DNA of 64,000 nt, from positions 682,001 to 746,000 of the forward strand of contig JAHBTY010000001.1 in assembly GCA_019638355.1 (NCBI GenBank). Direction: 5' to 3'. The notes below the pieces were generated by a model. It had not been told where the DNA came from and did no database searches. It saw only the letters and a list, made by a program, of their open reading frames with translations. The stretch comes from Cyclobacteriaceae bacterium. GTDB taxonomy: Bacteria; Bacteroidota; Bacteroidia; Cytophagales; Cyclobacteriaceae. This document shows, piece after piece, positions 1-64,000 of this stretch (its first letter is position 1; every line of letters starts with the position of its first letter). A program made the translations under genes and the position numbers.

Positions 1-2
1 TT

Positions 3-365
3 TACGGAGATGGTATGAATGTGCGCGATTGGCTTTATGTGTTGGATCATGTAAAAGGCATTGAGCTTGTGTTTAAAAAAGGTGTCGCTGGCGAAACCTA
101 CAACATTGGTGGCCGGAATGAACGGACCAATAACCAGATTGTACAAACTATTTGCGAAATTTTAGATACAGAAAAACCTGCGGCTAATGGTAAGTCATAT
201 AAAAGTTTGATTACGTATGTGAAGGACAGAGCCGGACATGATAAGCGCTATGCCATTGATGCAACTAAAATTGAAAATGAATTAGGTTGGAAGGCAGAGG
301 AGAATTTTGAGAGTGGGATACGGAAAACGATTGCATGGTATTTGACGAAATATCAAACAGTCTGA
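3..365 (+). CDS. rfbB: dTDP-glucose 4,6-dehydratase, C-terminal part (window edge)
   Basis: This is the C-terminal third of an extended SDR of the RfbB type, which converts dTDP-glucose to dTDP-4-keto-6-deoxyglucose for deoxysugar synthesis in the cytoplasm. The reading frame is open from base 3, so the gene starts before the window; the internal ATG at 15 is not the start. Visible family signatures are NVRDWLYVLDH, AGETYNIGG and a late DRAGHDKRYAID segment, followed by the usual ELGW stretch. It is the first gene of the polysaccharide locus, and the flippase gene follows after about 170 bases in which I see no gene. The other dTDP-sugar genes (rfbA, rfbC, rfbD) would be expected upstream. 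Identification is secure; substrate is inferred from family. Confidence 0.9.
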   Translation, partial: YGDGMNVRDWLYVLDHVKGIELVFKKGVAGETYNIGGRNERTNNQIVQTICEILDTEKPAANGKSYKSLITYVKDRAGHDKRYAIDATKIENELGWKAEENFESGIRKTIAWYLTKYQTV

Positions 366-537
366 CTTTATTACTAGGGACCCCTCAAGCTTAGAAGAAA
401 TACAAGTTCTAATTACTAATCTGAATTTGAGCGAATAGAATATAAATTAGTAGTTTTATACTTTTAGTTAATGGAAAAATGCCAAATCTTTTTGGGATAA
501 ATTTGATTTTTTGAGTAGTAGATCAAAAAACTATTAA

Positions 538-1872
538 GTGATTCAGCGTATTGCTTTGCTTTTTATAATCACAGGTGCTGGTCACATTATTTCAATTTTA
601 TCACTTCGCTTCCTTGCTCTTGCGGCTGATTCGAAACAAGTAGCTGGTATGGCAGAGTTTGAATCTCTTATTCAATTGATAATAGGATTAGTTGGGTTTG
701 GTATGCAATCTGAGGCAATTCGAAATATCTCGTTAAACGATAAGTGGAAAGAGAAATTTGACCAAGCTCAGACCTCCCGTTTAACGCTATCGATCATCTT
801 AAGTTCATTAGTTGTTTTATCTTTTTCAAATAAATTCTATATGTGCTTTTTGATAGCACCCTTATTTGCAATGAATGCGGATTATGCGTTATACGCTAGA
901 GGACTTTCCTTTGCTGGAACATTAATTGCCTTCATACGAGTTGTATTCCCACTCATGCTTGGAGCAGTTTCTCTACATTATTGGCCCCATTTTTTGCTTG
1001 AAATTTATGTAGTAGCAACCATTGTAATTTACTTAATAACTAATTTATTAATAGCGTCACTTTTGGAGGTGAGTCTATTATTCAGGCCTTCACTAGGGTC
1101 CCTGCTTCTCTATATTAAAACAATTCCATTAGGAATAATATCTTTGAGTTTTTACTTTTTTGGTTTAGGATTTATTTTGTTTGCTAAATTCTTTTTTGAT
1201 GTAAAAGATATGGTGATATTATTTGTTGCAATGAAATTCTATCTAATTTATAAAGGTGCAATTCGTGTAATTCATCAGGCTTTCATAGGTCAAATGACAG
1301 TGGAGGAAGTTTGTTTAAGTATTGATAAGATTTCAATGGCGCTAGGGTTTTTATTTTTGGGGTCAGTCATTATTTTTCCGGTCACTTTTATTTCAATGTT
1401 TTTCGGATCTCAATTTATTCATAATCAATTCTTTTTTGTCTATCTATCCATCTCAGCACTGATTTTTGGCGTTTTTGGCAGTGCAACTACGCGGGTAATT
1501 TTAGAGAGACATGACTTAAAGTTCATGAAAGTGTCGATCGCAGCAGTATTAGTTTCGATCGTGTGTTTATTGGTAATAGTACAATTTTCTTTAAAAGTAG
1601 AGGTCGCTATTTTGAGTTTACTTTTAGGTGAACTATTTTTTACAATACTGTCAGCTTTTTTATTTTTTAGTCGTTCAGCTATCTTAAATCGAATTTCATT
1701 TATACTAATTGGGTTATTGGGATTAGTTTTTCCATGCATATCACGGCTAGTATTTAGTCAGAATGTAGTGTCCTACTTTGTAAGTATGGCTTTGTTAGGA
1801 TTGTTCCTTCTTTCATTCATTAATAGGGATTTCAAATTAGCTAAAATAAAGACTAAAGATTTTGAGAAATGA
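538..1872 (+). CDS. Wzx-like polysaccharide flippase / polytopic membrane protein
   Basis: A 444-residue, almost wholly hydrophobic protein with roughly 12 membrane segments separated by short loops. Size, topology and position inside an O-antigen/exopolysaccharide cluster fit a Wzx-type lipid-linked oligosaccharide flippase (MOP superfamily). The N-terminus carries an IxSILSLRFLALAA-like helix, then an acidic loop with EFESLIQ and an EAIRNIS segment, typical of the family. The annotated start is a GTG that directly follows an in-frame TAA, so no longer start exists; the next methionine is about 36 codons in. The gene overlaps the next one by 11 bases. Flippases diverge fast and no strict motif is visible, so the assignment rests on topology and context. 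Confidence 0.7.
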   Translation: MIQRIALLFIITGAGHIISILSLRFLALAADSKQVAGMAEFESLIQLIIGLVGFGMQSEAIRNISLNDKWKEKFDQAQTSRLTLSIILSSLVVLSFSNKFYMCFLIAPLFAMNADYALYARGLSFAGTLIAFIRVVFPLMLGAVSLHYWPHFLLEIYVVATIVIYLITNLLIASLLEVSLLFRPSLGSLLLYIKTIPLGIISLSFYFFGLGFILFAKFFFDVKDMVILFVAMKFYLIYKGAIRVIHQAFIGQMTVEEVCLSIDKISMALGFLFLGSVIIFPVTFISMFFGSQFIHNQFFFVYLSISALIFGVFGSATTRVILERHDLKFMKVSIAAVLVSIVCLLVIVQFSLKVEVAILSLLLGELFFTILSAFLFFSRSAILNRISFILIGLLGLVFPCISRLVFSQNVVSYFVSMALLGLFLLSFINRDFKLAKIKTKDFEK

Positions 1873-3136
1873 TTTGCGATTAATACCTATTCCATTTCGT
1901 TTAGAAAGAAAGATATTTCTCTTTCTGACAAGTGGAGTTGCCCTTACCATACCGCTAAAGCCAAGTTATAATTCTTTATTCTGCATCTCGTTATTTGCAT
2001 GCTGGTTATTCTTTTTTGAAAAAAAGTTTACCAAAAATAATATTCAAATAGTGCTTGCTTTATCGGCTTTATTTTGGATCGGATTAGTGAGCTTTTCATA
2101 CACACAGAATATAGGTGAAGGTTGGTTTAGACTCCAACAAAAATCTTTATTGTTAGTGCTGCCTCTTGTTTTTGGGTCAATTACTTTTGATTGGCGTAAA
2201 GAATTTAGAATAATCGTAAACGTATTTATCATTACAATTATAGTAACATGTATTATTTGTTTTTCTGATGCCATCCTGCACCTAATTAGTCAACGAAGTT
2301 ATGAACGATTTTTCGGTCATGGACTTGTTAAGTTCATAAATATATATCCATATATTTTGGCGCTCTTATGCCTTATAAGTTTACTTGTTTTAGTAGAAAC
2401 AGCCTTAGGAAATTTTCAAATACACCCACTATACAGTAGACGATGGGTCCAACTAACACTTATTCTTTTTTTCTCGATATTCATTTTACTGCTGAGTGTA
2501 AAACAAATTATTTTAGCTTGGCTAATACTTTTTTGTATTTATTTGTTAAGAATAAAGTTTAGAAGGCGAATTATTATTGGTATGCTGATCAGTTGCTTTT
2601 TACTTTTTTTTATTTCTTTTCTACTAGTTCCAACCCTTCAGACAAAACTGTATGAAGTAATTGATGGATCTGATAACACGATTCCATTGGATCAAGATTT
2701 GTCACTTGGAAGGAATTGGAATGGGATTGCAATAAGAAAGGCAATATGGACATGTAGCTTGGATGTGATTCGAGAGAACCTATTTATCGGGGTTGGTATT
2801 GGTGATGCTCAGGATGTCCTGCAATCGGCATATGAAACGAGAATGTTTTATTTCGCCTCACGGTATAATCTCTACAATGCACATAGCCAATATATACAAG
2901 TGTTAGTAAATTTTGGAATTGTGGGATTTATCATTTGGTTTGGTTGTTTATTGTGGCTCCTTAATAAGTGTAAATCTTGGCTAGCGAGATGCATGCTTGG
3001 CTGCGTGATGTTCATGCTTTTAACAGAATCAATGTTTGAAACTAATAAGGGCATTTTAATATTGGCATTTATTGTTTCATTGTTTTTGTTTGGGTCATCA
3101 ATATGTACAAGTTTGCGACAAACTACTAATAGTTAA
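1862..3136 (+). CDS. O-antigen ligase/polymerase-like membrane protein (copy 1)
   Basis: A 424-residue polytopic protein with about 11-12 membrane helices and one large periplasmic loop (roughly residues 265-345) that ends in an AHSQYIQVLVNFG segment. That His-rich helix-entry motif is the signature of the WaaL/Wzy (O-antigen ligase, Wzy_C) superfamily, which polymerises or attaches lipid-linked glycans at the periplasmic face. The start is TTG at 1862, overlapping the flippase stop by 11 bases; there is no ATG or GTG early in the frame. This is the first of three such proteins in 9 kb, so which one polymerises and which one ligates cannot be told from sequence. Confidence 0.75.
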   Translation: MRNDLRLIPIPFRLERKIFLFLTSGVALTIPLKPSYNSLFCISLFACWLFFFEKKFTKNNIQIVLALSALFWIGLVSFSYTQNIGEGWFRLQQKSLLLVLPLVFGSITFDWRKEFRIIVNVFIITIIVTCIICFSDAILHLISQRSYERFFGHGLVKFINIYPYILALLCLISLLVLVETALGNFQIHPLYSRRWVQLTLILFFSIFILLLSVKQIILAWLILFCIYLLRIKFRRRIIIGMLISCFLLFFISFLLVPTLQTKLYEVIDGSDNTIPLDQDLSLGRNWNGIAIRKAIWTCSLDVIRENLFIGVGIGDAQDVLQSAYETRMFYFASRYNLYNAHSQYIQVLVNFGIVGFIIWFGCLLWLLNKCKSWLARCMLGCVMFMLLTESMFETNKGILILAFIVSLFLFGSSICTSLRQTTNS

Positions 3137-3146
3137 TTATTTTAAC

Positions 3147-4289
3147 ATGGCGAGAAATTATTCCAGAATGAAAGTTGCTTATAGCAAGTTATTGGAAAAA
3201 TTTTCTTTTGTATTACTTCTTCCATTAATACTGGTTCAAAGAAAAAAATCATTAACTATAAGAAGTATATTGTTGGTGGAACCGTTTCAGATGGGAGATG
3301 TGTTATCATTAACTCCTTTAATAGAACCATTAATGAAGAAGTATCCAGCCGCAAAAATAAGCGTATTGACAAAGCCTGGAAGTGGCGCTGTTTTAGAGTA
3401 TGATAGTCGAATCCATAAAGTCTATTTTGCAGATTTCCCATGGAGTGATCATGGTGAAAAGAAAATAACACCGAGTCGACTTTTCGGTTGCATTCATTAC
3501 GTAATCAGTATAAGAAAAATAGGTTTTGATTTGGGTATTGACACACGTGGTGATGTTCGGTCTCAGATTTTATTAGTTCTAGCAGGTTGTCGGTTAAGGG
3601 TTGGTTATTTGAACTACCTTCATTCTAACATAAATTTATCAGGACATTTGCTGACACATTACCTTATTAGGAGTAAATACCTTCATCGATATGAATGGAA
3701 TGTTGAATTACTCACATGTTTGGAGATTGAGAACACAGCATTTATGCCGGTGAACTTCCCAAGCTTTCTACCCGCAAATGAGCGGTTGTTGAGTCTAAAG
3801 GAGATGAATACAATTGTGATTCATATAGGTGGTGGTTGGATTTACAGAAGATGGGACGAAACAAAGTGGATTGAATTAATCAATTTTATAAAGCAACAAA
3901 AAGAAGCTGATATATTAGTAATGGCGGGTAATGGAGAGAAGGATGTCCTTCAGCGTATAAAATCTGGTATTGAAGCTTCTGAAAAAATTCATTTTAAAGT
4001 TACTTCACTACAAGAGTTAATTAGTTATATTAATCAATGTTCGCTTTTTATAGGACTAGATAGTGGACCGATGAATTTGGCAGTGTGTTTGAATAAATCG
4101 GTTCTTGGTTTATTTGGACCGGGAGATTCAACAATGTGGCGCCCCTTAAATTCAAAAGGAAAATTTATCCAAAGAACAGAAAATTTCCCATGTAGCCCAT
4201 GTCTTCAGATAAATTGTAAATTTCCAAGAAAAAATTGCATGAATGAAATTGAAGTGAAAGATGTAGTAGAAAAATTGTTTGTGAGTTAA
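3147..4289 (+). CDS. GT9 family glycosyltransferase (heptosyltransferase-like)
   Basis: A cytoplasmic or membrane-associated GT-B glycosyltransferase related to WaaC/WaaF. The N-terminal Rossmann half begins with the family segment LLVEPFQMGDVLSLTPL; the nucleotide-sugar half has IHIGGGWIYRRWDETKW, FIGLDSGPMNLAV and GLFGPGDSTMWRP. A C-terminal cysteine cluster (CSPCLQINCKFPRKNC) is common in GT9 enzymes. The frame is open back to 3072, but the ATG at 3147, ten bases after the preceding stop, gives 380 aa, a normal length, and avoids overlap. The donor could be ADP-heptose or another sugar. It presumably builds the glycan made by this locus. Confidence 0.85.
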   Translation: MARNYSRMKVAYSKLLEKFSFVLLLPLILVQRKKSLTIRSILLVEPFQMGDVLSLTPLIEPLMKKYPAAKISVLTKPGSGAVLEYDSRIHKVYFADFPWSDHGEKKITPSRLFGCIHYVISIRKIGFDLGIDTRGDVRSQILLVLAGCRLRVGYLNYLHSNINLSGHLLTHYLIRSKYLHRYEWNVELLTCLEIENTAFMPVNFPSFLPANERLLSLKEMNTIVIHIGGGWIYRRWDETKWIELINFIKQQKEADILVMAGNGEKDVLQRIKSGIEASEKIHFKVTSLQELISYINQCSLFIGLDSGPMNLAVCLNKSVLGLFGPGDSTMWRPLNSKGKFIQRTENFPCSPCLQINCKFPRKNCMNEIEVKDVVEKLFVS

Positions 4290-4314
4290 GAATATATTTT
4301 ACCAAATTGGATAT

Positions 4315-5268
4315 ATGAGCAACAATACTTTAATGCACTCGCCTATTTGCCCAATCTGTAATTCACACGATTTTAATGAAATGTTTTCAAATACGGTAGA
4401 GGCGAATGAGTGGAATCTAAATGGTAAGAGATACGCATACGTTCAATGTAACAATTGTAAATTTTTGCACTGTAATCCCCTACCTGATGAAAATGAACTT
4501 AATGATTTCTATAGGAATATATATGCATATGAATGGTTTAAGGACAACTCCTTCTTTAAAAAAATACAAGCCAAACATCGTCTTTTTAAAATAAGAAGTC
4601 ATTTGTCAACAAAAACAAAAATATTAGACTTTGGTTGTGGGCATGGATTCTTCGTTGAAGAAGCTGGCAAAAAAGGATTAAATAGTCATGGATTTGATAT
4701 TGGAGTTGATAAAATTATCAATAACAAGGGATATAGGATAGTAAACAAGAACCAGATTTCAGAGTATAACGAGAAAAACTTTGATATAATAACAGCTTGG
4801 CATGTTCTTGAGCACATGCGAGAGTTAAATTATATAATTAATGACTTGAAAAGTAGATTGGTTGATAAGGGTAAGCTAATTATTGCCTTACCGAATATCG
4901 ATAGTTTAGGTTTTAGATTGTATGGACAGAAATGGGGATGGACACAGCAGCCATATGTTCATATAAACCATTTTACAATCCATAATTTGAGCCTTCTTAT
5001 GAAGAATCATGGCCTTAAGGTAGTATCAGTTACCACAATGGATACTTGGGATCAAAACCTTTATGATTTGATTGTTACAAGACTTTTCTATAAGAGGAAA
5101 TCTAGAAACACAGTAAGACAATTTGGAACGAGTTTGAAAGGGCAACTTTTTTTCAGGTTGAACCAGTTGGTTAGACTTATTTTTACACCAATTTCTTACA
5201 CCTATTCGTTTATTCGAAAATCAAAAAATGAAGGAAGCGAGATTATGATTGTTGCAGAGAAGATTTAG
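4315..5268 (+). CDS. Class I SAM methyltransferase with N-terminal zinc ribbon
   Basis: A 317-residue methyltransferase. The N-terminus has paired cysteines CPIC and CNNC, a putative zinc ribbon seen in sugar C-methyltransferases and related enzymes. Motif I is ILDFGCGHGFF (about residues 103-113), followed by the SAM-binding acidic turn HGFDIG and the post-motif segment ITAWHVLEHM, which is typical of Methyltransf_23. Residues 200-230 contain the conserved HINHFT block. The acceptor is probably a nucleotide-linked or lipid-linked sugar of this locus, though that is inference. Its 3' end overlaps the convergent gene on the other strand by 26 bases. Confidence 0.8.
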   Translation: MSNNTLMHSPICPICNSHDFNEMFSNTVEANEWNLNGKRYAYVQCNNCKFLHCNPLPDENELNDFYRNIYAYEWFKDNSFFKKIQAKHRLFKIRSHLSTKTKILDFGCGHGFFVEEAGKKGLNSHGFDIGVDKIINNKGYRIVNKNQISEYNEKNFDIITAWHVLEHMRELNYIINDLKSRLVDKGKLIIALPNIDSLGFRLYGQKWGWTQQPYVHINHFTIHNLSLLMKNHGLKVVSVTTMDTWDQNLYDLIVTRLFYKRKSRNTVRQFGTSLKGQLFFRLNQLVRLIFTPISYTYSFIRKSKNEGSEIMIVAEKI

Positions 5269-6034
5269 AAACAGTCATGTCTTCCAACGTCTTTGATTTA
5301 ATAATCCAAACAATGAAAAATGAGAGTATATACAAAATGTGCTTAGCATATTTAAATTGAAATAGAAGCCTGCCGAAAATAGTGATTTTCTTCTTTGTAA
5401 GAAGATGAAAATTATCAAGATTATAATAATGAAGTTGAAATTTGTGAGCCAATTTTTTAAAAGATTCTTGAGTATATATTGAAATGTGCTGTCCATGTTC
5501 CGGGCCATAATACCACCAATCGGATATATTTGGTGTAGGAGACGGTAATAATTCAGTGGATAGAATAATATTATCAGCTATCTCAAGAATTTTACCCAGG
5601 CCTTCAGTTGGGTCCTCAAAATGTTCAAAGCTTTCAAAGCTTGTTGCTAAATGATATCTTCTATTAGGTTCTATTTCAAATTTTTTGGCTAATAAGTTCG
5701 CTGTATACGGATCACTCCAGTAAAAATCTAATCCTATGTCCCTCATCATTCTGGTGAATAGTCCATACCCCCCGGCATAGTCAATAAATTTTTCGTGACG
5801 GTTAAAAAACAAAAAGATTAGACTAGTTGTGATCCTTGATTGTCGATAGTTCCTGACTATTATTCCAGTATCAGAAATATTGATAGGATTTTGGTATGCC
5901 TCCATAAGCCAAAATGGTTTATCAGTTTGCATTAACCCACATTGCGAACAAATGTGATAATTTATGTTATACTTTCGCAGCACTAAAGCGGTGAATACAA
6001 CATTCATTTCACCCTCACATATTTTGCATATCAT
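5243..6034 (-). CDS. SAM-dependent methyltransferase with N-terminal zinc ribbon
   Basis: A 263-residue methyltransferase-like protein on the minus strand. Two cysteine pairs, CKIC and CSQC, form an N-terminal zinc ribbon. The SAM motif is FIDYAGGYGLFTRMM, where the usual GxGxG is AGGYG, followed by WSDPY and SFESFEHF, equivalent to the acidic and post-II motifs. WWYYGPEHGQHISIYT matches the PxHxxHF-like block of the family. It is distantly related to the neighbour at 4315 and may have the same kind of role on a different position of the glycan. Its start overlaps the end of the upstream minus-strand gene by 20 bases, so the two are probably co-transcribed. Confidence 0.75.
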   Translation of the reverse strand: MICKICEGEMNVVFTALVLRKYNINYHICSQCGLMQTDKPFWLMEAYQNPINISDTGIIVRNYRQSRITTSLIFLFFNRHEKFIDYAGGYGLFTRMMRDIGLDFYWSDPYTANLLAKKFEIEPNRRYHLATSFESFEHFEDPTEGLGKILEIADNIILSTELLPSPTPNISDWWYYGPEHGQHISIYTQESFKKLAHKFQLHYYNLDNFHLLTKKKITIFGRLLFQFKYAKHILYILSFFIVWIIKSKTLEDMTVSKSSLQQS

Positions 6035-7208
6035 AATTTTGGTTTTTACGATTAGTTATAGCCCTTGATACAAACCCTAGAGAAATCCAATATAGTGCAG
6101 ATAAGGTTGAAGTTTCAATTAATAAATTGAATAAACCTACGGTTGATAATGCTATGAATCCTAGAAAAATGTTGATGTCATTCCGGTTGTTCAAATAATA
6201 TCTGTTAAACAAAAAATACTCCCGAAATACACTTCTGTAAATCATGCCAAATAATAAAATTGAAATAATTCCAAATCTGACAAAAACCGTAATAAATGTA
6301 TTATGAGTTCCGATAACATGTGCCACATGCTCATCGTCATATATAAGATCAGAGGTGGATATGTTAGGAGTATAGGGAAGAAGAGGCGTGCCAATTCCAA
6401 TTCCTATTAAATTTTGAGGAAATGTTTCAATAACAGTACGATACCAAAAAATTAGACGCCAACTTGTATTATTATCAATCCTAAATAAAGGATGTTGGGA
6501 ATAGACGTACTCTACATTACCAAACAATGAATAATTATCTTGATATAGCTTAAGGTAGGGTGTTGCCAAGTAGAACAATATGCAGAAAGAAATAGCTATA
6601 GCTAATAGCAATAGCTTAAAGTAAGCGTAACTTTTAATAAAAAATTTCAATGTTACTATTACTACTAGAATTATTACAACGGAAAGAGAAGTATAGGCGC
6701 CTATATATAAGAAATGAATTAAAATGAATGCAATAACAGGCACACCTTTCCAATTCTTGTGAAGAAACGAAAACCAGAAAGTGTACGCGTTTCTATCAAT
6801 TAACATTGGGCCTCTTAAAATGAAAGCAAATAAAGCATACCCGTATATGGCTTTCCTTATTCTGGCGAAGAAATAGAATTGATCAATGTATAGATAGTAC
6901 CCTAAGAAAAATCCAAAAATAGAATAGATAATACTCATATTTCGGAAATAAAAGTACCAGTTTGTTTTAAATACTAGACTAACGGCTGCATAACCAGAAC
7001 AAAGTAGGATAAGCCATAATACATACCTATAAATAGCATTTCTTGGTAAATTGAATTTATAATTCTTCGTGAATGAGTGCTTAACAAAATAAAGTAAACC
7101 TAATAAACTAATAAGTTCGTTGAAAAATAGTATTCTTTCAAAGATGAAATAATTTATCCCGTAAAGCGTGATTAACAATAAAATGACAGAGCTCTTATTT
7201 ATTTTCAC
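6015..7208 (-). CDS. O-antigen ligase/polymerase-like membrane protein (copy 2)
   Basis: A 397-residue polytopic protein with about 11 membrane helices and a large loop around residues 225-300. The loop ends in GTHNTFITVFVRFGI, the His-containing entry to a helix characteristic of the O-antigen ligase (Wzy_C/WaaL) superfamily. It is transcribed opposite to most of the locus and shares a two-gene unit with the methyltransferase downstream. A TATTTTTG box 19 bases upstream fits a Bacteroidota -7 promoter. It is one of three ligase/polymerase-like proteins here; sequence alone does not separate their roles. Confidence 0.75.
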   Translation of the reverse strand: MKINKSSVILLLITLYGINYFIFERILFFNELISLLGLLYFVKHSFTKNYKFNLPRNAIYRYVLWLILLCSGYAAVSLVFKTNWYFYFRNMSIIYSIFGFFLGYYLYIDQFYFFARIRKAIYGYALFAFILRGPMLIDRNAYTFWFSFLHKNWKGVPVIAFILIHFLYIGAYTSLSVVIILVVIVTLKFFIKSYAYFKLLLLAIAISFCILFYLATPYLKLYQDNYSLFGNVEYVYSQHPLFRIDNNTSWRLIFWYRTVIETFPQNLIGIGIGTPLLPYTPNISTSDLIYDDEHVAHVIGTHNTFITVFVRFGIISILLFGMIYRSVFREYFLFNRYYLNNRNDINIFLGFIALSTVGLFNLLIETSTLSALYWISLGFVSRAITNRKNQNYDMQNM

Positions 7209-7227
7209 TTTATTGATGTTTGGTGAG

Positions 7228-7235
7228 CAAAAATA
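7228..7235 (-). promoter_or_regulatory. Putative -7 promoter box for minus-strand pair
   Basis: On the minus strand the bases read TATTTTTG, an exact match to the Bacteroidota -7 consensus TAnnTTTG, 19 bases ahead of the ATG at 7208. No strong -33 TTG is at the ideal distance. It lies in the 197-bp divergent gap between 7209 and 7405, which holds no gene. Confidence 0.4.
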
Positions 7236-7405
7236 AATAATGAAAACTGCTTAGAAAGCAAGAAATGGCTTGGAAAAATGCAATCAGGTTTATCTTAAAA
7301 ACACTCATGAATTCTAAAAATGCAAATGTTATTATTGTTAAATTTAAGACTTAATTAGAGTTGTTTGAATTTTACAACTTTAATCATAATTGAGGTTGCT
7401 TTTTT

Positions 7406-8158
7406 ATGAAAAAATTTACACTGTTTGGGATAAATTATTCAGCCACTGATTACGTGGAATCAAGCAAGTTAATAATTGAAAAGGCTTCTTCAAATTCATC
7501 ATTTGGTGTTACGGCTTTGGCGGTTCATGGTTTAATAGAAACCTATCGGAATTCATCATTGCGGGCCCTTGTTAATAAAATTGACTTGATTGTGCCTGAT
7601 GGACAGCCTATCCGTTGGGCATTAAATAGCTTTTTTAAAGCGGGACTCCAGGATCGAGTTTATGGACCAACTTTAACACTAAAGGTGTTAGAATCAGCTA
7701 ACAAACTTAACTTAAAGATTTATTTATATGGAAGTACCGAAGTAACATGCCAAAAGTTTAGCTCTTTTATTTTGAAGAATTATCCAAATGTTCAACTTGT
7801 TGGTATTCATGTTGATAGATTTAGAGAGGCTACTGAGGCAGAAGATGTCGAAGATATAAAAAAAATTAATGCCTCAGGGGCCCATATTGTCATGGTAGGT
7901 CGAGGGTGCCCTCGCCAGGAAATCTGGGTGTCTAATCATTTAGGAAAAGTGAATGCTGTTATGATGGCAGTTGGAGCTGCATTTGACTTTCATGCCGGAA
8001 CTGTTAAACAAGCTCCTAAATGGATGCAAGATAAGGGCTTAGAGTGGTTCTTTCGATTGATCCAAGAGCCAAAGCGGTTATGGAAGCGATATTTACTAAC
8101 CAACAGTATATTTATTTTTTTATTTATAAAGCATAAAATCTTAATAAGACGGAATTAA
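7406..8158 (+). CDS. WecG/TagA/CpsF family glycosyltransferase (GT26)
   Basis: A 250-residue GT26 enzyme, the family that adds the second sugar (for example ManNAc or ManNAcA) to an undecaprenyl-diphosphate-linked sugar at the inner membrane. Characteristic blocks are [12 protein letters not shown] (near residue 65), [25 protein letters not shown] and [21 protein letters not shown], then [20 protein letters not shown] near the C-terminus. The catalytic Asp of the PDG block is present. Five bases separate it from the epimerase gene, so both are likely in one transcript. The two initiating transferases further on could provide its lipid acceptor. Confidence 0.9.
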
Positions 8159-8163
8159 GTAAA

Positions 8164-9213
8164 ATGAAAAAATTATTAGTGACAGGATCCAGTGGTTTGA
8201 TTGGAAGTGAAGTGGTAACATTCTTCTCAATGAATGGATGGAAGGTATTTGGTATCGATAATAACATGAGAGCCGATTTTTTTGGGCCTCAGGGAGATAC
8301 AAGATGGAACCAAAAACGCCTCGAAAGTCAGTTCGGAAATTTTTCGCATTCTGATATAGATATTCGCGATAGAAAATTGGTTATAGAGTTTATCAACAGT
8401 GTTAAGCCAGATGCTATCGTTCATGCAGCAGCTCAGCCAAGTCATGACCTTGCAGCTTCACGACCGTTTGACGATTTTGACGTAAATGCAGTTGGTACTT
8501 TAAATTTACTTGAGGCGACACGACTTACTAATCCAGAAATTCCATTTGTCCATATGTCGACAAATAAGGTTTATGGGGATGCTCCAAATTCATTAAGCCT
8601 GATTGAAAAAGACACCCGTTGGGATTTCGGGGATCAGATTTATATTAATGGAATTAAAGAAGACTTTTCAATTGATCAGTCTAAGCATTCAATTTTTGGA
8701 GCATCAAAAGTTGCTGCGGATGTTATGGTACAGGAATATGGAAGATATTTTAACATGCCAACTTGCTGTTTGCGTGGTGGATGTCTAACAGGTCCAAATC
8801 ATAGTGGTGTCGAATTGCATGGATTTCTGAGTTATCTAATCAGGTGTAACCTAGAAGAAAAGCAGTATAATATTTTTGGATATAAGGGGAAGCAAGTAAG
8901 AGATAATATACATTCTTTTGATGTAGTACGATTTATAAACGAATTTATAGAGAAACCACGCATTGCGGAAGTATATAATATAGGTGGTGGGCGTGATAAC
9001 TCAATTTCGATTCTGGAGGCCTTTGCATTAATAAGTAGTATTTCTGGAAAAAAAATGCATTACAATTACATAGATAAGAATAGGCAAGGTGATCATATTT
9101 GTTACATCTCTGACCTAAGTAAAATGAAATCGCATTATCCAGCATGGGGTATAACTAAAAACCTGCCTCAAACCTTTGAGGAAATCTATATTTCATGGAC
9201 ACTGAGAAAATAA
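8164..9213 (+). CDS. NAD-dependent epimerase, CDP-paratose 2-epimerase-like
   Basis: A 349-residue extended SDR. The NAD-binding motif is TGSSGLIGS at the N-terminus; the active-site strand carries STNKVYGD (near residue 127) and the end of the fold has VYNIGGG. The overall order of blocks ([30 protein letters not shown]) follows CDP-paratose/CDP-tyvelose 2-epimerases. Where the family normally has YxxxK, this protein reads FGASK, with TTT (Phe) in place of the catalytic Tyr codon, although the Lys is kept. It may therefore act by another acid/base residue or be a divergent subfamily with a different substrate. The nucleotide sugar is not known. Confidence 0.75.
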
Positions 9214-9232
9214 GCCTTAGTAGTTTAATAAC

Positions 9233-10471
9233 ATGAACCTAAGATTTCCAAGCCTGTTTAAAATTTATTTTTGTGCAGTGGTTGGATTGGTTTTCCTTAT
9301 GCCGATATCTCAACTCCTTAGTACAAGATTGCTTTTTATATTATTTATATTTTCTTTTTTTTTAAATCCTAATACCACTGTTCTTAGATCAAGTATTATT
9401 TTTTCGTGGGATATTTTTGTGTATTTAGCAATAGTAATAATAGGCATCTTATACTCATTTGATTTAAGTCAGAGCATTAAGGTGTTAGAAACAAATTTTA
9501 GTTTTTTAGCGATACCTTTAGTTCTAAAAACCTTAAGACTAAATTCAAAGAAGATTGAGTTGCTATTCTTTGGCTACCTTTATGGTCTTTCGTTAGCTTC
9601 ATTTATATGTCTCTTTAATGCTTTGTTCTCTTTTGTAGAGAACGGTAACGTTAATAGTTTTTTTTACTATAACCTTACGGAGCCAATAGGCTTTCAGCCA
9701 ACGTATTTTGCTTATTATATTTCATTTGGAATTTGTCTATCACTATATTTAATTTATACGGATCAAATAAAAATTAAGCGCCATCTATTTACAATCAATA
9801 TCATCTTCTTATTTATAATTTTAATGCTCGCTGCAAGTAGAACGGCTTATGTCGGGTTGTTGTTTATTTTATCTTTTTTTGTGCTTAAATTTTTATTTAA
9901 TAATTCGTTAAAGTCACATAGGTATGTGGCAATACTCTCATCGTTTCTTTTATTCGCAATGTTATTAATTAATCACTATAACTGGAACGATTCAAGAACT
10001 GATTCTGGGTCAGGTACGGATTACTGGGAACGATTTCCCCTGTGGCAAGCAGCACTGCGAGCAAATCCAAATCCATTATTCGGAGTTGGAACAGGTGATT
10101 ATAAAGCAGTATTAAATCAGTATTATTCACAACAAGGCATGAAGTCATTTGCAACGGATAGCTACAATTCACATAATCAATTTGTTCAGATTTATTTCTC
10201 AAATGGAATTTTAGGCTTACTAATTCTTTGTATTCTTATTTGTAGGCCCCTTTATTTGTCTTTTATCGTCCAGAATCAATTAGGGATTATTATTATTTTT
10301 CCTTTCATCATTTATGGAATTACTGAAGTTTTTCTGGGAAGATTTCAAGGGATTATTTTTTTTGTATTCTGTCATCAACTAGTGATAACTGATTCTTGCT
10401 TAAGAAGACCTAAATTAATCCCTGTCGGAAAAAAACAACAAGTAAATGATGCTTTACACTTTAAATTATGA
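9233..10471 (+). CDS. O-antigen ligase family membrane protein (copy 3)
   Basis: A 412-residue protein with about 11-12 membrane helices. Two features of the O-antigen ligase/Wzy_C superfamily are visible: the mid-protein AASRTAYVGLLF helix with its Arg, and the loop ending in YNSHNQFVQIYFSNGILGL with the conserved His. The periplasmic loop (residues about 255-315) contains WERFPLWQAALRANP and FGVGTGDY, as in WaaL-type ligases, so among the three copies this one looks most like a ligase. Its stop overlaps the start of the WcaJ-type gene in an ATGA, implying coupled translation. Confidence 0.8.
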   Translation: MNLRFPSLFKIYFCAVVGLVFLMPISQLLSTRLLFILFIFSFFLNPNTTVLRSSIIFSWDIFVYLAIVIIGILYSFDLSQSIKVLETNFSFLAIPLVLKTLRLNSKKIELLFFGYLYGLSLASFICLFNALFSFVENGNVNSFFYYNLTEPIGFQPTYFAYYISFGICLSLYLIYTDQIKIKRHLFTINIIFLFIILMLAASRTAYVGLLFILSFFVLKFLFNNSLKSHRYVAILSSFLLFAMLLINHYNWNDSRTDSGSGTDYWERFPLWQAALRANPNPLFGVGTGDYKAVLNQYYSQQGMKSFATDSYNSHNQFVQIYFSNGILGLLILCILICRPLYLSFIVQNQLGIIIIFPFIIYGITEVFLGRFQGIIFFVFCHQLVITDSCLRRPKLIPVGKKQQVNDALHFKL

Positions 10472-11811
10472 GTTTTCCACTAAAGCTTGTTTTTTTTATA
10501 AGTGATTTGTTGTTCCTGAATATTGCAATTATTCTTTCCTATAAGGGCGATAATAAATTTTTAATTAATTCGAATAATAATGAGTTATATCTACTTTTAT
10601 TTAGTAACATCGGATGGGTTTTTTTGATACTTGTTTCTAGTCCTTATAATTTGAATAAGGGTTGGTCATTACCCAAAATATTTAAAAGTCAGGTTGCTTT
10701 TTTGTTTGTTCATTTACTCCTCGTTGTCTCACTAATTGTGTTTTTCGAAAAGAATTTTTCTTTTACGCAGATACTTTTGATCTATCTGTTTTTTATTCCA
10801 TTCTTTTTCACTTCTAAAGTGCTTATTGTCTTCTTACGAAGAATCCTTGCAAAAGAAATTCAGGTTAGAAATTATATTTTAATAGGTCGAAATCAATTAT
10901 CTGAAGAAGTCAGGAAGTTTTACTTGATAAATCAACAGGAAGGATACAGATTTAAAGGTTATTTTGATTTTGTGTCAAATTCTAAGCTATTGGATAGCCT
11001 TTCCGAATTCTGTAAGGGTGTTGAAGTGCATGAGATTTTTTACTGTGCTGATGATCCAAGCCCAGCCCAGTTAAAGGAATTGGTCAATTTTGGTTTGAAT
11101 TCTCTTATTAAAATTAAACTCGTATCAGGAAGATCTTCACAAAGTCAGACAATTCAATTCGAGAAATATGATCAAATCCCCACTTTTAATTCAGCAATAT
11201 TACCCCTGGATGAATATCAAAATCAGATTTTGAAAAGGACATTTGACTTAATTTTTTCGGGACTGTTTTTAGTTTTGGTATTTTCGTGGCTCTATCCTTT
11301 AATGTCTCTTATAATCAAATTAGATTCTAAGGGCCCCGTCCTTTTTGTACAAACGAGGGGTGGTTTAAGAAATAAGCATTTTGGTTGCTATAAATTTCGT
11401 ACTATGAATTTTGTTAAGGAGGTTGAATTTATACAAGCAATTAAGAACGATTCCCGAATAACTAAGGCTGGTAGATTCTTACGAAAAAGTAGCATAGACG
11501 AATTACCTCAGTTTATTAATGTCTTTAAGGGCGATATGTCATTAATAGGCCCCCGTCCGCACCCAATTAAACTTAACGAACAATTTGAACCACTCATTTC
11601 AAATATGATGGCCCGTCACTACGTAAAACCCGGCATTACCGGCCTCGCACAATGCATGGGCTATCGAGGCGAAACCCAAACGTTGGCCGATATGGAAAAC
11701 CGCGTACGGTTAGATCGTTACTACATCGAAAACTGGACTTTTTGGTTGGATATAAAAATTATATTTTTAACCGTAATTAGCTTAATCCGGGGTAGCGATA
11801 AAGCTTATTAA
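10468..11811 (+). CDS. Undecaprenyl-phosphate sugar phosphotransferase (WcaJ/WbaP type)
   Basis: A 447-residue polyisoprenyl-phosphate hexose-1-phosphate transferase that loads the first sugar phosphate onto undecaprenyl phosphate. Four or five N-terminal helices and a CoA-binding-like domain (FxGYFDF) come first; the catalytic bacterial sugar transferase domain spans about residues 255-447, with KRTFDLIFSG, KGPVLFVQTRGG, YKFRTMN, SSIDELPQFINVFKGDMSLIGPRP and ARHYVKPGITGLAQ. The DE pair of the catalytic motif is intact. From about base 11,540 the composition becomes distinctly more GC-rich, so the last quarter of the gene looks like the core genome while the rest looks like the AT-rich locus. 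Confidence 0.92.
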   Translation: MSFPLKLVFFISDLLFLNIAIILSYKGDNKFLINSNNNELYLLLFSNIGWVFLILVSSPYNLNKGWSLPKIFKSQVAFLFVHLLLVVSLIVFFEKNFSFTQILLIYLFFIPFFFTSKVLIVFLRRILAKEIQVRNYILIGRNQLSEEVRKFYLINQQEGYRFKGYFDFVSNSKLLDSLSEFCKGVEVHEIFYCADDPSPAQLKELVNFGLNSLIKIKLVSGRSSQSQTIQFEKYDQIPTFNSAILPLDEYQNQILKRTFDLIFSGLFLVLVFSWLYPLMSLIIKLDSKGPVLFVQTRGGLRNKHFGCYKFRTMNFVKEVEFIQAIKNDSRITKAGRFLRKSSIDELPQFINVFKGDMSLIGPRPHPIKLNEQFEPLISNMMARHYVKPGITGLAQCMGYRGETQTLADMENRVRLDRYYIENWTFWLDIKIIFLTVISLIRGSDKAY

Positions 11812-11819
11812 AGGCTATC

Positions 11820-12875
11820 ATTCAACTTATTTTCTATACCGCCATCTCCTTCCTGGTCTCCTTCCTTTTTTTTCCTGTTTTCATTAAGGTATTGAGACAA
11901 TGGAAAGTTTTTGACACGCATGGCGCCCATAAAATTCATACGAATTTTACTCCTTCCATGGGTGGATTATCCATATACCTGGGGGTGATTGTATCATTAT
12001 TATTAGGCTTTTCACTTACCGATTGGGCAACCTATAAATATTTTTTTATTGCGCTAACACTCATGTTTACGATCGGCATGCGCGATGATATTCTGGCACT
12101 ATCGGCAAAGCAAAAATTGTACAGTCAATTCCTGCCTGTATCCGTATTAGTACTTTTGGATAGAACCTTTTTCGATTCAACTTATGGCTTAATGGGTTAC
12201 TACCCCTTTCCCGAGTGGGTAGGTATGGCTATTACCATATTCGTAGTCATAATATTAACGAATGCCTATAACCTGATAGACGGCCTGGATGGACTTGCCG
12301 GCACCATTGGCCTTATAATCATTGCAAGTTATGGAACCTGGTTTTTTCTGATAGGCGAAGCAACACTAAGCGCGCTTGCATTTTGCTTTGCCGGTGCCTT
12401 AACAGCCTTTTTATATTTCAACTGGCAACCTTCCCGTATTTTTATGGGCGATACCGGGGCGTTAACCATAGGCCTGCTTATCTCATACCTCACAATAAAA
12501 TTTATACACACCAGCTATCACCTACCCCAATATCATTCGTACCGATTTCCAACTCCTGTAGCAACCGCTATTTGTGTTTTAATAATACCCGTGTTCGATA
12601 CCATGCGCGTTATAATCCTTCGCTTGCGCAAATTCCAATCGCCTTTTAAGGCCGACCGCAACCACCTGCATCATCAGTTTATAAACCTCGGGTTCTCGCA
12701 CCAAAAATCAGTTGTTTGCATCGCTACAATTAATTTACTATTTCTGGCCTTAGCCGTACTTTTGCGCAACCAGGGCGATTGGTTGATTTTTGGGATAGCC
12801 CTGACAGTGTGTTTAATAATCAATTTTTCATTAAAATTTGCGCAAGCCAGAATGGCCCATGGAAGACAAAATTAA
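11820..12875 (+). CDS. WecA/MraY-like UDP-sugar:undecaprenyl-P transferase
   Basis: A PNPT-family membrane enzyme that transfers a sugar-1-phosphate (GlcNAc-1-P in WecA) to undecaprenyl phosphate. Motifs include HKIHTNFTPSMGG, MRDDILALS, the catalytic NAYNLIDGLDGLAG with its aspartates, FMGDTGAL, and RADRNHLHHQ-like residues (KADRNHLHHQF). With the TTG at 11892 the first membrane helix is lost, yet the frame is open upstream from 11802 and encodes a normal N-terminal helix followed by PVFIKVLRQW. No ATG, GTG or TTG exists in that extension; ATT at 11820 sits five bases after TAAAGG, so I chose it as a likely non-canonical start (351 aa). The 3' end overlaps pheS by 17 bases. Confidence 0.85.
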   Translation: MQLIFYTAISFLVSFLFFPVFIKVLRQWKVFDTHGAHKIHTNFTPSMGGLSIYLGVIVSLLLGFSLTDWATYKYFFIALTLMFTIGMRDDILALSAKQKLYSQFLPVSVLVLLDRTFFDSTYGLMGYYPFPEWVGMAITIFVVIILTNAYNLIDGLDGLAGTIGLIIIASYGTWFFLIGEATLSALAFCFAGALTAFLYFNWQPSRIFMGDTGALTIGLLISYLTIKFIHTSYHLPQYHSYRFPTPVATAICVLIIPVFDTMRVIILRLRKFQSPFKADRNHLHHQFINLGFSHQKSVVCIATINLLFLALAVLLRNQGDWLIFGIALTVCLIINFSLKFAQARMAHGRQN

Positions 12876-13881
12876 AGCAATAGAAGCCCGCATTAATGCC
12901 TTCACAATTCAAACCCGCGAACACCTGGAGCAATTTCGCTTACAGTTTATCAGTAAAAAAGGTGAGCTCACTTTGTTGTTTGATGAGTTGAAGACAGCAT
13001 CTGCCGAGCAAAAAAAAATGCTGGGTAAAGCCCTTAACGATTTAAAAAAAATTTCGGAAGAAAAATTTAAATCCGGGCAAGATCAATTGGAAAATGACGT
13101 TAGTGGGAAATCCTTTGAAGGCGACCTTACCTTACCACCCATACCTAACAAAACCGGAAGCCAGCATCCACTATCGCTTACCCGTTACCGCATTATTGAA
13201 ATATTTGAACGTCTTGGCTTTAATGTGGAAGATGGACCTGAAATAGAAGACGACTGGCATAATTTCACCGCGCTGAATTTTCCTGAGAACCACCCGGCCC
13301 GCGAAATGCAGGATACGTTCTTTATCGAAAAAAATCCGGATGTACTGTTGCGCACGCATACATCCAACGTGCAGATACGGTTAATGAAAAATCAGAAGCC
13401 ACCGTTTCGTGCCATTATGCCGGGACGTGTATATCGTAATGAAGCAATTTCAGCACGCGCACATTGTTTCTTTCATCAGGTAGAAGGTTTGTATGTAGAT
13501 ACCCATGTGGGATTTGCCGATCTGAAACAAACACTCTATCATTTTGCCAAAGAAATGTTTGGAAAAGAAACCAAGATCAGGTTACGACCTTCTTTCTTTC
13601 CGTTTACCGAACCCAGTGCTGAAATTGACATCTCGTGTTTAATCTGTCATGGTAAAGGATGTAATGTTTGTAAATACTCGGGTTGGGTAGAAATTGCCGG
13701 ATCAGGTATGGTGCACCCGAATGTATTGCGTAACTGCGGTATCGACCCCGATGTACATACCGGGTTTGCATTTGGAATGGGCATTGAGCGTATTACCATG
13801 TTGCGTTACAGCATTAACGATTTACGATTATTTTCCGAAAACGATATCCGGTTTTTAAAACAGTTTAAAGCTGTAATGTAA
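12859..13881 (+). CDS. pheS: Phenylalanyl-tRNA synthetase alpha subunit
   Basis: The alpha subunit of PheRS, which with PheT charges tRNA-Phe. Residues 1-85 form the coiled-coil arm; the class II catalytic core follows with HPLSLTRYRIIEIF, the motif 2 region GRVYRNEAISARAHCFFHQVEG, PSFFPFTEPSAEI, and the motif 3 segment GFAFGMGIERITML. A four-cysteine insert (CLICHGKGCNVCK) is typical of this bacterial group and may bind zinc. The ATG at 12859 gives 340 aa, a normal length, and overlaps the previous gene by 17 bases; the TTG at 12838 is less likely. pheT is not in the window. Confidence 0.97.
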   Translation: MEDKIKAIEARINAFTIQTREHLEQFRLQFISKKGELTLLFDELKTASAEQKKMLGKALNDLKKISEEKFKSGQDQLENDVSGKSFEGDLTLPPIPNKTGSQHPLSLTRYRIIEIFERLGFNVEDGPEIEDDWHNFTALNFPENHPAREMQDTFFIEKNPDVLLRTHTSNVQIRLMKNQKPPFRAIMPGRVYRNEAISARAHCFFHQVEGLYVDTHVGFADLKQTLYHFAKEMFGKETKIRLRPSFFPFTEPSAEIDISCLICHGKGCNVCKYSGWVEIAGSGMVHPNVLRNCGIDPDVHTGFAFGMGIERITMLRYSINDLRLFSENDIRFLKQFKAVM

Positions 13882-13889
13882 GTAACGCC

Positions 13890-14996
13890 ATGCAAGTTCT
13901 GTTTAACGATCTTGCGGCTCAATACCAGGCCATCCGAAACGAAGTCGATGCCGCTTTGCAAAAAGTTTTGCAAGGTGGATGGTATGTAGGAAGCACCCAC
14001 GTACAATCGTTCGAAGAAGAATTTGCAAAACGGTGTGGTGCAAATTATGCCATAGGCTTAGGTAACGCTACCGATGGTTTGTTTCTGGCATTAAAGGCAT
14101 TGAACATACAACCCGGTGATGAAGTGATTACACCCGCATGGAGTTGGATTTCATCGGCAGAAGTAATTACGCACTGTGGTGCACGGGTTGTATTTGCCGA
14201 TGTTGAGCCCGAAACATTTACAGTTTCAGCAAAGGCGATTCAGGGTAAAATTACTAACCGTACCAAAGCAGTGGTTGTAGTGCATTTGTATGGCAAAATG
14301 GCTTTAATAAAACCCATTCAGGATTTATGCAAACAATATCAATTGAAATTAATTGAAGATTGTTCGCAGGCCCATTTTGCTGAATCGGTTGCCGGCAAAG
14401 TGGGTACGATTGGCGATTGCGGAGTTTTTAGTTTTTATCCAACCAAAAACCTGGGGGCCTTTGGTGATGCCGGTTGCCTGATAACCAACAATGAAAACCT
14501 CGCATTAAAAGTACGAAGGCTTGCCAACCACGGTGGACTTACAAAAGATGAACATCTTTTTGAAGGAGTAAACAGCCGCCTTGATTCCATTCAGGCGGCA
14601 ATTCTACAGGTGAAGCTTGCACACATTATATCGTGGACAAACACACGCAGGCTATTGTCCAATATTTACCAGGAAAAATTGAGGGTAGTGAAGGAAATCA
14701 TTTTGCCGTGTGTAGATGAGCCGCTGGCACACGTGTTTCATCTGTTTGTGATACGGGCACAAAATCGAGAAGCGCTGCAAAAGCATTTGCAACAGTTAAG
14801 TATTCAAGCACTAACTCACTACCCGAAAGCACTTCCGTTCGAACCTGCCTACACGTATTTAAACCATACTGAAAAGGATTTTCCGGTTTCTGCTCAGCTT
14901 CAGCAGGAAGTAGTTTCATTGCCGTTACATCCGTTTCTTTCGCGCGAACAAATTGAATACGTTTGCCACGGGATATTATCTTTTTATGGATATTGA
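13890..14996 (+). CDS. DegT/DnrJ/EryC1/StrS family PLP aminotransferase
   Basis: A 368-residue sugar aminotransferase-type enzyme that uses PLP to aminate nucleotide-linked keto-sugars. The fold-type I signatures are clear: GNATDGLFLALKALNI, GDEVITPAWSWISSAEV, IEDCSQAHFA (the PLP-pyridine Asp), and FYPTKNLGAFGDAG, where the Lys is the Schiff-base residue. RRLANHGG and NSRLDSIQAAIL complete the family pattern. It lies outside the AT-rich polysaccharide block but may serve it or the second glycosylation cluster. Its stop overlaps the dehydrogenase start by 11 bases. The exact sugar is not deducible. Confidence 0.9.
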   Translation: MQVLFNDLAAQYQAIRNEVDAALQKVLQGGWYVGSTHVQSFEEEFAKRCGANYAIGLGNATDGLFLALKALNIQPGDEVITPAWSWISSAEVITHCGARVVFADVEPETFTVSAKAIQGKITNRTKAVVVVHLYGKMALIKPIQDLCKQYQLKLIEDCSQAHFAESVAGKVGTIGDCGVFSFYPTKNLGAFGDAGCLITNNENLALKVRRLANHGGLTKDEHLFEGVNSRLDSIQAAILQVKLAHIISWTNTRRLLSNIYQEKLRVVKEIILPCVDEPLAHVFHLFVIRAQNREALQKHLQQLSIQALTHYPKALPFEPAYTYLNHTEKDFPVSAQLQQEVVSLPLHPFLSREQIEYVCHGILSFYGY

Positions 14997-15846
14997 AATC
15001 AAAACAATTGCAATAGCCGGGGCAGGCACAATGGGGCAGGGGATTGCTATTTCGTGTGCACTTGCCGGTTATACAACAAAGATATTTGATGCGAACGAGT
15101 CGGCTTGCGAGCGCGGTTTCGCTATGATAGATAAGAACTTTAAGCAGCTGGTTGAAAAAGGTAAGTTGGATGCAGTTGCTTCCGCGCAAGCATTGAGTAA
15201 AATTACAATATCAACTGAGGTGGTTCAATTAAAGGCTGATTTAGTACTTGAAGCTATTGCAGAAAATCTGGAAGCAAAACAAAACCTTTTTAAAACAACA
15301 GAAGAGATAAACAACGGGGCTGCAATTCTGGCTACCAACACATCTTCCTTATCGGTTACTAAAATTGCTGCAGGTTTAAATTATCCCGCCCATTGTGCCG
15401 GATTACATTTTTTTAATCCGGCCCACGTGATGAAACTGGTTGAAGTTGTAGCGGGTGAACGAACAGCACTATCAGTACTTACTGCATTAAAAGCTTTTGC
15501 AAAATCGATTGGAAAAGTAACGGTTGATGCAAAAGATTCGCCCGGTTTTATCGTTAATCGGGTAGCGCGGCATTTTTATGTAGAGTCGTTACTGGCTGTT
15601 GAAAAAAACGCAACTTCGTTCGAAACGGTTGATGCCTTGATGCGAGCATCGGGTTTTAGAATGGGTCCGTTCGAACTAATGGATCTGATAGGAATAGATG
15701 TTAATTATGCAGTAACCGAATCGGTTTATCTTGGTTTTAATAAAGCTGAAAAATTCAGACCGAGTCCGGTGCAGAAAGAAAAGATAGATAATGCCGAATT
15801 GGGACGAAAAAGCGGAAAGGGATTTTATGCGTATTCTCAAAAATAG
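14986..15846 (+). CDS. 3-hydroxyacyl-CoA (3-hydroxybutyryl-CoA) dehydrogenase
   Basis: A 286-residue NAD(P)-dependent dehydrogenase that oxidises L-3-hydroxyacyl-CoA or reduces acetoacetyl-CoA. The Rossmann motif is IAGAGTMGQGIA at the N-terminus; the catalytic region shows TNTSSLSV and LHFFNPAHVMKLVEVV, where the His is catalytic, and KDSPGFIVNRVARHFY follows. The C-terminal domain ends with LGRKSGKGFYAY. I chose the ATG at 14986 rather than the frame opening at 14953 because it places the Rossmann strand at the usual distance from the N-terminus. It is a single-domain enzyme without a hydratase part, so a PaaH/Hbd-like role is likely. Confidence 0.93.
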   Translation: MDIEIKTIAIAGAGTMGQGIAISCALAGYTTKIFDANESACERGFAMIDKNFKQLVEKGKLDAVASAQALSKITISTEVVQLKADLVLEAIAENLEAKQNLFKTTEEINNGAAILATNTSSLSVTKIAAGLNYPAHCAGLHFFNPAHVMKLVEVVAGERTALSVLTALKAFAKSIGKVTVDAKDSPGFIVNRVARHFYVESLLAVEKNATSFETVDALMRASGFRMGPFELMDLIGIDVNYAVTESVYLGFNKAEKFRPSPVQKEKIDNAELGRKSGKGFYAYSQK

Positions 15847-16264
15847 TTTTTGGTTGGGCTTGTTATTGATAGCGGGTTGTGGTCGTGAGTTAACCGATGA
15901 TTTTATTCCGATCACAGCTTTTCCGGATATTACATTGAATCTTACTTTGCCTGAAAACAGTAGGTTGCAGATAGATGGTGGTTATAGGCAAATAAGTGGT
16001 GGCGTACGCGGAGTAATTGTTTACAGAATTAACGCATCAACTTATATGGCTTATGAACGGAATTGTTCGTTCAGACCTAATGAAGCCTGTGCTACAGTGG
16101 ATGTACATACTTCGGGCTTGTTTATGATCGACTCCTGCTGTAGTTCTAACTTCAGTTTTACCGATGGCAGCCCCACCGGTGGCCCTGCGTGGCGTCCGCT
16201 GAATCGCTATCGCACGCAACTATCGGGTATTAACCTGATTATTACGGATGAAGTGATTAATTGA
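15827..16264 (+). CDS. Rieske-like lipoprotein lacking cluster ligands
   Basis: A small predicted lipoprotein of 145 aa: hydrophobic signal, lipobox LLIAGC with Cys18. The rest resembles a Rieske [2Fe-2S] fold: VYRINASTYMAYERNC, then FMIDSCCSSNFSF, GGPAWRPLNRY. In a true Rieske site the pattern is CxH...CxxH; here the equivalent positions read Cys80-Ser-Phe82 and Cys105-Ser-Ser-Asn108, so both histidines are missing and no cluster should bind in the classical way. Paired cysteines could instead form a disulfide. The ATG at 15827 is chosen because it gives a proper signal peptide; it overlaps the dehydrogenase by 20 bases. Confidence 0.65.
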   Translation: MRILKNSFWLGLLLIAGCGRELTDDFIPITAFPDITLNLTLPENSRLQIDGGYRQISGGVRGVIVYRINASTYMAYERNCSFRPNEACATVDVHTSGLFMIDSCCSSNFSFTDGSPTGGPAWRPLNRYRTQLSGINLIITDEVIN

Positions 16265-16299
16265 TTTCAAAGCCCTTGTTCGTTAATATGGGCTAAAAA

Positions 16300-16328
16300 A
16301 TAAACCCCGATTATACATCAGGGTTTAT
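16300..16328 (-). terminator. Rho-independent terminator after the permease gene
   Basis: The arms ATAAACCC (16300-16307) and GGGTTTAT (16321-16328) pair perfectly around a 13-base loop. Read on the minus strand the second arm runs into a stretch of six or more T, so it is a good terminator for the permease at 16353-17813. It lies between convergent genes and may also slow transcription from the plus side. Confidence 0.7.
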
Positions 16329-16352
16329 CGTAGCTGAGTTATTGTATAAAGT

Positions 16353-17813
16353 TTAACTTTCCTTGCGCAGGTTGCTATTGTTTTTGCTGTAGGCGAAATA
16401 AATAATCAACCCGGCAACCATCCACACAATTGCTGAAACAAGTGTTTCCATGCCCAGTGAAAAAATCATGGCTGAACAAACCAGTATGCCTAAAATAGGT
16501 ACTAATGGAACCAACGGAGTTTTAAATGGACGTGGCGCATCCGGATTTTTAACACGCATTACCCAAATACCCACACATACCAAAACAAACGCGAAGAGTG
16601 TTCCAAAGCTGGTTAAGTCACCAGCTATGCTACCCGGTACAAAGCCCGCAAACAATCCCACAAAAATCAACAGCAACCAGTTGGATTTAAAGGGGGTGCG
16701 ATACTTGGGGTGAAGTTCTGAAAATACTTTTGGTACCAGCCCATCTTTAGACATAGAATAAAATACGCGCGACTGGCCCATTAACATTACCAGAATCACC
16801 GAAGAAAAACCTGCAAGAATGGCGATGGTTATCAACGTTGCCAACCATTCGAAACCGGGCATGTAAGTTTGAATCGCGTAAGCAACAGAAGCTTCTTTGC
16901 CGGCTGTTTTAAACTCGGCCCAGTTGGCGATACCGGTTAGTACATGTGAAAACAACACATAAAGAATAGTGCATACCAGCAGCGATCCGAGAATACCAAT
17001 GGGCATATCGCGTTTTGGATTTTTAGCTTCCTGCGCAGCAGTTGATACCGCATCGAAACCTATAAAAGCAAAAAACACTATGGCCGAACCACCCAATACA
17101 CCGCCCCACCCAAACTCACGCCAGTTATCGTGGCCCGGTGTACCTGCTGGAATTGTAAATGGTGTATAGTTAGCTTCGTTAATGTATCCCCAACCCAATG
17201 CAATAAATACCAATACAATGGCCACTTTAACAAATACAATAATAGCATTCAGGTTGGCCGATTCTTTCGTTCCTTTAATGAGAATCAGTGTAAGCATAAC
17301 CAGAATGAATAAAGCCGGAAAGTTTACAAAACCCCGCACGCCTTCAGCCGAAACCTCAAAAGGGGAGTGGCTCCATTCATACGGTATGCCGGTGCCGGCA
17401 ACGCTGACTAATAGATTATTCAGGTACTCACTCCAGGCAATAGAAACCGTAGCGGAGGCCAACGCATATTCCAACACCAATGCCCAACCAATAATCCAGG
17501 CTGTAAATTCGCCCATGGTTACGTATGCATAAGCATAAGCGCTACCCGCAATAGGAATCATCGAAGCGAACTCGGCATAACACAAGCCAGCAAAAGCACA
17601 ACCAATGGCTGCAATAATGAAAGAAATAACAACTGCGGGACCTGCTGCATCACCGGCAGCAGCAGCGGTGCGTACAAATAAACCAGCACCTATAATGGCA
17701 CCAATGCCCAAGGCAATCAGGTTACCGGCACCAAGGGTTCGTTTTAATCCTTTATCAGCATCTCCGGATTGCGCCAAAAGTTGTTCGAGGGGTTTTTTAA
17801 TAAATAAACTCAT
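16353..17813 (-). CDS. APC-superfamily amino acid permease
   Basis: A 486-residue inner-membrane amino acid transporter with about 13-14 helices. The first helix has the APC signature GIGAIIGAGLFV preceded by LKRTLGAGNLIALG; later blocks include GLCYAEFASMIPIAGSAYAYAYVTMGEF and FFAFIGFDAVSTAAQEAKNP, all typical of the cationic amino acid transporter (CAT/YfnA) branch. The frame extends upstream to 17933 but that part has no family similarity, and ATG at 17813 (MSLFIKKPLEQLL) is the expected N-terminus. It stands alone on the minus strand behind a terminator. The substrate range cannot be deduced beyond amino acids. Confidence 0.92.
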   Translation of the reverse strand: MSLFIKKPLEQLLAQSGDADKGLKRTLGAGNLIALGIGAIIGAGLFVRTAAAAGDAAGPAVVISFIIAAIGCAFAGLCYAEFASMIPIAGSAYAYAYVTMGEFTAWIIGWALVLEYALASATVSIAWSEYLNNLLVSVAGTGIPYEWSHSPFEVSAEGVRGFVNFPALFILVMLTLILIKGTKESANLNAIIVFVKVAIVLVFIALGWGYINEANYTPFTIPAGTPGHDNWREFGWGGVLGGSAIVFFAFIGFDAVSTAAQEAKNPKRDMPIGILGSLLVCTILYVLFSHVLTGIANWAEFKTAGKEASVAYAIQTYMPGFEWLATLITIAILAGFSSVILVMLMGQSRVFYSMSKDGLVPKVFSELHPKYRTPFKSNWLLLIFVGLFAGFVPGSIAGDLTSFGTLFAFVLVCVGIWVMRVKNPDAPRPFKTPLVPLVPILGILVCSAMIFSLGMETLVSAIVWMVAGLIIYFAYSKNNSNLRKES

Positions 17814-17913
17814 GAATGAGGGTTTTACAATCCCTAAAAGTAAAAAGAATAATGAATTACGAAACTGTTGACGGATACCGCCCGGATAAATTTTACGATG
17901 GTAGTTGTACCAG

Positions 17914-19266
17914 CTACCGCGCTGGCGGTGCAAATTTTACGCGCACCCGAACTTCACTTTCAACGGGTTCGCCATCTTGTGTGGTGGGCGACCACCTGGG
18001 GCCGTCTTTTACTAATCTTATTACTTCTTCATCGCAACCAAATCCTAATCCTTTCAACACGTTAAACGCATCTACTCTACCATCGGTGTGTACCGTAAAC
18101 GAAACTGTTACCCGGCCCTTTACATTGCTTTCAAGCGCTTGCTGCGGGTAGCGCAAACTGTTCTTTAAATATTTATCATACGCTTTTAATCCACCCGCTG
18201 GTTGAGCAAGCTTAATTACGGGCTCACGATTAGGATCTACTCCACTTGGACTATAGCCGGTTATCACAACTTCACTCAATTGCGATACATCTGTTTTCAT
18301 TTCAATATTAACTTCACCAGGTTGCTTTACGGTAACTTCTTCTGTTTGCAAACCAACAAATGAGTATTGAAGAGTTACATTGGGTAGATTACTTGTAAGC
18401 TGGTAGTGTCCGTTCATATCTGTAACTGCACCAATGGTGGTGCCTTTAATCAGCACATTTACTCCCGGTAACGGAGTTTGATCCTCTTCGGCAATAACTT
18501 TGCCACTAATAATGATGGCCGGAGTAGTTGCAACTTTTGAACGAAGTTCCGGTTGGGCTTCTTTTTTTACTTCCGTAACTTCTGCTGGTTTTTCTTCCGG
18601 TTGTTTAAGGGTTAATGGATCTTTTGTAATGCTTACCACTTTTGTCCCTTCTGCGAGTTCCTCTAAAACGGAGTTAGTAATTGAATCTTTTCTTTCTTGG
18701 GTAACAACAGGTTTTGCAGGCAACTCTTTTGCTTTCGCGATTGACCTGGAAGTTGGCAGGTTAATTTTTTCTTCTGGCAGAAGTTTTTCAACTACAGTAG
18801 AAGTATCAGTTAATCCGGCAACGGGGGCTTCAGGTTTTGTTTCCTGTTGCAGTGCCAGCTCGGCTTTTGGTTTATTAAATAAACGCGGCACAATCAGGTA
18901 GCCGCCAATCAGTACAATCAATAGTGCGGCCACACGCAACGGCCACCAATTACGTTTCGGGTTAGCGGGCACTTGCACAGTTACCATTTCTACTTGATCG
19001 GCAGCCATTGATGCAGCGGCTTCTGATGCCGCTTTGCGTTTTGCACCGGCAGCCGGTACTTGCCAAGCATATTCGGTTTGCGTTTCCAGTTCTGCCGAGA
19101 TATTCTCCAGGTCTTCGGCCAATTCAGCTTCCGTAAGATTACTCAAACCCTCCAGTGCCTCGGCAAGAAACGGATCGCTTAACGCAGCTTTTTCTAACGC
19201 GTGTTGTTCGGCCGGGGTCATTTCGCCCTGCAGGTATCGTTTAATATCTTCTTCGCGATTAGTCAT
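17914..19266 (-). CDS. Anti-sigma-like protein with carboxypeptidase-like and TonB C-terminal domains
   Basis: A 450-residue single-pass protein. Residues 1-125 look like a cytoplasmic anti-sigma region (EEDIKRYLQGEMTPAEQHALEKAAL); a helix near 127-148 crosses the inner membrane; a low-complexity linker follows; then a CarboxypepD_reg-like domain (GKVIAEEDQTPLPGVNVLIKG and GAVTDMNGHYQL); and a TonB C-terminal domain (YPQQALESNVKGRVTVSFTV, GCDEEVIRLVKDGPRWSP). It overlaps the ECF sigma gene by 8 bases, so it is probably that sigma factor's partner. The periplasmic part could sense or contact an outer-membrane component. No zinc-binding HxxxCxxC motif is visible at the N-terminus. Confidence 0.8.
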   Translation of the reverse strand: MTNREEDIKRYLQGEMTPAEQHALEKAALSDPFLAEALEGLSNLTEAELAEDLENISAELETQTEYAWQVPAAGAKRKAASEAAASMAADQVEMVTVQVPANPKRNWWPLRVAALLIVLIGGYLIVPRLFNKPKAELALQQETKPEAPVAGLTDTSTVVEKLLPEEKINLPTSRSIAKAKELPAKPVVTQERKDSITNSVLEELAEGTKVVSITKDPLTLKQPEEKPAEVTEVKKEAQPELRSKVATTPAIIISGKVIAEEDQTPLPGVNVLIKGTTIGAVTDMNGHYQLTSNLPNVTLQYSFVGLQTEEVTVKQPGEVNIEMKTDVSQLSEVVITGYSPSGVDPNREPVIKLAQPAGGLKAYDKYLKNSLRYPQQALESNVKGRVTVSFTVHTDGRVDAFNVLKGLGFGCDEEVIRLVKDGPRWSPTTQDGEPVESEVRVRVKFAPPAR

Positions 19267-19795
19267 TTCGCTCCATACACAATTTTAAATTACGCTTACC
19301 ATTTTGAATATAGCTCTTAACCTGGTTAAGACTAAACCCGGTGGTGTCGGCTACTTCTTTGTAACAACGTTCATCCAAATAAAAAAGGCGTACACATTGC
19401 TGTTGTTCTAAAATCAGGGTTTCGATGCACCGCTCCAGTTTAGTCAGGTTGGTTTCCAGTTCAGGTTCGTGTTCCGGATGCAGCAACATCTGGTTTTCCA
19501 TACCATCGGGCGAAAATTCTATGGTGAATTTACCCTTTTTAGCCCGAAGCTGCATCAGGCAATGGTTTCGGGTGGTTACGTAGAGCCAGCTTTTAAAATT
19601 TTCAACCTCGTGTTGGTGCAGGGAATGAATTAACTTTTCAAAAACCTGCATGACGGCATCTTTGGCATCATCGCGGTCCTTCAGGTATTTAAGACATACA
19701 CCATACACCAGTGCTTTATAACGCGCGAACAACTCGCCCAGGTGCGCCAGCTCTCCCGTTGATTTATAAAGATTTAGCAGTACGGTGTCAGTCAA
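19259..19795 (-). CDS. ECF-type RNA polymerase sigma factor
   Basis: A 178-residue sigma-70 family protein. Region 2 spans about residues 20-90 (FARYKALVYGVCLKYLKDRDDAKDAVMQVFEKL, then SWLYVTTRNHCL); region 4 is at 120-175 with LPxxxR-like LEQQQCVRLFYLDERCYKEVAD and the helix-turn-helix FSLNQVKSYIQNGKRNL. It is cotranscribed with the anti-sigma-like gene downstream through an 8-base overlap. The 294 bases ahead of it, to the GTG of the glycosyltransferase fusion at 20090, are a divergent spacer with no visible gene and no clear promoter match. Confidence 0.9.
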   Translation of the reverse strand: MTDTVLLNLYKSTGELAHLGELFARYKALVYGVCLKYLKDRDDAKDAVMQVFEKLIHSLHQHEVENFKSWLYVTTRNHCLMQLRAKKGKFTIEFSPDGMENQMLLHPEHEPELETNLTKLERCIETLILEQQQCVRLFYLDERCYKEVADTTGFSLNQVKSYIQNGKRNLKLCMERND

Positions 19796-20089
19796 AACAA
19801 GTAAGTCTTATGGCTTGAAGATAAATTTTTAATTGTTGCTAAGGAACCAGGTTAACAGGAATCTTATCAAATAAGAGGTAGGGTAGCTTTAAGGCGAAAG
19901 CCCGAATGTATAATTTGAATCAACTTAAACCTGCAAGGTAATTGTGGTGTCTAAAATTTCGAATTATCAAAATATAAGTACAAGCCTAACAATTCAATGA
20001 TGTTCGCCCTCATGGATGCCACACTTAAGATAACAATTACTTAGTTTTGTTTTGGCTTACGTAAACCTTATTCCTTTAAACTCTTTCCT

Positions 20090-22885
20090 GTGTCTGAAAT
20101 AAGTGCTGTAATTATTACGTTTAATGAGGCTCACAATATAACACGGTGTATTGAATCTGTAAGGCCTGTTGCGGATGAAATACTGGTTGTTGATTCATTT
20201 TCTACAGATAATACGCGGCTAATATGCGAAGCGCTGGGGGCACGCGTAATAGAACATAAATTCAAAAGCCACATCGACCAAAAAAATTATGCGGTAAGCC
20301 AGGCAAAGTACGAAAGGGTGCTGTCGCTGGATGCGGACGAATACCTTTCTGAAGAACTAACGGAAAGCATAACAGCCATTAAGGAAAGCTGGCCTTTTCA
20401 GGCTTACAGTATGAACCGCCTATCCAACTATGGTGGTAAGTGGATTCGCCATGGCAACTGGTACCCGGATAAAAAAATAAGACTCTGGAACCGCAGGGTG
20501 GGCTTGTGGGGTGGCGAAAACCCGCACGATAAAGTTATTATCGATACAGGTGTAAAGGTGCTGCACCTTGAAGGTGATATTTTACATCGTGCTTACAATA
20601 CCTCGGCCGAAGCGCTGGCTAAGGTGCAGAATTATTCACAAATTTTTGCTACCGTTAACGAATCGCGAAAATCCAGTTCGGTTTTTAAAATTGCTTTCCG
20701 CTCGGCTTTTGTTTTTTTTAAGAGCTACATCCTAAAGCGCGGATTTTTAGATGGCTTTGAAGGTTTAATGGTTGCCATGACGGTAACTAATCACGTGTTT
20801 TATAAGTACGCAAAATTGTTTGAAGCCAATAAACGAGCCATGTTGGGTACCCGCGTAGTGCTGGCCCGAACCGATAGCCTGGCCGATGTAGTGTTGGCCT
20901 TACCATTGGCCGGTTACTTAAAGAAAATTATACCATCTATTGAAATTACCTTTATAGCCCGCAAGAAATATGAAGCAGTATTGTTGCAATGCACACATGT
21001 TGATCATTTTTTAAGTTATGAGGCTGTAATTGAAAATGCATTGTTAGGTGCTCAAAAGCTGGATACAATAATTTTTATAAATGCAGATGAAAAATTAGCT
21101 GCTATAGCGAAATCTGTGGGCATCCCTAACCGGGTAGCTACTGCTCATAAAATTTTTAATTGGCGTTATTGCAATCACCTGGTAGATTTCAGCCGGTTTA
21201 AATCCAATCAGCATGAAAGCCAGCTTAACTTTCAATTGCTACGGCCATTTTACCTGAACCGTGACCTGGCCACCAATGAACTAGCGCCCCTCCACGGCTT
21301 GCAAATTGACACCCGGCAGGTTTGGCCATTAGAAAATGATAAAGTTAATCTGATCTTACACCCTATAGCCGGTTCGGAAAAGGATAAAGGTTGGCCACTG
21401 ATCAATTATCTAAAACTAATTGAATTACTTCCAGCCGATTCATTCAGGGTATTTATTACCGGTACAGCACAAGATGGAAATCGCATTGATAAAGAGTTGC
21501 CACAGTTAACACAGCACCCGCTGGTTACCAACCTTACGGGCAAACAAACCTTGCATGAATTAATTTCATTTATCGGCCATGCCGATGCACTTATCTCTAC
21601 TCATAATGGAATTTTGCATTTAGCCTCGGCACTTAACCAGGTTACGGTTGGCCTGTTTACCTATAAGAAACCAGAACATCCCTCGCGTAAAGGGCCAATT
21701 GGTATTGCTGCGGCATATTTAGCAACCGGGCAGTCGTGCACCAATTGCCAGAACAACAAACCATGTGCTTGCCTGGCCCACCTGGAGGCCGAGCTTGTAA
21801 AAAATAAATTATTTGAACAGCTTAAACGTGCACCGGCTTTAGTTACTAAACGTGCATTAAACATTATTCCAACACCTACCGTTAGGCCTGTAACAGGTAA
21901 ACCAAATGGCATTTCGGTAGTAATACCGAATTACAATGGCATAAATCTTTTCCCTCAAACATTACCCTTTTTATTTCAGGCATTGTCAACCTGTGGCCTG
22001 CCGTATGAGGTTATCATTGTAGATGATTGCTCAACCGATAATTCCGTAAACTTTTTGAAGGAAAACTACCCTCAGATTACCGTTCTTGTAAATGAGGTGA
22101 ACAAAGGATTTGCGCCAACCATTAACCGGGGCGGATTTCATGCTAAATTTGATTTAATTTTTTTACTCAATAGCGATATAAAGCTTGAGCCCCGTTACTT
22201 CGAACCCATGCTTGCCTATTTCGATAAGCCCGATACATTTGGGGTGATGGGTAGAATTATTAATTGGGATAACGAGGGTATCCAAGATGGAGCCAAATTC
22301 CCATCCTTTAGGTGGACAAAAATTAAAACCTTTAGCAATTATCTTCAGCGTAAACCCGAAGTTAAGACTGGGCTTTACACCATGTATCTTTCCGGAGCTG
22401 AGGCGTTGGTGAGCAAAGAAAAATTTTTGCTTTTAGGCGGCTTTGATGAAATTTTTGCTCCGTATTACATTGAAGATTATGAATTATCCTTAAGAGCCTG
22501 GCGGCTCGGTTGGAATTGTTATTACGAGCATCATGCAGTATGCCGGCATAGAACATCTTCTTCAATTAAATTAAAAAGTAAAAAGAAACAAATTCAAACG
22601 ATTTATTATCGAAACAAACTTTTTTTACACGCCATTCACCTTAGTAGAAATCAATTCAAAATCTATTATATGCGGGTATTGTTAGAGAGTTTGTTCAGGG
22701 CTCTGATCTTTCGCTTTTATTCAATAAATGCAATAAAACTTTATAAAACAGATCGCCACAAGTGTGTGGAATCAAAATATAAATTCGAAAAATTAGCAGC
22801 GCAGCAAGGCACAAATCTTTCAATAAAAGCAGTTGTTACTAAAATCTTACGAAGTTTGAATACTTCACTCATAGAGCGTTTTTAG
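20090..22885 (+). CDS. Three-domain glycosyltransferase fusion (GT2-GT9-GT2)
   Basis: A 931-residue protein in one uninterrupted frame. Residues 1-245 are a GT2 enzyme of the WaaE/KdtX type (SAVIITFNEAHNITRCIESV, LVVDSFSTDNT, LSLDADEYLS, YNTSAEALAKVQNYS). Residues 251-595 are GT9-like (VVLARTDSLADVVLALPLAGYL, ILHPIAGSEKDKGWP, ALISTHNGILHLASAL). Residues 606-931 are a second GT2 domain (SVVIPNYNGINLFPQTLPFL, VDDCSTDNS, FLLNSDIKL, GGFDEIFAPYYIEDYELSLRAW). It starts at GTG. These three activities are usually separate genes in LPS core loci, so one protein may add several adjacent core sugars. The 3' end overlaps the convergent gene by 4 bases. Confidence 0.88.
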   Translation: MSEISAVIITFNEAHNITRCIESVRPVADEILVVDSFSTDNTRLICEALGARVIEHKFKSHIDQKNYAVSQAKYERVLSLDADEYLSEELTESITAIKESWPFQAYSMNRLSNYGGKWIRHGNWYPDKKIRLWNRRVGLWGGENPHDKVIIDTGVKVLHLEGDILHRAYNTSAEALAKVQNYSQIFATVNESRKSSSVFKIAFRSAFVFFKSYILKRGFLDGFEGLMVAMTVTNHVFYKYAKLFEANKRAMLGTRVVLARTDSLADVVLALPLAGYLKKIIPSIEITFIARKKYEAVLLQCTHVDHFLSYEAVIENALLGAQKLDTIIFINADEKLAAIAKSVGIPNRVATAHKIFNWRYCNHLVDFSRFKSNQHESQLNFQLLRPFYLNRDLATNELAPLHGLQIDTRQVWPLENDKVNLILHPIAGSEKDKGWPLINYLKLIELLPADSFRVFITGTAQDGNRIDKELPQLTQHPLVTNLTGKQTLHELISFIGHADALISTHNGILHLASALNQVTVGLFTYKKPEHPSRKGPIGIAAAYLATGQSCTNCQNNKPCACLAHLEAELVKNKLFEQLKRAPALVTKRALNIIPTPTVRPVTGKPNGISVVIPNYNGINLFPQTLPFLFQALSTCGLPYEVIIVDDCSTDNSVNFLKENYPQITVLVNEVNKGFAPTINRGGFHAKFDLIFLLNSDIKLEPRYFEPMLAYFDKPDTFGVMGRIINWDNEGIQDGAKFPSFRWTKIKTFSNYLQRKPEVKTGLYTMYLSGAEALVSKEKFLLLGGFDEIFAPYYIEDYELSLRAWRLGWNCYYEHHAVCRHRTSSSIKLKSKKKQIQTIYYRNKLFLHAIHLSRNQFKIYYMRVLLESLFRALIFRFYSINAIKLYKTDRHKCVESKYKFEKLAAQQGTNLSIKAVVTKILRSLNTSLIERF

Positions 22886-23742
22886 TTATTGATACGGGTG
22901 GCAATAGTAATATCACCATGATTAAAATAAGTAAAACTATGCCGGCTTAAATGTCCTTCAATCGTTTTACGAATCGCAAACTCATCGTGGATTTCAATAA
23001 CCAGTACACGTGTATTACTCAGTACCTGATTGGCCAGGGAGGGATTTTCAAATAAGTACCTTTCAGCACCTTCAATATCAATCTTAAGTAAGTCTATTTT
23101 TTGCCAATTCATAACGGAGCGATAATGCAATAGATTATGACCGATTAGGGCAGTTTTTGAAGGGCTTTCTTCCACGTAATAGCTACATTCAGATTTATCT
23201 CTAAAATCACGCTTTATTTCCAAAAAGGCATTTGATTTCCACAAAGCTTCTTTCAAGGTTGTTACGTTGCTGAAACCATTCATAGCAATGTTTTTTTGAA
23301 GAAGCATGAAATTCGAATCGTCTATTTCGAGGCAGAGAATACTTGAATTTAGGAAGGCCGTTTTAAAAAATACAGATGCAAAACCAACATTGGCTCCGGC
23401 ATCAACAATAGTCAACGGTTCTTCAGGTTTAAATAATTTTAGTACAGGCCCATATTCTTTATAGCCAAACACCTGGTTCATAATACCCAAATCACTACTC
23501 GGGTACCGCCTACTTAGAACTTGCACCAGACTATTGTTAACGTTTAGACTCCAGGTAAATCCTTCTTCCGTAATTGCAAGAATCTTTCCCTTTACATTTG
23601 CGCATGTTCGTAAAACCCGGTTAGCCTCTACCTCTGCATGATTAAGTTTTATGCCAAGAATTTTTTTTACCAGGTAATGCCAAAGATTAGCCCGTAAAAC
23701 ATTTGGAAGATTTTTAATAGCGGGAATTTCTTTAAGCGTCAT
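22882..23742 (-). CDS. FkbM family methyltransferase
   Basis: A SAM-dependent O-methyltransferase of the FkbM family. Motifs are IVDAGANVGFASVFF (motif I), LCLEIDDSNFMLLQKNI and the hallmark LLKIDIEGAERYLF, with VLVIEIHDEF near the end. The frame opens at 23808 but that start lies inside the divergent glycosyltransferase gene; ATG at 23742 (MTLKEIPAIKNLPNV, 286 aa) leaves a 57-base promoter gap and gives a usual length, so I prefer it; ATG at 23784 is also possible. It sits between two glycosyltransferase genes, so the acceptor is probably a sugar of LPS or another glycan. Confidence 0.83.
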   Translation of the reverse strand: MTLKEIPAIKNLPNVLRANLWHYLVKKILGIKLNHAEVEANRVLRTCANVKGKILAITEEGFTWSLNVNNSLVQVLSRRYPSSDLGIMNQVFGYKEYGPVLKLFKPEEPLTIVDAGANVGFASVFFKTAFLNSSILCLEIDDSNFMLLQKNIAMNGFSNVTTLKEALWKSNAFLEIKRDFRDKSECSYYVEESPSKTALIGHNLLHYRSVMNWQKIDLLKIDIEGAERYLFENPSLANQVLSNTRVLVIEIHDEFAIRKTIEGHLSRHSFTYFNHGDITIATRINN

Positions 23743-23799
23743 TTGATAATATGAATCTAAAACTATGCAATTTCGCCTTAACATACGGTATATTTCAGT

Positions 23800-24855
23800 A
23801 TGGCACAATTCAATTTTGTATTACCCTTTTTGCCGACAAAACCTGTAGGAGGTGTTAAAAATGTTTTCCAGTTTGCTAACAGGCTTGCAGCCAGAGGTCA
23901 TCAAATAACCATTTATTGCACGGTGCAACGGCCTTTCAAAAAGAGCAAAACCCCTGTTTGGGTTCGTTTATTTCTAAACCGCTTAAGCCTACACCGGGTG
24001 GGTTGGTTTGCCTTAGATACAAGTATAAAATTAAAACTAGTGGCAGCTGTAAATGATCAATCCATACCCGATGCACACGCTACACTTTCAACATGGTGGC
24101 AAATGGCCTATGCAGTGGCTTCACTCAGTAATTCAAAAGGTCTTAAAATTAATTTGATACAGGATTATGAGCTATGGACCGGGCAAGAAGAAAATGTTCA
24201 TGCATCCTATAAATTACCGGTGCAGCATGTTGTAATAGCCCGATACCTGGAACAACTGGTTTTTGAAAAAAGCGGCCGGCTTCCAATCTTAATAAACACC
24301 CCAATTGACACAAAAAAATTTATTAGGACGATTGCTTCAGAAGATCGTAACCCCGCCTCCGTTATCATGATGTACTCGGAAGAGCCCCGCAAAGGATCTG
24401 AATTTGGATTGGAAGCGCTGAATCAACTCAAACAAAAATTACCGGCTTTAAAAGTAACCTTGTTTAGTGTATATCCACGCACAGCTAAAATTCCAACCTG
24501 GATGGATTACCACCAAAAACCTACTAATCTGGTAAGCCTTTACAACCAGCATGCTATTTTTATTTCACCCAGCTTAGGTGAAGGTTGGGCATTGCCACCG
24601 GCCGAAGCGATGGCCTGTGGATGTGCAATAGTTTGTACCAATATTGGAGGTCATCAGGACTATGCCAAACATTTGCAAACAGCCTGGTTGGTTGAGCCTC
24701 AGAATCCCGCTTCGATGGCAAATGCCATAGCAGCATTAATCAGCAATCAAACCCTTAAAAATTCATTGGCAACAAATGGTCATCAATTTATTCAGTCATT
24801 TGATTGGGATGAAGCTGTGAGCAAACTTGAATTGGTACTGCTTGGAAAGCCTTAG
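23800..24855 (+). CDS. Glycosyltransferase family 4 (GT-B)
   Basis: A 351-residue GT-B glycosyltransferase. The N-terminal half begins FVLPFLPTKPVGGVKNVFQFANRLAARGH, the acceptor-side Rossmann fold, and the C-terminal half has the GT4 signature FISPSLGEGWALPPAEAMACGCAIVCT with the E-x7-E spacing, then DYAKHLQTAWLVEP. A TATATTTC box three bases before the ATG (7 of 8 matches to the -7 consensus) suggests a very short leader. It is part of the second glycosylation cluster with the fused transferase and the FkbM methyltransferase. Donor and acceptor are unknown. Confidence 0.87.
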   Translation: MAQFNFVLPFLPTKPVGGVKNVFQFANRLAARGHQITIYCTVQRPFKKSKTPVWVRLFLNRLSLHRVGWFALDTSIKLKLVAAVNDQSIPDAHATLSTWWQMAYAVASLSNSKGLKINLIQDYELWTGQEENVHASYKLPVQHVVIARYLEQLVFEKSGRLPILINTPIDTKKFIRTIASEDRNPASVIMMYSEEPRKGSEFGLEALNQLKQKLPALKVTLFSVYPRTAKIPTWMDYHQKPTNLVSLYNQHAIFISPSLGEGWALPPAEAMACGCAIVCTNIGGHQDYAKHLQTAWLVEPQNPASMANAIAALISNQTLKNSLATNGHQFIQSFDWDEAVSKLELVLLGKP

Positions 24856-24890
24856 GTTAGGGTGGCCGTTTTGAGATAATTAATTCTTAT

Positions 24891-24898
24891 TACTTTTG
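24891..24898 (+). promoter_or_regulatory. Putative -7 box for the sigma/anti-sigma/gmk operon
   Basis: TACTTTTG matches the Bacteroidota TAnnTTTG element exactly and lies seven bases ahead of the ATG at 24905. TTTTG at 24869-24873 is 17 bases upstream and could serve as the -33 element. Confidence 0.5.
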
Positions 24899-24904
24899 CC
24901 TTTT

Positions 24905-25498
24905 ATGGAGGAAACCCTAATCCGAAACAACTATTCTGAAAAAGAGAAGAATGACATCTTCAACGGAGAGTTTCTGCCCCATATTAATTCCATGTATAAT
25001 TTCGGATTTAGGCTTACGCTGGATCGGGACGATGCCAAAGACCTGGTACAGGATACTTATCTGAAAGCGTATCGGTTTATAGAATCATTCCAAAAAGGAA
25101 CTAATGCCAAGGCATGGCTGTTCCGCATTTTAAAAAATAGTTTCATCAACGACTACCGTAAGAAGACCAAAGAACCTTCTAAGGTAGATTATCAGGAAGT
25201 TGAAACATATTATAACTCGGAAGATGTAAATCGCCAGATTACACCCGACCTGCGGGTAGAGTCGCTCAAGGATATGATCGGTGACGAGATATCAAATGCA
25301 CTCAATTCGTTGGATGTAGATTTTCGTACGGTAATTATTCTGTGCGATCTGGAGGGTTTTAAATATGAGGAGATGGCAAAAATTCTGGATATACCTATTG
25401 GCACGGTACGTAGCCGCTTACACCGCGCGCGTAATTTGCTGAAGGAAAAACTGAGCGAGTATGCTAAATCGATGGGTTATAAAAATACTGAGTTATGA
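24905..25498 (+). CDS. ECF-type RNA polymerase sigma factor
   Basis: A 197-residue ECF sigma factor. Region 2 shows LTLDRDDAKDLVQDTYLKAYRFIESF and AWLFRILKNSFINDYRKK; region 4 shows ALNSLDVDFRTVIILCDLEGFKYEEMAKIL and the recognition helix GTVRSRLHRARNLLKEKL. ATG at 24905 is preferred to the TTG at 24896. The stop overlaps the anti-sigma start in an ATGA, and gmk follows with a 1-base overlap, so the regulator pair and guanylate kinase share a transcript. This type of sigma factor is highly conserved in the phylum and may be constitutive rather than stress-induced. Confidence 0.93.
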   Translation: MEETLIRNNYSEKEKNDIFNGEFLPHINSMYNFGFRLTLDRDDAKDLVQDTYLKAYRFIESFQKGTNAKAWLFRILKNSFINDYRKKTKEPSKVDYQEVETYYNSEDVNRQITPDLRVESLKDMIGDEISNALNSLDVDFRTVIILCDLEGFKYEEMAKILDIPIGTVRSRLHRARNLLKEKLSEYAKSMGYKNTEL

Positions 25499-25764
25499 CA
25501 CCTCCCCACAATCCGTTTATTCAGGCCGATGGTAAAAAGCCAACCTGCATGGAAATGTTGCAGGTAATTATTGATGGTGAAGCATCAAGCGAACAGCAAG
25601 AGTACTTCAAAAACCACATGAATCGTTGCCTGCCGTGTTTTAAATCGTACGATCTGGACATGGCCATTAAAAGACTGCTTAAAACCAAATGCTGTGGTGG
25701 GGATGCTCCCACCGATCTGGTTGATCAAATCAAGATGCAGATCAGTCAAAACTCTCCAGGCTAA
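25495..25764 (+). CDS. Zinc-type anti-sigma factor
   Basis: An 89-residue cytoplasmic protein with the zinc-associated anti-sigma motif HMNRCLPC (HxxxCxxC) at about residues 41-48 and more cysteines further on (KTKCCGG). This motif is known from redox-sensing ZAS proteins that hold ECF sigma factors. No membrane segment is present. It overlaps the sigma gene by 4 bases and gmk by 1 base, so stoichiometry is probably set by translational coupling. Confidence 0.85.
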
Positions 25765-26333
25765 TGGCGGGAAAGGCACTTATCTTCTCAGCACCGTCAG
25801 GCTCGGGCAAAACAACAATTGTAAAACACCTGCTAAAAAATAATCCCGACCTCGGTTTTTCTATTTCAGCCTCTACTCGCGATAAGCGCGGTCGTACTGA
25901 AGAGCATGGTAAAGATTATTACTTTTTAACCCCCGAAGATTTTAAACGAAAAATTGACAACAATGAATTTATTGAGTGGGAAGAAGTGTATGCGGGTAAT
26001 TTTTACGGCACATTAAAAGAAGAAATTGAACGCATTTGGAGCGAAGGCCGGAATGTTATTTTTGATGTGGATGTGAAGGGCGGCATTAACCTGAAGAAAT
26101 ATTTTGGCGATAAAGCCTTAGCTGTGTTTGTGAAAGTCCCCTCCATTGAGGTATTAAAAGAACGTTTGAAAGAACGTGGTACCGAAACAGAAGAAAGTCT
26201 TTCGCGAAGAATATTCAAGGCTAAGTTCGAGATGACTTTTCAGGACAAGTTTGATGTAGTGCTGGTGAATGAAGAGTTGGATAAATCGCTACAGGAAGCG
26301 CAACGGCTGTACAATGCCTTTAAAAACTCCTGA
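25764..26333 (+). CDS. gmk: Guanylate kinase
   Basis: A 189-residue enzyme that phosphorylates GMP to GDP with ATP. The P-loop [11 protein letters not shown] lies at residues 8-18; the GMP-binding segment is [31 protein letters not shown] and IFDVDVKGG are conserved, and [10 protein letters not shown] forms the lid arginines. It is the third gene of the sigma/anti-sigma transcript. A toxin-antitoxin pair now separates it from nadD. Confidence 0.97.
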
Positions 26334-26367
26334 CCAAATTGAAACTTTAAGGCCAATTGGGTAGTTT

Positions 26368-26392
26368 TACGTATAGCTATAAACTATACGTA
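26368..26392. promoter_or_regulatory. Palindromic operator ahead of the toxin-antitoxin genes
   Basis: Perfect 9-base arms TACGTATAG (26368-26376) and CTATACGTA (26384-26392) flank a 7-base spacer, and an inner palindrome TATAGCTATA (26372-26381) overlaps the left arm. It ends two bases before the antitoxin ATG. Type II modules are typically repressed by their own antitoxin binding such an inverted repeat. Confidence 0.65.
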
Positions 26393-26394
26393 TA

Positions 26395-26640
26395 ATGAGC
26401 AAGTTAACATTGAGCGTAAATCCGAAACTTGTAACTCAGGCAAAAAAATATGCCAGAAAGAAGGGAAAAAGTGTTTCCAAACTTTTCGAAGATCATATTG
26501 AAGACTTGATAAATAAAGAAAAGAAAAAAGACCCTCTTGATTCTATCAGGAAACTAAAAGGCATTGCAAAAGGGTCTATACCCGATGATGTTGACTACAA
26601 AGATGCAATTGCTGACATCTTGATTGCAAAGCATAGGTAA
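26395..26640 (+). CDS. Antitoxin, DUF6364-like (VapB role)
   Basis: An 81-residue basic protein beginning SKLTLSVNPKLVTQAKKYARKKGKSVSKLFEDHIE, which has the look of a ribbon-helix-helix DNA-binding N-terminus of the DUF6364 antitoxin family. The C-terminal half (DPLDSIRKLKGIAKGSI and beyond) would wrap the toxin. Its stop overlaps the toxin start by one base. The palindrome just upstream is a plausible autoregulatory site. Confidence 0.8.
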   Translation: MSKLTLSVNPKLVTQAKKYARKKGKSVSKLFEDHIEDLINKEKKKDPLDSIRKLKGIAKGSIPDDVDYKDAIADILIAKHR

Positions 26641-27050
26641 TGGAAAAGCTTTTTTTAGATACAAACCTGCTACTCGATTTTGTATTGGATAGAAAACCCT
26701 TTTCCGATCAGGCCGAAAGGATAATACAATTACGATTTACCCATAAGAAGAGACTGTTTACTTCAGCGTTATCAATCGCCAATGTGGCCTATGTAGTAAG
26801 AAAGGCTGGCCAGAATCCGTTTCAGGTTATTGCCGAAATGATGGATTGGGTTGAAATAGTAAACCTTACAAAAGCAGAGTTTAGCCAAACCATAAAATCA
26901 ACATTTAAAGATTTTGAAGATGCGCTTCAGTTTTACACAGCGCTTGAGGTTGGCGCAGATGTGATTATTACAAGGGATTTAAAAGATTTTTCATCCTCGT
27001 CAATTCCAGTTAATTCGCCCACTCAATATCTAAGAACTATTAAGGAATGA
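26640..27050 (+). CDS. PIN-domain toxin (VapC-like ribonuclease)
   Basis: A 136-residue PIN-domain protein. The first acidic site is LFLDTNLLLDFVLDRKPF at the N-terminus; the late acidic cluster is FEDALQFYTALEVGADVIITRDLKDF. PIN toxins cleave RNA, often tRNA or rRNA, with Mg2+. The middle segment TSALSIANVAYVVRK lacks the Glu found at this position in many VapC proteins but is usual for this subfamily. Its stop overlaps the nadD start by 4 bases, which couples an essential biosynthetic gene to toxin translation. Confidence 0.85.
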   Translation: MEKLFLDTNLLLDFVLDRKPFSDQAERIIQLRFTHKKRLFTSALSIANVAYVVRKAGQNPFQVIAEMMDWVEIVNLTKAEFSQTIKSTFKDFEDALQFYTALEVGADVIITRDLKDFSSSSIPVNSPTQYLRTIKE

Positions 27051-27619
27051 AAATAGGCCTCTTCTTTGGCTCTTTCAATCCCATCCACATGGGCCATTTG
27101 ATTATCGCCAACATCATGGCCGAAAATACCGACCTGAATAAAGTTTGGTTTGTAGTATCGCCACAAAACCCACTAAAACCCAGCAAGGGATTATTGCATG
27201 AATTCGATCGGTATGATATGGTGAAGGCAGCCATTGCCGATAACTATAAACTGGAAGTGAGCGATGCAGAGTTTCATTTGCCCAAACCAAGTTACACCAT
27301 TCATACCCTCGCTTACCTGAAAGAAAAACATCCTGCCAAAGAGTTTAAGGTAATTGTAGGTGGCGATAATCTGGAAAACTTTTCGAAATGGAAAAATCAT
27401 GAAGAAATCCTAAACCAGTTTGGGTTGTATGTGTACCGAAGACCCGGTGTAACAAAGACTACATTGGAACGTCATGCAAACGTACAAATGATAGACGCCC
27501 CCTTATTGGATATTTCGGCTACCTATATTCGCAACTGCATCAAATACAATAAGTCCATTCGCTACCTCGTTCCTGAACCGGTAGAACAACTCATCCACCT
27601 GAAAAATTTTTACCGTTAA
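27047..27619 (+). CDS. nadD: Nicotinate-nucleotide adenylyltransferase
   Basis: A 190-residue enzyme that adenylates nicotinate mononucleotide in NAD synthesis. The nucleotidyltransferase signature is GLFFGSFNPIHMGHLIIA, with the (H)xGH motif; VSPQNPLKP, VIVGGDNLENFSKWKN and the ISATYIRN motif (ISSTxIR equivalent) confirm it. The start overlaps the end of the toxin gene in an ATGA. In relatives it commonly follows gmk directly, so the toxin-antitoxin pair looks like an insertion that kept the operon intact. Confidence 0.96.
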   Translation: MKIGLFFGSFNPIHMGHLIIANIMAENTDLNKVWFVVSPQNPLKPSKGLLHEFDRYDMVKAAIADNYKLEVSDAEFHLPKPSYTIHTLAYLKEKHPAKEFKVIVGGDNLENFSKWKNHEEILNQFGLYVYRRPGVTKTTLERHANVQMIDAPLLDISATYIRNCIKYNKSIRYLVPEPVEQLIHLKNFYR

Positions 27620-27669
27620 ATTCCGACTTTAAAACAACCCTTACGTTGAATTGAGCATCTGCCTAAGTG

Positions 27670-30300
27670 ATGAGACATATTTTTATCCTCTTTTTAATTT
27701 GTACAAGTGTAACAACTTATGCGGGTGGAATCCGCGGAATAATTAGAGGTGATGACGTTGGCCCGCTGGCATTCGCTTCCATTTTTGTTAAACAAACCGG
27801 AACCGGCAGTGTTACCGACATGGAGGGTCGTTATGAAATTCAACTGAAACCGGGTCGGTACGATGTAGTATTTCAATACCTCGGTTACGAATCGGTTAGC
27901 AGGGTAGTGGAAGTGGGTGATGATTTTTTAGAGATCAACCTTACGCTCAAAACACAAGTGGTGGTATTGCAAAATGTAATTATAAAAGCCGGCAAGGAAG
28001 ATCCGGCCTATACAATTATGCGCAAGGCCATGGCTAAAGCTAAATTTCATACTCAACAAATTGATGCCTATTCCGCAACGGTTTATATTAAAGGTAAAGG
28101 CCAGCTAACCGACTACCCATGGTTGGCTAAGAAAGCATTGGAAAAAGAAGGCATTACAAAAGACAGGGTGTTTATTTCTGAATCGGTAAGTGAAATAAAA
28201 TACACCCGGCCCAACAAATTTGAAGAAAAGGTAATAGCGGTTTATACCAATGGCGATAGCAAAAATACATCTCCCAATTCTTACATCTTTGGAAGCTTCT
28301 ATCAACCTGAAATAGCTGAAACAGTTTCGCCCTTATCGCCCAAAGCATTTTCATACTATCGCTTTGAATACCTCGGCTCGTTTAAAGATCAGAATTACGA
28401 GGTTAGTAAAATAAAAGTAACACCCCGTTCGCGTGGCGATAATGTTTTTGAAGGTACAATCTATATTGTTGAAGATTGGTGGAGCATCCATAGCCTGGAA
28501 CTCGAAACAATAAAACTGGGTATTACTTTTCACATCAAGCAGGTGTATAACCCTATTGAGGAAAAAGCCTGGCTACCCGTATCGCAGCAATTTAAAGTAA
28601 ATGGTAAAGTTTTTGGTTTTGAATTTGAAGGGCAGTACCTGGCCACCATGAAGGATTATAAAGTTACACTTAACCCCGAATTGGAATTGGAACTAACGGT
28701 AATTGATGAAAAAATTTATAAAGAAGAAGCAAAAGTTATTGAACAAAAATTCAGTAAGAAAGGTCAGGAAATAAACGAACGCCTGAATGCAGGCAAAGAA
28801 GTAACCGGCAAAGAATTGAAACAATTAATTAGAGAATACGAGAAGCAAGAAGTTAAAGAACAAAAAGAACCCGATGTGCTTTCAGAATCCAAGTACTCAG
28901 TTGATTCATTGGCCTATAAAAAAGATTCAACATTTTGGGCTGAGATCAGGCCTACACCACTTTCAAAAGAAGAAGAACGCGGTTATTATTTAAATGATAG
29001 TTTAACCGAAGTACAACGTAAACGCGATGAAGGCGACACCTTGCGTAACAATCGCAAAAACAGCAAACCTGGTTTTCAACCGTGGGATATTCTATTGGGC
29101 GATACCTACAAGCTTGGCAAAATGAGCAACTTTCGTATTCATACACCTTACGGTGGATTTAATACAGTGGAAGGATTTAACCTGATTTATAGAATGAGTT
29201 ACTATAAGCGTTGGGTTAAGCGCGACTCTACCAACAAAGAAGCGCGTCCGCAGACATCCCGTTTGGAAATAAGCCCGATACTCCGCTATTCTTTTGAACG
29301 CGATTTACTTACAGGCAAACTGCGTACAGATTTACGATTTAAGAATAACCGCATAACATTGGAAGGCGGCCGGTATGTGGAGCAGTACAATTCTAATGAA
29401 CCCATTCATCATTTGGTAAACTCATTCATATCATTGCTATATGGCGATAACTGGATGAAGATTTACGAACGTAATTTCGCGCAGTTAAATTATATGCATC
29501 GCATCAACGATAAATATGTGTTGCGTAGTGAATGGTCTTGGGCCAGACGATCAGAATTGTTTAACCAAACGGATTATACATGGTTCAAAACTAATCGGGG
29601 TGATTATACGCCCAATGCACCCACTAACCTGGAGGCTTCTGATACAAGCTTTGAACCCAACCGGGCATTCATAGGCTCAGCCAGCCTGGAGGCTCGGCCG
29701 TGGCAAAAGTATCGTATCCGCAATGGTGTAAAGTCGCGGGTAAGCGGAAGTTCACCCGTTCTAACATTAAATTATCGGAAAGCAATTTCAGGTGTAGCAC
29801 AAAGTAGCGTAAAGTTCGATCAGTTTGAAGTAGGGTTTAAACACACCTTAAAAATTGGCATACGGGGTACGTTAGATGTAAATCTGCAAGCCGGAAAATT
29901 CTTTAATGCCGAAAATCTATCCTTTATGGATTACAAACATTTTCAAGGCAATCGTACCTGGTTTGTAACGGCCGATCCAGTGGGAACCTATCGGTTGATG
30001 GATTATTATGCCAACAGTACATCGCGCGAATATTTTTCGGCCAACACGCATTATCACTTCCGCAAATTTTTAGTTACCCGTATTCCGAAAGTGCGGCTGG
30101 TGGGTATAAGTGAAAATGTTTTTGTGAATTACCTGGCAACACCAACGTCTCGTAATTACACCGAAGTAGGGTATGGCATCGATGGTATCTTGCGCATCTT
30201 CCGGTTAGAAGCAGCCGTAGCTTTCCAGGATGGGCAATACCTGAATTATGGTTTCCGGGTGGGTATTGCTTCCAGCATCGTCATAAACTTTAACGATTAA
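27670..30300 (+). CDS. DUF5686 outer-membrane protein with carboxypeptidase-like domain
   Basis: An exported protein of about 876 aa. After a signal peptide ending near TTYA, residues 20-105 are a CarboxypepD_reg-like domain (GIIRGDDVGPLAFASIFVK, GSVTDMEGRYEIQL, FQYLGYESVSR), followed by the DUF5686 region (AYTIMRKAMAKAKFHTQQI, IYIVEDWWSIHSLEL) and a long C-terminal part rich in alternating aromatic residues that looks like an outer-membrane beta-barrel. The frame starts GTG-ATG; I use the ATG at 27670. The family is widespread in Bacteroidota; function is unknown. Confidence 0.85.
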   Translation: MRHIFILFLICTSVTTYAGGIRGIIRGDDVGPLAFASIFVKQTGTGSVTDMEGRYEIQLKPGRYDVVFQYLGYESVSRVVEVGDDFLEINLTLKTQVVVLQNVIIKAGKEDPAYTIMRKAMAKAKFHTQQIDAYSATVYIKGKGQLTDYPWLAKKALEKEGITKDRVFISESVSEIKYTRPNKFEEKVIAVYTNGDSKNTSPNSYIFGSFYQPEIAETVSPLSPKAFSYYRFEYLGSFKDQNYEVSKIKVTPRSRGDNVFEGTIYIVEDWWSIHSLELETIKLGITFHIKQVYNPIEEKAWLPVSQQFKVNGKVFGFEFEGQYLATMKDYKVTLNPELELELTVIDEKIYKEEAKVIEQKFSKKGQEINERLNAGKEVTGKELKQLIREYEKQEVKEQKEPDVLSESKYSVDSLAYKKDSTFWAEIRPTPLSKEEERGYYLNDSLTEVQRKRDEGDTLRNNRKNSKPGFQPWDILLGDTYKLGKMSNFRIHTPYGGFNTVEGFNLIYRMSYYKRWVKRDSTNKEARPQTSRLEISPILRYSFERDLLTGKLRTDLRFKNNRITLEGGRYVEQYNSNEPIHHLVNSFISLLYGDNWMKIYERNFAQLNYMHRINDKYVLRSEWSWARRSELFNQTDYTWFKTNRGDYTPNAPTNLEASDTSFEPNRAFIGSASLEARPWQKYRIRNGVKSRVSGSSPVLTLNYRKAISGVAQSSVKFDQFEVGFKHTLKIGIRGTLDVNLQAGKFFNAENLSFMDYKHFQGNRTWFVTADPVGTYRLMDYYANSTSREYFSANTHYHFRKFLVTRIPKVRLVGISENVFVNYLATPTSRNYTEVGYGIDGILRIFRLEAAVAFQDGQYLNYGFRVGIASSIVINFND

Positions 30301-30315
30301 GTTTTACTTAATTAA

Positions 30316-30341
30316 TACCTTTACTTGTTGCAAGTAAGGTA
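30316..30341 (+). promoter_or_regulatory. Imperfect palindrome containing a -7-like box before mnmH
   Basis: TACCTTTACTTG at 30316-30327 and CAAGTAAGGTA at 30331-30341 form inverted arms with a 3-base loop and one unpaired base. The left arm contains TACCTTTA (7 of 8 to TAnnTTTG). It abuts the ATG at 30342, so any transcript from it would have almost no leader. Confidence 0.35.
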
Positions 30342-31346
30342 ATGGCTATTTCCATTGACGATTTTTTTTCGCTGCGCAAAAGTTTGCCGGTAGTAGATGT
30401 TCGCTCCGAAGGTGAATATCAATCCGGTCATATTCAACAAGCCATTAATATTCCGTTACTCAATAACCACGAGCGAGTGTTGGTTGGTACCGATTATAAA
30501 CAGAAAGGTCAGCTCGAAGCCATCAAAACCGGTTTTCGGTTGGTAGGCCCGCGGTTATTGGATATTATCAATGAAGCTGAAAGAGTTTCTCCATCAAAAG
30601 AAATGTTGGTACACTGCTGGCGGGGCGGTATGCGCTCTAACAACTTCTGCCAGTTTGTGGGCATGGCCGGAGTTAAGACACACGCTCTCAAAGGCGGCTA
30701 CAAAGCGTATCGACAAAAAGCTGTTGAATCATTTTCAAAACCGATTGACTTAATTCTTTTAACAGGCTGCACCGGAAGTGGTAAAAGTGAAATTCTGCGT
30801 ACACTCAAAGCAAGGGGCGAACAAGTAATTGATCTCGAAACATTAGCCAGTCATAAGGGCTCCGTATTTGGTGGTTTGTTTATGAGCCCACAACCGACCA
30901 CGGAACAATTTCAAAATAATCTGTTTGAGGAGCTCATGCAGTTGGATTCGTGTAAACCAATTTGGGTGGAGGATGAATCAATTGCCATCGGACAAATATT
31001 TTTGCCCCGTGAGTTCTGGTTGCAAATGAATAAGAGCCCGTTGGTTCAGGTTCAGGTTAATCGGGAAGTTCGCGTTGAGCGATTGGTAGAAGAATATGGG
31101 AAAGCCGATCGGGACGAGTTTCTTTCTATCATGAACAAAATTGTGAAACGGTTGGGCGGTCAGCATTTTAAAAGAGCCAAAGAAGCGTTACTAAGTGGAA
31201 ACATGCCGGAGGTAATGCGTGTATTACTTACCTATTACGATAAGGCTTATCTTCATGGAATTGCTAAACGGAAGGAACGGGTTAGGAAAATAGTAGAGTG
31301 GGACGGAGGAAATGTTGAACAAATTGTTAATGCGTTAACCACATAG
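30342..31346 (+). CDS. mnmH: tRNA 2-selenouridine synthase
   Basis: A 334-residue enzyme (SelU/YbbB) that replaces sulfur by selenium in 2-thiouridine at the tRNA wobble position, using selenophosphate. Residues 1-130 are a rhodanese domain with the active-site loop VHCWRGGMRS (Cys92, followed by Trp as is typical for MnmH). A P-loop TGCTGSGKSE lies at about 141-150. selD, the selenophosphate supplier, is the next gene. The stop codon lies in the left arm of a hairpin. Confidence 0.95.
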   Translation: MAISIDDFFSLRKSLPVVDVRSEGEYQSGHIQQAINIPLLNNHERVLVGTDYKQKGQLEAIKTGFRLVGPRLLDIINEAERVSPSKEMLVHCWRGGMRSNNFCQFVGMAGVKTHALKGGYKAYRQKAVESFSKPIDLILLTGCTGSGKSEILRTLKARGEQVIDLETLASHKGSVFGGLFMSPQPTTEQFQNNLFEELMQLDSCKPIWVEDESIAIGQIFLPREFWLQMNKSPLVQVQVNREVRVERLVEEYGKADRDEFLSIMNKIVKRLGGQHFKRAKEALLSGNMPEVMRVLLTYYDKAYLHGIAKRKERVRKIVEWDGGNVEQIVNALTT

Positions 31347-31400
31347 GAACATAGATTACATGGTGATTGAGTTCTGAACATAGTTCTATGTGTCCTATGT
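31341..31400. repeat. Inverted repeat spanning the mnmH stop codon
   Basis: ACATAGGAACATAG (31341-31354) pairs with CTATGTGTCCTATGT (31386-31400) over 14 positions with one bulged G and a 31-base loop. The mnmH stop TAG is in the left arm. Further ACATAG/CTATGT units occur at 31378-31383 and 31429-31455, so the whole mnmH-selD spacer is built of this hexamer. It could end transcription, be a degenerate repeat element, or both. Confidence 0.5.
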
Positions 31401-31464
31401 TTCTTACTTTCGTTTATTTCCTGATAAGTAACTATGTGATCTATTTGCCTATGTTGTTAAAAAT

Positions 31465-32484
31465 ATGAATGAAATAAAGCTTACCCAATATTCTCATGGT
31501 GCCGGTTGTGGTTGCAAAATCGCGCCTGCAGTTCTCGATAAAATTTTACATTCCGATTTTAAGTCCGGAGGCTTTCCTAATTTATTGGTGGGTAACGAAT
31601 CGAAGGATGATGCAGCTGTTTATGAGTTAGATAACGGAACCTGCATCATCAGTACCACCGACTTTTTTATGCCCATTGTAGATGATGCATTTACCTTTGG
31701 AAAAATAGCTTCTGTAAACGCTATTAGCGATGTATATGCCATGGGAGGAACACCCACTATGGCCCTCGCGATTTTGGGCTGGCCAGTGGATAAACTTCCT
31801 ACGGAATTAGCACAAAAGGTTTTGAATGGCGCGCGAGAAGTATGTAAAGCAGCCAATATACCATTAGCGGGGGGCCATAGCATTGATAGCCCCGAGCCGA
31901 TATTTGGTTTGGCCGTGACGGGTACAGTACCAAAAGAAAATCTGAAACAGAATAGCACTGCCAAAGCGGGTGATTTGTTGTATCTAACCAAACCATTGGG
32001 AGTAGGTATTATCACTACCGCACAAAAACGTGGATTGGCCGAACAGACTGATGTTGATGAAGCTGTTCGCATTATGACTGAGCTAAATAGTATAGGTATT
32101 GAGTTTGGCACACTTCCCTATGTACACGCGCTTACCGATATTACCGGCTTTGGTTTATTAGGCCACCTGATTGAAGTGTGCGAAGGCAGCAGTTTAGTAG
32201 CTGAGTTAAACTATGAACAGGTTCCATTGATGCACAACCTGCAAACCTATTTAAGCAAGTTTATTTATCCCGATAATACCATGCGCAACTGGCAGAGTTA
32301 TGAAAAGAAGGTGCAAAACATCGGTAGCGAATCGTTGCTTACATTGTGCGATCCGCAAACCAGTGGCGGGTTGCTGGTTTGTATTGATCCCGATTTTCAG
32401 CAAGTATTTGAAGCAAAATTTAAGTTAAAACCGATTGGTAAATTGCTCAATAAAAATTCAGATACTGTAGTAGCGATAAAATGA
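31465..32484 (+). CDS. selD: Selenide, water dikinase
   Basis: A 339-residue selenophosphate synthetase using ATP and selenide. The N-terminal catalytic loop is HGAGCGCKI with Cys15 in the position that is Sec in some species, and the essential Lys18. The ATP-binding aspartates are in DDAAVYEL, TTDFFMPIVDD and ISDVYAMGG; GGHSIDSPEPIFGLAVTG is also conserved. No selA or selB is nearby, so here selenium probably feeds only tRNA modification by MnmH. A 4-base ATGA overlap couples it to the next gene. Confidence 0.96.
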   Translation: MNEIKLTQYSHGAGCGCKIAPAVLDKILHSDFKSGGFPNLLVGNESKDDAAVYELDNGTCIISTTDFFMPIVDDAFTFGKIASVNAISDVYAMGGTPTMALAILGWPVDKLPTELAQKVLNGAREVCKAANIPLAGGHSIDSPEPIFGLAVTGTVPKENLKQNSTAKAGDLLYLTKPLGVGIITTAQKRGLAEQTDVDEAVRIMTELNSIGIEFGTLPYVHALTDITGFGLLGHLIEVCEGSSLVAELNYEQVPLMHNLQTYLSKFIYPDNTMRNWQSYEKKVQNIGSESLLTLCDPQTSGGLLVCIDPDFQQVFEAKFKLKPIGKLLNKNSDTVVAIK

Positions 32485-32792
32485 CGATTGAAGAACTTAC
32501 ACAACAATTATGGTTAGCCAGCGAAGCAAAGAATCAATGCCGTATTTCGCTGGATGGTGAACCCTTGCCGCGCACCATTTGTCCGTATGGTGTGTGCACT
32601 ACATCGCGCAACCAGATTGTGTTAGTGTGTTGGCAAACATTCGGATTTACAAAAGCCGGTGGCAAGGAAGGATACCGAAATCTGCAATTAGAACGTATTG
32701 CCGAACTGGAAATTCTGGAGGCGCACTTTCAAAAGCGCACCGACTTCAATCCGCGTGACGGCCAGTATAAAGACTGGGTGTTTCATATTTAA
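32481..32792 (+). CDS. Small WYL-like domain protein
   Basis: A 103-residue protein with a resemblance to the ligand-binding WYL domain: RTICPYGVCTTSRNQIVLVCWQTFGFT, then GYRNLQLERIAELEIL, ending HFQKR. There is no DNA-binding helix-turn-helix. The start overlaps selD by 4 bases, so it belongs to the selenium module, and could sense a metabolite or nucleic-acid ligand there. The assignment is by pattern only and the function is unknown. Confidence 0.5.
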   Translation: MTIEELTQQLWLASEAKNQCRISLDGEPLPRTICPYGVCTTSRNQIVLVCWQTFGFTKAGGKEGYRNLQLERIAELEILEAHFQKRTDFNPRDGQYKDWVFHI

Positions 32793-32870
32793 ATACTTCT
32801 ATTAAATATTTATAGTTCAAAATTGAACGTTTTAGCTTTTCAGGTGTACAGAGCATTAAAACCTGAATCT

Positions 32871-34865
32871 ATGAAGCGTTTCATCTTTCTTTTGGCATTT
32901 ATACCTTCACTTGCCTTCGCGGTTACGCCCGAGCGCATTCTTCCCAAAACCCTGGTAATAAAACCGGTTACATGGTATGCTGCACAAAAACAAGCTTGGT
33001 CCACCGAAGTTAAATCGAGTAATGCGCAAGCGTGGTTTAATTATTATGCTGCTGCTGTGTTTGCGCAATCATCGCGTACCGATCTCGCACAAATACTTCA
33101 GGGTATGAGTACCACAATACCCAACACGTATGAGTATTGGTTGGCCAAAGGTTGGTATGATGCCTTTAATAACGAGGCGTACGAAGCATTGCAAAAAGCC
33201 TACACTCTTAACCCCGAACAACCAGATGGCTATGGACTGATGCAGCTCTATTCTGAATTTACACTTGATGAATCTAGCCGTGCCAAGTTTAGCAAAGGCT
33301 TATATTCAAAGGGGCAGGTATCATCTGCATTACTGAATTACAGTTACAATGTGTTGATGAGTCTGGAGCCGGGCGCGGTATTAATTACAGAAGGGGAAGG
33401 TACAACAACACCACTTTTTGTCTTGCAGGATGCACTGCAAGTGCGCACCGATGTAGTGGTCCTCAATCTGGAAATGTTAAATCATCCCGACTATGTTCAA
33501 CGGAAGTTTGTAGAGGTGGGCCTGAACCCGATCGAAGCAAATAATACTATCACGTCCAAAAGTGCGTGGATTTGCTCGCAATTACCAATTGCTAATCAGC
33601 ACAAGAAATTTTATTATGCGTTAACCGTTGGTCGCGATAATATACAACCACTGAAAGAGTACTTGTATGTGGTAGGCCTAGCTTCGGTGCATAGTACCAC
33701 CAGTATCGATAATGTTTCGCGAATTAAGGATAATCTTGAAAAGAAGTTTATGTTGGATTATTTACAGGTAAATTTTAATGGAGAAGTTGATAGTGATGCC
33801 GGCAGGGCATTCAGTTCAAACTATTTATTGCCCATTATTTTGTTGTACGAGGCTTATCAGCAGGAAGGACAATTGGAAAAGGCGAAGAACCTGCGAACAA
33901 TTATGGAGAAAGTAGCTGCTGATACCGGAAAAAAAGAAATGATTGCGCATTACCTGAATGCAACGGTAGTTGAAACAATTCCATACTTTCCATTTGCGAT
34001 GGACGTAAAATCGTGGGAAGATGACTTCAAACCCGTGGCAGGTCTAATCTATGCAGGTAATACAGAAGTAACTAACGCCCAATACAACCGCTTTTTGGAG
34101 TATTTACAGGTAAACAAACTAACTGACTTGCATGAACGATATAAGTTTGATTTTAGCCGGTATGAGGAACCAGCTTTGGCATTTATGACTAATTATGCGT
34201 TGCCACGAACGGAGACCAAAAAGAACCGATACTTCAACCATTATCCGGCTGTAAACATTTCGTACGAAGCTGCTCTTGCCTATTGCGAATGGCTTACGGA
34301 GCAATATAATCATGCACCGGAACGCAAGTATAAAAAAGTAAAGTTCAGATTACCTTCGGTGGATGAGTGGCAGATTGCAGCAGCAGGTATTAAAAATCCT
34401 ACTGGCTGGAAATTGAATGAACAGGAAGTGGAGGTAAGGATTACACCAAAAGGCCAGGAGTTTGATAAGAATCCGGAACTGAAAAAGGTTTTGCTTAACG
34501 ATCCTGAAATTCAATATCCATGGTTTAGATATTTTGGCTTGCGAAATTCACCCATTAACAATAAAGGGTGTTACCTCGGAAATTTTAAATCCGAACCCTG
34601 CGATTGCCCGGGCTATAAAGGCAACAAGCCGTTAAATAACGATGGCTTTGCAGCCATGTCTCCTACTAAATCTTATTTTCCTAACGATATTGGTTTGTAC
34701 GATGTAGTGGGTAATGTGGCCGAGATGATTAATGAAAAAGGAAAGGCATGCGGTGGAAGCTGGAACCATCCACCTGCTGAATCGACCATCAGGAGTGTAA
34801 ACACTTATACCAATCCGGATGCTGCTGTGGGTTTCCGGGTTTTTATGGAGATAATAGAAAAATAG
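32871..34865 (+). CDS. Exported SUMF1-like protein with N-terminal helical region
   Basis: A 664-residue protein with a signal peptide (MKRFIFLLAFIPSLAFA). Residues about 30-390 are helical, TPR-like at first, and include ITEGEGTTTPLFVLQDALQVRTDVVVLNL-type sequence (the part EGTTTPLFVLQDAL is the clearest), which resembles the C-terminal part of DUF2723 proteins. The C-terminal 270 residues are a formylglycine-generating-enzyme-like fold: NTEVTNAQYNRFLEYL, YPAVNISYEAALAYCEWL, RLPSVDEWQIAA, GLYDVVGNVAEM, AVGFRVFME. The catalytic cysteines of true FGE are absent, so it is more likely structural or binding, as in gliding proteins GldK/GldJ. Start chosen at 32871. Confidence 0.72.
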   Translation: MKRFIFLLAFIPSLAFAVTPERILPKTLVIKPVTWYAAQKQAWSTEVKSSNAQAWFNYYAAAVFAQSSRTDLAQILQGMSTTIPNTYEYWLAKGWYDAFNNEAYEALQKAYTLNPEQPDGYGLMQLYSEFTLDESSRAKFSKGLYSKGQVSSALLNYSYNVLMSLEPGAVLITEGEGTTTPLFVLQDALQVRTDVVVLNLEMLNHPDYVQRKFVEVGLNPIEANNTITSKSAWICSQLPIANQHKKFYYALTVGRDNIQPLKEYLYVVGLASVHSTTSIDNVSRIKDNLEKKFMLDYLQVNFNGEVDSDAGRAFSSNYLLPIILLYEAYQQEGQLEKAKNLRTIMEKVAADTGKKEMIAHYLNATVVETIPYFPFAMDVKSWEDDFKPVAGLIYAGNTEVTNAQYNRFLEYLQVNKLTDLHERYKFDFSRYEEPALAFMTNYALPRTETKKNRYFNHYPAVNISYEAALAYCEWLTEQYNHAPERKYKKVKFRLPSVDEWQIAAAGIKNPTGWKLNEQEVEVRITPKGQEFDKNPELKKVLLNDPEIQYPWFRYFGLRNSPINNKGCYLGNFKSEPCDCPGYKGNKPLNNDGFAAMSPTKSYFPNDIGLYDVVGNVAEMINEKGKACGGSWNHPPAESTIRSVNTYTNPDAAVGFRVFMEIIEK

Positions 34866-34870
34866 GCTGA

Positions 34871-35446
34871 ATGTTTTTTAAACCGAAACTTGCTCGTTTG
34901 CCAGACGAGGAGTTGATGCAGGAAATCCGGCAGGGACGTGAGGCTGCGTTTACTGAATTGTATGCGCGGTACAGCACATCCCTGCTGCGCTATTTTACGC
35001 GTATGCTTTGGAATAATAGAGCGCTGGCTGAAGACTTGTTGCATGATTTGTTTTTGAAAATTATTCACAATCCACAACAATTTGATACAAATAGAAAATT
35101 TTCAACCTGGGCTTATTCGGTGGCGCACAACATGTGTAAAAACGAATATCGTAAAAAACAGAATCAGCGATTAGATGGGATTGAAGTAAAGCAGTCGCGT
35201 GATTTAGATCGGGAACTGGATTTATTTTCAGTAAATAATAAGTTGGCTATGTTGCTCGAAACACTGGAAGAAGAAGACAAAACAATTTTTCTACTTCGCT
35301 ATGAAGAAGAGTTAAGCATAGGACAGATTAGCCAGATTGTATTTATGCCTGAAGGTACGGTGAAGTCGCGGTTGTTTTATCTGCGGAAGCAGTTGGCAAA
35401 TGAATTGAATGAGTTTAAAGTTGTTCTTAAAGAAAAATCGTTATGA
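34871..35446 (+). CDS. ECF-type RNA polymerase sigma factor
   Basis: A 191-residue ECF sigma factor. Region 2: FTELYARYSTSLLRYFTRMLWNNRALAEDLLHDLF and KFSTWAYSVAHNMCKNEYRKK; region 4: LEEEDKTIFLLRYEEELSIGQISQIV and GTVKSRLFYLRKQLANEL. It starts five bases after the SUMF1-like gene and overlaps the anti-sigma gene by 4 bases, so the three may form one operon in which the exported protein could act in the same response. Confidence 0.93.
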   Translation: MFFKPKLARLPDEELMQEIRQGREAAFTELYARYSTSLLRYFTRMLWNNRALAEDLLHDLFLKIIHNPQQFDTNRKFSTWAYSVAHNMCKNEYRKKQNQRLDGIEVKQSRDLDRELDLFSVNNKLAMLLETLEEEDKTIFLLRYEEELSIGQISQIVFMPEGTVKSRLFYLRKQLANELNEFKVVLKEKSL

Positions 35447-35994
35447 AGTCAAACATGTGGGATGAATACGAAGCATTCGAAAAATTAATTTCAGAGAAAT
35501 CATATTTTGAGTTATCAACACAAGAGCTGAAGTTGGTTAATAAGTTTGTGTCTTCAGCTCAAGAGTATGAATCGTTACGGTTGTCAGGACTGGAAATGAA
35601 AAAGTGGTTTGGTGAAAATCCAGTATCGAACACTGATCAATCTCTTTTGAAATTGAAACGCGCCTTGCGTCAGAATCAACCCGTGGTAAGTTATAGTATG
35701 TGGAAAGTTTCGGTTGGTTATGCCATGGTGGCCTTGCTGTTTGGTTTTGGAGGCTGGTGGCTGGGTAAATCAGAACCTTCCATTCCAGTTACAAGAGTTG
35801 AAAAAATTTTAATGCACGATACGGTTTACCTGGCCACTAAACCCGATACTGTTTTTCGTGAAAAAATTATCTATAAAGACAGGCCAATAATTTTAACAAC
35901 CACCAACCACCAACCAGAGATACAAAACACAAAAGGGGTTTCAATGAAGGAAAAGGAAGATTTGGATAAGTTGTTGGTTTCGGGGTCAGAGTAG
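35443..35994 (+). CDS. Single-pass anti-sigma factor candidate
   Basis: A 183-residue protein with a charged N-terminal cytoplasmic region, a membrane helix near residues 90-108 (VSVGYAMVALLFGFGGWWLG) and a periplasmic tail with VEKILMHDTVYLATKPDTV. It overlaps the ECF sigma gene by 4 bases in an ATGA. No zinc motif or other family signature is visible, so the anti-sigma role rests on context and topology. Confidence 0.7.
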   Translation: MKSNMWDEYEAFEKLISEKSYFELSTQELKLVNKFVSSAQEYESLRLSGLEMKKWFGENPVSNTDQSLLKLKRALRQNQPVVSYSMWKVSVGYAMVALLFGFGGWWLGKSEPSIPVTRVEKILMHDTVYLATKPDTVFREKIIYKDRPIILTTTNHQPEIQNTKGVSMKEKEDLDKLLVSGSE

Positions 35995-36000
35995 CTTATT

Positions 36001-36082
36001 ACCCGTACTTCGTATCAAATTCTGAATAAATTCACCCTTACTCTGTGCTATTTTTTACTAATATTTACCCTTACTTTGTGCC
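36001..36082 (+). repeat. Three 16-base repeats at an exact 33-bp period
   Basis: Related units start at 36001 (ACCCGTACTTCGTATC), 36034 (ACCCTTACTCTGTGCT) and 36067 (ACCCTTACTTTGTGCC). Each is 33 bases from the next, about three helical turns, and the last unit abuts the ATG of the ATPase gene at 36083. The similarity rises toward the gene. The TTACTTTG inside the third unit is one base off a TAnnTTTG box. Confidence 0.65.
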
Positions 36083-37426
36083 ATGTTTCGAAGAGATATA
36101 CTTACTGAACTCGAAAAATGGTCAGATTCTACTGAAAAAAAGCCTTTAGTGATTCGAGGTGCCCGCCAGGTTGGTAAAACTACCGTGATTAATCAATTAG
36201 CAACCAGATTTGAGCAGTACATATATCTTAACCTGGAAGTACCAGCAGACCGCAAGCCTTTTGAGGATTTTCTGGATATAGATACTCTTGTACAGGCAAT
36301 TTTTTTTTTGAAAAACAAAACACTGGAAAAGAAAACCACCACACTAATTTTCATTGATGAAATTCAGTCGGTTCCTTCCGCAATTAACTTGCTGCGGTAT
36401 TTTTATGAACACTATCCAACCCTGTCGGTAATAGCCGCAGGTAGTATGCTGGAAAATCTGTTTGATAAATCAATAAGCTTTCCGGTAGGCAGGGTTGAGT
36501 TTAAAGTTTTGCGACCTGTTTCTTTTTCTGAATTTTTACTTGCGTTAGACGAAAAAGCAGCGCACGAACAATTGCACAAAGTTCCGTTTTCTTCGTTTGC
36601 TCAATCAAAATTGCAAGGCCTGTTTCATACATATGCGCTTTTAGGTGGTATGCCAGAAATAGTTAATCATTATGCTACTCATCGTGATTTAACAGCAGTT
36701 GCAAAACTCTATGACTCTCTACTGGCATCTTATATAGACGATGCGGAAAAATATGCACGTAATAAAACTCAGATGCAGATTTTTAGACATGCCATCCGAG
36801 CATCTTTTTTCGAGGCCGGTAAGCGAATAAAATTTCAGGGTTTTGGCAATTCAAATTATAAATCGAAAGAGGTGGGCGAATCTTTAAGGGCTTTGCAAAA
36901 AGCTCTACTCATAAACTTAGTTTATCCAGTAACCGGATTCCAGTTTCCGCTACTACCTGATTTAAAAAAGGCTCCTCGGCTGCACGTGCTAGATACCGGA
37001 TTGATGAACTATATGGTGGGTATCCAAAAAGAAATAATCGGAACAAGAGATTTGAACTCTATCTATCAAGGTATTATGATTGAGCATTTGGTTGGCCAGG
37101 AACTATTGGCGCAGCAATACCAGGCACTTAGTACTTTGCAATTTTGGGTGCGAGAAAAAAAACAATCATCAGCGGAAGTAGATTATATACTTCCTTTTGA
37201 AAACGAACTAATACCCATTGAAGTAAAATCAGGTAATGCAGGAACCATGCGATCATTGCATCAATATATGGATGAGGTTACGCATTCAAAAAGTTTGAGA
37301 TTTTATAGTGGTGAATTGAATCTATCCAAAGTTAAAACGCAAAAGGGTAAAGAATATTCCTTATTAAGCTTGCCCTATTTCCTGGCTTGCAAAGCAGCGT
37401 CATACATAGCGTGGATGAGCAGGTAA
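36083..37426 (+). CDS. AAA_14 / DUF4143 ATP-binding protein
   Basis: A 447-residue ATPase. Walker A is IRGARQVGKTT (about residues 24-34), Walker B is LIFIDEIQSVP, followed by sensor segment VIAAGSML. The C-terminal DUF4143 domain has HVLDTGLMNYMVG, then FWVREKKQSSAEVDYILPF and IPIEVKSG, a PDDEXK-nuclease-like E-D-(x)n-ExK arrangement. The family is abundant and variable in number in Bacteroidota genomes; function is unknown, with proposals of toxin-antitoxin or defence-related roles. The upstream repeats may be its control region. The gene stands alone. Confidence 0.85.
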   Translation: MFRRDILTELEKWSDSTEKKPLVIRGARQVGKTTVINQLATRFEQYIYLNLEVPADRKPFEDFLDIDTLVQAIFFLKNKTLEKKTTTLIFIDEIQSVPSAINLLRYFYEHYPTLSVIAAGSMLENLFDKSISFPVGRVEFKVLRPVSFSEFLLALDEKAAHEQLHKVPFSSFAQSKLQGLFHTYALLGGMPEIVNHYATHRDLTAVAKLYDSLLASYIDDAEKYARNKTQMQIFRHAIRASFFEAGKRIKFQGFGNSNYKSKEVGESLRALQKALLINLVYPVTGFQFPLLPDLKKAPRLHVLDTGLMNYMVGIQKEIIGTRDLNSIYQGIMIEHLVGQELLAQQYQALSTLQFWVREKKQSSAEVDYILPFENELIPIEVKSGNAGTMRSLHQYMDEVTHSKSLRFYSGELNLSKVKTQKGKEYSLLSLPYFLACKAASYIAWMSR

Positions 37427-37491
37427 AAAATTACTGTTTGGTATGTTCTGTTGTTCATGAATTCAATACTACCAAATGTTATAAGCGAACA

Positions 37492-37520
37492 GGCTATACT
37501 ACTTAAAAAATGATATAGCC
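37492..37520. repeat. Hairpin between convergent genes
   Basis: GGCTATA (37492-37498) and TATAGCC (37514-37520) pair over 7 bases with a 15-base loop. It lies in the 122-base gap between the ATPase and the convergent small membrane gene. No clean T-run follows on either strand, so the terminator role is only possible. Confidence 0.3.
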
Positions 37521-37548
37521 GGAAAGGATGATTGTAGAATCGCGCACC

Positions 37549-37971
37549 TTAGTTAGAACTTGTGCGCTCAACCTTTTCTACAAAATATTTGGTATCTCCA
37601 CGCCACGGAAATGCCACATAGCGTTTCACGAAATGAAGATTAACGCGCTCACCACTAAGCGCTACTTCCTGAAGTTGTTCAATCACCTCGGTCTGGTCGC
37701 CTTCAATGGAGAAATCGAAAGTTTCCGCAACCGGACTAACACCTTTTAATGCCCCAAACGATTCAAGACTAATTTTTCCTTCGTGAGTTTTAAACAACAT
37801 TCCTTTCTCGGTTACCCGCAATACTTTGCCAGCCATGGTGCCTTTCTCGTAAACTCCCCAGTAGGCAAAAGCAAGCACTCCCAATCCAATTATCAATGCA
37901 ATAAGTAATAACCGCTTAACCCATTTTACCATAGAGCGCACGGTTTTCTTTACAAAGCCTTCCTGTTCCAT
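37549..37971 (-). CDS. Small single-pass membrane protein of unknown function
   Basis: A 140-residue protein with one helix near residues 20-43 (LLLIALIIGLGVLAFAYWGV) followed by a soluble domain containing MAGKVLRVTEKGMLFKTHEG and YVAFPWRGDTKYFVEKVER. The family is conserved in Bacteroidota and sometimes carries a spurious '6-phosphogluconate dehydrogenase' label, for which there is no support here. ATG at 37971 is chosen over TTG at 37977; it starts two bases after the lgt stop, so the two form a transcript. Confidence 0.65.
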   Translation of the reverse strand: MEQEGFVKKTVRSMVKWVKRLLLIALIIGLGVLAFAYWGVYEKGTMAGKVLRVTEKGMLFKTHEGKISLESFGALKGVSPVAETFDFSIEGDQTEVIEQLQEVALSGERVNLHFVKRYVAFPWRGDTKYFVEKVERTSSN

Positions 37972-37973
37972 AG

Positions 37974-38747
37974 TCAATGGGTTATTTTTTTAGTTCTGTT
38001 AAGACGAATATAGAAATAAAGTGCAACAGAAATTACGAGTATAGAAATGAACTGTGAGTTGGAAAGGATATTTTCAATTAAGAAACCGCGTTCAATATCG
38101 CCTCGGAACATTTCCAAAACACCTCTTCCTACTGCGTACACCATCAGGTAAATAAGAAAAAGTTGTCCGTCAAAATTTTTCTTCTTTTTAAGAATCAGAA
38201 GTGCAATCAAAATGGAAAAAATAAAAGTTGCCTCGAATAATTGAGTAGGATAAAGTGGCGTGTGCAACGGTTCGGCCTGGCAAACCGGGTTGCTGAACAC
38301 CACACTTAGAAATCCATTGGTTGGCAAACCGTAGCAACACCCGGCCATAAAACAACCAATGCGTCCGAAGCCATGCACCATGCAGGTTACTACAGCCATT
38401 ACATCCAGCATTCCCAGTACGGGTACCTTTATTTTTTTGAAGTACCACAGCATTACCGGAATAGTGGTAAGCAACGAGCCATAAAACACAAATCCACTTC
38501 CGGAAAAAAGTTTCTTGGGTTGGCTGAGGTACAGTGAGGGATCTTCGAAAATCATGAAGAACTTGCCGCCAACAACTCCAGCAAGTACTAATAGAATAAA
38601 AAGATTATTGCTTTGATCGAATGTAAGGCTGTATTGCTTTTTGCCTTGCCAGTACATGTAAATAAAACCCAGTAACGCGCCTATGGCAATGCAAAAGCCA
38701 TAGGTATAAATGGTAAACGACCCAATTTTAAAGAGAATGGGATGCAT
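37974..38747 (-). CDS. lgt: Phosphatidylglycerol:prolipoprotein diacylglyceryl transferase
   Basis: A 257-residue membrane enzyme with seven helices that attaches diacylglycerol to the lipobox cysteine of prolipoproteins. Family segments include GSFTIYTYGFCIAIGALLG, ARVHGFGRIGCF-like MVHGFGRIGCFMAGCCYG, where the Bacteroidota type has Cys in place of Asn, HTPLYPTQLFEA, and the C-terminal GRGVLEMFRGDIERG. The predicted lipoproteins in this window (for example at 15827 and 59808) are potential substrates. The Lgt-like domain at 53232-55130 shares the GR-xC-xxxGCC core. Confidence 0.95.
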   Translation of the reverse strand: MHPILFKIGSFTIYTYGFCIAIGALLGFIYMYWQGKKQYSLTFDQSNNLFILLVLAGVVGGKFFMIFEDPSLYLSQPKKLFSGSGFVFYGSLLTTIPVMLWYFKKIKVPVLGMLDVMAVVTCMVHGFGRIGCFMAGCCYGLPTNGFLSVVFSNPVCQAEPLHTPLYPTQLFEATFIFSILIALLILKKKKNFDGQLFLIYLMVYAVGRGVLEMFRGDIERGFLIENILSNSQFISILVISVALYFYIRLNRTKKITH

Positions 38748-38776
38748 AAATTGATTTGAAAATGAGTTGATTTGAG

Positions 38777-38817
38777 AATTTGAAAATGAAGTTTACATGA
38801 GACGCAATTTTCAAATT
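38777..38817. repeat. AT-rich inverted repeat between lgt and frr
   Basis: AATTTGAAAAT (38777-38787) and ATTTTCAAATT (38807-38817) are perfect 11-base arms with a 19-base loop in the 92-base spacer. Additional TTTGAAAATGA units lie beside it. It could end transcription after frr; no long T-run is visible. Confidence 0.4.
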
Positions 38818-38839
38818 GGCTAATTTTAAAATCTTCAAA

Positions 38840-39394
38840 TTAAACCGTCATAATTTCAGCCTCTTTCTTTTTAAGAAGGGCATCAATTTTTTCAATAAAC
38901 TCGTTGGTAAGTTTTTGAACAGACTCCTCAGCGTTTTTTATATCATCTTCCGAAACACCCTTAATTTTTTTCAGTTGTTCGTTTGTTTCTTTACGGATGC
39001 TACGCACGCTTACTTTGCCTTGTTCACATTCCTGCGATGCCTGGCGCACCAATTGTTTTCTGCGCTCTTCGGTAAGCATGGGAATGTTAATAATAACCTG
39101 CTGCCCATCGTTTTGGGGTGTAAGGCCCAGGTTAGCAATCATTATGGCTTTTTCGATTTCTTGTATTAAACTCTTTTCCCAAGGCTTGATAAACAGGGTG
39201 CGTGGCTCAGGTGCAGTAACAGATGCAACCTGATTTAATGGACTCATAGTTCCATAATACGATACCTGTATGCCATCCAGCATGTTGGGATTAGCTTTAC
39301 CGGCTCTGATCTTGGCTAACTCGTTACCCACATGCGTAAGGGCTTTACCCATTTGCTCTTTTGCCTCGTCCAGAAATAATTCTAATTCTTCCAT
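38840..39394 (-). CDS. frr: Ribosome recycling factor
   Basis: A 184-residue factor that, with EF-G, splits the post-termination ribosome. Family blocks: LAKIRAGKANPNMLDGIQVSYYG, PLNQVASVTAPEPRTLFIKPWEKS, IMIANLGLTPQNDGQ, and TEERRKQLVRQASQECEQGKVSVRSIR. Length is standard. It is the last gene of a pyrH-(TssD-like)-frr transcript, 15 bases after the preceding gene. Confidence 0.97.
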   Translation of the reverse strand: MEELELFLDEAKEQMGKALTHVGNELAKIRAGKANPNMLDGIQVSYYGTMSPLNQVASVTAPEPRTLFIKPWEKSLIQEIEKAIMIANLGLTPQNDGQQVIINIPMLTEERRKQLVRQASQECEQGKVSVRSIRKETNEQLKKIKGVSEDDIKNAEESVQKLTNEFIEKIDALLKKKEAEIMTV

Positions 39395-39409
39395 AGTTAT
39401 AATTTCAAA

Positions 39410-39811
39410 TTATTGATTTGAGCTACCTCTTTCACCCAAAACGGGGCTAACTTGTTCATGAATTTCGATGGAGATTTTTGATGCCTGCAAGGAAATACCT
39501 ACTTCACTGGCATCGCTTGCGTTATAAAAACTCAAATTGGATGAAATGCAATACCCCTGTTCAAAGGAATAGGTTTGAAGCAATGCTTCGTTACTAACAT
39601 CTATCAATTTAATCTTTCCATTTTTTTTGATGATCGATTCGCCACCAATCCAACTCCATAGAAAATTGTCCATTTTTAAAGTGCGGATTTGTAGCTGAAG
39701 CGAATTGTCTGCCGGACTTGGTTCGTATTCGGAGCCACGGTTGTATTTACCAATGTTTACGGAAGAAAGCAGGTAAGACTTTCCGCTCAATTCAAGTATT
39801 AATTTGTACAT
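39410..39811 (-). CDS. Hcp/TssD-like protein (type VI tube homologue)
   Basis: A 133-residue protein with no signal peptide. The pattern MYKLILELSGKSYLLSSVNI, LQLQIRTL, NFLWSWIGGESIIKKNGKI, LLQTYSFEQGYCISSNLSF and VGISLQASKISIEI follows the beta-strand order of Bacteroidota TssD (Hcp) tube subunits. No other type VI genes are present. It lies 2 bases after pyrH and 15 before frr, so it must be co-expressed with essential housekeeping genes. It could be a solitary Hcp-fold protein with a new role; a wholly different family is possible. Confidence 0.45.
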   Translation of the reverse strand: MYKLILELSGKSYLLSSVNIGKYNRGSEYEPSPADNSLQLQIRTLKMDNFLWSWIGGESIIKKNGKIKLIDVSNEALLQTYSFEQGYCISSNLSFYNASDASEVGISLQASKISIEIHEQVSPVLGERGSSNQ

Positions 39812-39813
39812 AT

Positions 39814-40518
39814 TTAACTTATTAACGTTCCGGCCCCTTCGCCTTTGGCAATCTTTAACAGATTGCCTTTTTTATTCATATCGAATACGATAATAGGCAG
39901 TTTGTTTTCCTGGCACAGTGTAAAGGCCGTCATGTCCATAATGTTCAATTTCTTTTGGTAGGCCTCCTGAAAACTAAGTTGACTATAACGAACGGCATCT
40001 TTAAATTTTTCAGGATCTTTATCATAAACACCATCAACACGCGTACCCTTCAATACAACTCCGGCCTGTATTTCAATGGCCCGCAGGCTGGCAGTTGAAT
40101 CGGTAGTGAAGTAAGGATTACCAATACCGGCACCAAAAATAACGATGCGCCCTTTTTCGAGGTGGCGGATCGCCCTGCGCCTGATAAACGGCTCGCAAAC
40201 CTGTTCCATTTTTATGCCGGCCATCAATCGGGTGTACATACCATGCCGTTCCAGTGCGCTTTGTAAGGCCATTGCGTTTATTACGGTAGCCAACATGCCC
40301 ATGTAATCGCCCTGTACACGGTCGATGCCCAACGCTTCAGCTTGCCCACCTCTAAAAATATTTCCACCGCCAATTACAATCGCCACTTCAACTCCTTGTT
40401 CCTTAACAGCCTTTATCTCTTCCGAGTATTGTTCCAGCACAGCCGGATCGATATTACTGTTTTTAGAACCCATCAGGGCTTCGCCACTGAGTTTAAGGAG
40501 AATGCGTTTGTATTTCAT
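39814..40518 (-). CDS. pyrH: UMP kinase
   Basis: A 234-residue enzyme that makes UDP from UMP. Conserved blocks are [61 protein letters not shown] and [14 protein letters not shown]. It is the first gene of the operon leading to frr, with the TssD-like gene between. The ATG at 40518 is preceded at 30 bases by a TATATTTG promoter box. Confidence 0.97.
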
Positions 40519-40547
40519 GAGTATAAGTAGGTCGGCATTAAACCTCG

Positions 40548-40555
40548 CAAATATA
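40548..40555 (-). promoter_or_regulatory. Putative -7 box for the pyrH operon
   Basis: On the minus strand these bases read TATATTTG, an exact match to TAnnTTTG, 30 bases ahead of the pyrH start. Confidence 0.5.
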
Positions 40556-40666
40556 TTACGATTTGAAAGATTTTTAACCTGTTTTAATTGCGGCTAAAAA
40601 ACCGTTCTGATAAAAAATAGTCAGTAGTCCCCAGTACCCAATGACTAATGCCTGATACCCAATGCC

Positions 40667-40674
40667 TACCTTTG
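40667..40674 (+). promoter_or_regulatory. Putative -7 box for the TRIC-type channel gene
   Basis: TACCTTTG is an exact TAnnTTTG match seven bases before the ATG at 40682; the following TTTGCAAAAGA implies a leader of only a few bases. Confidence 0.5.
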
Positions 40675-40681
40675 CAAAAGA

Positions 40682-41287
40682 ATGACCCTCCAATACGCTT
40701 TCGAACTTCTCGGCACATTTTTCTTTGCCATTTCCGGGGCACTGGCTATTCGCGATCATCATAATGATTTGTTTGGCGCCAGCTTTACCGGATTTGTTAC
40801 AGCCATTGGAGGCGGAACATTACGCGATATCATGTTGGGCAGTTATCCGTTGGTTTGGATTGGTGATATAAATTTTCTTTATGCAATACTAGCCGGGGTG
40901 CTGGTTGCATACTTGTTCTTTAATTACCTGCTTCGCTTACGCAAAACATTTTTACTATTCGATACGCTGGGCATTTCCTTCTTTACCATTCTGGGAGTAG
41001 AGAAAGCACTTGGTTTGGGTGTGCGCCCGGAGATTGCCGCCATTATGGGTATGTTCACGGCTATTATGGGTGGCGTTATCCGCGATGTGTTAACAAACGA
41101 AACTCCGGTTCTCTTCCGCAAAGAAATTTATGCCACCGCTTGCCTGGTGGGTGCCATCCTTTACTTGGTATTATTAAACTTTGAGATTAGCCGTAATCTT
41201 AACCTGGTTATATCAAGTGTAGTGATAATTGTAATTCGGTTATTGGCTGTGAAATTTAAGCTGGCGTTGCCAGGGTTTAGGAGGTGA
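40682..41287 (+). CDS. TRIC/YadS-type (UPF0126) cation channel-like protein
   Basis: A 201-residue membrane protein with seven helices and an internal two-fold repeat: GTFFFAISGALAIRDHHNDLFG plus AIGGGTLRDIMLG in the first half, and FDTLGISFFTILGVEKAL plus AIMGGVIRDVL in the second. The paired GGGxxRD and GGxxRD motifs are the hallmark of the trimeric intracellular cation channel family. Its bacterial role is unclear. It starts divergently from pyrH with a promoter box right upstream. Confidence 0.88.
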   Translation: MTLQYAFELLGTFFFAISGALAIRDHHNDLFGASFTGFVTAIGGGTLRDIMLGSYPLVWIGDINFLYAILAGVLVAYLFFNYLLRLRKTFLLFDTLGISFFTILGVEKALGLGVRPEIAAIMGMFTAIMGGVIRDVLTNETPVLFRKEIYATACLVGAILYLVLLNFEISRNLNLVISSVVIIVIRLLAVKFKLALPGFRR

Positions 41288-41312
41288 GGCTGAGAGCTGA
41301 ATTATTAGGAAA

Positions 41313-41582
41313 TCATTTAAACACAGCCCGCTCAATCTTGAGAAGTCTTTCTTCAAATTGATCCACCTTGTCAATCTTAAGAATAAGTTTTTCAATTGCT
41401 TCAGCCAGTCTTATATTGGAAATTCTCATTTCAGACATCTCAAGATTGGTCTTTCTTGTTGTTTCCATTAGCTGAGTAATAACATCCGTATTTTTTTCCT
41501 GATTTTGGGCAAGACGATCAACCACGGGGATTAAATCGGCCATCAATTCTGTCACTTGTTTAACCTGATCTTCAAGCTTCAT
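41313..41582 (-). CDS. Small coiled-coil protein, function unknown
   Basis: An 89-residue, almost wholly helical protein with regular heptads (VKQVTELMADLIPVVDRLAQ, then KLILKIDKVDQFEERLLKIE). No membrane segment, signal or family motif is seen. It lies 65 bases upstream of the end of the biotinyl carrier gene on the same strand. Some similar short helical proteins are antitoxin- or phage-like, but nothing here supports either. Confidence 0.5.
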   Translation of the reverse strand: MKLEDQVKQVTELMADLIPVVDRLAQNQEKNTDVITQLMETTRKTNLEMSEMRISNIRLAEAIEKLILKIDKVDQFEERLLKIERAVFK

Positions 41583-41647
41583 AGTATGAGATGTTTATTA
41601 AAGTTAAAAAAAATAGGCTATTCTACATCCATATCTTTTCAAAAACG

Positions 41648-42142
41648 TCAAAACTCAACCAACACTTGCCCCTTCTCTACACTATCGCCTTTTTTAACTT
41701 TCAGATTTTTAACAACACCTTCGCCCGGAGACTTTAAAATGTTCTCCATCTTCATGGCTTCCAGAATCAACAAGGCATCACCCTGTTTCACACTATCGCC
41801 TACCTGAATTTTTAAATCTACAATCAAGCCCGGCATAGGGGCCTTAACGGAATTTACTTTGCTACCTGCCGCGCTGTTCATGCCCATTTTTTCGAGCAAC
41901 AAATCAAACTTGTCTTTTAATGTAACCGGATACGTTCGGCCATTAATCTTAAACGTAAACGTTTTGGTTTCGCGATCGGTCTTTACCAACTCGGCTGTAT
42001 AGCTTTTGTTTTGATATACGATATGATAGGTAGTATCATTGATCTTCACCAGATCCCACGCTACATCTTTACCGTTCACCAGAAAACCGGTTTCGGTATT
42101 TTCTATTTCGAATGAATTGTTGTTTACAATGGCTTTATACAT
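41648..42142 (-). CDS. Biotinyl/lipoyl carrier domain protein
   Basis: A 164-residue protein with an N-terminal beta-rich region and a C-terminal biotinyl domain. The biotinylation motif EAMKMEN is intact, preceded by KAPMPGLIVDLKIQVGDSVKQ and followed by GEGVVKNLKVKKGDSVEKGQVLVEF. It is the size of the carrier part of a propionyl- or acetyl-CoA carboxylase or an oxaloacetate/methylmalonyl decarboxylase gamma subunit. No carboxylase subunit lies in this window next to it. ATG at 42142 is chosen; the frame opens at 42169 without family similarity. Confidence 0.88.
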   Translation of the reverse strand: MYKAIVNNNSFEIENTETGFLVNGKDVAWDLVKINDTTYHIVYQNKSYTAELVKTDRETKTFTFKINGRTYPVTLKDKFDLLLEKMGMNSAAGSKVNSVKAPMPGLIVDLKIQVGDSVKQGDALLILEAMKMENILKSPGEGVVKNLKVKKGDSVEKGQVLVEF

Positions 42143-42243
42143 GCTGTAAAAATAGAAGTTGTGCAGCATACAGCGAAATCCGGTATAAGAAGATCAGCTG
42201 CAATTTTTTTAAACGTTAAACACACTCACTAAAAATTCTTGTT

Positions 42244-42251
42244 TACATTTG
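42244..42251 (+). promoter_or_regulatory. Putative -7 box upstream of the TPP riboswitch
   Basis: TACATTTG matches TAnnTTTG exactly, and the riboswitch aptamer begins about 11 bases later, as expected for a leader transcript. No clear -33 TTG was seen at the expected distance. Confidence 0.55.
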
Positions 42252-42261
42252 CTGCGTCAAA

Positions 42262-42345
42262 ACGACAAAGGGGTGCCTTAATATTTCGGGCTGAGATTAT
42301 ACCCACTGAACCTGATGCCGGTAATGCGGCCGAAGGGAGGCAATC
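42262..42345 (+). ncRNA. TPP (THI-box) riboswitch
   Basis: The thiamine-pyrophosphate aptamer is recognisable by GGGGTGCC (42270-42277), GGCTGAGAT (42289-42297), TACCC, the CTGAACCTGAT block (42305-42315), GGTAATGC (42320-42327) and CGAAGGGAGGC, in the order and spacing of known thi boxes. It lies in the 5' leader of the TonB-dependent receptor gene, and the expression platform follows as two hairpins before the ATG at 42420. TPP binding should reduce receptor expression. Confidence 0.92.
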
Positions 42346-42414
42346 TGATACTAGGTGTATCAGATAAATAAGTTAAAGGGCGTGTTCCCCTATGCGCCTG
42401 ACTTTAAACTTATT
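42343..42414 (+). promoter_or_regulatory. Riboswitch expression platform hairpins
   Basis: ATCTGATAC (42343-42351) and GTATCAGAT (42357-42365) form a perfect 9-base hairpin with a 5-base loop. AATAAGTTAAAG (42367-42378) and CTTTAAACTTATT (42402-42414) pair over 12 positions with one bulge and enclose a GGCG/CGCC inner stem, ending five bases before the start codon. Formation of the second stem would hide the ribosome-binding region. Which hairpin switches is inference. Confidence 0.55.
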
Positions 42415-42419
42415 AAAAC

Positions 42420-44858
42420 ATGTTCAAATCAATTTTTGTAACTGTGCTGGTGGCATGCCCAGGCTTGCTATTCGCGCAAACAATTCGCGGCCGCGTAACG
42501 GATCGTGAAGCTGCTCCTTTACCAGGCGCAACTGTTCAATTAAAATCACCCGCTCGAATTGCGATAACCGATCCGCTGGGGTATTTCAGTTTTAATAACC
42601 TGAACGCAGGTACCTATGAAGCTGAAGTACGATACGTGGGTTATCAAACGCTTACAATCAGTTTAGTAACCGAAACGGAAAACACAATCACGTTGCAGGA
42701 AGATGTTCGGATTACGGATCAGGTAATTGTGAATGCCACGCGCGCCAACGATAATGGGCCTACTGTGGCCACTACCCTTAACAAAGCAACGCTGCAAAAA
42801 CAAAACTTCGGGCAAGACTTACCATTCGTGTTGAATTGGTCGCCATCGTTGGTCAGCACTTCCGATGCCGGAGCTGGTGTGGGTTATACCGGTTTGCGCA
42901 TCCGCGGAAGCGATGCCACCCGAATTAATGTTACCATAAATGGTATTCCGGTAAATGATAGCGAAAGTCAGGGTGTGTTTTGGGTAAACACACCCGATCT
43001 TACTACTTCAGTGCAAAGCGTACAAGTGCAACGCGGGGTGGGTACATCTACCAACGGTGCCGGAGCATTTGGTGCCAGTGTAAATCTGCAAACTAACACG
43101 CGTAATGATGTTGCTTACACAGATGTGGTTAATTCGGTAGGGTCGTTTAATACATTACGAAACACCATAGCATTTGGTACAGGTTTGTTGAACAATAAAT
43201 TTGTGTTTGATGGCCGGTTATCAAAAATTACTTCGGATGGTTACATCGATCGCGCCAACTCTGATTTGAAATCCTATTCTGTTTCGGGTGGATATTATGG
43301 CGATAAAACAATGTTGAAGGCGATTGTGTTTGGGGGCAAGGAAATTACGTATCAAAGTTGGTACGGTGTACCTGAATCGCGATTGAACAACGATGTAGCT
43401 GCCATGGAAGAAACTGCTGCAGCCGAAGGTTGGAATCAACAACAGTTGGATAATCTGCTAACATCAGGGCGCACCTTTAATCTTTACACGTACGAAAACC
43501 AGGAAGACAATTACCAGCAGGATCATTATCAGTTACATGCCTCGCATCGGGCTACAGACAAATTAACCTTGCAAGGCGCGCTGCACTATACAAAAGGACG
43601 CGGATACTATGAAGAGTATCGCATCGACAATGATTTTGAAGATTATGGCTTACCCGAAGTAATAATTGGTGGTGAAACCATTTCATCAACCGATTTGATT
43701 CGCAGGCGCTGGCTCGATAATGATTTCTATGGCGTTACCTATTCACTTAATTACGAAACAGAAAAACTTAATTCGGTTTTAGGTGGTGCCTGGAATAAAT
43801 ATGATGGCGATCACTTTGGTCAGATTATATGGGCGCAGGTTTCGGAAGTGCCCAAAGATTATCAATATTACTCTAACCGCGGTGTAAAGAAAGACTTTAC
43901 TGTTTATTGGAAGAATACCTATGCCTTCACAAAAAAATTAGAAGGCTTTGTTGATTTGCAGTATCGCAGAATTGATTACGATGCCTCCGGTAAGGAAAAC
44001 CGGCAATTTGATTTTGTGGTGGACAAACAGTTTAATTTTTTCAATCCGAAGTTAGGATTGACCTATGCGATTGACCAACAGAATCAGGTTTATGCTTCGT
44101 ATGCAGTGGGTAACCGCGAGCCGGTGCGCGATGATTTTATTGATGCGTTGGCCGGAACTACTCCTAAACATGAAACATTGGGCGATCTGGAAGCAGGCTG
44201 GCGCTGGCGCAAACGTAATGTTAACCTGAATATAAACTACTACTACATGAGCTATAAGAATCAGTTAGTTCCCACCGGTAAGGTGAACGATGTGGGTGCC
44301 TTGATTCGCACCAATGTAGCTGATAGTTATCGCACGGGTTTAGAAGTAGAAGCCATGTGGCGAATCAGTTCTAAACTTTCGTGGATGGCTAATCTTACCC
44401 TAAGTGAAAACAAGATTAAAACATTTAACGAAGTGCTTTACGATTACGGAGAAAACTTTGATGACTACATAGAGCTTACCAACACCTACAGTAGTACGGA
44501 TATTGCTTTTTCTCCAGCGGTAATAGCCGGATCGGGTTTAACGGTTAATCCTGTCTCTAACCTGGAAATTTCCCTGCTCAGTAAATATGTGGGCGACCAG
44601 TTTCTGGATAATACTTCCAACACGAATCGGGTAATTGATGCCTACTTTATAAATGACATGCGTGTAACCTACACCTGGAAACCAAAAGGTATGCGCGAGA
44701 TTTCATTAAGTGGTTTGATGAATAATATTTTTAATGTGGCCTACGAATCGAATGGTTACACCTATGGTTATTATGGTGGGCCAACCGAATACCGTCAGAA
44801 TTTTTATTACCCGCAAGCTGGCAGAAATTTTATGTTGATGTTGGCACTCCGGTTTTAA
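42420..44858 (+). CDS. TonB-dependent receptor, probable thiamine transporter
   Basis: An 812-residue outer-membrane receptor. After a signal peptide (ends near LLFA) comes a CarboxypepD_reg domain (IRGRVTDREAAPLPGATVQL), the plug domain (YTGLRIRGSDATRINVTINGIPV, GVGTSTNGAGAFGASVNLQT) and a 22-strand beta-barrel that ends in NFMLMLALRF with the C-terminal Phe usual for barrels. The TPP riboswitch in its leader implies that the cargo is thiamine or a thiamine-related compound, as known for riboswitch-controlled Bacteroidota receptors. No thiamine biosynthesis genes adjoin it. Confidence 0.93.
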   Translation: MFKSIFVTVLVACPGLLFAQTIRGRVTDREAAPLPGATVQLKSPARIAITDPLGYFSFNNLNAGTYEAEVRYVGYQTLTISLVTETENTITLQEDVRITDQVIVNATRANDNGPTVATTLNKATLQKQNFGQDLPFVLNWSPSLVSTSDAGAGVGYTGLRIRGSDATRINVTINGIPVNDSESQGVFWVNTPDLTTSVQSVQVQRGVGTSTNGAGAFGASVNLQTNTRNDVAYTDVVNSVGSFNTLRNTIAFGTGLLNNKFVFDGRLSKITSDGYIDRANSDLKSYSVSGGYYGDKTMLKAIVFGGKEITYQSWYGVPESRLNNDVAAMEETAAAEGWNQQQLDNLLTSGRTFNLYTYENQEDNYQQDHYQLHASHRATDKLTLQGALHYTKGRGYYEEYRIDNDFEDYGLPEVIIGGETISSTDLIRRRWLDNDFYGVTYSLNYETEKLNSVLGGAWNKYDGDHFGQIIWAQVSEVPKDYQYYSNRGVKKDFTVYWKNTYAFTKKLEGFVDLQYRRIDYDASGKENRQFDFVVDKQFNFFNPKLGLTYAIDQQNQVYASYAVGNREPVRDDFIDALAGTTPKHETLGDLEAGWRWRKRNVNLNINYYYMSYKNQLVPTGKVNDVGALIRTNVADSYRTGLEVEAMWRISSKLSWMANLTLSENKIKTFNEVLYDYGENFDDYIELTNTYSSTDIAFSPAVIAGSGLTVNPVSNLEISLLSKYVGDQFLDNTSNTNRVIDAYFINDMRVTYTWKPKGMREISLSGLMNNIFNVAYESNGYTYGYYGGPTEYRQNFYYPQAGRNFMLMLALRF

Positions 44859-44872
44859 TTCAGAAGGTGCAT

Positions 44873-44903
44873 CCGCAAAGGTAAATTCCAGTTACCTTTG
44901 CGG
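44873..44903. promoter_or_regulatory. 12-bp perfect inverted repeat carrying a -7 box on both strands
   Basis: CCGCAAAGGTAA (44873-44884) and TTACCTTTGCGG (44892-44903) are perfect inverted arms with a 7-base loop. Each arm contains TACCTTTG, an exact match to TAnnTTTG, one on each strand (plus-strand copy 44893-44900). The right arm ends two bases before the ATG of the UbiA gene at 44906. It can be a hairpin terminator for the receptor gene, a palindromic promoter or an operator. Confidence 0.6.
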
Positions 44904-44905
44904 TC

Positions 44906-45760
44906 ATGGCCAATACCCAACGGCATTCTTTTAGTTTGCAGGCACTCATCCAACTTACCCGGTTCTGGAACCTGGTTATTATTGGTATGGCCCAGTATTT
45001 CGCGGCCTGCTTTCTGATTGACAAAGCTTTGATTTGGGATTGGAAGTTACTGGTGCTCGCAGTTTCAACGGCCATCATCGCGGCAGCAGGTTACATCATT
45101 AATGATTATTACGACATTAAGATTGATTTAATCAATAAGCCCGATCGGGTGGTGATTGGCAAAGGTATTACCCGCAGGTATGCCTTGTTCTTTCATACAT
45201 TTCTTTCAGTTACGGGAATAGCGTTGGGATTTTTACTCGGCCTGCGGATGGCAGCCATTCATGTTGTTTCAGCTTTTTTGCTGTGGTGGTATTCCAACAA
45301 TTTAAAACGACAACCCTTTATAGGAAATTTTGTTGTTGCACTGCTAACTGGTTTGTCGGTTTGGTTGGTGAACGTTGTGTACTATGAAAATTATGCATTG
45401 GTAACAATCTATGCAGTGTTTGCTTTGTTTATTACGCTGGTGCGTGAGATTGTAAAAGACATGGAAGACTTAAAAGGCGATAATACCTTTGGCTGTAAAA
45501 CATTGCCGATTGTGTGGGGCTTGCGAAAAACCAAATGGGTTATTTATGGCTTACTGATTTTGTTTGCAGGTGTAGTCATGTATCTGAATTACGAATACAC
45601 CAAACTTCCGGAATATTATTTCCTGGTATTTCTTTTTTTACCCTTGGCATTTTTTGTGGGCAGATTAATTGTAGCCGATACCAAAAAGGATTTTTATTGG
45701 CTCAGTCAATGGTGTAAAATCATTATGTTGTTGGGGATTTTAAGTATGGTTTTTATTTAG
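44906..45760 (+). CDS. UbiA-family prenyltransferase (geranylgeranylglycerol-P type)
   Basis: A 284-residue membrane prenyltransferase with about eight helices. The two catalytic Asp-rich motifs are NDYYDIKIDLINKPDR (about residues 67-82) and REIVKDMEDLKGD (about 179-191), which bind Mg-prenyl diphosphate. The Bacteroidota members are usually annotated geranylgeranylglycerol-phosphate geranylgeranyltransferase-like, though ubiquinone/menaquinone-type activities are also possible. The gene has its own promoter palindrome and is followed 15 bases later by purN. Confidence 0.87.
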   Translation: MANTQRHSFSLQALIQLTRFWNLVIIGMAQYFAACFLIDKALIWDWKLLVLAVSTAIIAAAGYIINDYYDIKIDLINKPDRVVIGKGITRRYALFFHTFLSVTGIALGFLLGLRMAAIHVVSAFLLWWYSNNLKRQPFIGNFVVALLTGLSVWLVNVVYYENYALVTIYAVFALFITLVREIVKDMEDLKGDNTFGCKTLPIVWGLRKTKWVIYGLLILFAGVVMYLNYEYTKLPEYYFLVFLFLPLAFFVGRLIVADTKKDFYWLSQWCKIIMLLGILSMVFI

Positions 45761-45775
45761 CGATTTGATTTTGAT

Positions 45776-46354
45776 ATGAGGCTGGCACGTATTGCAATTT
45801 TTATTTCCGGTAGTGGATCGAACGCAGAAAAGATCATAGAGCATTTTCAAAATCACGAGTCGATAAAAGTTTCATTGCTATTAAGTAATAATGCTGAGGC
45901 GTATGGATTGCAGCGTGCAGCACGTTATAATATTGCAACGTTGGTTTTTAATAAAGTACAATTCCGCGAAAGCGATGAAATAATAAGTGTGCTACGGGCA
46001 GCCGGAATAACGCATATTGTATTAGCAGGGTTTTTATGGTTGATTCCTCAAAATCTAATTGAAGCGTTTCCGAATCGGATAATCAATATTCACCCGGCAT
46101 TGTTGCCGAAGTTTGGTGGCAAGGGTATGTATGGTATGCGCGTGCATGAAGCGGTTAAAGCCGCTGAAGAAAGTGAAACAGGCATTACTATTCACGAAGT
46201 AAATGCGCACTATGATGAGGGCAAAATTTTAGCCCAGCACAAATGTGGCGTAGAAAAATCGGATAGCCCCGAACAAATTGCTGCGAAAGTGCAGCAACTA
46301 GAACATCAGTACTATCCGCAAGTAATTGAAAAGTGGGTAACTACTTCTTTGTAA
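45776..46354 (+). CDS. purN: Phosphoribosylglycinamide formyltransferase
   Basis: A 192-residue GAR transformylase using 10-formyl-THF for purine synthesis. Recognised blocks are IAIFISGSGSNAEKIIEHF at the N-terminus, IVLAGFLWLIP, IINIHPALLPKFGGKGMYG, with the His, and ESETGITIHEVNAHYDEGKILAQ, with the catalytic Asp. It follows the UbiA gene after 15 bases. Its 3' end overlaps the convergent thioesterase gene by 14 bases. Confidence 0.95.
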   Translation: MRLARIAIFISGSGSNAEKIIEHFQNHESIKVSLLLSNNAEAYGLQRAARYNIATLVFNKVQFRESDEIISVLRAAGITHIVLAGFLWLIPQNLIEAFPNRIINIHPALLPKFGGKGMYGMRVHEAVKAAEESETGITIHEVNAHYDEGKILAQHKCGVEKSDSPEQIAAKVQQLEHQYYPQVIEKWVTTSL

Positions 46355-46790
46355 GTTCAATCCACTGAAAGTCAATTGACTTCGGAAATTCTGAGAAGAT
46401 ATTTTTAATGTATTCGTTTGGCTGCGCCAGTTTGCGCAGGTTCAGATCAATCCACGAACCATCAATACTTAATGTAGTTGCCAGTGTTCCATCTTCCTTT
46501 AAAAATGTATGGCGTAAACTCCAGCGACTAAAATCGGGTGTGCTCTTATACAATTCTACGGTTAACGTGATTTTATCTTCCAGCCTGATTTCTCTTCGAA
46601 AGATTGCCTCTTCCCGAAACAGAATAGGCCCAATGGCAAACTCCTCAAACTTTTCGGTGGTGAGCCCACGTTCGCTCAGCAACTGCATACGCGCAGCAGC
46701 AGCAAAATCATAATACACCGAGTGGCGTAAGTGACGGTTGGCATCTATATCCGACCAACGGATGGATAGGGGCATAGAAAAGACAGACAT
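46341..46790 (-). CDS. 4HBT-type acyl-CoA thioesterase
   Basis: A 149-residue hot-dog-fold protein. The N-terminal helix-strand IRWSDIDANRHLRHSVYYDFAAAARMQLL carries the catalytic Asp-like position of the 4-hydroxybenzoyl-CoA thioesterase family (DxNxHxxHxxY pattern). EEAIFRREIRLEDKITLTVEL and FSRWSLRHTFLKEDGTLAT follow the family order. Chain preference is unknown. It is convergent with purN. Confidence 0.85.
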   Translation of the reverse strand: MSVFSMPLSIRWSDIDANRHLRHSVYYDFAAAARMQLLSERGLTTEKFEEFAIGPILFREEAIFRREIRLEDKITLTVELYKSTPDFSRWSLRHTFLKEDGTLATTLSIDGSWIDLNLRKLAQPNEYIKNIFSEFPKSIDFQWIELTKK

Positions 46791-46820
46791 GGTATAATTT
46801 TTTTGTTCTTAATTAAATGT

Positions 46821-46869
46821 TAGGCGGCTGACCGCTTGCTTACTCTTTCAAACAGCGGTCTGACGCCTA
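46821..46869. repeat. GC-rich hairpin in the 46.8-kb spacer
   Basis: TAGGCGGCTGACCGCT (46821-46836) and AGCGGTCTGACGCCTA (46854-46869) pair at 14 of 16 positions with a 17-base loop. It lies between two minus-strand genes. It is not followed by a T-run, so it resembles the other intergenic hairpins of the window more than a classical terminator. Confidence 0.45.
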
Positions 46870-46885
46870 TTCGCAGTAATAAAGT

Positions 46886-47584
46886 TCAGATTCCTAATTT
46901 CTGACGTTGTGTCCAGATTTCATCAATGGGTTGGCCGGTACTGCTCTTGCCACTGTGTCGCCAGTTGCCATCCACAAACGAAAAATCAAATTCAAGTTTT
47001 GCGCCTACGCGATTGTTATCGCGAGAAAACACTTCAATCGTTTCAGTGTACTTACCGTTTTCGGTAGTGTACGTTCCGCCACCGGTTCCGAAGAACTCTT
47101 TCGTTTCGCTGTTGTAGGCAATCCACTGAAAGCGTGTGCCCGAAAGTATCTTCATAGTTTTACGCGCACCGGGTGTCATGGTTTGCATGCCATTGCCAGT
47201 TACACGCCCGGTAATTAACCAGGCGCCTGCCAGTTGACCGGGTTTGCCGTCATCTAATCTCTTGAAATCATAAGTTGCCAGCTTCAGGGCATTGCCTTTT
47301 AATTGAAATGCTGAGCGAACTTCCACGCCAATATCTTCATTGTTCAATGTGTTAAACTCATTCACATAGATGAATTCATCTTTTTCAATTCGAAACGTTC
47401 CGCCATACGTGCCGATGTAACTTTTGTCTTTCTGATTATAAACGGCAACGGAGTAAAACTTATCAGCCACAATCATCACCATCAGGTTTTCATCGGTGCC
47501 GGCTTTCCACGCTCCGGTAATGTTGGGTTGGGCAGAGGAGCTAATGCTTAACCCTAACAGTATAAAAGGTAGTAGTACTTTCAT
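46886..47584 (-). CDS. Secreted protein with an internal duplication, function unknown
   Basis: A 232-residue protein with a signal peptide (MKVLLPFILLGLSISSSAQ). Two similar halves are visible, each with ITGAWKAG / ITGRVTGNG openings and a matching strand set: KSYIGTYGGTFRIEKDEFIYVNEFN in the first and KEFFGTGGGTYTTENGKYTETIEVF in the second. The pattern suggests a lipocalin-like small beta-barrel repeated in one chain. It sits 39 bases downstream of the homogentisate dioxygenase on the same strand, so the two may be co-transcribed. Confidence 0.6.
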   Translation of the reverse strand: MKVLLPFILLGLSISSSAQPNITGAWKAGTDENLMVMIVADKFYSVAVYNQKDKSYIGTYGGTFRIEKDEFIYVNEFNTLNNEDIGVEVRSAFQLKGNALKLATYDFKRLDDGKPGQLAGAWLITGRVTGNGMQTMTPGARKTMKILSGTRFQWIAYNSETKEFFGTGGGTYTTENGKYTETIEVFSRDNNRVGAKLEFDFSFVDGNWRHSGKSSTGQPIDEIWTQRQKLGI

Positions 47585-47623
47585 AGCTAAAGTTTTAAAT
47601 CTTGAATTTTAAATTCGAAATAG

Positions 47624-48817
47624 TTAAGGCGTATTAATTTCATTAAATCCACCTTCACTATTATCTGTCCAACTCATAGGATAATTTTTATCCAAAAACG
47701 CTAATGAATCTTCGGTAAGATATAAAGGTTTGAAGGTATCGATCATTACAGCCAACTCATGGGTTTCTTTTGCGCCAATACTTTTTTCCACCGTGCCCGG
47801 ATGTGGGCCATGTGGCAACCCTCCCGGATGTAGCGTAAACGAGCCGCGTTCAATTCCCCTGCGACTCATAAAATTTCCTTCGGCATAATACAACACTTCA
47901 TCGCTATCGATGTTGCTGTGGTTGTACGGTGCCGGAATGGCCAGCGGATGATAATCGAACAGGCGCGGCACGAATGAACAGATTACAAAATTGTGCGCCT
48001 GAAAAGTTTGATGCACGGGTGGTGGTTGGTGAATGCGACCGGTTATCGGTTCAAAGTCATGAATGGAAAAAGCATACGGCCATAAAAATCCATCCCATCC
48101 TACTAAGTCAAGCGGACTGTAATCATAAACGTATTGATGCAAGTATCCCTGCTTCTTGATCTTCATTAAAAACTCACCCTTGCTCGTGTCGGTAATTAAT
48201 TCTTGTGGCGGCCGTATGTCGCGCTCGCAATACGGAGCATGCTCACCCAATTGTCCTAATTCATTGCGATAACGCTTTACAGTTTCAACAGGTGAAGCCG
48301 CCTCTATGATCAACAAACGTAATGGGCCTTCCGCGAATTCCAATTTATAAATTACCGTGCGCGGAATTACTACATAATCACCCTGCTTTATTTCCAGTTT
48401 TCCGAAAGGTGAAATCAAAACCCCGTGTCCATCGTGAATATAAATTACTTCATCGCCCTCCGCATTTTTATAGAAATAATCCATTTTGCGTTGCACGGGT
48501 GAGCAAATGGAAATTGAACAATCATTATTAGCCAACAACACTTTGCGGGCGGATAGATAATCTTGGCCCGTAGTAGTTACTTTACTCGTATTTAAATGAG
48601 TTTGCCTTAACGCATAATCTTTGATGAGTTGCGGGCCATACTTTACTGGATCTTTCAATGCCTTGATACGGGTAGGGGCATTGATGTGATAGAGATTAGA
48701 GTAAATTCCAGAAAAACCTTCGGAGCTAACCAGTTCTTCTTTGTAAAGACTTCCGTCAAGTTGCCGAAATTGTGTATGGCGCTTATGCGGAATTTTTCCT
48801 AAACGATGGTAATACAT
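47624..48817 (-). CDS. hmgA: Homogentisate 1,2-dioxygenase
   Basis: A 397-residue non-haem iron dioxygenase that opens homogentisate in phenylalanine/tyrosine degradation. The cupin core has FAEGPLRLLIIEAASP and the Fe-ligand region PPPVHQTFQAHNFVICSFVPR, with PYNHSNIDSDEVLYYAEGNF and LHPGGLPHGPHPGTVEKSIG downstream, providing the His and Glu ligands. Length fits the shorter bacterial type. No hmgB/hmgC neighbours are present, so the rest of the pathway must be elsewhere. Confidence 0.93.
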   Translation of the reverse strand: MYYHRLGKIPHKRHTQFRQLDGSLYKEELVSSEGFSGIYSNLYHINAPTRIKALKDPVKYGPQLIKDYALRQTHLNTSKVTTTGQDYLSARKVLLANNDCSISICSPVQRKMDYFYKNAEGDEVIYIHDGHGVLISPFGKLEIKQGDYVVIPRTVIYKLEFAEGPLRLLIIEAASPVETVKRYRNELGQLGEHAPYCERDIRPPQELITDTSKGEFLMKIKKQGYLHQYVYDYSPLDLVGWDGFLWPYAFSIHDFEPITGRIHQPPPVHQTFQAHNFVICSFVPRLFDYHPLAIPAPYNHSNIDSDEVLYYAEGNFMSRRGIERGSFTLHPGGLPHGPHPGTVEKSIGAKETHELAVMIDTFKPLYLTEDSLAFLDKNYPMSWTDNSEGGFNEINTP

Positions 48818-48913
48818 AGTGAAGCGAGTTGATGTGGTGAAGGTAGAAAAATCAACCCGCTATGAAAACAATAATGTGATAAACAATCCGCCTTTAGCGG
48901 GATTGAAAATTAA

Positions 48914-50542
48914 TTACAACTTACTCCGATTCAACTCCGGAATGCGATCAAAAAGTTTAATAGCCTGCTGCAGTACTTCGTTGGTTTCGTTTATTACCGG
49001 ATAGAAGCTTTGATTATCCCACACGTTGCGGGCAATTTCGGCTTTGATGTAAATCTGAAAATAGCGTTTGTGTTTTTCCAGGTCTTTTGGCCGGGGTTGA
49101 ATTTTGTTTTTAACACCCATGGCCACCACTTGGTTCAGCATGGCATCGGTAACTTCAAAATGATGTAAATAGTCGGGGTAACCTTTATCGCGTAAGCGCT
49201 GTTTGTTTGTGGCTGCGTAGCTAAAAGCGAACTCGCGCAACACGTTTGCGGCAAACAATTGGTTAAAGTAGCGGCTTCCTCCCAGGGCAGTATCAAGCGG
49301 AACGAAATAATCGGGCATTACGCCACCTCCTCCATAAACGGAGCGTCCATTCTCAGTTTCGTATTTCAACGAATCATTAAAGTGAATACTATCTGCCGAG
49401 AAGAACTCCCCTTTTTTATAGCGCTCGCTAATATCCTGATCGTACGCTTCCAGGTTGTTATAAGGTTTTTGAATGGAGCGGCCACTGGGTGTATAGTAAC
49501 GCGATATGGTAAGTCTTACTTCCGAGCCATCGTTAAGTCTGAACGGTCGTTGCACCAAACCTTTTCCGTACGATCTGCGGCCTACAATCAATGCACGGTC
49601 GTTATCCTGCAGGGCTCCGGCCACAATTTCAGATGCGGAAGCACTGCTCTCATTAACCAGTACTATTAAATCGCCTTGTTCAAAATCGCCTCGCTCGGTA
49701 GCAAAATGTTGTTCATCGTATTTTGTTTCATGACTTTTTGTAAACACAATTTTCTTTCCTTTCTCCAGAAACTCATCGGCAATATCTACAGCCTGATCCA
49801 TGTAGCCACCGGGGTTACCCTGCAGATCAAGTATCAACTTGGTCATGCCTTCGCGTTTTAATTTGCTCATTGCCTCTTTCACCTCTTTATAAGTTGTTTG
49901 CGAAAACCGGTTTACTTTAATGTAACCAATTTCATGATTGATAAGGTAAGCAGCATCTACTGAGAATTGTGGAATTTTATCGCGGATAATTGTGAATGTT
50001 ATAGGCGTGGGGTTATTTCTGCGCACTACTTCAATTTTAACTTCGGTACCTTTAGGGCCTTTCAGGTATTTCTGCACATCCCGGTTCGACAGGCCAATGC
50101 TGGCTATATTCTTATCGTTGACTTTTACTATTTTATCTCCCGCCTGTAACCCTACCGATTCCGATGGCCCTCCGCTTAAGGCAGCCACCACAACCAGGGT
50201 ATCGTGAAAAATATTGAACTCAATGCCAATGCCTTCAAAATTCCCTTGCAAATCTTCATTGGCCGCAACCTGATCTTGTGCTGATAGGTAGGACGAATGG
50301 GGATCCAGCTTTCCCAGCATGTGGCCTATTGCATCTTCCACCAATTGGCTGGTTTCGGCCTCATCCACATACTCATTTTTTACCAGCCCCAGCACTTCTC
50401 TGAACTTCTGTACATCCTGGTTAATTTCAGGCCCCCCTGATTTATCCGTAATGCTTGCGCCTATCAATACTCCTGCCGCCAGGCCAATACACAAAATAAG
50501 TGGCAGGCTGATCTGATACGATGAATTCTTCTGCTCCTCCAT
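48914..50542 (-). CDS. S41 family C-terminal processing protease
   Basis: A 542-residue periplasmic protease with a single N-terminal anchor (residues about 11-31). An N-terminal helical region (VKNEYVDE), a PDZ domain (GIGIEFNIFHDTLVVVAAL, GLQAGDKIVKVND) and the S41 core follow. The catalytic Ser302 lies in ESSASASEIVAGAL and Lys327 in SYGKGLVQ, with the usual 25-residue spacing. ILDLQGNPGGYMDQA carries the substrate loop. It likely trims exported or outer-membrane proteins. A TAACTTTC box 17 bases ahead of the start is a weak promoter candidate. Confidence 0.94.
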   Translation of the reverse strand: MEEQKNSSYQISLPLILCIGLAAGVLIGASITDKSGGPEINQDVQKFREVLGLVKNEYVDEAETSQLVEDAIGHMLGKLDPHSSYLSAQDQVAANEDLQGNFEGIGIEFNIFHDTLVVVAALSGGPSESVGLQAGDKIVKVNDKNIASIGLSNRDVQKYLKGPKGTEVKIEVVRRNNPTPITFTIIRDKIPQFSVDAAYLINHEIGYIKVNRFSQTTYKEVKEAMSKLKREGMTKLILDLQGNPGGYMDQAVDIADEFLEKGKKIVFTKSHETKYDEQHFATERGDFEQGDLIVLVNESSASASEIVAGALQDNDRALIVGRRSYGKGLVQRPFRLNDGSEVRLTISRYYTPSGRSIQKPYNNLEAYDQDISERYKKGEFFSADSIHFNDSLKYETENGRSVYGGGGVMPDYFVPLDTALGGSRYFNQLFAANVLREFAFSYAATNKQRLRDKGYPDYLHHFEVTDAMLNQVVAMGVKNKIQPRPKDLEKHKRYFQIYIKAEIARNVWDNQSFYPVINETNEVLQQAIKLFDRIPELNRSKL

Positions 50543-50656
50543 AATATTTTATCTGCTCCGAAAGTTACTTTAACGGAAGTTCCAAATTAATTGTTTGCGA
50601 GGTTAATTTTTACCTTTCCCGGTTTGCTATATTTACCAAATAAAAAAATTGCTGAA

Positions 50657-51400
50657 TTGAAAAGCCTGAGTATTGCTGAATTAGTGGAACAAGATAATGT
50701 ACGAGCCTACGTGCTTTACTATTTTGGTATTCGCTTTTACGAATACTCAGAACACACGCTGGAGCAGGTATGCCGCGAAAAGGGGTTGAGTTTAAATGCT
50801 GTATTAAAAGAGCTGGAACAACCAGGTCTTAATTTTACCGAATCAGAACTTCCGTTAATTAATTATCCGCTCGATCTGGTAATCGAGTATCTGAAGCATG
50901 CACACTTTATTTTTGTAAAACATAAGTTACCCTACATTGGGCGCCTGGTCGAAAGTTTCAAGGCCAACCACAAGCTATACGATCAGGTTGAAAAGGATTT
51001 GAAAATCCTTTTTCCACTTTTTCTGGAAGATTTTATTCACCACATCTATGAAGAGGAAGATACACTCTTCAAGTACATCAACCTGTTGGAAAAAGCAGCG
51101 CATGGTAAAGCTAACCCAGCTCGCTTATACTACATGATGGAAAAAAGTGCACTGCAGCAATGTGCCGTAGAGCATGAGGCCCATGATGATGAGATGGCTG
51201 GCATTCGAAAGATTACCAAAGATTATCACCTGACAGCCGATGCTCCATTGCATGTAAAAGTGATTTATACCGAATTACTGCAGTTTGAAAAAAGCCTGAT
51301 AACTCATGCACGTGTAGAAAATGAAATACTTTTTCCGAAAGCACTTGCATTGGAGAATCAGGTGAAGCAGCGATTTTTTGAGCGCGCGAAACTTAACTAA
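50657..51400 (+). CDS. Hemerythrin-type / RIC-like iron-centre repair protein
   Basis: A helical protein of about 247 aa. The first 55 residues resemble the DUF542 head of RIC/ScdA (YEYSEHTLEQVCREKGL, VLKELE) but the usual Cys-Cys is replaced by Phe/Tyr and Glu/Tyr residues. The following hemerythrin-like domain has HAHFIFVKHKLPYI, FIHHIYEEEDTLFKYI, HEAHDDEM and HARVENEILFPKAL, giving the His/Glu carboxylate-bridge ligands for a di-iron site. The start is probably TTG at 50657; the frame opens at TTG 50591. It overlaps ruvX by one base. Confidence 0.78.
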   Translation: MKSLSIAELVEQDNVRAYVLYYFGIRFYEYSEHTLEQVCREKGLSLNAVLKELEQPGLNFTESELPLINYPLDLVIEYLKHAHFIFVKHKLPYIGRLVESFKANHKLYDQVEKDLKILFPLFLEDFIHHIYEEEDTLFKYINLLEKAAHGKANPARLYYMMEKSALQQCAVEHEAHDDEMAGIRKITKDYHLTADAPLHVKVIYTELLQFEKSLITHARVENEILFPKALALENQVKQRFFERAKLN

Positions 51401-51813
51401 TGGGAAGATTTCTGGCTATTGATTACGGAACCAAACGCACCGGTTTGGCAGTTACCGATCCGCTGAAGATTATTGCCACCGCACTGGAAACAGTTGAAAC
51501 AACAAGTTTACTTAAATACCTTACCGACTACTTTAAAAGAGAACAGGTTGAAGCTGCGGTGATTGGGTTGCCCAAAAAGCTGAATAACACCGATTCTGAA
51601 ACGGCCCCGGCTGTACGTGCTTTTGTAGAAAAGTTCAAATCCACATTTCCCAACATTCCAATTACAACCATCGATGAACGGTTTACTTCCACCATTGCCC
51701 AACAAGCTATGCTGGCGGGTGGCGCTAAAAAGAAAGATCGACAAACCAAAGGAAATGTAGATAAGATAAGCGCGGTACTTATCCTGCAGGATTTTCTAAC
51801 CATGCGCAAATAA
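51400..51813 (+). CDS. ruvX: Holliday junction resolvase RuvX (YqgF)
   Basis: A 137-residue RNase H-like nuclease involved in resolving Holliday junctions and pre-16S rRNA maturation. Motifs: LAIDYGTKRTGLAVTDPL at the N-terminus with the first catalytic Asp, VIGLPKKLNNTDSETAPAVRAF, ITTIDERFTST and KGNVDKISAVLILQDFL with the last Asp. Length is normal. Its stop codon TAA is the first pair of a long intergenic hairpin. Confidence 0.94.
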   Translation: MGRFLAIDYGTKRTGLAVTDPLKIIATALETVETTSLLKYLTDYFKREQVEAAVIGLPKKLNNTDSETAPAVRAFVEKFKSTFPNIPITTIDERFTSTIAQQAMLAGGAKKKDRQTKGNVDKISAVLILQDFLTMRK

Positions 51814-51858
51814 GGTTGTCAATCTTTTGTGGCGCCCTTACAAAGGTTGACAACCTTA
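51811..51858. repeat. 17-bp hairpin beginning at the ruvX stop codon
   Basis: TAAGGTTGTCAA (51811-51822) and TTGACAACCTTA (51847-51858) are perfect inverted arms; pairing continues inward through TCTTT/AAAGG to 17 positions, with one T.G wobble and a 14-base loop. The stop codon TAA is the outer end of the left arm. Probably a transcription end and/or part of a small repeat family. Confidence 0.6.
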
Positions 51859-51879
51859 GAAACCTTCAACCTGATTTTC

Positions 51880-51887
51880 TACCTTTG
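51880..51887 (+). promoter_or_regulatory. Putative -7 box for def
   Basis: TACCTTTG, an exact match to TAnnTTTG, 17 bases before the def ATG. It lies directly after the intergenic hairpin. Confidence 0.55.
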
Positions 51888-51904
51888 CAGTTCAAATTAA
51901 AAGT

Positions 51905-52459
51905 ATGATTTACCCGATTGTAATGTATGGCGATGCAGTTTTACGCAAACGCGCCACAGATATAGAGAAAGGCACAGATTTAACGCAGTTGGTTGCCGAT
52001 ATGTACGAAACCATGTACGAGGCTAATGGAATTGGTCTGGCCGCTCCGCAAATTGGCAAAAGCATAAGGCTGTTTATTGTGGATGGCACCACGCTGGAAG
52101 ATGAGCCAGACCTGAAGGATTTTAAAAAGGTCTTTGTAAATCCGCAAATTGTGGATGAACATGGTGAAGAGTGGGCTTTTGAAGAAGGCTGCCTAAGCAT
52201 ACCCAACATTCGCGAAGAAGTTTGGCGGAAAGAAACCGTACGCATTAAATACTTTGACGAAAAGTGGAATGCCTATGACGAAGAGTTTGATGGTATGAAA
52301 GCCCGCATTATTCAACACGAGTACGATCACATAGAAGGTAAATTATTTACCGATTACTTGAGCCCGCTAAAAAAGCGAATGCTAAAAGGTAAGCTCGCCA
52401 ACATCAGCAAAGGCGATGTGGATACTGAATACCGGATTGCAGCACCGTTGAAGAAATAA
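51905..52459 (+). CDS. def: Peptide deformylase
   Basis: A 184-residue metalloenzyme that removes the formyl group from nascent N-terminal methionine. The three motifs are GIGLAAPQIG (about 42-51), EGCLSIP (94-100, metal-ligand Cys) and the HEYDHIEG motif (138-145, His ligands and catalytic Glu of the family equivalent). Length is standard. Two small genes of unknown role follow on the same strand six bases later. Confidence 0.96.
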   Translation: MIYPIVMYGDAVLRKRATDIEKGTDLTQLVADMYETMYEANGIGLAAPQIGKSIRLFIVDGTTLEDEPDLKDFKKVFVNPQIVDEHGEEWAFEEGCLSIPNIREEVWRKETVRIKYFDEKWNAYDEEFDGMKARIIQHEYDHIEGKLFTDYLSPLKKRMLKGKLANISKGDVDTEYRIAAPLKK

Positions 52460-52464
52460 CCGGG

Positions 52465-53235
52465 TTGTCAGGGTTCCAGCTGGATAAGGCATACTTTGAT
52501 TTGGTTGACAACCAAGGCCGGGTGTTTATTGGGTATGAAGCCAGATTGCGCTGGAAGACTTTGATACTTGGTTACAGAGGCTTCATAATCTATCAACAGG
52601 CGCAGGGTGTAATTGAGAAAGGTGAGTTCCTGTTTAAGGAAGAACCAATTACACTTGAGGGCAAAGAAATTTTTTATCGGTTTGAGGATGTTAATGGTTG
52701 TTGGGTAAGAGAAGGTAAATCAGTTGAAGAAACTTTACTGGATAGTGCGCATGGTAAAATAACCTGGAGTTGTATCCAGCCACGATCTGAAGTTACACTC
52801 AATTACAATTCAGATTTGTTTTCTGGAAACGGTTACCTGGAAAAAATCTCCTTAATAATCCCACCTTGGAAATTGCCAATACAAGAATTGTACTGGGGCA
52901 GATTTCACTCTGCCCAAAATACCGTAGTTTGGATTCGGTGGGAGGGTTCGCAACCAAATGTTTGGATTTATCATAATAGCAAACGAGTTTCAGGGACTGT
53001 TACCGAAGAAAGGATTTCATTCGGGAATTTTATGCTTGACCTTAATAACTCCATGATTTTACGAAACGATTCGATTGGAAATACTTTGTTCCGTGGATTT
53101 CAGAATTTAATGAAACTATTTCCCGCAAGGATCTTAAATCTAAAAGAAACGAAGTGGGCCGGCCAAGGTGTACTTAAATCAGGCGATCGGGTTGAGATGG
53201 GTACTGTTATACACGAAAAAGTAGTATGGCCATGA
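52465..53235 (+). CDS. Unrecognised 256-aa protein coupled to the ICMT-PAP2-Lgt fusion
   Basis: No family is clear. The sequence is rich in beta-strands with repeated tryptophans, has no signal peptide or membrane segment, and contains IIPPWKLPIQELYWGRFHS, TVVWIRWEG and MGTVIHEKVVW. Some of these resemble the lipocalin-like AttH/CrtC hydratase fold, which acts on lipids or carotenoids, but that is weak. It begins at TTG 52465, six bases after def, with no earlier ATG; and its stop overlaps the start of the next gene by 4 bases, so both products are likely made together and may act on the same lipid. Confidence 0.45.
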   Translation: MSGFQLDKAYFDLVDNQGRVFIGYEARLRWKTLILGYRGFIIYQQAQGVIEKGEFLFKEEPITLEGKEIFYRFEDVNGCWVREGKSVEETLLDSAHGKITWSCIQPRSEVTLNYNSDLFSGNGYLEKISLIIPPWKLPIQELYWGRFHSAQNTVVWIRWEGSQPNVWIYHNSKRVSGTVTEERISFGNFMLDLNNSMILRNDSIGNTLFRGFQNLMKLFPARILNLKETKWAGQGVLKSGDRVEMGTVIHEKVVWP

Positions 53236-55130
53236 GTGAAAAACTTGGTAAACTATTGTATGCACTTCTGTTTTGTTTTCTTTTACCATTGATTCTTATT
53301 TTATGGGCAAAGTCTGTTCACCTTGAACTTCCTGTGTTTAAATCATTATTCTTAGGCTGGTTACTTACAATAGGAGGTTTGATTTTGGTTTTAGTGTCAA
53401 TGGCGCAACTTTGGTTTACTGGCAGAGGATTACCGATGAATGCTTATCCACCTAAATACCACGTTAGCAACGGACTTTACTTTCTATTTAAACACCCGAT
53501 TTATATAGGTTTTTGTTTTACTTGTTTTGGAGTTTCTATTCTGTGGTCATCAGCATCTGGTTTCTATTTGATTTCTCCTGTTGTGTCGTTGCTTTGCTTG
53601 GCTTTGGTACATGGTTACGAAAACCATTCTTTATTGCAGTTATTTCCAGAGCTTAAAAACCAACCTCAAGCTACTTCGGTTTCATTTTCAGATAAACTAA
53701 AAGTTATACTTCCAGTTTTTTTGTTTTGGTTATTTGGTTACGAAATCCTCATTCAATTGGGGTATGATCATCAGTTCGTCAACACTGTATCCTCTTTTGA
53801 AAAAGACTGGCGGGTAATTGAATGGGCAGAAATCCCGTATTCCTTTACTTACCTTATTGTATTTGTTGCACCATGGTTGGTTAAAGAGGTTCAACACCTG
53901 GATTATTTCAAAAAAACATCGTGGTGGATTGTTATCAGTGGACTATTGATACAAGGACTTTTGCCATTGTATGCTGCACCAAGAAATTTTGAACCTAAAA
54001 CTGCTTTAGGCGAGTTAATAATGTGGGAACGTGCTATGGATTCTCCGGCAGCTGCTTTTCCCTCATTTCATGTCTTGTGGATTCTTACAGTTTCGGTTTT
54101 GTTGTATAAAGTTTATACACGAGCTATCTGGTTATGGATTTTTGTTGGAGGACTTATGGTTTGGAGTTGTATGGCAACCGGTGCTCATTCAATGTTGGAT
54201 GTTTTGGGGGCAATACTTGTTTTCATTACCATTGCGGTCCGTTTTAAATTGTGGCTTAGGTTTCAAATTTTTTGTGAAGCGCTTGCAAACTCGTGGCAGA
54301 GTTGGCGGGTTGGTTCGGTTAGAATTATATCGCATGTTTGGTATTCTGGACTTGCAGGGTTGATAGGCACGCTTATGGTCGGCCAAATTTTGAATGAGCC
54401 CACACTCATCTTTATTGTTGTAGTTGGTGCGTGGTTGGGGGCAATGGTATGGGGGCAATGGGTTGAGGGATCATCCAGACTTCTAAGACCTTTTGGTTAC
54501 TTCGGAGCAATCTTTGGCGGAGTTTTTACTTCAATTTGTATTAGCTTTTTTACTGGAGTATCCACCTTAACGTTACTTGCTGCCTTTGCTCTAGCGGCTC
54601 CCTGGACACAGGCAATTGGTCGGCTACGTTGTTTGGTGCAGGGTTGCTGCCATGGAGCCACAACAAATGTAAAGCACTTAGGAATCTGCTATAATAATCC
54701 ACATTCACGTGTGGTGACTATCTCAAATCTAAAGGGTGTTCTGGTGCATAACACACAAGGCTATTCTATTCTTTTTAATTTATTGATTGGGCTTTTCCTT
54801 TTAAGGCTCTGGTATGGTGGAGCCACCAGTTCTGTTTTAGCTGGATTATATTTTATTCTGGCTGGTTGCACCCGGTTTGTGGAAGAAGCATATCGGGGCG
54901 AGATACAAACCAACAAGTTTGGTTCATTATCAATCTATCAATGGTTATCAATTCTAAATATCGTAACCGGAGCTTTCTTAACAACATTACCTGGAAGTCC
55001 ATTGATAATTAGTCTTTCTATTTCTTCGGAGCTTGTTGGGGTTAGCTTATTTGCGGGTCTTATTTGGGCCATAGGAATGAGTATAGATTTTCCGGATTCT
55101 AAACTTCCATTTTCCCGTTTAACAGGATAG
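53232..55130 (+). CDS. Three-domain membrane protein: ICMT-like + PAP2_3-like + Lgt-like
   Basis: A 632-residue polytopic protein with three recognisable parts (numbering from the ATG at 53226). Residues about 60-145 resemble isoprenylcysteine carboxyl methyltransferase/NnrU-type methyltransferases (YHVSNGLYFLFKHPIYIG, with the His-Pro pair). Residues about 200-335 resemble PAP2_3 phosphatase/transferases of the IPC-synthase kind, with FPSFH at 278-282 and HSMLD at 321-325. Residues about 370-590 resemble Lgt: GRLRCLVQGCCHG near 465-477 and CTRFVEEAYRGE with Arg550, Glu553, Arg557. The usual HGG of Lgt is not present. Start at ATG 53232 overlaps the previous stop in an ATGA. A lipid head-group exchange or modification enzyme is a reasonable guess. 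Confidence 0.72.
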   Translation: MSEKLGKLLYALLFCFLLPLILILWAKSVHLELPVFKSLFLGWLLTIGGLILVLVSMAQLWFTGRGLPMNAYPPKYHVSNGLYFLFKHPIYIGFCFTCFGVSILWSSASGFYLISPVVSLLCLALVHGYENHSLLQLFPELKNQPQATSVSFSDKLKVILPVFLFWLFGYEILIQLGYDHQFVNTVSSFEKDWRVIEWAEIPYSFTYLIVFVAPWLVKEVQHLDYFKKTSWWIVISGLLIQGLLPLYAAPRNFEPKTALGELIMWERAMDSPAAAFPSFHVLWILTVSVLLYKVYTRAIWLWIFVGGLMVWSCMATGAHSMLDVLGAILVFITIAVRFKLWLRFQIFCEALANSWQSWRVGSVRIISHVWYSGLAGLIGTLMVGQILNEPTLIFIVVVGAWLGAMVWGQWVEGSSRLLRPFGYFGAIFGGVFTSICISFFTGVSTLTLLAAFALAAPWTQAIGRLRCLVQGCCHGATTNVKHLGICYNNPHSRVVTISNLKGVLVHNTQGYSILFNLLIGLFLLRLWYGGATSSVLAGLYFILAGCTRFVEEAYRGEIQTNKFGSLSIYQWLSILNIVTGAFLTTLPGSPLIISLSISSELVGVSLFAGLIWAIGMSIDFPDSKLPFSRLTG

Positions 55131-55141
55131 AATATCTTTTT

Positions 55142-56299
55142 ATGAATCAACATATTAAATCCCGCCTTCCCGATGTAGGCACATCCATCTTCACGGTTAT
55201 GTCGCGCATGGCGCTGGAGCAAGGTGCTATTAACTTATCGCAAGGCTTTCCTGATTTTCCCGTGTCGGAAGAATTGGTGGATCTGATTTATAAATATTTA
55301 AAAGAGGGACATAATCAATATGCCCCAATGCCTGGTACACCGGCATTGCGTAAAGCAATTGCGAATGTAATTGCAACAACTTACCAGCGCACTACCGACT
55401 TTGAAACCGAAGTAACGATTACTGCCGGAGGTACCGTAGCATTGTTTTCAACCATAGCGGCATTTGTACAGCAAGGCGATGAAGTAATTGTGTTCGATCC
55501 GGCCTATGATTCGTACGATCCATCCATTCGGTTGAATGGTGGAATACCCAAACATATTGCTTTACGACCACCTCACTTTGCCATCGACTGGCAAGAGGTA
55601 AAAGATACAATCACACCTCGCACCAGACTTATTATCGTTAACACTCCTCATAACCCCACCGGTTCTATTCTGCGTGAAGCAGATTTAAAACAACTGGAAG
55701 CCATCGCGCAAGCGCACAATATTATTGTATTGAGCGATGAAGTTTATGAGCGGATTATTTTTGATAATGCGTCACACGAAAGTGTTTTAAAATATCCAGG
55801 CCTTACGCAACATAGCGTGGCCGTGTTTTCGTTTGGAAAAACGTTTCATGCCACCGGCTGGAAGGTTGGGTATGCGATAGCGGCACCACACCTTACACAG
55901 GAAATCCGCAAGGCGCATCAGTTTATTACGTTTAGTGTAAACACGCCCGTGCAACTGGCACTTGCCGAATATCTCACCAAGCCCGAACACTATCTGGAGT
56001 TGGGTCAATTCTATCAGCGCAAGCGTGATTTTTTTCTTAGCGAGATAAAGGGATCAGCGTTGCAACCATTGCCCTGCCACGGAAGCTACTTTCAACTGTG
56101 TTCATATGCTGGTGTTAAATCGCTACCTGAAAAAGAAATGGCCGAGTGGATGACCAAAGAGCTAAAGCTTGCCCCAATACCGGTATCTGCATTTTACCAA
56201 AAAGGCGATAATCAACAACTTTTGCGCTTTTGCTTTGCGAAAAGCGAGACCACACTTGAAAAGGCTGGCCAGATTCTGAGAAAAACTTTAGCCGGTTAG
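55142..56299 (+). CDS. Methionine/glutamine-type aminotransferase (PLP, class I/II)
   Basis: A 385-residue fold-type I aminotransferase. Motifs: SQGFPDFPVSEELVDLI, NQYAPMPGTPALRKAIA, VNTPHNPTGSIL, LSDEVYERIIFD and the PLP-Lys block FSFGKTFHATGWKVGYAI. Order and details match YbdL/MtnE-like methionine aminotransferases and glutamine transaminase K, which reaminate the methionine-salvage keto acid with Gln as amino donor. A nitrilase-type omega-amidase lies next on the same strand, consistent with removal of the alpha-ketoglutaramate by-product. The stop TAG lies at the foot of a hairpin. Confidence 0.9.
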   Translation: MNQHIKSRLPDVGTSIFTVMSRMALEQGAINLSQGFPDFPVSEELVDLIYKYLKEGHNQYAPMPGTPALRKAIANVIATTYQRTTDFETEVTITAGGTVALFSTIAAFVQQGDEVIVFDPAYDSYDPSIRLNGGIPKHIALRPPHFAIDWQEVKDTITPRTRLIIVNTPHNPTGSILREADLKQLEAIAQAHNIIVLSDEVYERIIFDNASHESVLKYPGLTQHSVAVFSFGKTFHATGWKVGYAIAAPHLTQEIRKAHQFITFSVNTPVQLALAEYLTKPEHYLELGQFYQRKRDFFLSEIKGSALQPLPCHGSYFQLCSYAGVKSLPEKEMAEWMTKELKLAPIPVSAFYQKGDNQQLLRFCFAKSETTLEKAGQILRKTLAG

Positions 56300-56425
56300 A
56301 CCTTTCAGGTCTTTTTACCGCTACCATAAAGACCTGGAAGGTCTTATACCCGATTAAAAACTATTGTCGATTTGAGAAAATACCCTTAAGGTATTTTACC
56401 GGCCTTATAAAGACCTGAAAAGTCT
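56298..56425. repeat. Repeat-palindrome cluster between the aminotransferase and nitrilase genes
   Basis: The 204-base spacer (56300-56503) carries AGACCTTTCAGGTCTTT (56298-56314), its inverted partner at 56328-56344 (17 pairs, one G.T wobble, 13-base loop), and a second inverted partner at 56409-56425 with one mismatch. Between them is another perfect 8-base hairpin AAAATACC/GGTATTTT at 56377-56397. The left arm begins in the stop codon of the upstream gene. It may be a terminator and a small repeat family. Confidence 0.6.
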
Positions 56426-56503
56426 AGTCTATTCCAGATTTGTAATATCTTATTTTCTCATTTACCCCTAAACTTGCTTTCTTTGCAGTCCCGAATAAGT
56501 GCC

Positions 56504-57340
56504 ATGCAAGACTTAAAAATCACCATTATTCAATCCGATCTTCATTGGGAAGATATTGGTGCCAATCTGGCCATGTTCGAAGAGAAAATCTGGCAGATTG
56601 GTGAATCGACTGATGTGATTGTTTTGCCCGAAATGTTTACCACCGGTTTCACCATGCGGGCACCCAAACTGGCCGAGCACATGAACATGCGCACCACCAA
56701 ATGGATGCGCCAGATGGCCGATCAGACCGGGGCTTTGATTTTGGGAAGTTTTATTGCCAACGTACACGATCGGTTTTATAATCGATTGTTATGGATGGAG
56801 CCCGGGGGCACTTTTAAAACCTACGACAAACGCCACTTGTTTCGCATGGCCGAAGAAAACCAGGTGTTTGCACAAGGCGAAAGTTTATTGATAGGACATT
56901 GGAAAGGTTGGAGAATTTGCCCTTTGATTTGTTACGACCTGCGTTTTCCGGTGTGGAGCCGCAATCGTTGGAATGCCTCGTTAAGAAAACCCTCGTACGA
57001 TTTATTGGTATATGTAGCCAACTGGCCCAAAGTGCGATCGAATGCTTGGGAAACTCTATTAAAAGCGCGCGCCATCGAGAATCTGAGTTATGCAGTGGGC
57101 GTAAACCGTGTTGGGTTAGATGGCAATGGCGTAGAGTATAACGGACTCTCTGCATTTATTGGTCCCAAAGGCGATACCTTCTTTTCGGTAGAAGAAGTGG
57201 AAACCGTAAAAACAATGTCGTTAAATGCGCATGCATTGCAAGCTTATCGCGATAAGTTTCCGGCCTTTCTGGATGCAGATGACTTTAGCATTGAAGTAGA
57301 AGCAATGGAAGAACGCGATTACCTATCGGGCTTGAGTTGA
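56504..57340 (+). CDS. Nitrilase-superfamily amidohydrolase (omega-amidase-like)
   Basis: A 278-residue carbon-nitrogen hydrolase. The Glu-Lys-Cys triad is visible: Glu in VIVLPEMFTTGF, Lys in KTYDKRHLF and Cys in ICPLICYDLRFPVW. NWPKVRSNAWETLLKARAIENLSYAVGVNRVG follows the family pattern. This is the YafV/Nit2-like omega-amidase group, which hydrolyses alpha-ketoglutaramate and similar amides; together with the aminotransferase just upstream it fits methionine salvage. ATG at 56504 gives MQDLKITIIQ. The 3' end overlaps a minus-strand gene by 22 bases. Confidence 0.9.
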   Translation: MQDLKITIIQSDLHWEDIGANLAMFEEKIWQIGESTDVIVLPEMFTTGFTMRAPKLAEHMNMRTTKWMRQMADQTGALILGSFIANVHDRFYNRLLWMEPGGTFKTYDKRHLFRMAEENQVFAQGESLLIGHWKGWRICPLICYDLRFPVWSRNRWNASLRKPSYDLLVYVANWPKVRSNAWETLLKARAIENLSYAVGVNRVGLDGNGVEYNGLSAFIGPKGDTFFSVEEVETVKTMSLNAHALQAYRDKFPAFLDADDFSIEVEAMEERDYLSGLS

Positions 57341-57723
57341 GCAAACAACTGAATAGCCGACTTAATCTTTTCCGGATCATTTTCGATTACAAATTTTTCA
57401 TGAAGAGGTGTAAGCAAACGCTCAAGACTTAAGTGTGTGCCAGAAAGAATGATTTTGTAAATTTTTTCCTCCTTGCGAAGCAAATGCTGAATCAGTTTGA
57501 GTGTTACTCCGAGTGGTTCTTCCGGTTGCGAATGAATTAATACAAAGACAGATCCAACCTGATCGCACAAGCGAATAACCAGGTCAGCAATCGAACCATC
57601 CGATTGATTGTCCAACTCAGCGCCAATCAGATCATCCGAAAGACTGGAAGCATAATTTAGCATTGGTTTTTGGTAGCCGGCTTCCCGCCATTGAATGAGT
57701 TCTATTTGAAGGAAGAGTTTCAT
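57319..57723 (-). CDS. Hypothetical protein of unknown function
   Basis: A 134-residue protein read from ATG 57723; the longer frame to 57789 lacks support. It has no signal peptide or membrane helix; it shows a mix of helices and strands (LADLVIRLCDQVGSVFVLIHSQPEE, then KLIQHLLRKEEKIYKIILSG). I do not recognise a family. It is convergent with the nitrilase gene and lies downstream of the broken GxxExxY gene on the same strand. Confidence 0.45.
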   Translation of the reverse strand: MKLFLQIELIQWREAGYQKPMLNYASSLSDDLIGAELDNQSDGSIADLVIRLCDQVGSVFVLIHSQPEEPLGVTLKLIQHLLRKEEKIYKIILSGTHLSLERLLTPLHEKFVIENDPEKIKSAIQLFAQLKPDR

Positions 57724-57757
57724 TGTTTCAAGCAAAGACGCAAAGATCGCAAATGAG

Positions 57758-58134
57758 CTACAGATTATTGGCAATCCTTTGAATCCCATCCTTTATTAAC
57801 GACTCATTAAAATTTTCCAAAAGACCAAGTTTAAGGCCGGATAAGCGCAAATAGGTTAATAGTTGTTTTTGATGGACAGGTGCAATCAATTCGACTGATT
57901 TAATTTCCACTATTACTTTATGCGCTACAATAAGGTCTGTTCTAAACCCTAACTCCATTTTGTTTGAAAATGGAATACCGGCATTTCTTTTTGCCTCTCA
58001 ACTATTAGCCCGGCTTGAACCAATTCAAAATATAGACACTGCTCGTAAACAGATTCAAACAAACCTGGCCCCAGTTCTTTGTAAATTTGGAAACATGAGT
58101 TCACCACAATTTTTGCAATCTCATTCTCTGTCAT
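57758..58134 (-). pseudogene. GxxExxY protein broken by a frameshift
   Basis: Two minus-strand frames together read a GxxExxY-family protein (a PDDEXK-like nuclease fold). The first, from 58134, has MTENEIAKIVV, ELGPGLFESVYEQCLYFEL and VERQKEMPVFHF; the second, from 57958, has MELGFRTDLIVAHKVIVEIKSVE, HQKQLLTYLRLSGLKLGLLENF and LIKDGIQRI. They overlap at 57949-57958, and the junction falls in a run of four A on the coding strand (57958-57961): one more A would restore one frame with the exact spacing of intact relatives. It may be a deletion, an assembly error or a programmed -1 shift. Confidence 0.75.
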
Positions 58135-58274
58135 AGCTAATTTTTTACTTTTAAGGTAACTAAGGCCTACCCCAAAGTCAAAATCTCCATGCCGGAAATT
58201 AGTCTTTCTTAGCGAGCTTTGCGCCTTTGCGTGATAGATTGATTATCTGCATTTTTGCACCTCACTTTCAACTC

Positions 58275-59801
58275 ATGGCCACAGTAAAAATAACCCGCGC
58301 ACTTGTTTCCGTTTTTTACAAAGATAATCTCGAACCCATCATTCATTTCCTCGGCAAGCAAGGCGTAGAGTTTGTCTCAACCGGAGGCACACAGGAATTT
58401 ATTGAAAAGCTGGGTTACCCGGTGGTACCCGTTGAAAAGCTCACCAACTATCCATCCATCTTTGGTGGTCGTGTAAAAACGTTGCACCCGGCAATTTTTG
58501 GTGGCATTTTATACAGACGCGAAAACACAGGCGATCTTGCACAAGCAAAAGAGTACGGTATTGGCCCAATCGACTTAGTGATTGTAGATCTTTATCCGTT
58601 TGAAGAAACCGTAGCCAAAGGTGGCAGCGAAGAAGACATTGTAGAGAAGATTGACATTGGTGGAATTTCGCTGATTCGTGGTGCAGCCAAAAACTTCAAC
58701 GATGTATTGATTGTTTCAGCCCGAACACAATACAATGAATTGTTAACGCTTCTTCAATCTAAAAATGGAAGCTCCGATTTGGAAGACCGCAAACATTTTG
58801 CAGCCAAAGCGTTTGATGTTACATCACATTACGACTCGGCCATCTTTGGTTATTTTAACTTGCAGCAAAACATCCCAAGCTTCAAGGCAAGTATTCAACA
58901 AGGTAAAGTGTTACGCTATGGCGAAAACCCCCATCAGCAAGGTTTATTCTATGGCAAGCTTGATGAGTTGTTCGATCAATTAAATGGTAAAGAACTTTCA
59001 TATAACAACCTGGTGGATGTAGATGCGGCCGTTAACCTGGTAAAAGAGTTTGATGGCGAAACTGCATTTGTAATTATTAAACATACCAATGCCTGTGGAG
59101 TTGCAACCGGTGCCGATGTAAAGGCAGCCTACCTCAAAGCCTTTCAGGCCGATACCATTTCAGCCTTTGGAGGTGTGCTATCCACCAACAAAAAAATTGA
59201 TCTGGCTGCAGCCGAAGAATTGAATAAACTGTTCTTCGAGATTTTAATTGCACCCGATTATGAACCAGCCGCGCTCGAGTTATTAAAGACAAAAAAGAAC
59301 CGGATTATACTAAAGCAAAAGCAGGCGCTTACAGCTACCCGTCAGTTTAAGAGTTTATTAAATGGTGTAATTGAACAGGATCTTGATCTGAAAACCGATT
59401 CGAAAGAAGACTTAAAGCCAGTAACCAAGCGCATAGCAACAGCTGATGAAGTAGAGGCATTACTTTTTGCAAGCAAGATTTGTAAACACACTAAATCAAA
59501 TACGATTATTCTGGCTGTTAATGGTCAATTATTAGCCAGTGGCGTAGGTCAAACCAGTCGCGTGGATGCCCTGAAGCAAGCAATTGAAAAAGCAAAAGCT
59601 TTTGGCTTTAGCCTGAAGGGAGCCGTAATGGCTTCCGATGCGTTCTTTCCGTTTCCGGATTGTGTGGAGATTGCCCATGAACAAGGTATTGAAGCGGTGA
59701 TTCAACCCGGAGGGTCCATCAAAGATCAAGACTCAATCGACTTCTGTGATAAGCACAACATGGCGATGGTGTTTACAGGCATCCGCCACTTTAAGCATTG
59801 A
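58275..59801 (+). CDS. purH: Bifunctional AICAR transformylase / IMP cyclohydrolase
   Basis: A 508-residue enzyme for the last two steps of IMP synthesis. The N-terminal IMPCH domain has RALVSVFYKDNLEPI, EFVSTGGTQEFIEKLG, PSIFGGRVKTLHPAIFGGIL and DLVIVDLYPFEE; the C-terminal AICARFT domain starts near RYGENPHQQG and has IIKHTNACGVATG (Lys-His), AFGGVLSTNK and the final SDAFFPFPDC and VIQPGGSIKDQ. The ATG at 58275 is chosen over the frame opening at 58227 because MATVKITRAL is the usual N-terminus. purN is elsewhere in the same window. Confidence 0.96.
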   Translation: MATVKITRALVSVFYKDNLEPIIHFLGKQGVEFVSTGGTQEFIEKLGYPVVPVEKLTNYPSIFGGRVKTLHPAIFGGILYRRENTGDLAQAKEYGIGPIDLVIVDLYPFEETVAKGGSEEDIVEKIDIGGISLIRGAAKNFNDVLIVSARTQYNELLTLLQSKNGSSDLEDRKHFAAKAFDVTSHYDSAIFGYFNLQQNIPSFKASIQQGKVLRYGENPHQQGLFYGKLDELFDQLNGKELSYNNLVDVDAAVNLVKEFDGETAFVIIKHTNACGVATGADVKAAYLKAFQADTISAFGGVLSTNKKIDLAAAEELNKLFFEILIAPDYEPAALELLKTKKNRIILKQKQALTATRQFKSLLNGVIEQDLDLKTDSKEDLKPVTKRIATADEVEALLFASKICKHTKSNTIILAVNGQLLASGVGQTSRVDALKQAIEKAKAFGFSLKGAVMASDAFFPFPDCVEIAHEQGIEAVIQPGGSIKDQDSIDFCDKHNMAMVFTGIRHFKH

Positions 59802-59807
59802 TTCTCG

Positions 59808-60305
59808 ATGAAAAACCTTTGTGCCATATTGACGGGATTCATCTTGTTCTCATGCGATTCGCAAAAGGTATTACTTCGTTCAACTGTAGGAAAAGGAGTA
59901 GAGTATGAAATCGGGCAATTTAATAGTGGTTGTTGCGGATGCATCGCATTATATTATTCCAGCCATGAGAATCAAAAAGTAAAAGAGCAATTGATATTTG
60001 AAACAACTTGTGGTATCGGAAAACCTACGGTTTTTAAATTTGAAAATGAGGCGGGCGAAAAAAGTACAAGCGCGGTAAAGAGATTTATTGCTGTTTCAGA
60101 TACTACTTCAGAAGTTAAGTTTAACACTAAACAGCTATCCGTATTAAAAAAACTTGATAGCATTGTTTTAGCTCAAGGAATTAAAACAGTTCCCAGGGAA
60201 TTCCAATTTTCCAGACTAACAGGATACCGGACAGTAACCGAAGGAGAACAATTTCATCCATTTTGGATAAGTGAAAAAGGGAAATCGGTGTATCAAACAA
60301 ACTAG
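59808..60305 (+). CDS. Predicted lipoprotein of unknown function
   Basis: A 165-residue protein with a signal peptide and lipobox (LTGFILFSC, Cys16). The mature part contains several cysteines near NSGCCGCIALYY, which may form disulfides, and mixed alpha/beta segments but no known family. It begins six bases after purH, so it is probably in the same transcript. Lgt encoded at 38 kb would lipidate it. Confidence 0.6.
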   Translation: MKNLCAILTGFILFSCDSQKVLLRSTVGKGVEYEIGQFNSGCCGCIALYYSSHENQKVKEQLIFETTCGIGKPTVFKFENEAGEKSTSAVKRFIAVSDTTSEVKFNTKQLSVLKKLDSIVLAQGIKTVPREFQFSRLTGYRTVTEGEQFHPFWISEKGKSVYQTN

Positions 60306-60442
60306 TTGGGTTTCGTAGTCTCAAGGCAGAACATTCTCAAAGTCATTCAGCGCCCTTGTAAGTTTTTCATTCGAATACTCATAAAATTCACAGGATTATT
60401 TCTGTAATTTCGTGCTTCGTAACTTTTTAACCTCCGGAACGA

Positions 60443-61468
60443 ATGGGACTTTTCGATTTCTTTACTCAGGACATTGCCATTGACCTGGGTACTGCCAATA
60501 CCCTGATTATTCATAAAGACAAAGTGGTGGTAGATGAACCTTCTATCATTGCCTTAGACCGCTCCAGCGGCAAAGTGTTAGCCATCGGTCGCGAGGCCAT
60601 GCAAATGCACGAAAAAACACACGACAACATCAAAACTATCCGCCCGCTTAAAGAAGGTGTTATTGCCGACTTCCACGCTGCCGAAATGATGATTCGTGGT
60701 ATGATTAAACTGATTGATACCGGCCGCAGGTTATTTCCACCGTCTTTGCGGATGGTAATCTGCATTCCTTCGGCTATTACCGAAGTAGAGAAGCGTGCTG
60801 TGCGCGATTCGGCTGAGCACGCCAATGCCAAAGAAGTGTATATGATTCACGAGCCGATTGCTGCAGCCATCGGTATTGGTATTGATATTGAACAACCCGT
60901 GGGCAACATGATTGTAGATATTGGGGGCGGTACTACCGATATTGCAGTAATAGCCCTTTCGGGGATTGTTTGCGATCAGTCCATTCGCATAGCTGGCGAT
61001 ACCTTTAACCGTGATATTCTGGATTACATGCGCAGGCAGCATAACCTGTTGATTGGCGAGCGATCAGCTGAACGTGTTAAGATTGAAGTAGGTTCTGCTT
61101 TAACTGAATTAGATGATGGACCCGAGGATTATGAAATCCGCGGTCGCGATTTGATGACGGGTATCCCAAAAACAATCAAGATTTCGTATTCAGAAGTGGC
61201 ATTTGCGTTAGATAAATCCATTTCTAAATTAGAAGAAGCCGTACTGAAAGCTTTGGAATTATCCCCACCTGAGTTATCCGCTGATATTTACGAGCAAGGT
61301 ATTTACCTGACTGGGGGTGGAGCCATGTTGCGTGGCTTGGATAAGCGCTTGTCGTTAAAAACCAAATTACCAATACACGTAGCGGACGATCCGCTGCGGG
61401 CAGTAGTAAGAGGAACAGGTGCCGCGCTCAAAAATCTGGATCATTATCGCAAAGTATTGATGACCTGA
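60443..61468 (+). CDS. mreB: Rod-shape-determining actin MreB
   Basis: A 341-residue bacterial actin that polymerises along the membrane and directs the elongation machinery. Phosphate 1 motif IDLGTANTLIIH, connect and phosphate 2 region MIVDIGGGTTDIAVIAL and the adenosine motif YLTGGGAMLRGL are conserved; IHEPIAAAIGIGID is also typical. Four bases separate it from mreC. A TAATTTCG box 30 bases upstream is a 7-of-8 promoter match. Confidence 0.98.
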   Translation: MGLFDFFTQDIAIDLGTANTLIIHKDKVVVDEPSIIALDRSSGKVLAIGREAMQMHEKTHDNIKTIRPLKEGVIADFHAAEMMIRGMIKLIDTGRRLFPPSLRMVICIPSAITEVEKRAVRDSAEHANAKEVYMIHEPIAAAIGIGIDIEQPVGNMIVDIGGGTTDIAVIALSGIVCDQSIRIAGDTFNRDILDYMRRQHNLLIGERSAERVKIEVGSALTELDDGPEDYEIRGRDLMTGIPKTIKISYSEVAFALDKSISKLEEAVLKALELSPPELSADIYEQGIYLTGGGAMLRGLDKRLSLKTKLPIHVADDPLRAVVRGTGAALKNLDHYRKVLMT

Positions 61469-61472
61469 CGGA

Positions 61473-62300
61473 ATGGAGCGGCTCATAAATTTTATTTACG
61501 AGTACCGGGCTTTTTTTACTTTTCTGTTTCTCGAACTTCTGTGTGCCTGGTTGGTGGTTGAAAATAACCAATACCAAAGCACCCAGTATTTCAATTCGTC
61601 CAATCGGGTATCAGCCCAATTGCTGGGTTTTTCGCAAGGCGTGCGCGAGTATTTTTCGCTGCGCACCATTAACGAAGACCTGGCACGCGAAAATGCCGAG
61701 CTACGAAGAGATTTGGAACGTACCCGCATTCAACTTACCGAAGCAACCACCGATACCACACGCATTAATCAATTTGATTTTGTAAGTGCCAAGGTGATGG
61801 CCAATTCTACGCATTTGTATAAAAACTTTATCACCATTAATAAGGGAAAAGCCGATGGTTTATATCCTGGCATGGCTGTAATTGGCGATGCAGGTGCTGT
61901 GGGTAAAGTAAAATCAGTTTCTGATCGGTACGCGGTAGTAATTTCGTTACTGAATGTAGATGAACAAGTTTCGGGAATGATCAAACGCACTAATCATTTT
62001 GGTACCGTTCGCTGGAATGGGATAGATCAGCGCTATACTACATTGCAATTTATTCCACGGCACGCAACCCCCGTTAAGGGCGATACCGTTGTTACCTCGG
62101 GGTATAATGCAGTATTTCCAGAGGGTATTATGATTGGGATTGTAACCGAAGTTAATTTAAAATCAGAAGCTCCCTTTTGGGATATTGAAATAGAACTTTC
62201 GCAGGATTTTGGTCGCCTGGCATTTGTAGAGGTGATAAAAAGTAAACTTAAAAGCGAAAAAGATTCATTGGAAAAAGTAACCACAGGCGAACGGAGATGA
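61473..62300 (+). CDS. mreC: Rod-shape-determining protein MreC
   Basis: A 275-residue protein with one N-terminal helix (FFTFLFLELLCAWLVV, about 13-28), a coiled coil (ENAELRRDLERTRIQL) and a periplasmic beta-barrel domain containing SAKVMANSTHLYKNFITINKGKADGL, MAVIGDAGAVGKVKSV and GDTVVTSGYNAVFPEGIMIG. MreC links MreB to PBP2. It overlaps mreD by 4 bases. Confidence 0.95.
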   Translation: MERLINFIYEYRAFFTFLFLELLCAWLVVENNQYQSTQYFNSSNRVSAQLLGFSQGVREYFSLRTINEDLARENAELRRDLERTRIQLTEATTDTTRINQFDFVSAKVMANSTHLYKNFITINKGKADGLYPGMAVIGDAGAVGKVKSVSDRYAVVISLLNVDEQVSGMIKRTNHFGTVRWNGIDQRYTTLQFIPRHATPVKGDTVVTSGYNAVFPEGIMIGIVTEVNLKSEAPFWDIEIELSQDFGRLAFVEVIKSKLKSEKDSLEKVTTGERR

Positions 62301-62812
62301 ACCGATCAGGAATTGCACAGTTACTACTATTTTTTGCATACCTGTTACTTCAGGTACTGGTGCTGCGAAATGTAGCGTTGTTTAATACAGCCTTTTGTTT
62401 TTTTTACATCGCATTTATTTTATTGCTACCCATCGAAACCAACCCTTTGCTACTCATGCTGGCCGGGTTTCTGTTAGGTTTTTCGGTAGATATATTTTAC
62501 AATAGTATGGGATTGCATGCCTTTGCTACGGTGCTGGTAGCATACCTACGCAACTATTGGTTAAACACAATTACTCCACAAGGAGGCTACGAAAGCGGGG
62601 CTGCTGTTACAGTAGCTGCCAATGGCTTGCAGTGGTTTTTAGTTTATACAATACCCCTGATATTCTTACATCATTTGGTATTATTTTTTGTTGAAGCTGC
62701 AGGCGTTACGCTGTTTTGGTACACGATGCTTAAAATTGTAGGCAGTTTGGTGTTTACCATGTTGGTAGTAGTACTGTTTCAGTTTTTAACACCACCCCGC
62801 AGACGGCTATGA
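62297..62812 (+). CDS. mreD: Rod-shape-determining protein MreD
   Basis: A 171-residue membrane protein with about five helices (LLLFFAYLLLQVLVL, FYIAFILLLPI, LLMLAGFLLGFSVDIFY). The size, topology and position between mreC and mrdA identify it. Its start overlaps mreC and its end overlaps mrdA by 4 bases each, so translation is coupled throughout the operon. Confidence 0.9.
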   Translation: MNRSGIAQLLLFFAYLLLQVLVLRNVALFNTAFCFFYIAFILLLPIETNPLLLMLAGFLLGFSVDIFYNSMGLHAFATVLVAYLRNYWLNTITPQGGYESGAAVTVAANGLQWFLVYTIPLIFLHHLVLFFVEAAGVTLFWYTMLKIVGSLVFTMLVVVLFQFLTPPRRRL

Positions 62813-64000
62813 ATGAAGGCAGGCGCGAAATAGTTCAGATAGTTTTTGCCCTGGTGGGTATTGTTTTTTTGGTCAGGCTTTTTTTTATACAAGTATTGGA
62901 CAACCGGTATGCCGAGCTGGCCGATGGCAATGCAATTTTGCGCGAGGTGGAATACCCTTTCCGGGGCTTAATATACGATCGTAACAAGAAACTTATTGTG
63001 TATAACACACCTGAGTACGACCTACAGGTGGTAATGAAGGAAGTTAAAAATTTTGATTCGGCCAGATTTTGTTCAGTGTTTGGCCTAACCCACGAAGAAC
63101 TTCAACAAAAATTTAAAGAAGTAAAGGGGCGTAAAAATCAATACTCGCCATTCAAACCAATGCTATTCCTGAATCAACTTTCGCATGTTGATTTTGCACG
63201 GATTCAGGATCATCTCGATGAATTTCCCGGCTTCTATATTCAGGCTCGAACCACCCGCGCCTACCAATCGCCCACCTTGGCAAATGCGTTGGGTTATGTG
63301 AGTGAAATCAGTAAAGAAACACTGGCCCGCGATGAATCGCGTATTTATAAACAAGGCGATTATGTGGGGCAAAGTGGTATTGAAGCTTTTTACGAAGAAC
63401 AACTGCGTGGCAAGCGGGGTGTTCGCTTTAAACTTCGTAATGTAAAGGGTATTGAAAAGGGTTCATTTAAAAATGGTGAGTATGATACGCTGTCTGTTCC
63501 CGGGGCAAATCTTTATACTGGTATCGATATTGAGTTGCAACGCTATGGCGAATTTTTAATGAATGGCAAAGCCGGTTCTATTGTAGCCATTGAACCATCT
63601 AGCGGTGAAATTTTATCGCTTGTATCAGGCCCTTCTTATGACCCCGCCTTGCTTACCGGAAAAAATTATAGTTCTAATTTTAAGTTGATCAGCAACGATT
63701 CACTTAAACCGTTATTCAATCGTCCTTTAATGGCACAATATCGGCCAGGGTCTATATTTAAGATAGCCCAGGCCATGACGGCCCTGCAGGAGAAAGTAAT
63801 TACTCCTGATACGCGCATACGCTGCGATCGCTCCATCATCAATTGCCATGGTGCACACTCCAACGAAGATTTGCGCGGAGCAATTGCTAACTCCTGTAAC
63901 CCCTATTTCCACAACGTGCTCAGGCGTATGCTTAATAAGGGTGTAGCAAATGATCCGTTTGCCGATACCCGCATTGGCCTGGAAGAGTGGAATAAACACA
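62809..64000 (+). CDS. mrdA: Penicillin-binding protein 2 (truncated by window end)
   Basis: The N-terminal 397 residues of the elongation transpeptidase PBP2. The ATG at 62809 overlaps the mreD stop in an ATGA; a membrane anchor (IVFALVGIVFLVRLFFIQVL) follows at residues about 10-30. The non-catalytic dimerisation domain contains EVEYPFRGLIYDRN and GQSGIEAFYEEQLRG; then the transpeptidase domain begins with IVAIEPSSGEILSLVS and the active-site SIFK in RPGSIFKIAQ, with ANSCN as SxN. The frame stays open to the last base; the KTG motif lies beyond. rodA probably follows. Confidence 0.95.
   Translation, partial: MNEGRREIVQIVFALVGIVFLVRLFFIQVLDNRYAELADGNAILREVEYPFRGLIYDRNKKLIVYNTPEYDLQVVMKEVKNFDSARFCSVFGLTHEELQQKFKEVKGRKNQYSPFKPMLFLNQLSHVDFARIQDHLDEFPGFYIQARTTRAYQSPTLANALGYVSEISKETLARDESRIYKQGDYVGQSGIEAFYEEQLRGKRGVRFKLRNVKGIEKGSFKNGEYDTLSVPGANLYTGIDIELQRYGEFLMNGKAGSIVAIEPSSGEILSLVSGPSYDPALLTGKNYSSNFKLISNDSLKPLFNRPLMAQYRPGSIFKIAQAMTALQEKVITPDTRIRCDRSIINCHGAHSNEDLRGAIANSCNPYFHNVLRRMLNKGVANDPFADTRIGLEEWNKH

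Follow-up and report, generated by a model that had tools for sequence, protein, structure and literature searches.

Two overlapping genes on the forward strand of a Cyclobacteriaceae genome probably build an undescribed membrane lipid, and the larger of the two contains an Lgt-type (LGT) domain that is apparently inverted in the membrane, with its active side turned toward the cytosol, as judged from the sequence. The pair lies in the stretch of 64,000 nucleotides that was analysed, here called the window. One gene encodes a fusion of a PEMT-type methyltransferase, a PAP2_3 domain and the LGT domain; the other, immediately upstream, encodes a smaller partner with a predicted AttH-type fold. 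A membrane-lipid role for the pair had been suggested in an earlier note on this DNA and is considered probable here. In the literature, mainly openly accessible and available to us in part, we found no description of such a fusion, of such a gene set or of an inverted Lgt.

The partner gene (52465..53235, + strand) appears in the open reading frame list with a TTG start and encodes 256 amino acids, for which AlphaFold2 gave a pLDDT of 93.4. The fusion gene (53226..55130, + strand) encodes 634 amino acids with three Pfam domains (AlphaFold2 pLDDT 88.7), and about 18 helices of membrane-spanning length can be counted by hand in the AlphaFold2 secondary structure. Taken as the longest open reading frame, the fusion overlaps the partner gene by 10 bases; if the alternative ATG at 53232 is the start, the overlap is the 4-base ATGA described earlier, and a 4-base overlap of the two genes is also present in loci L024 and L029. 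The PEMT, PAP2_3 and LGT domains, whose joining in one gene had been proposed from the sequence, all score above their Pfam cut-offs, and the catalytic-type motifs that had been claimed for each of them are all present. PDB sequence and profile searches with the fusion returned no solved relative, searches for plasmid or phage carriage of the pair gave no match, and a defence role was rejected, neither window protein matching a PADLOC model.

The earlier note had proposed to search other genomes for the pair, and there the two genes do co-occur: 42 loci were found, two of them with too little upstream DNA, and the partner gene lies upstream of the fusion in 37 of the 40 testable loci, the exceptions being L050, L054 and L056, which have no partner gene beside the fusion. 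The first partner profile was seeded by L021 (the G049 locus) and the window. Some loci are closely connected: L029 and L085 are apparently one contig, L042 is almost identical to L039, and L039, L048 and L055 come from one MAG. Two candidates were rejected, L038 as a joined partner-fusion gene (its 894-aa open reading frame does not share the reading frame of the partner) and L091 (G835) as a relative (it matches via the methyltransferase part alone, and its second part is an acyltransferase by eye). Residue conservation was read from alignment A5, consisting of the window copy and 34 of the 42 loci; L038, L039, L043, L051, L053, L057, L058 and L059 were excluded on grounds of a long upstream extension, near-duplication, a frameshift, a wrong frame in alignment A3 or truncation. 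More distant forms include the G800 protein, in which the LGT domain is joined to the methyltransferase with no PAP2 between them and no Pfam PAP2 domain, and G131, a decayed relative that keeps the PAP2 motifs, shows no LGT signature by eye and has no adjoining partner gene.

The pair is present across several phyla, where it is scattered and rare. The same nine genomes were matched in both phylum samples (9/395 and 9/390), five of 390 in the order sample, and the full fusion was found in two of 58 genomes of the genus, with a relic in one more; the site is empty in 22 of the 29 genomes examined. Such patchiness could mean that the pair is rare, spread horizontally and of little importance, and that its domains act independently on ordinary phospholipids, for instance by PE methylation and as a phosphatidic-acid phosphatase. 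The near-constant pairing and the conservation across phyla make this a very unlikely account, and so do the GLPMNAYPP-type motifs of the methyltransferase domain, which are invariant or nearly so in A5.

The methyltransferase domain (residues 41–138, 53346..53639, + strand) narrowly passes the PEMT profile (PF04191) in the window copy, at 26.9 bits against a cut-off of 25. It had been called ICMT-like; ICMT itself (PF04140) reaches 10.5 bits in the window copy, under its cut-off of 24. Among the 35 fusions of A5 the PEMT profile matches all and the ICMT profile 25 (E up to 0.01), and the HP motif (residues 90–91) and a Glu motif are common to the fusion and these enzyme families. The fusion differs from them by a conserved GLPMNAYPP loop, one of three conserved motifs of the domain in alignments A3 and A5 (GLPMNAYPP, HPIYxG and GYE). 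To our knowledge, GLPMNAYPP-type motifs are not known from ordinary PEMT.

The LGT domain (residues about 359–600, 54300..55025, + strand) is recognized by the Pfam profile PF01790 with 65.1 bits over residues 423–586, against a cut-off of 24.9, and by Foldseek, in which the fusion matches E. coli Lgt (5azb) with an E-value of 7.4e-5 and a TM-score of 0.61 on the target; the NCBIfam Lgt model gives the window fusion 60.7 bits, far under its cut-off of 334. Both the LGT and the PEMT profiles match in all 35 fusions, more than expected by chance. The signature GRLRCLVQGCCHG (residues 465–477, 54618..54656, + strand) is an altered form of that of Lgt, and R550, E554 and R557 (54873..54896, + strand) were aligned, by bridging to the E. 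coli numbering, with R239, E243 and R246; R466 corresponds to R143, and the G154 equivalent is likewise retained. In contrast to Lgt, the canonical N146/E151 signature is absent from all 35 fusions, which carry N146C and E151C (C469 and C474), the Y26 position is a histidine in 34 of 35, and the His103 position is Y in 30 and F in five, never His. A similar GRxGC..xGCC(H/Y)G signature, with Y or F for His103, occurs in GCC-type standalone Lgt-like proteins (the product of window positions 37974-38747 and 14 further controls; compare N146C variants such as MSMEG_5408), but these proteins are not part of a fusion, and the controls among them keep the Y26 column.

Since Y26, H103 and N146 are required in E. 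coli Lgt (PMC13251419, available in part) and all three are changed here, the domain might be catalytically dead and serve the methyltransferase and PAP2 domains as a lipid-binding scaffold or a flippase-like channel. We consider this unlikely, as R466, G477, R550, E554, R557, C469, C474, C475 and H476 are invariant in 35 of 35 fusions of A5, a pattern unlike decay, and the large clade that does decay does so in PAP2 and not in LGT, with the G131 relative as the exception. The earlier note had reasoned that, with the usual His block missing, the substrate may not be a prolipoprotein. His103 is indeed replaced, but this is insufficient by itself to exclude a prolipoprotein, because other Lgts carry Y, W or F at that position; Y or W is found in Lgts of Firmicutes and Actinobacteria, according to the available part of PMC13251419.

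The fusion is nevertheless probably not a lipoprotein enzyme, because of the N146C, E151C and Y26H replacements, the presence of two canonical Lgts encoded elsewhere in the same genome, and an inverted charge pattern. The K+R sum over the three canonically cytosolic Lgt loops is 0–2 in 35/35 fusions versus 7–11 in 17/17 standalone controls, with zero overlap between the two groups at five loop widths; the controls (15 GCC-type and two canonical; L020, an eighteenth, gave no open reading frame under the script filter) are all from the window's genus and hence not independent. In a second set of loops the controls carry 3–5 such residues (5–7 at the widest setting) versus 6–12 in the fusions (8–14 at the widest), L068 excluded, and at two other widths, with fusion sums of 6–11 and 7–13, there is still no overlap on the same exclusion; L068, which has a long insertion, is the exception at every width (16–18). 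The distant G800 protein has the same pattern as the fusions (1 versus 12), unlike the GCC-type standalone copy in the window, in which the pattern is canonical (9 versus 4). E. coli Lgt follows the positive-inside rule in its usual orientation (PMC4728403, in the part available).

The topology is based on helix counts as well as on these charges, and the helix parity is ambiguous, as helix 339–354 was counted as non-crossing; if it crosses, the LGT domain would start outside and have the canonical orientation. Charge alternation in the PAP2 region is weak, loops 179–198 and 246–280 carrying 1.31 and 1.57 K+R, about equal to their inside neighbours, and the positive charge near the LGT active side could instead serve lipid binding. 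An extra C-terminal helix (residues 601–619, 55026..55082, + strand), read from the AlphaFold2 secondary structure and the loop charges, would bring the C-terminus of the fusion back to the cytosol. A specialised enzyme that lipidates lipoproteins or other proteins, with a dedicated substrate and the normal Lgt orientation, would account for an LGT score well above the Pfam cut-off, and second Lgts with N146C do exist, such as MSMEG_5408, which also has Y26H and is presumed to be of low activity (PMC13251419, in part). The inverted charge pattern and the two canonical Lgts of the genome argue against such an enzyme, a soluble AttH-like partner fits it poorly, and we judge it improbable.

The partner has no Pfam or NCBIfam match (the best Pfam E-value across 36 members of set A4 is 0.032), and a signal peptide is not apparent by eye. 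Its predicted structure gave 26 Foldseek matches with E ≤ 0.001, of which 25 are AttH-type lipocalin-like barrels; the first 25 matches range from 6.7e-9 to 1.8e-6, and the proteins matched include Fsa2, Phm7, CghA, kievitone hydratase, 25-phosphosteroid lyase and AttH itself (2ICH; E 2.2e-8, TM-score 0.59 on the query). The description of the upstream protein as having no known family thus holds for Pfam but not for its predicted fold, and its treatment as an orphan was dropped. Compared with the AttH-type enzymes of this list, the partner is similar in predicted fold and different in being shorter (256 versus 320–381 amino acids), in its TM-scores of 0.46–0.59 on the query and in the lack of a Pfam or profile-profile sequence match to them. 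We take the AttH-type matches and CrtC to form one superfamily. The partner was rejected as a CrtC protein (PF07143), none of the 36 A4 members matching and hhalign against nine PF07143 proteins giving a probability of 2.6%. Its invariant residues Y124-x-E126 and W144 resemble by eye the Y-x-D motif with the catalytic Asp and the nearby Trp of CrtC, for which the available parts of two reports give Tyr266/Asp268 (PMC4717167) and Trp283/285 (PMC12402844), whereas the single hhalign match instead pairs the GYxE of the partner with the C-terminus of the CrtC proteins. Two PDB sequence matches of the partner were discarded as being at chance level, and two collagen-adhesin chains from the PDB profile search (E 0.0062 and 0.016 for the whole sequence, 4.4 or worse for single stretches) were not accepted either.

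The PAP2_3 domain, which is IPC-synthase-like (residues 202–336, 53829..54233, + strand), scores 40.8 bits with PF14378 in the window copy against a cut-off of 27, and 17 of the 35 A5 fusions match this profile. Its motifs FPSFH (residues 278–282, 54057..54071, + strand) and TGAHSMLD (residues 318–325, 54177..54200, + strand) were located in the translation and the alignment. They contain the catalytic residues H282, H321 and D325, intact in the window copy, so that the PAP2 activity read from the sequence earlier is supported there, but it is not universal, as all three residues are kept in 25 of 46 aligned fusions and lost in 21. Chitinophaga hostae 2R12 (L024) is among those with the pair and an intact PAP2. 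In the 46-row tree, from which L057–L059, L065 (partner sequence identical to that of L034), L066 (from the genome of L082) and L067 were left out, the loss is confined to a single clade of 20 and L051. Genes for an ABC exporter mostly adjoin the fusion in the clade without PAP2, with exceptions both ways, and the link between PAP2 loss and the exporter is therefore largely one event.

In fold, the fusion matches IPC synthase (9vj4) weakly (E 0.015, probability 1.00, TM-score 0.49 on the target), and Aur1 (9ivc) and SMSr (8ijq) at E 0.30 and 0.35; the window copy shares the PAP2 motifs with these enzymes but is fused to two further domains. Similarity of this kind could point to a sphingolipid-type transferase of ceramide or diacylglycerol head groups, with PAP2_3 working like an IPC or sphingomyelin synthase, the partner binding ceramide, as is said of yeast Svf1, and the LGT serving as an accessory lipid-binding domain. 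Many Bacteroidota make sphingolipids, and the AttH-like fold of the partner is presumably shared by yeast Svf1. A review of ceramide transport covers Svf1, lipocalin and ceramide (PMC10583516, in part). This account appears quite unlikely, given the loss of the PAP2 residues in so many relatives and the absence of a Pfam PAP2 from the G800 form; moreover, LGT and PEMT are present in every A5 fusion and the LGT arginines are invariant, hence the LGT domain does not look accessory.

To the lipid-assembly reading that we prefer, in which methyl and diacylglyceryl transfer take place on the cytosolic face with a substrate supplied by the partner, we give an even chance of being correct in its proposed steps. 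The partner, in the cytosol, would make, bind or pass on a hydrophobic acceptor; both the methyltransferase and the LGT domain would face the cytosol, the former methylating a lipid and the latter moving diacylglyceryl from phosphatidylglycerol onto the acceptor in the inner leaflet, presumably by means of the retained arginines, the canonical residues being replaced by Cys, His and Tyr/Phe. The PAP2 domain, on the periplasmic side, would then dephosphorylate the flipped lipid or swap its head group, a step that one clade would lack, with an ABC exporter usually co-encoded. More tentatively, and with considerable doubt, the acceptor of the inverted Lgt domain might be of isoprenoid type, made with the AttH-fold enzyme, which a squalene-synthase-like one would assist in some genomes, so that a terpenoid-diacylglyceryl hybrid lipid would result, finished by PAP2 or exported by the ABC system. 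Lgt chemistry is placed at the periplasmic face, on lipoproteins, in the available literature; if the proposal is true, this chemistry has been reversed in orientation and put to a different use, the assembly of small-molecule lipids in the cytosolic leaflet. It would then represent a new way of making a membrane lipid in bacteria and a naturally flipped enzyme domain, and it would assign a function to a family of AttH-fold proteins without any Pfam match.

The nature of the acceptor is suggested by neighbouring genes in some genomes. Squalene/phytoene-synthase-like, PLP decarboxylase, P450 or sulfotransferase genes are added in some loci, and the synthase-like, P450 and decarboxylase neighbours point to an acceptor that is derived from isoprenoids and may bear an amine. 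Neighbours hinting at isoprenoids occur in eight of 42 loci, as well as in G219 and G483, and the window locus has none. The Asp-rich motifs of the synthase-like proteins are conserved; with the SQS_PSY profile (cut-off 26) the L047 neighbour scores 32.4 bits, those of L050 and L082 reach 20.8 and 14.3, and that of L084 gives no match. Locus L047, from Christiangramia gaetbulicola DSM 23082, combines the pair, a lost PAP2, ABC genes and synthase-like genes; the ABC ATPase encoded there matches many PADLOC ATPase models.

The pair consists of a 634-residue fusion protein (53226-55130, forward strand) and, upstream of it, a 256-residue partner (52465-53235, forward strand). Both open reading frames proposed in the earlier note were confirmed, and the fusion does carry three domains, PEMT, PAP2_3 and LGT, each scoring over its Pfam cut-off. 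In the AlphaFold2 model of the fusion (pLDDT 88.7), we read four helices for the methyltransferase, six for PAP2 and seven for LGT, followed by an additional C-terminal helix. Helix 339-354 was counted as non-crossing, an uncertain assignment. The suggested comparison of folds was run with Foldseek: the sole match at E <= 0.001 was E. coli Lgt (5azb, E 7.4e-5), followed by IPC synthase (9vj4, E 0.015, probability 1.00), with Aur1 (E 0.30) and SMSr (E 0.35) further down, amid unrelated proteins. The fusion is a new arrangement of known domains, and a literature search for the fusion, the gene set and an inverted Lgt found no description.

The pair is real and conserved. When a collection of 84,980 species, one genome each, was scanned with a two-row profile, 42 loci were obtained; the window protein alone as query confirmed none. 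The record titles name Bacteroidetes and its groups, Acidobacteria, Proteobacteria groups, Ignavibacteriae and Gemmatimonadetes, and one locus is from a woesearchaeal bin, a possible contaminant. In 37 of the 42 loci the fusion is preceded by the partner gene, either directly or with ABC genes between, so that the co-occurrence for which a genome search had been proposed is conserved; the partner gene was not found beside the fusion in L050, L054 and L056, and in L026 and L039 the upstream DNA is too short to judge. Far from never meeting elsewhere, the two genes mark identical genomes in the phylum samples, nine of 395 by the fusion profile and nine of 390 by the partner profile. In the order sample the fusion profile matches 5 of 390 genomes, one of which (G131) has a decayed relative with no partner gene adjoining; this 488-residue protein (L083, 5788-7254) keeps the PAP2 motifs, its methyltransferase part is degenerate, and no LGT signature was seen by eye.

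The partner had been described as lacking any known family, which holds for sequence, as a Pfam search gave no match, and not for predicted fold. With its AlphaFold2 model (pLDDT 93.4), Foldseek returned 26 matches at E <= 0.001, of which 25 are AttH (2ICH), Fsa2, Phm7 and other pericyclases, CghA, kievitone hydratase and 25-phosphosteroid lyase, the remaining one being 5yvf. Nine PF07143 (CrtC) proteins gave no alignment by sequence in hhalign. A Y124-x-E126 motif, invariant in the aligned partners, resembles the CrtC residues Tyr266 and Asp268 (PMC4717167), a likeness that no residue alignment supports; the single hhalign match sets the motif against another part of the CrtC proteins.

Section 13 of PMC13251419 lists Y26, H103, R143, N146, G154 and R239 as needed in E. 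coli Lgt. It also records Cys at N146 and Cys or Asp at E151 among distant Lgts, and notes that MSMEG_5408 combines Y26H with N146C. With numbering bridged through alignments, so that single positions may shift, Y26 most, Y26 corresponds to His in 34 of 35 fusions, and N146 and E151 both to Cys in all 35. As the earlier note remarked, the usual His block is missing, H103 being replaced by Tyr (30/35) or Phe (5/35). R143, G154, R239, E243 and R246 are kept, as R466, G477, R550, E554 and R557. Besides the fusion, the window's own genome encodes two canonical Lgts (L068, L069) and a standalone GCC-type Lgt-like protein (37974-38747, reverse strand; signature GRIGCFMAGCCYG), in which Tyr replaces His103; we came across no function assigned to such proteins.

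An unexpected property of the fusion is that its LGT domain is predicted, from the charges of its loops, to be inverted in the membrane. E. coli Lgt is described as positively charged on its cytoplasmic face and negatively charged on its periplasmic one (PMC4728403). We counted Lys plus Arg in an alignment of 35 fusion LGT domains with 17 standalone Lgt-like controls, the controls all coming from the window's genus (2 canonical and 15 GCC-type, like the protein at 37974-38747). Summed over the three loops on the cytosolic side of Lgt, the count is 0-2 in the fusions versus 7-11 in the controls, with no overlap of ranges at five loop widths. The three loops on the periplasmic side of Lgt total 6-12 versus 3-5, leaving out control L068, which has 16 owing to a long insertion; without L068 no ranges overlap at any width. 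A distant methyltransferase-LGT protein from genome G800 has loop counts of 1 versus 12. Along the whole fusion, the alternation of Lys plus Arg broadly matches an N-in, C-in expectation, a pattern that is distinct in the methyltransferase and LGT regions and weak in PAP2; the helix parity of the fusion, however, is ambiguous.

The PAP2 His, His and Asp are kept in 25 of 46 aligned fusions, and the 21 losers are one clade of 20 plus L051. An ABC permease gene is found in 15 of the 20 (missing in L043, a short contig, L045, L050, L054 and L084), in none within reach of L051, and among the keepers in L036 and L038, while L026 could not be judged. Since the losers are largely one clade, mostly one event, and exceptions run both ways, the tie between PAP2 loss and ABC genes is only suggestive. 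The G800 protein (L080, 1411-2922; L090) has methyltransferase then LGT and no PAP2, with an ABC pair of ATPase and permease adjoining; its other neighbors are an AttH-like protein, a P450 (L080/L090) and a PLP decarboxylase. In genome G835, one ORF (L091, 122-1705) joins the methyltransferase domain to what by eye is a PlsC-type acyltransferase, a further lipid-type fusion within the same methyltransferase family.

Pfam searches of neighbor genes covered selected loci. A squalene/phytoene-synthase-like gene lies near 8 of the 42 loci and also at L082 and L084; of 390 phylum genomes, one has a member of its family, namely G483, where fusion and partner are also present. Other neighbors are an Orn/DAP/Arg-type decarboxylase (L042, L090), sulfotransferases (L040, L049), radical SAM genes close to five loci, and seemingly unrelated peptidase, BNR-repeat, helicase and channel genes (L028, L029, L033). 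Beside the window copy there are no ABC, synthase-like, decarboxylase, P450, sulfotransferase or radical SAM genes, and its neighbors are ordinary by Pfam.

With the methyltransferase and LGT sides cytosolic and PAP2 periplasmic, the simplest scheme is that the partner would provide an acceptor, which would be methylated and, on the inner leaflet, coupled to diacylglycerol; what results would be flipped across the membrane and dephosphorylated or capped by PAP2 or, alternatively, carried out by an ABC exporter. We infer the order of steps, acceptor and product; only the partner's fold and the synthase-like neighbor suggest an isoprenoid acceptor.

The full fusion is present in 2 of 58 genus genomes, the window's included. 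The window pair is flanked by def and an aminotransferase gene, the latter present in 54 of 56 genus genomes, with 30 loci among the matches listed. Among the 29 listed non-window loci, the def and aminotransferase matches are at most about 90 bases apart in 22; in L114 no def is visible; and in six (L117, L119, L122, L137, L139, L141) the gap is 460-740 bases, at the spot occupied by the pair in the window. In G049 the pair is at a different site and the def-aminotransferase spacing is also close (L132). This close spacing, together with the pair elsewhere in G049, fits gain by transfer; plasmid and phage records gave no match. The alternative is loss of the pair from the other genus genomes. 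Genome G023 retains only about the last 64 codons of the fusion, its C-terminal part (L003, 1501-1695), a sign of earlier presence and then decay in the genus. Of the genes flanking this relic, one reads as a ThDP-type enzyme and the other as LpxH-like.
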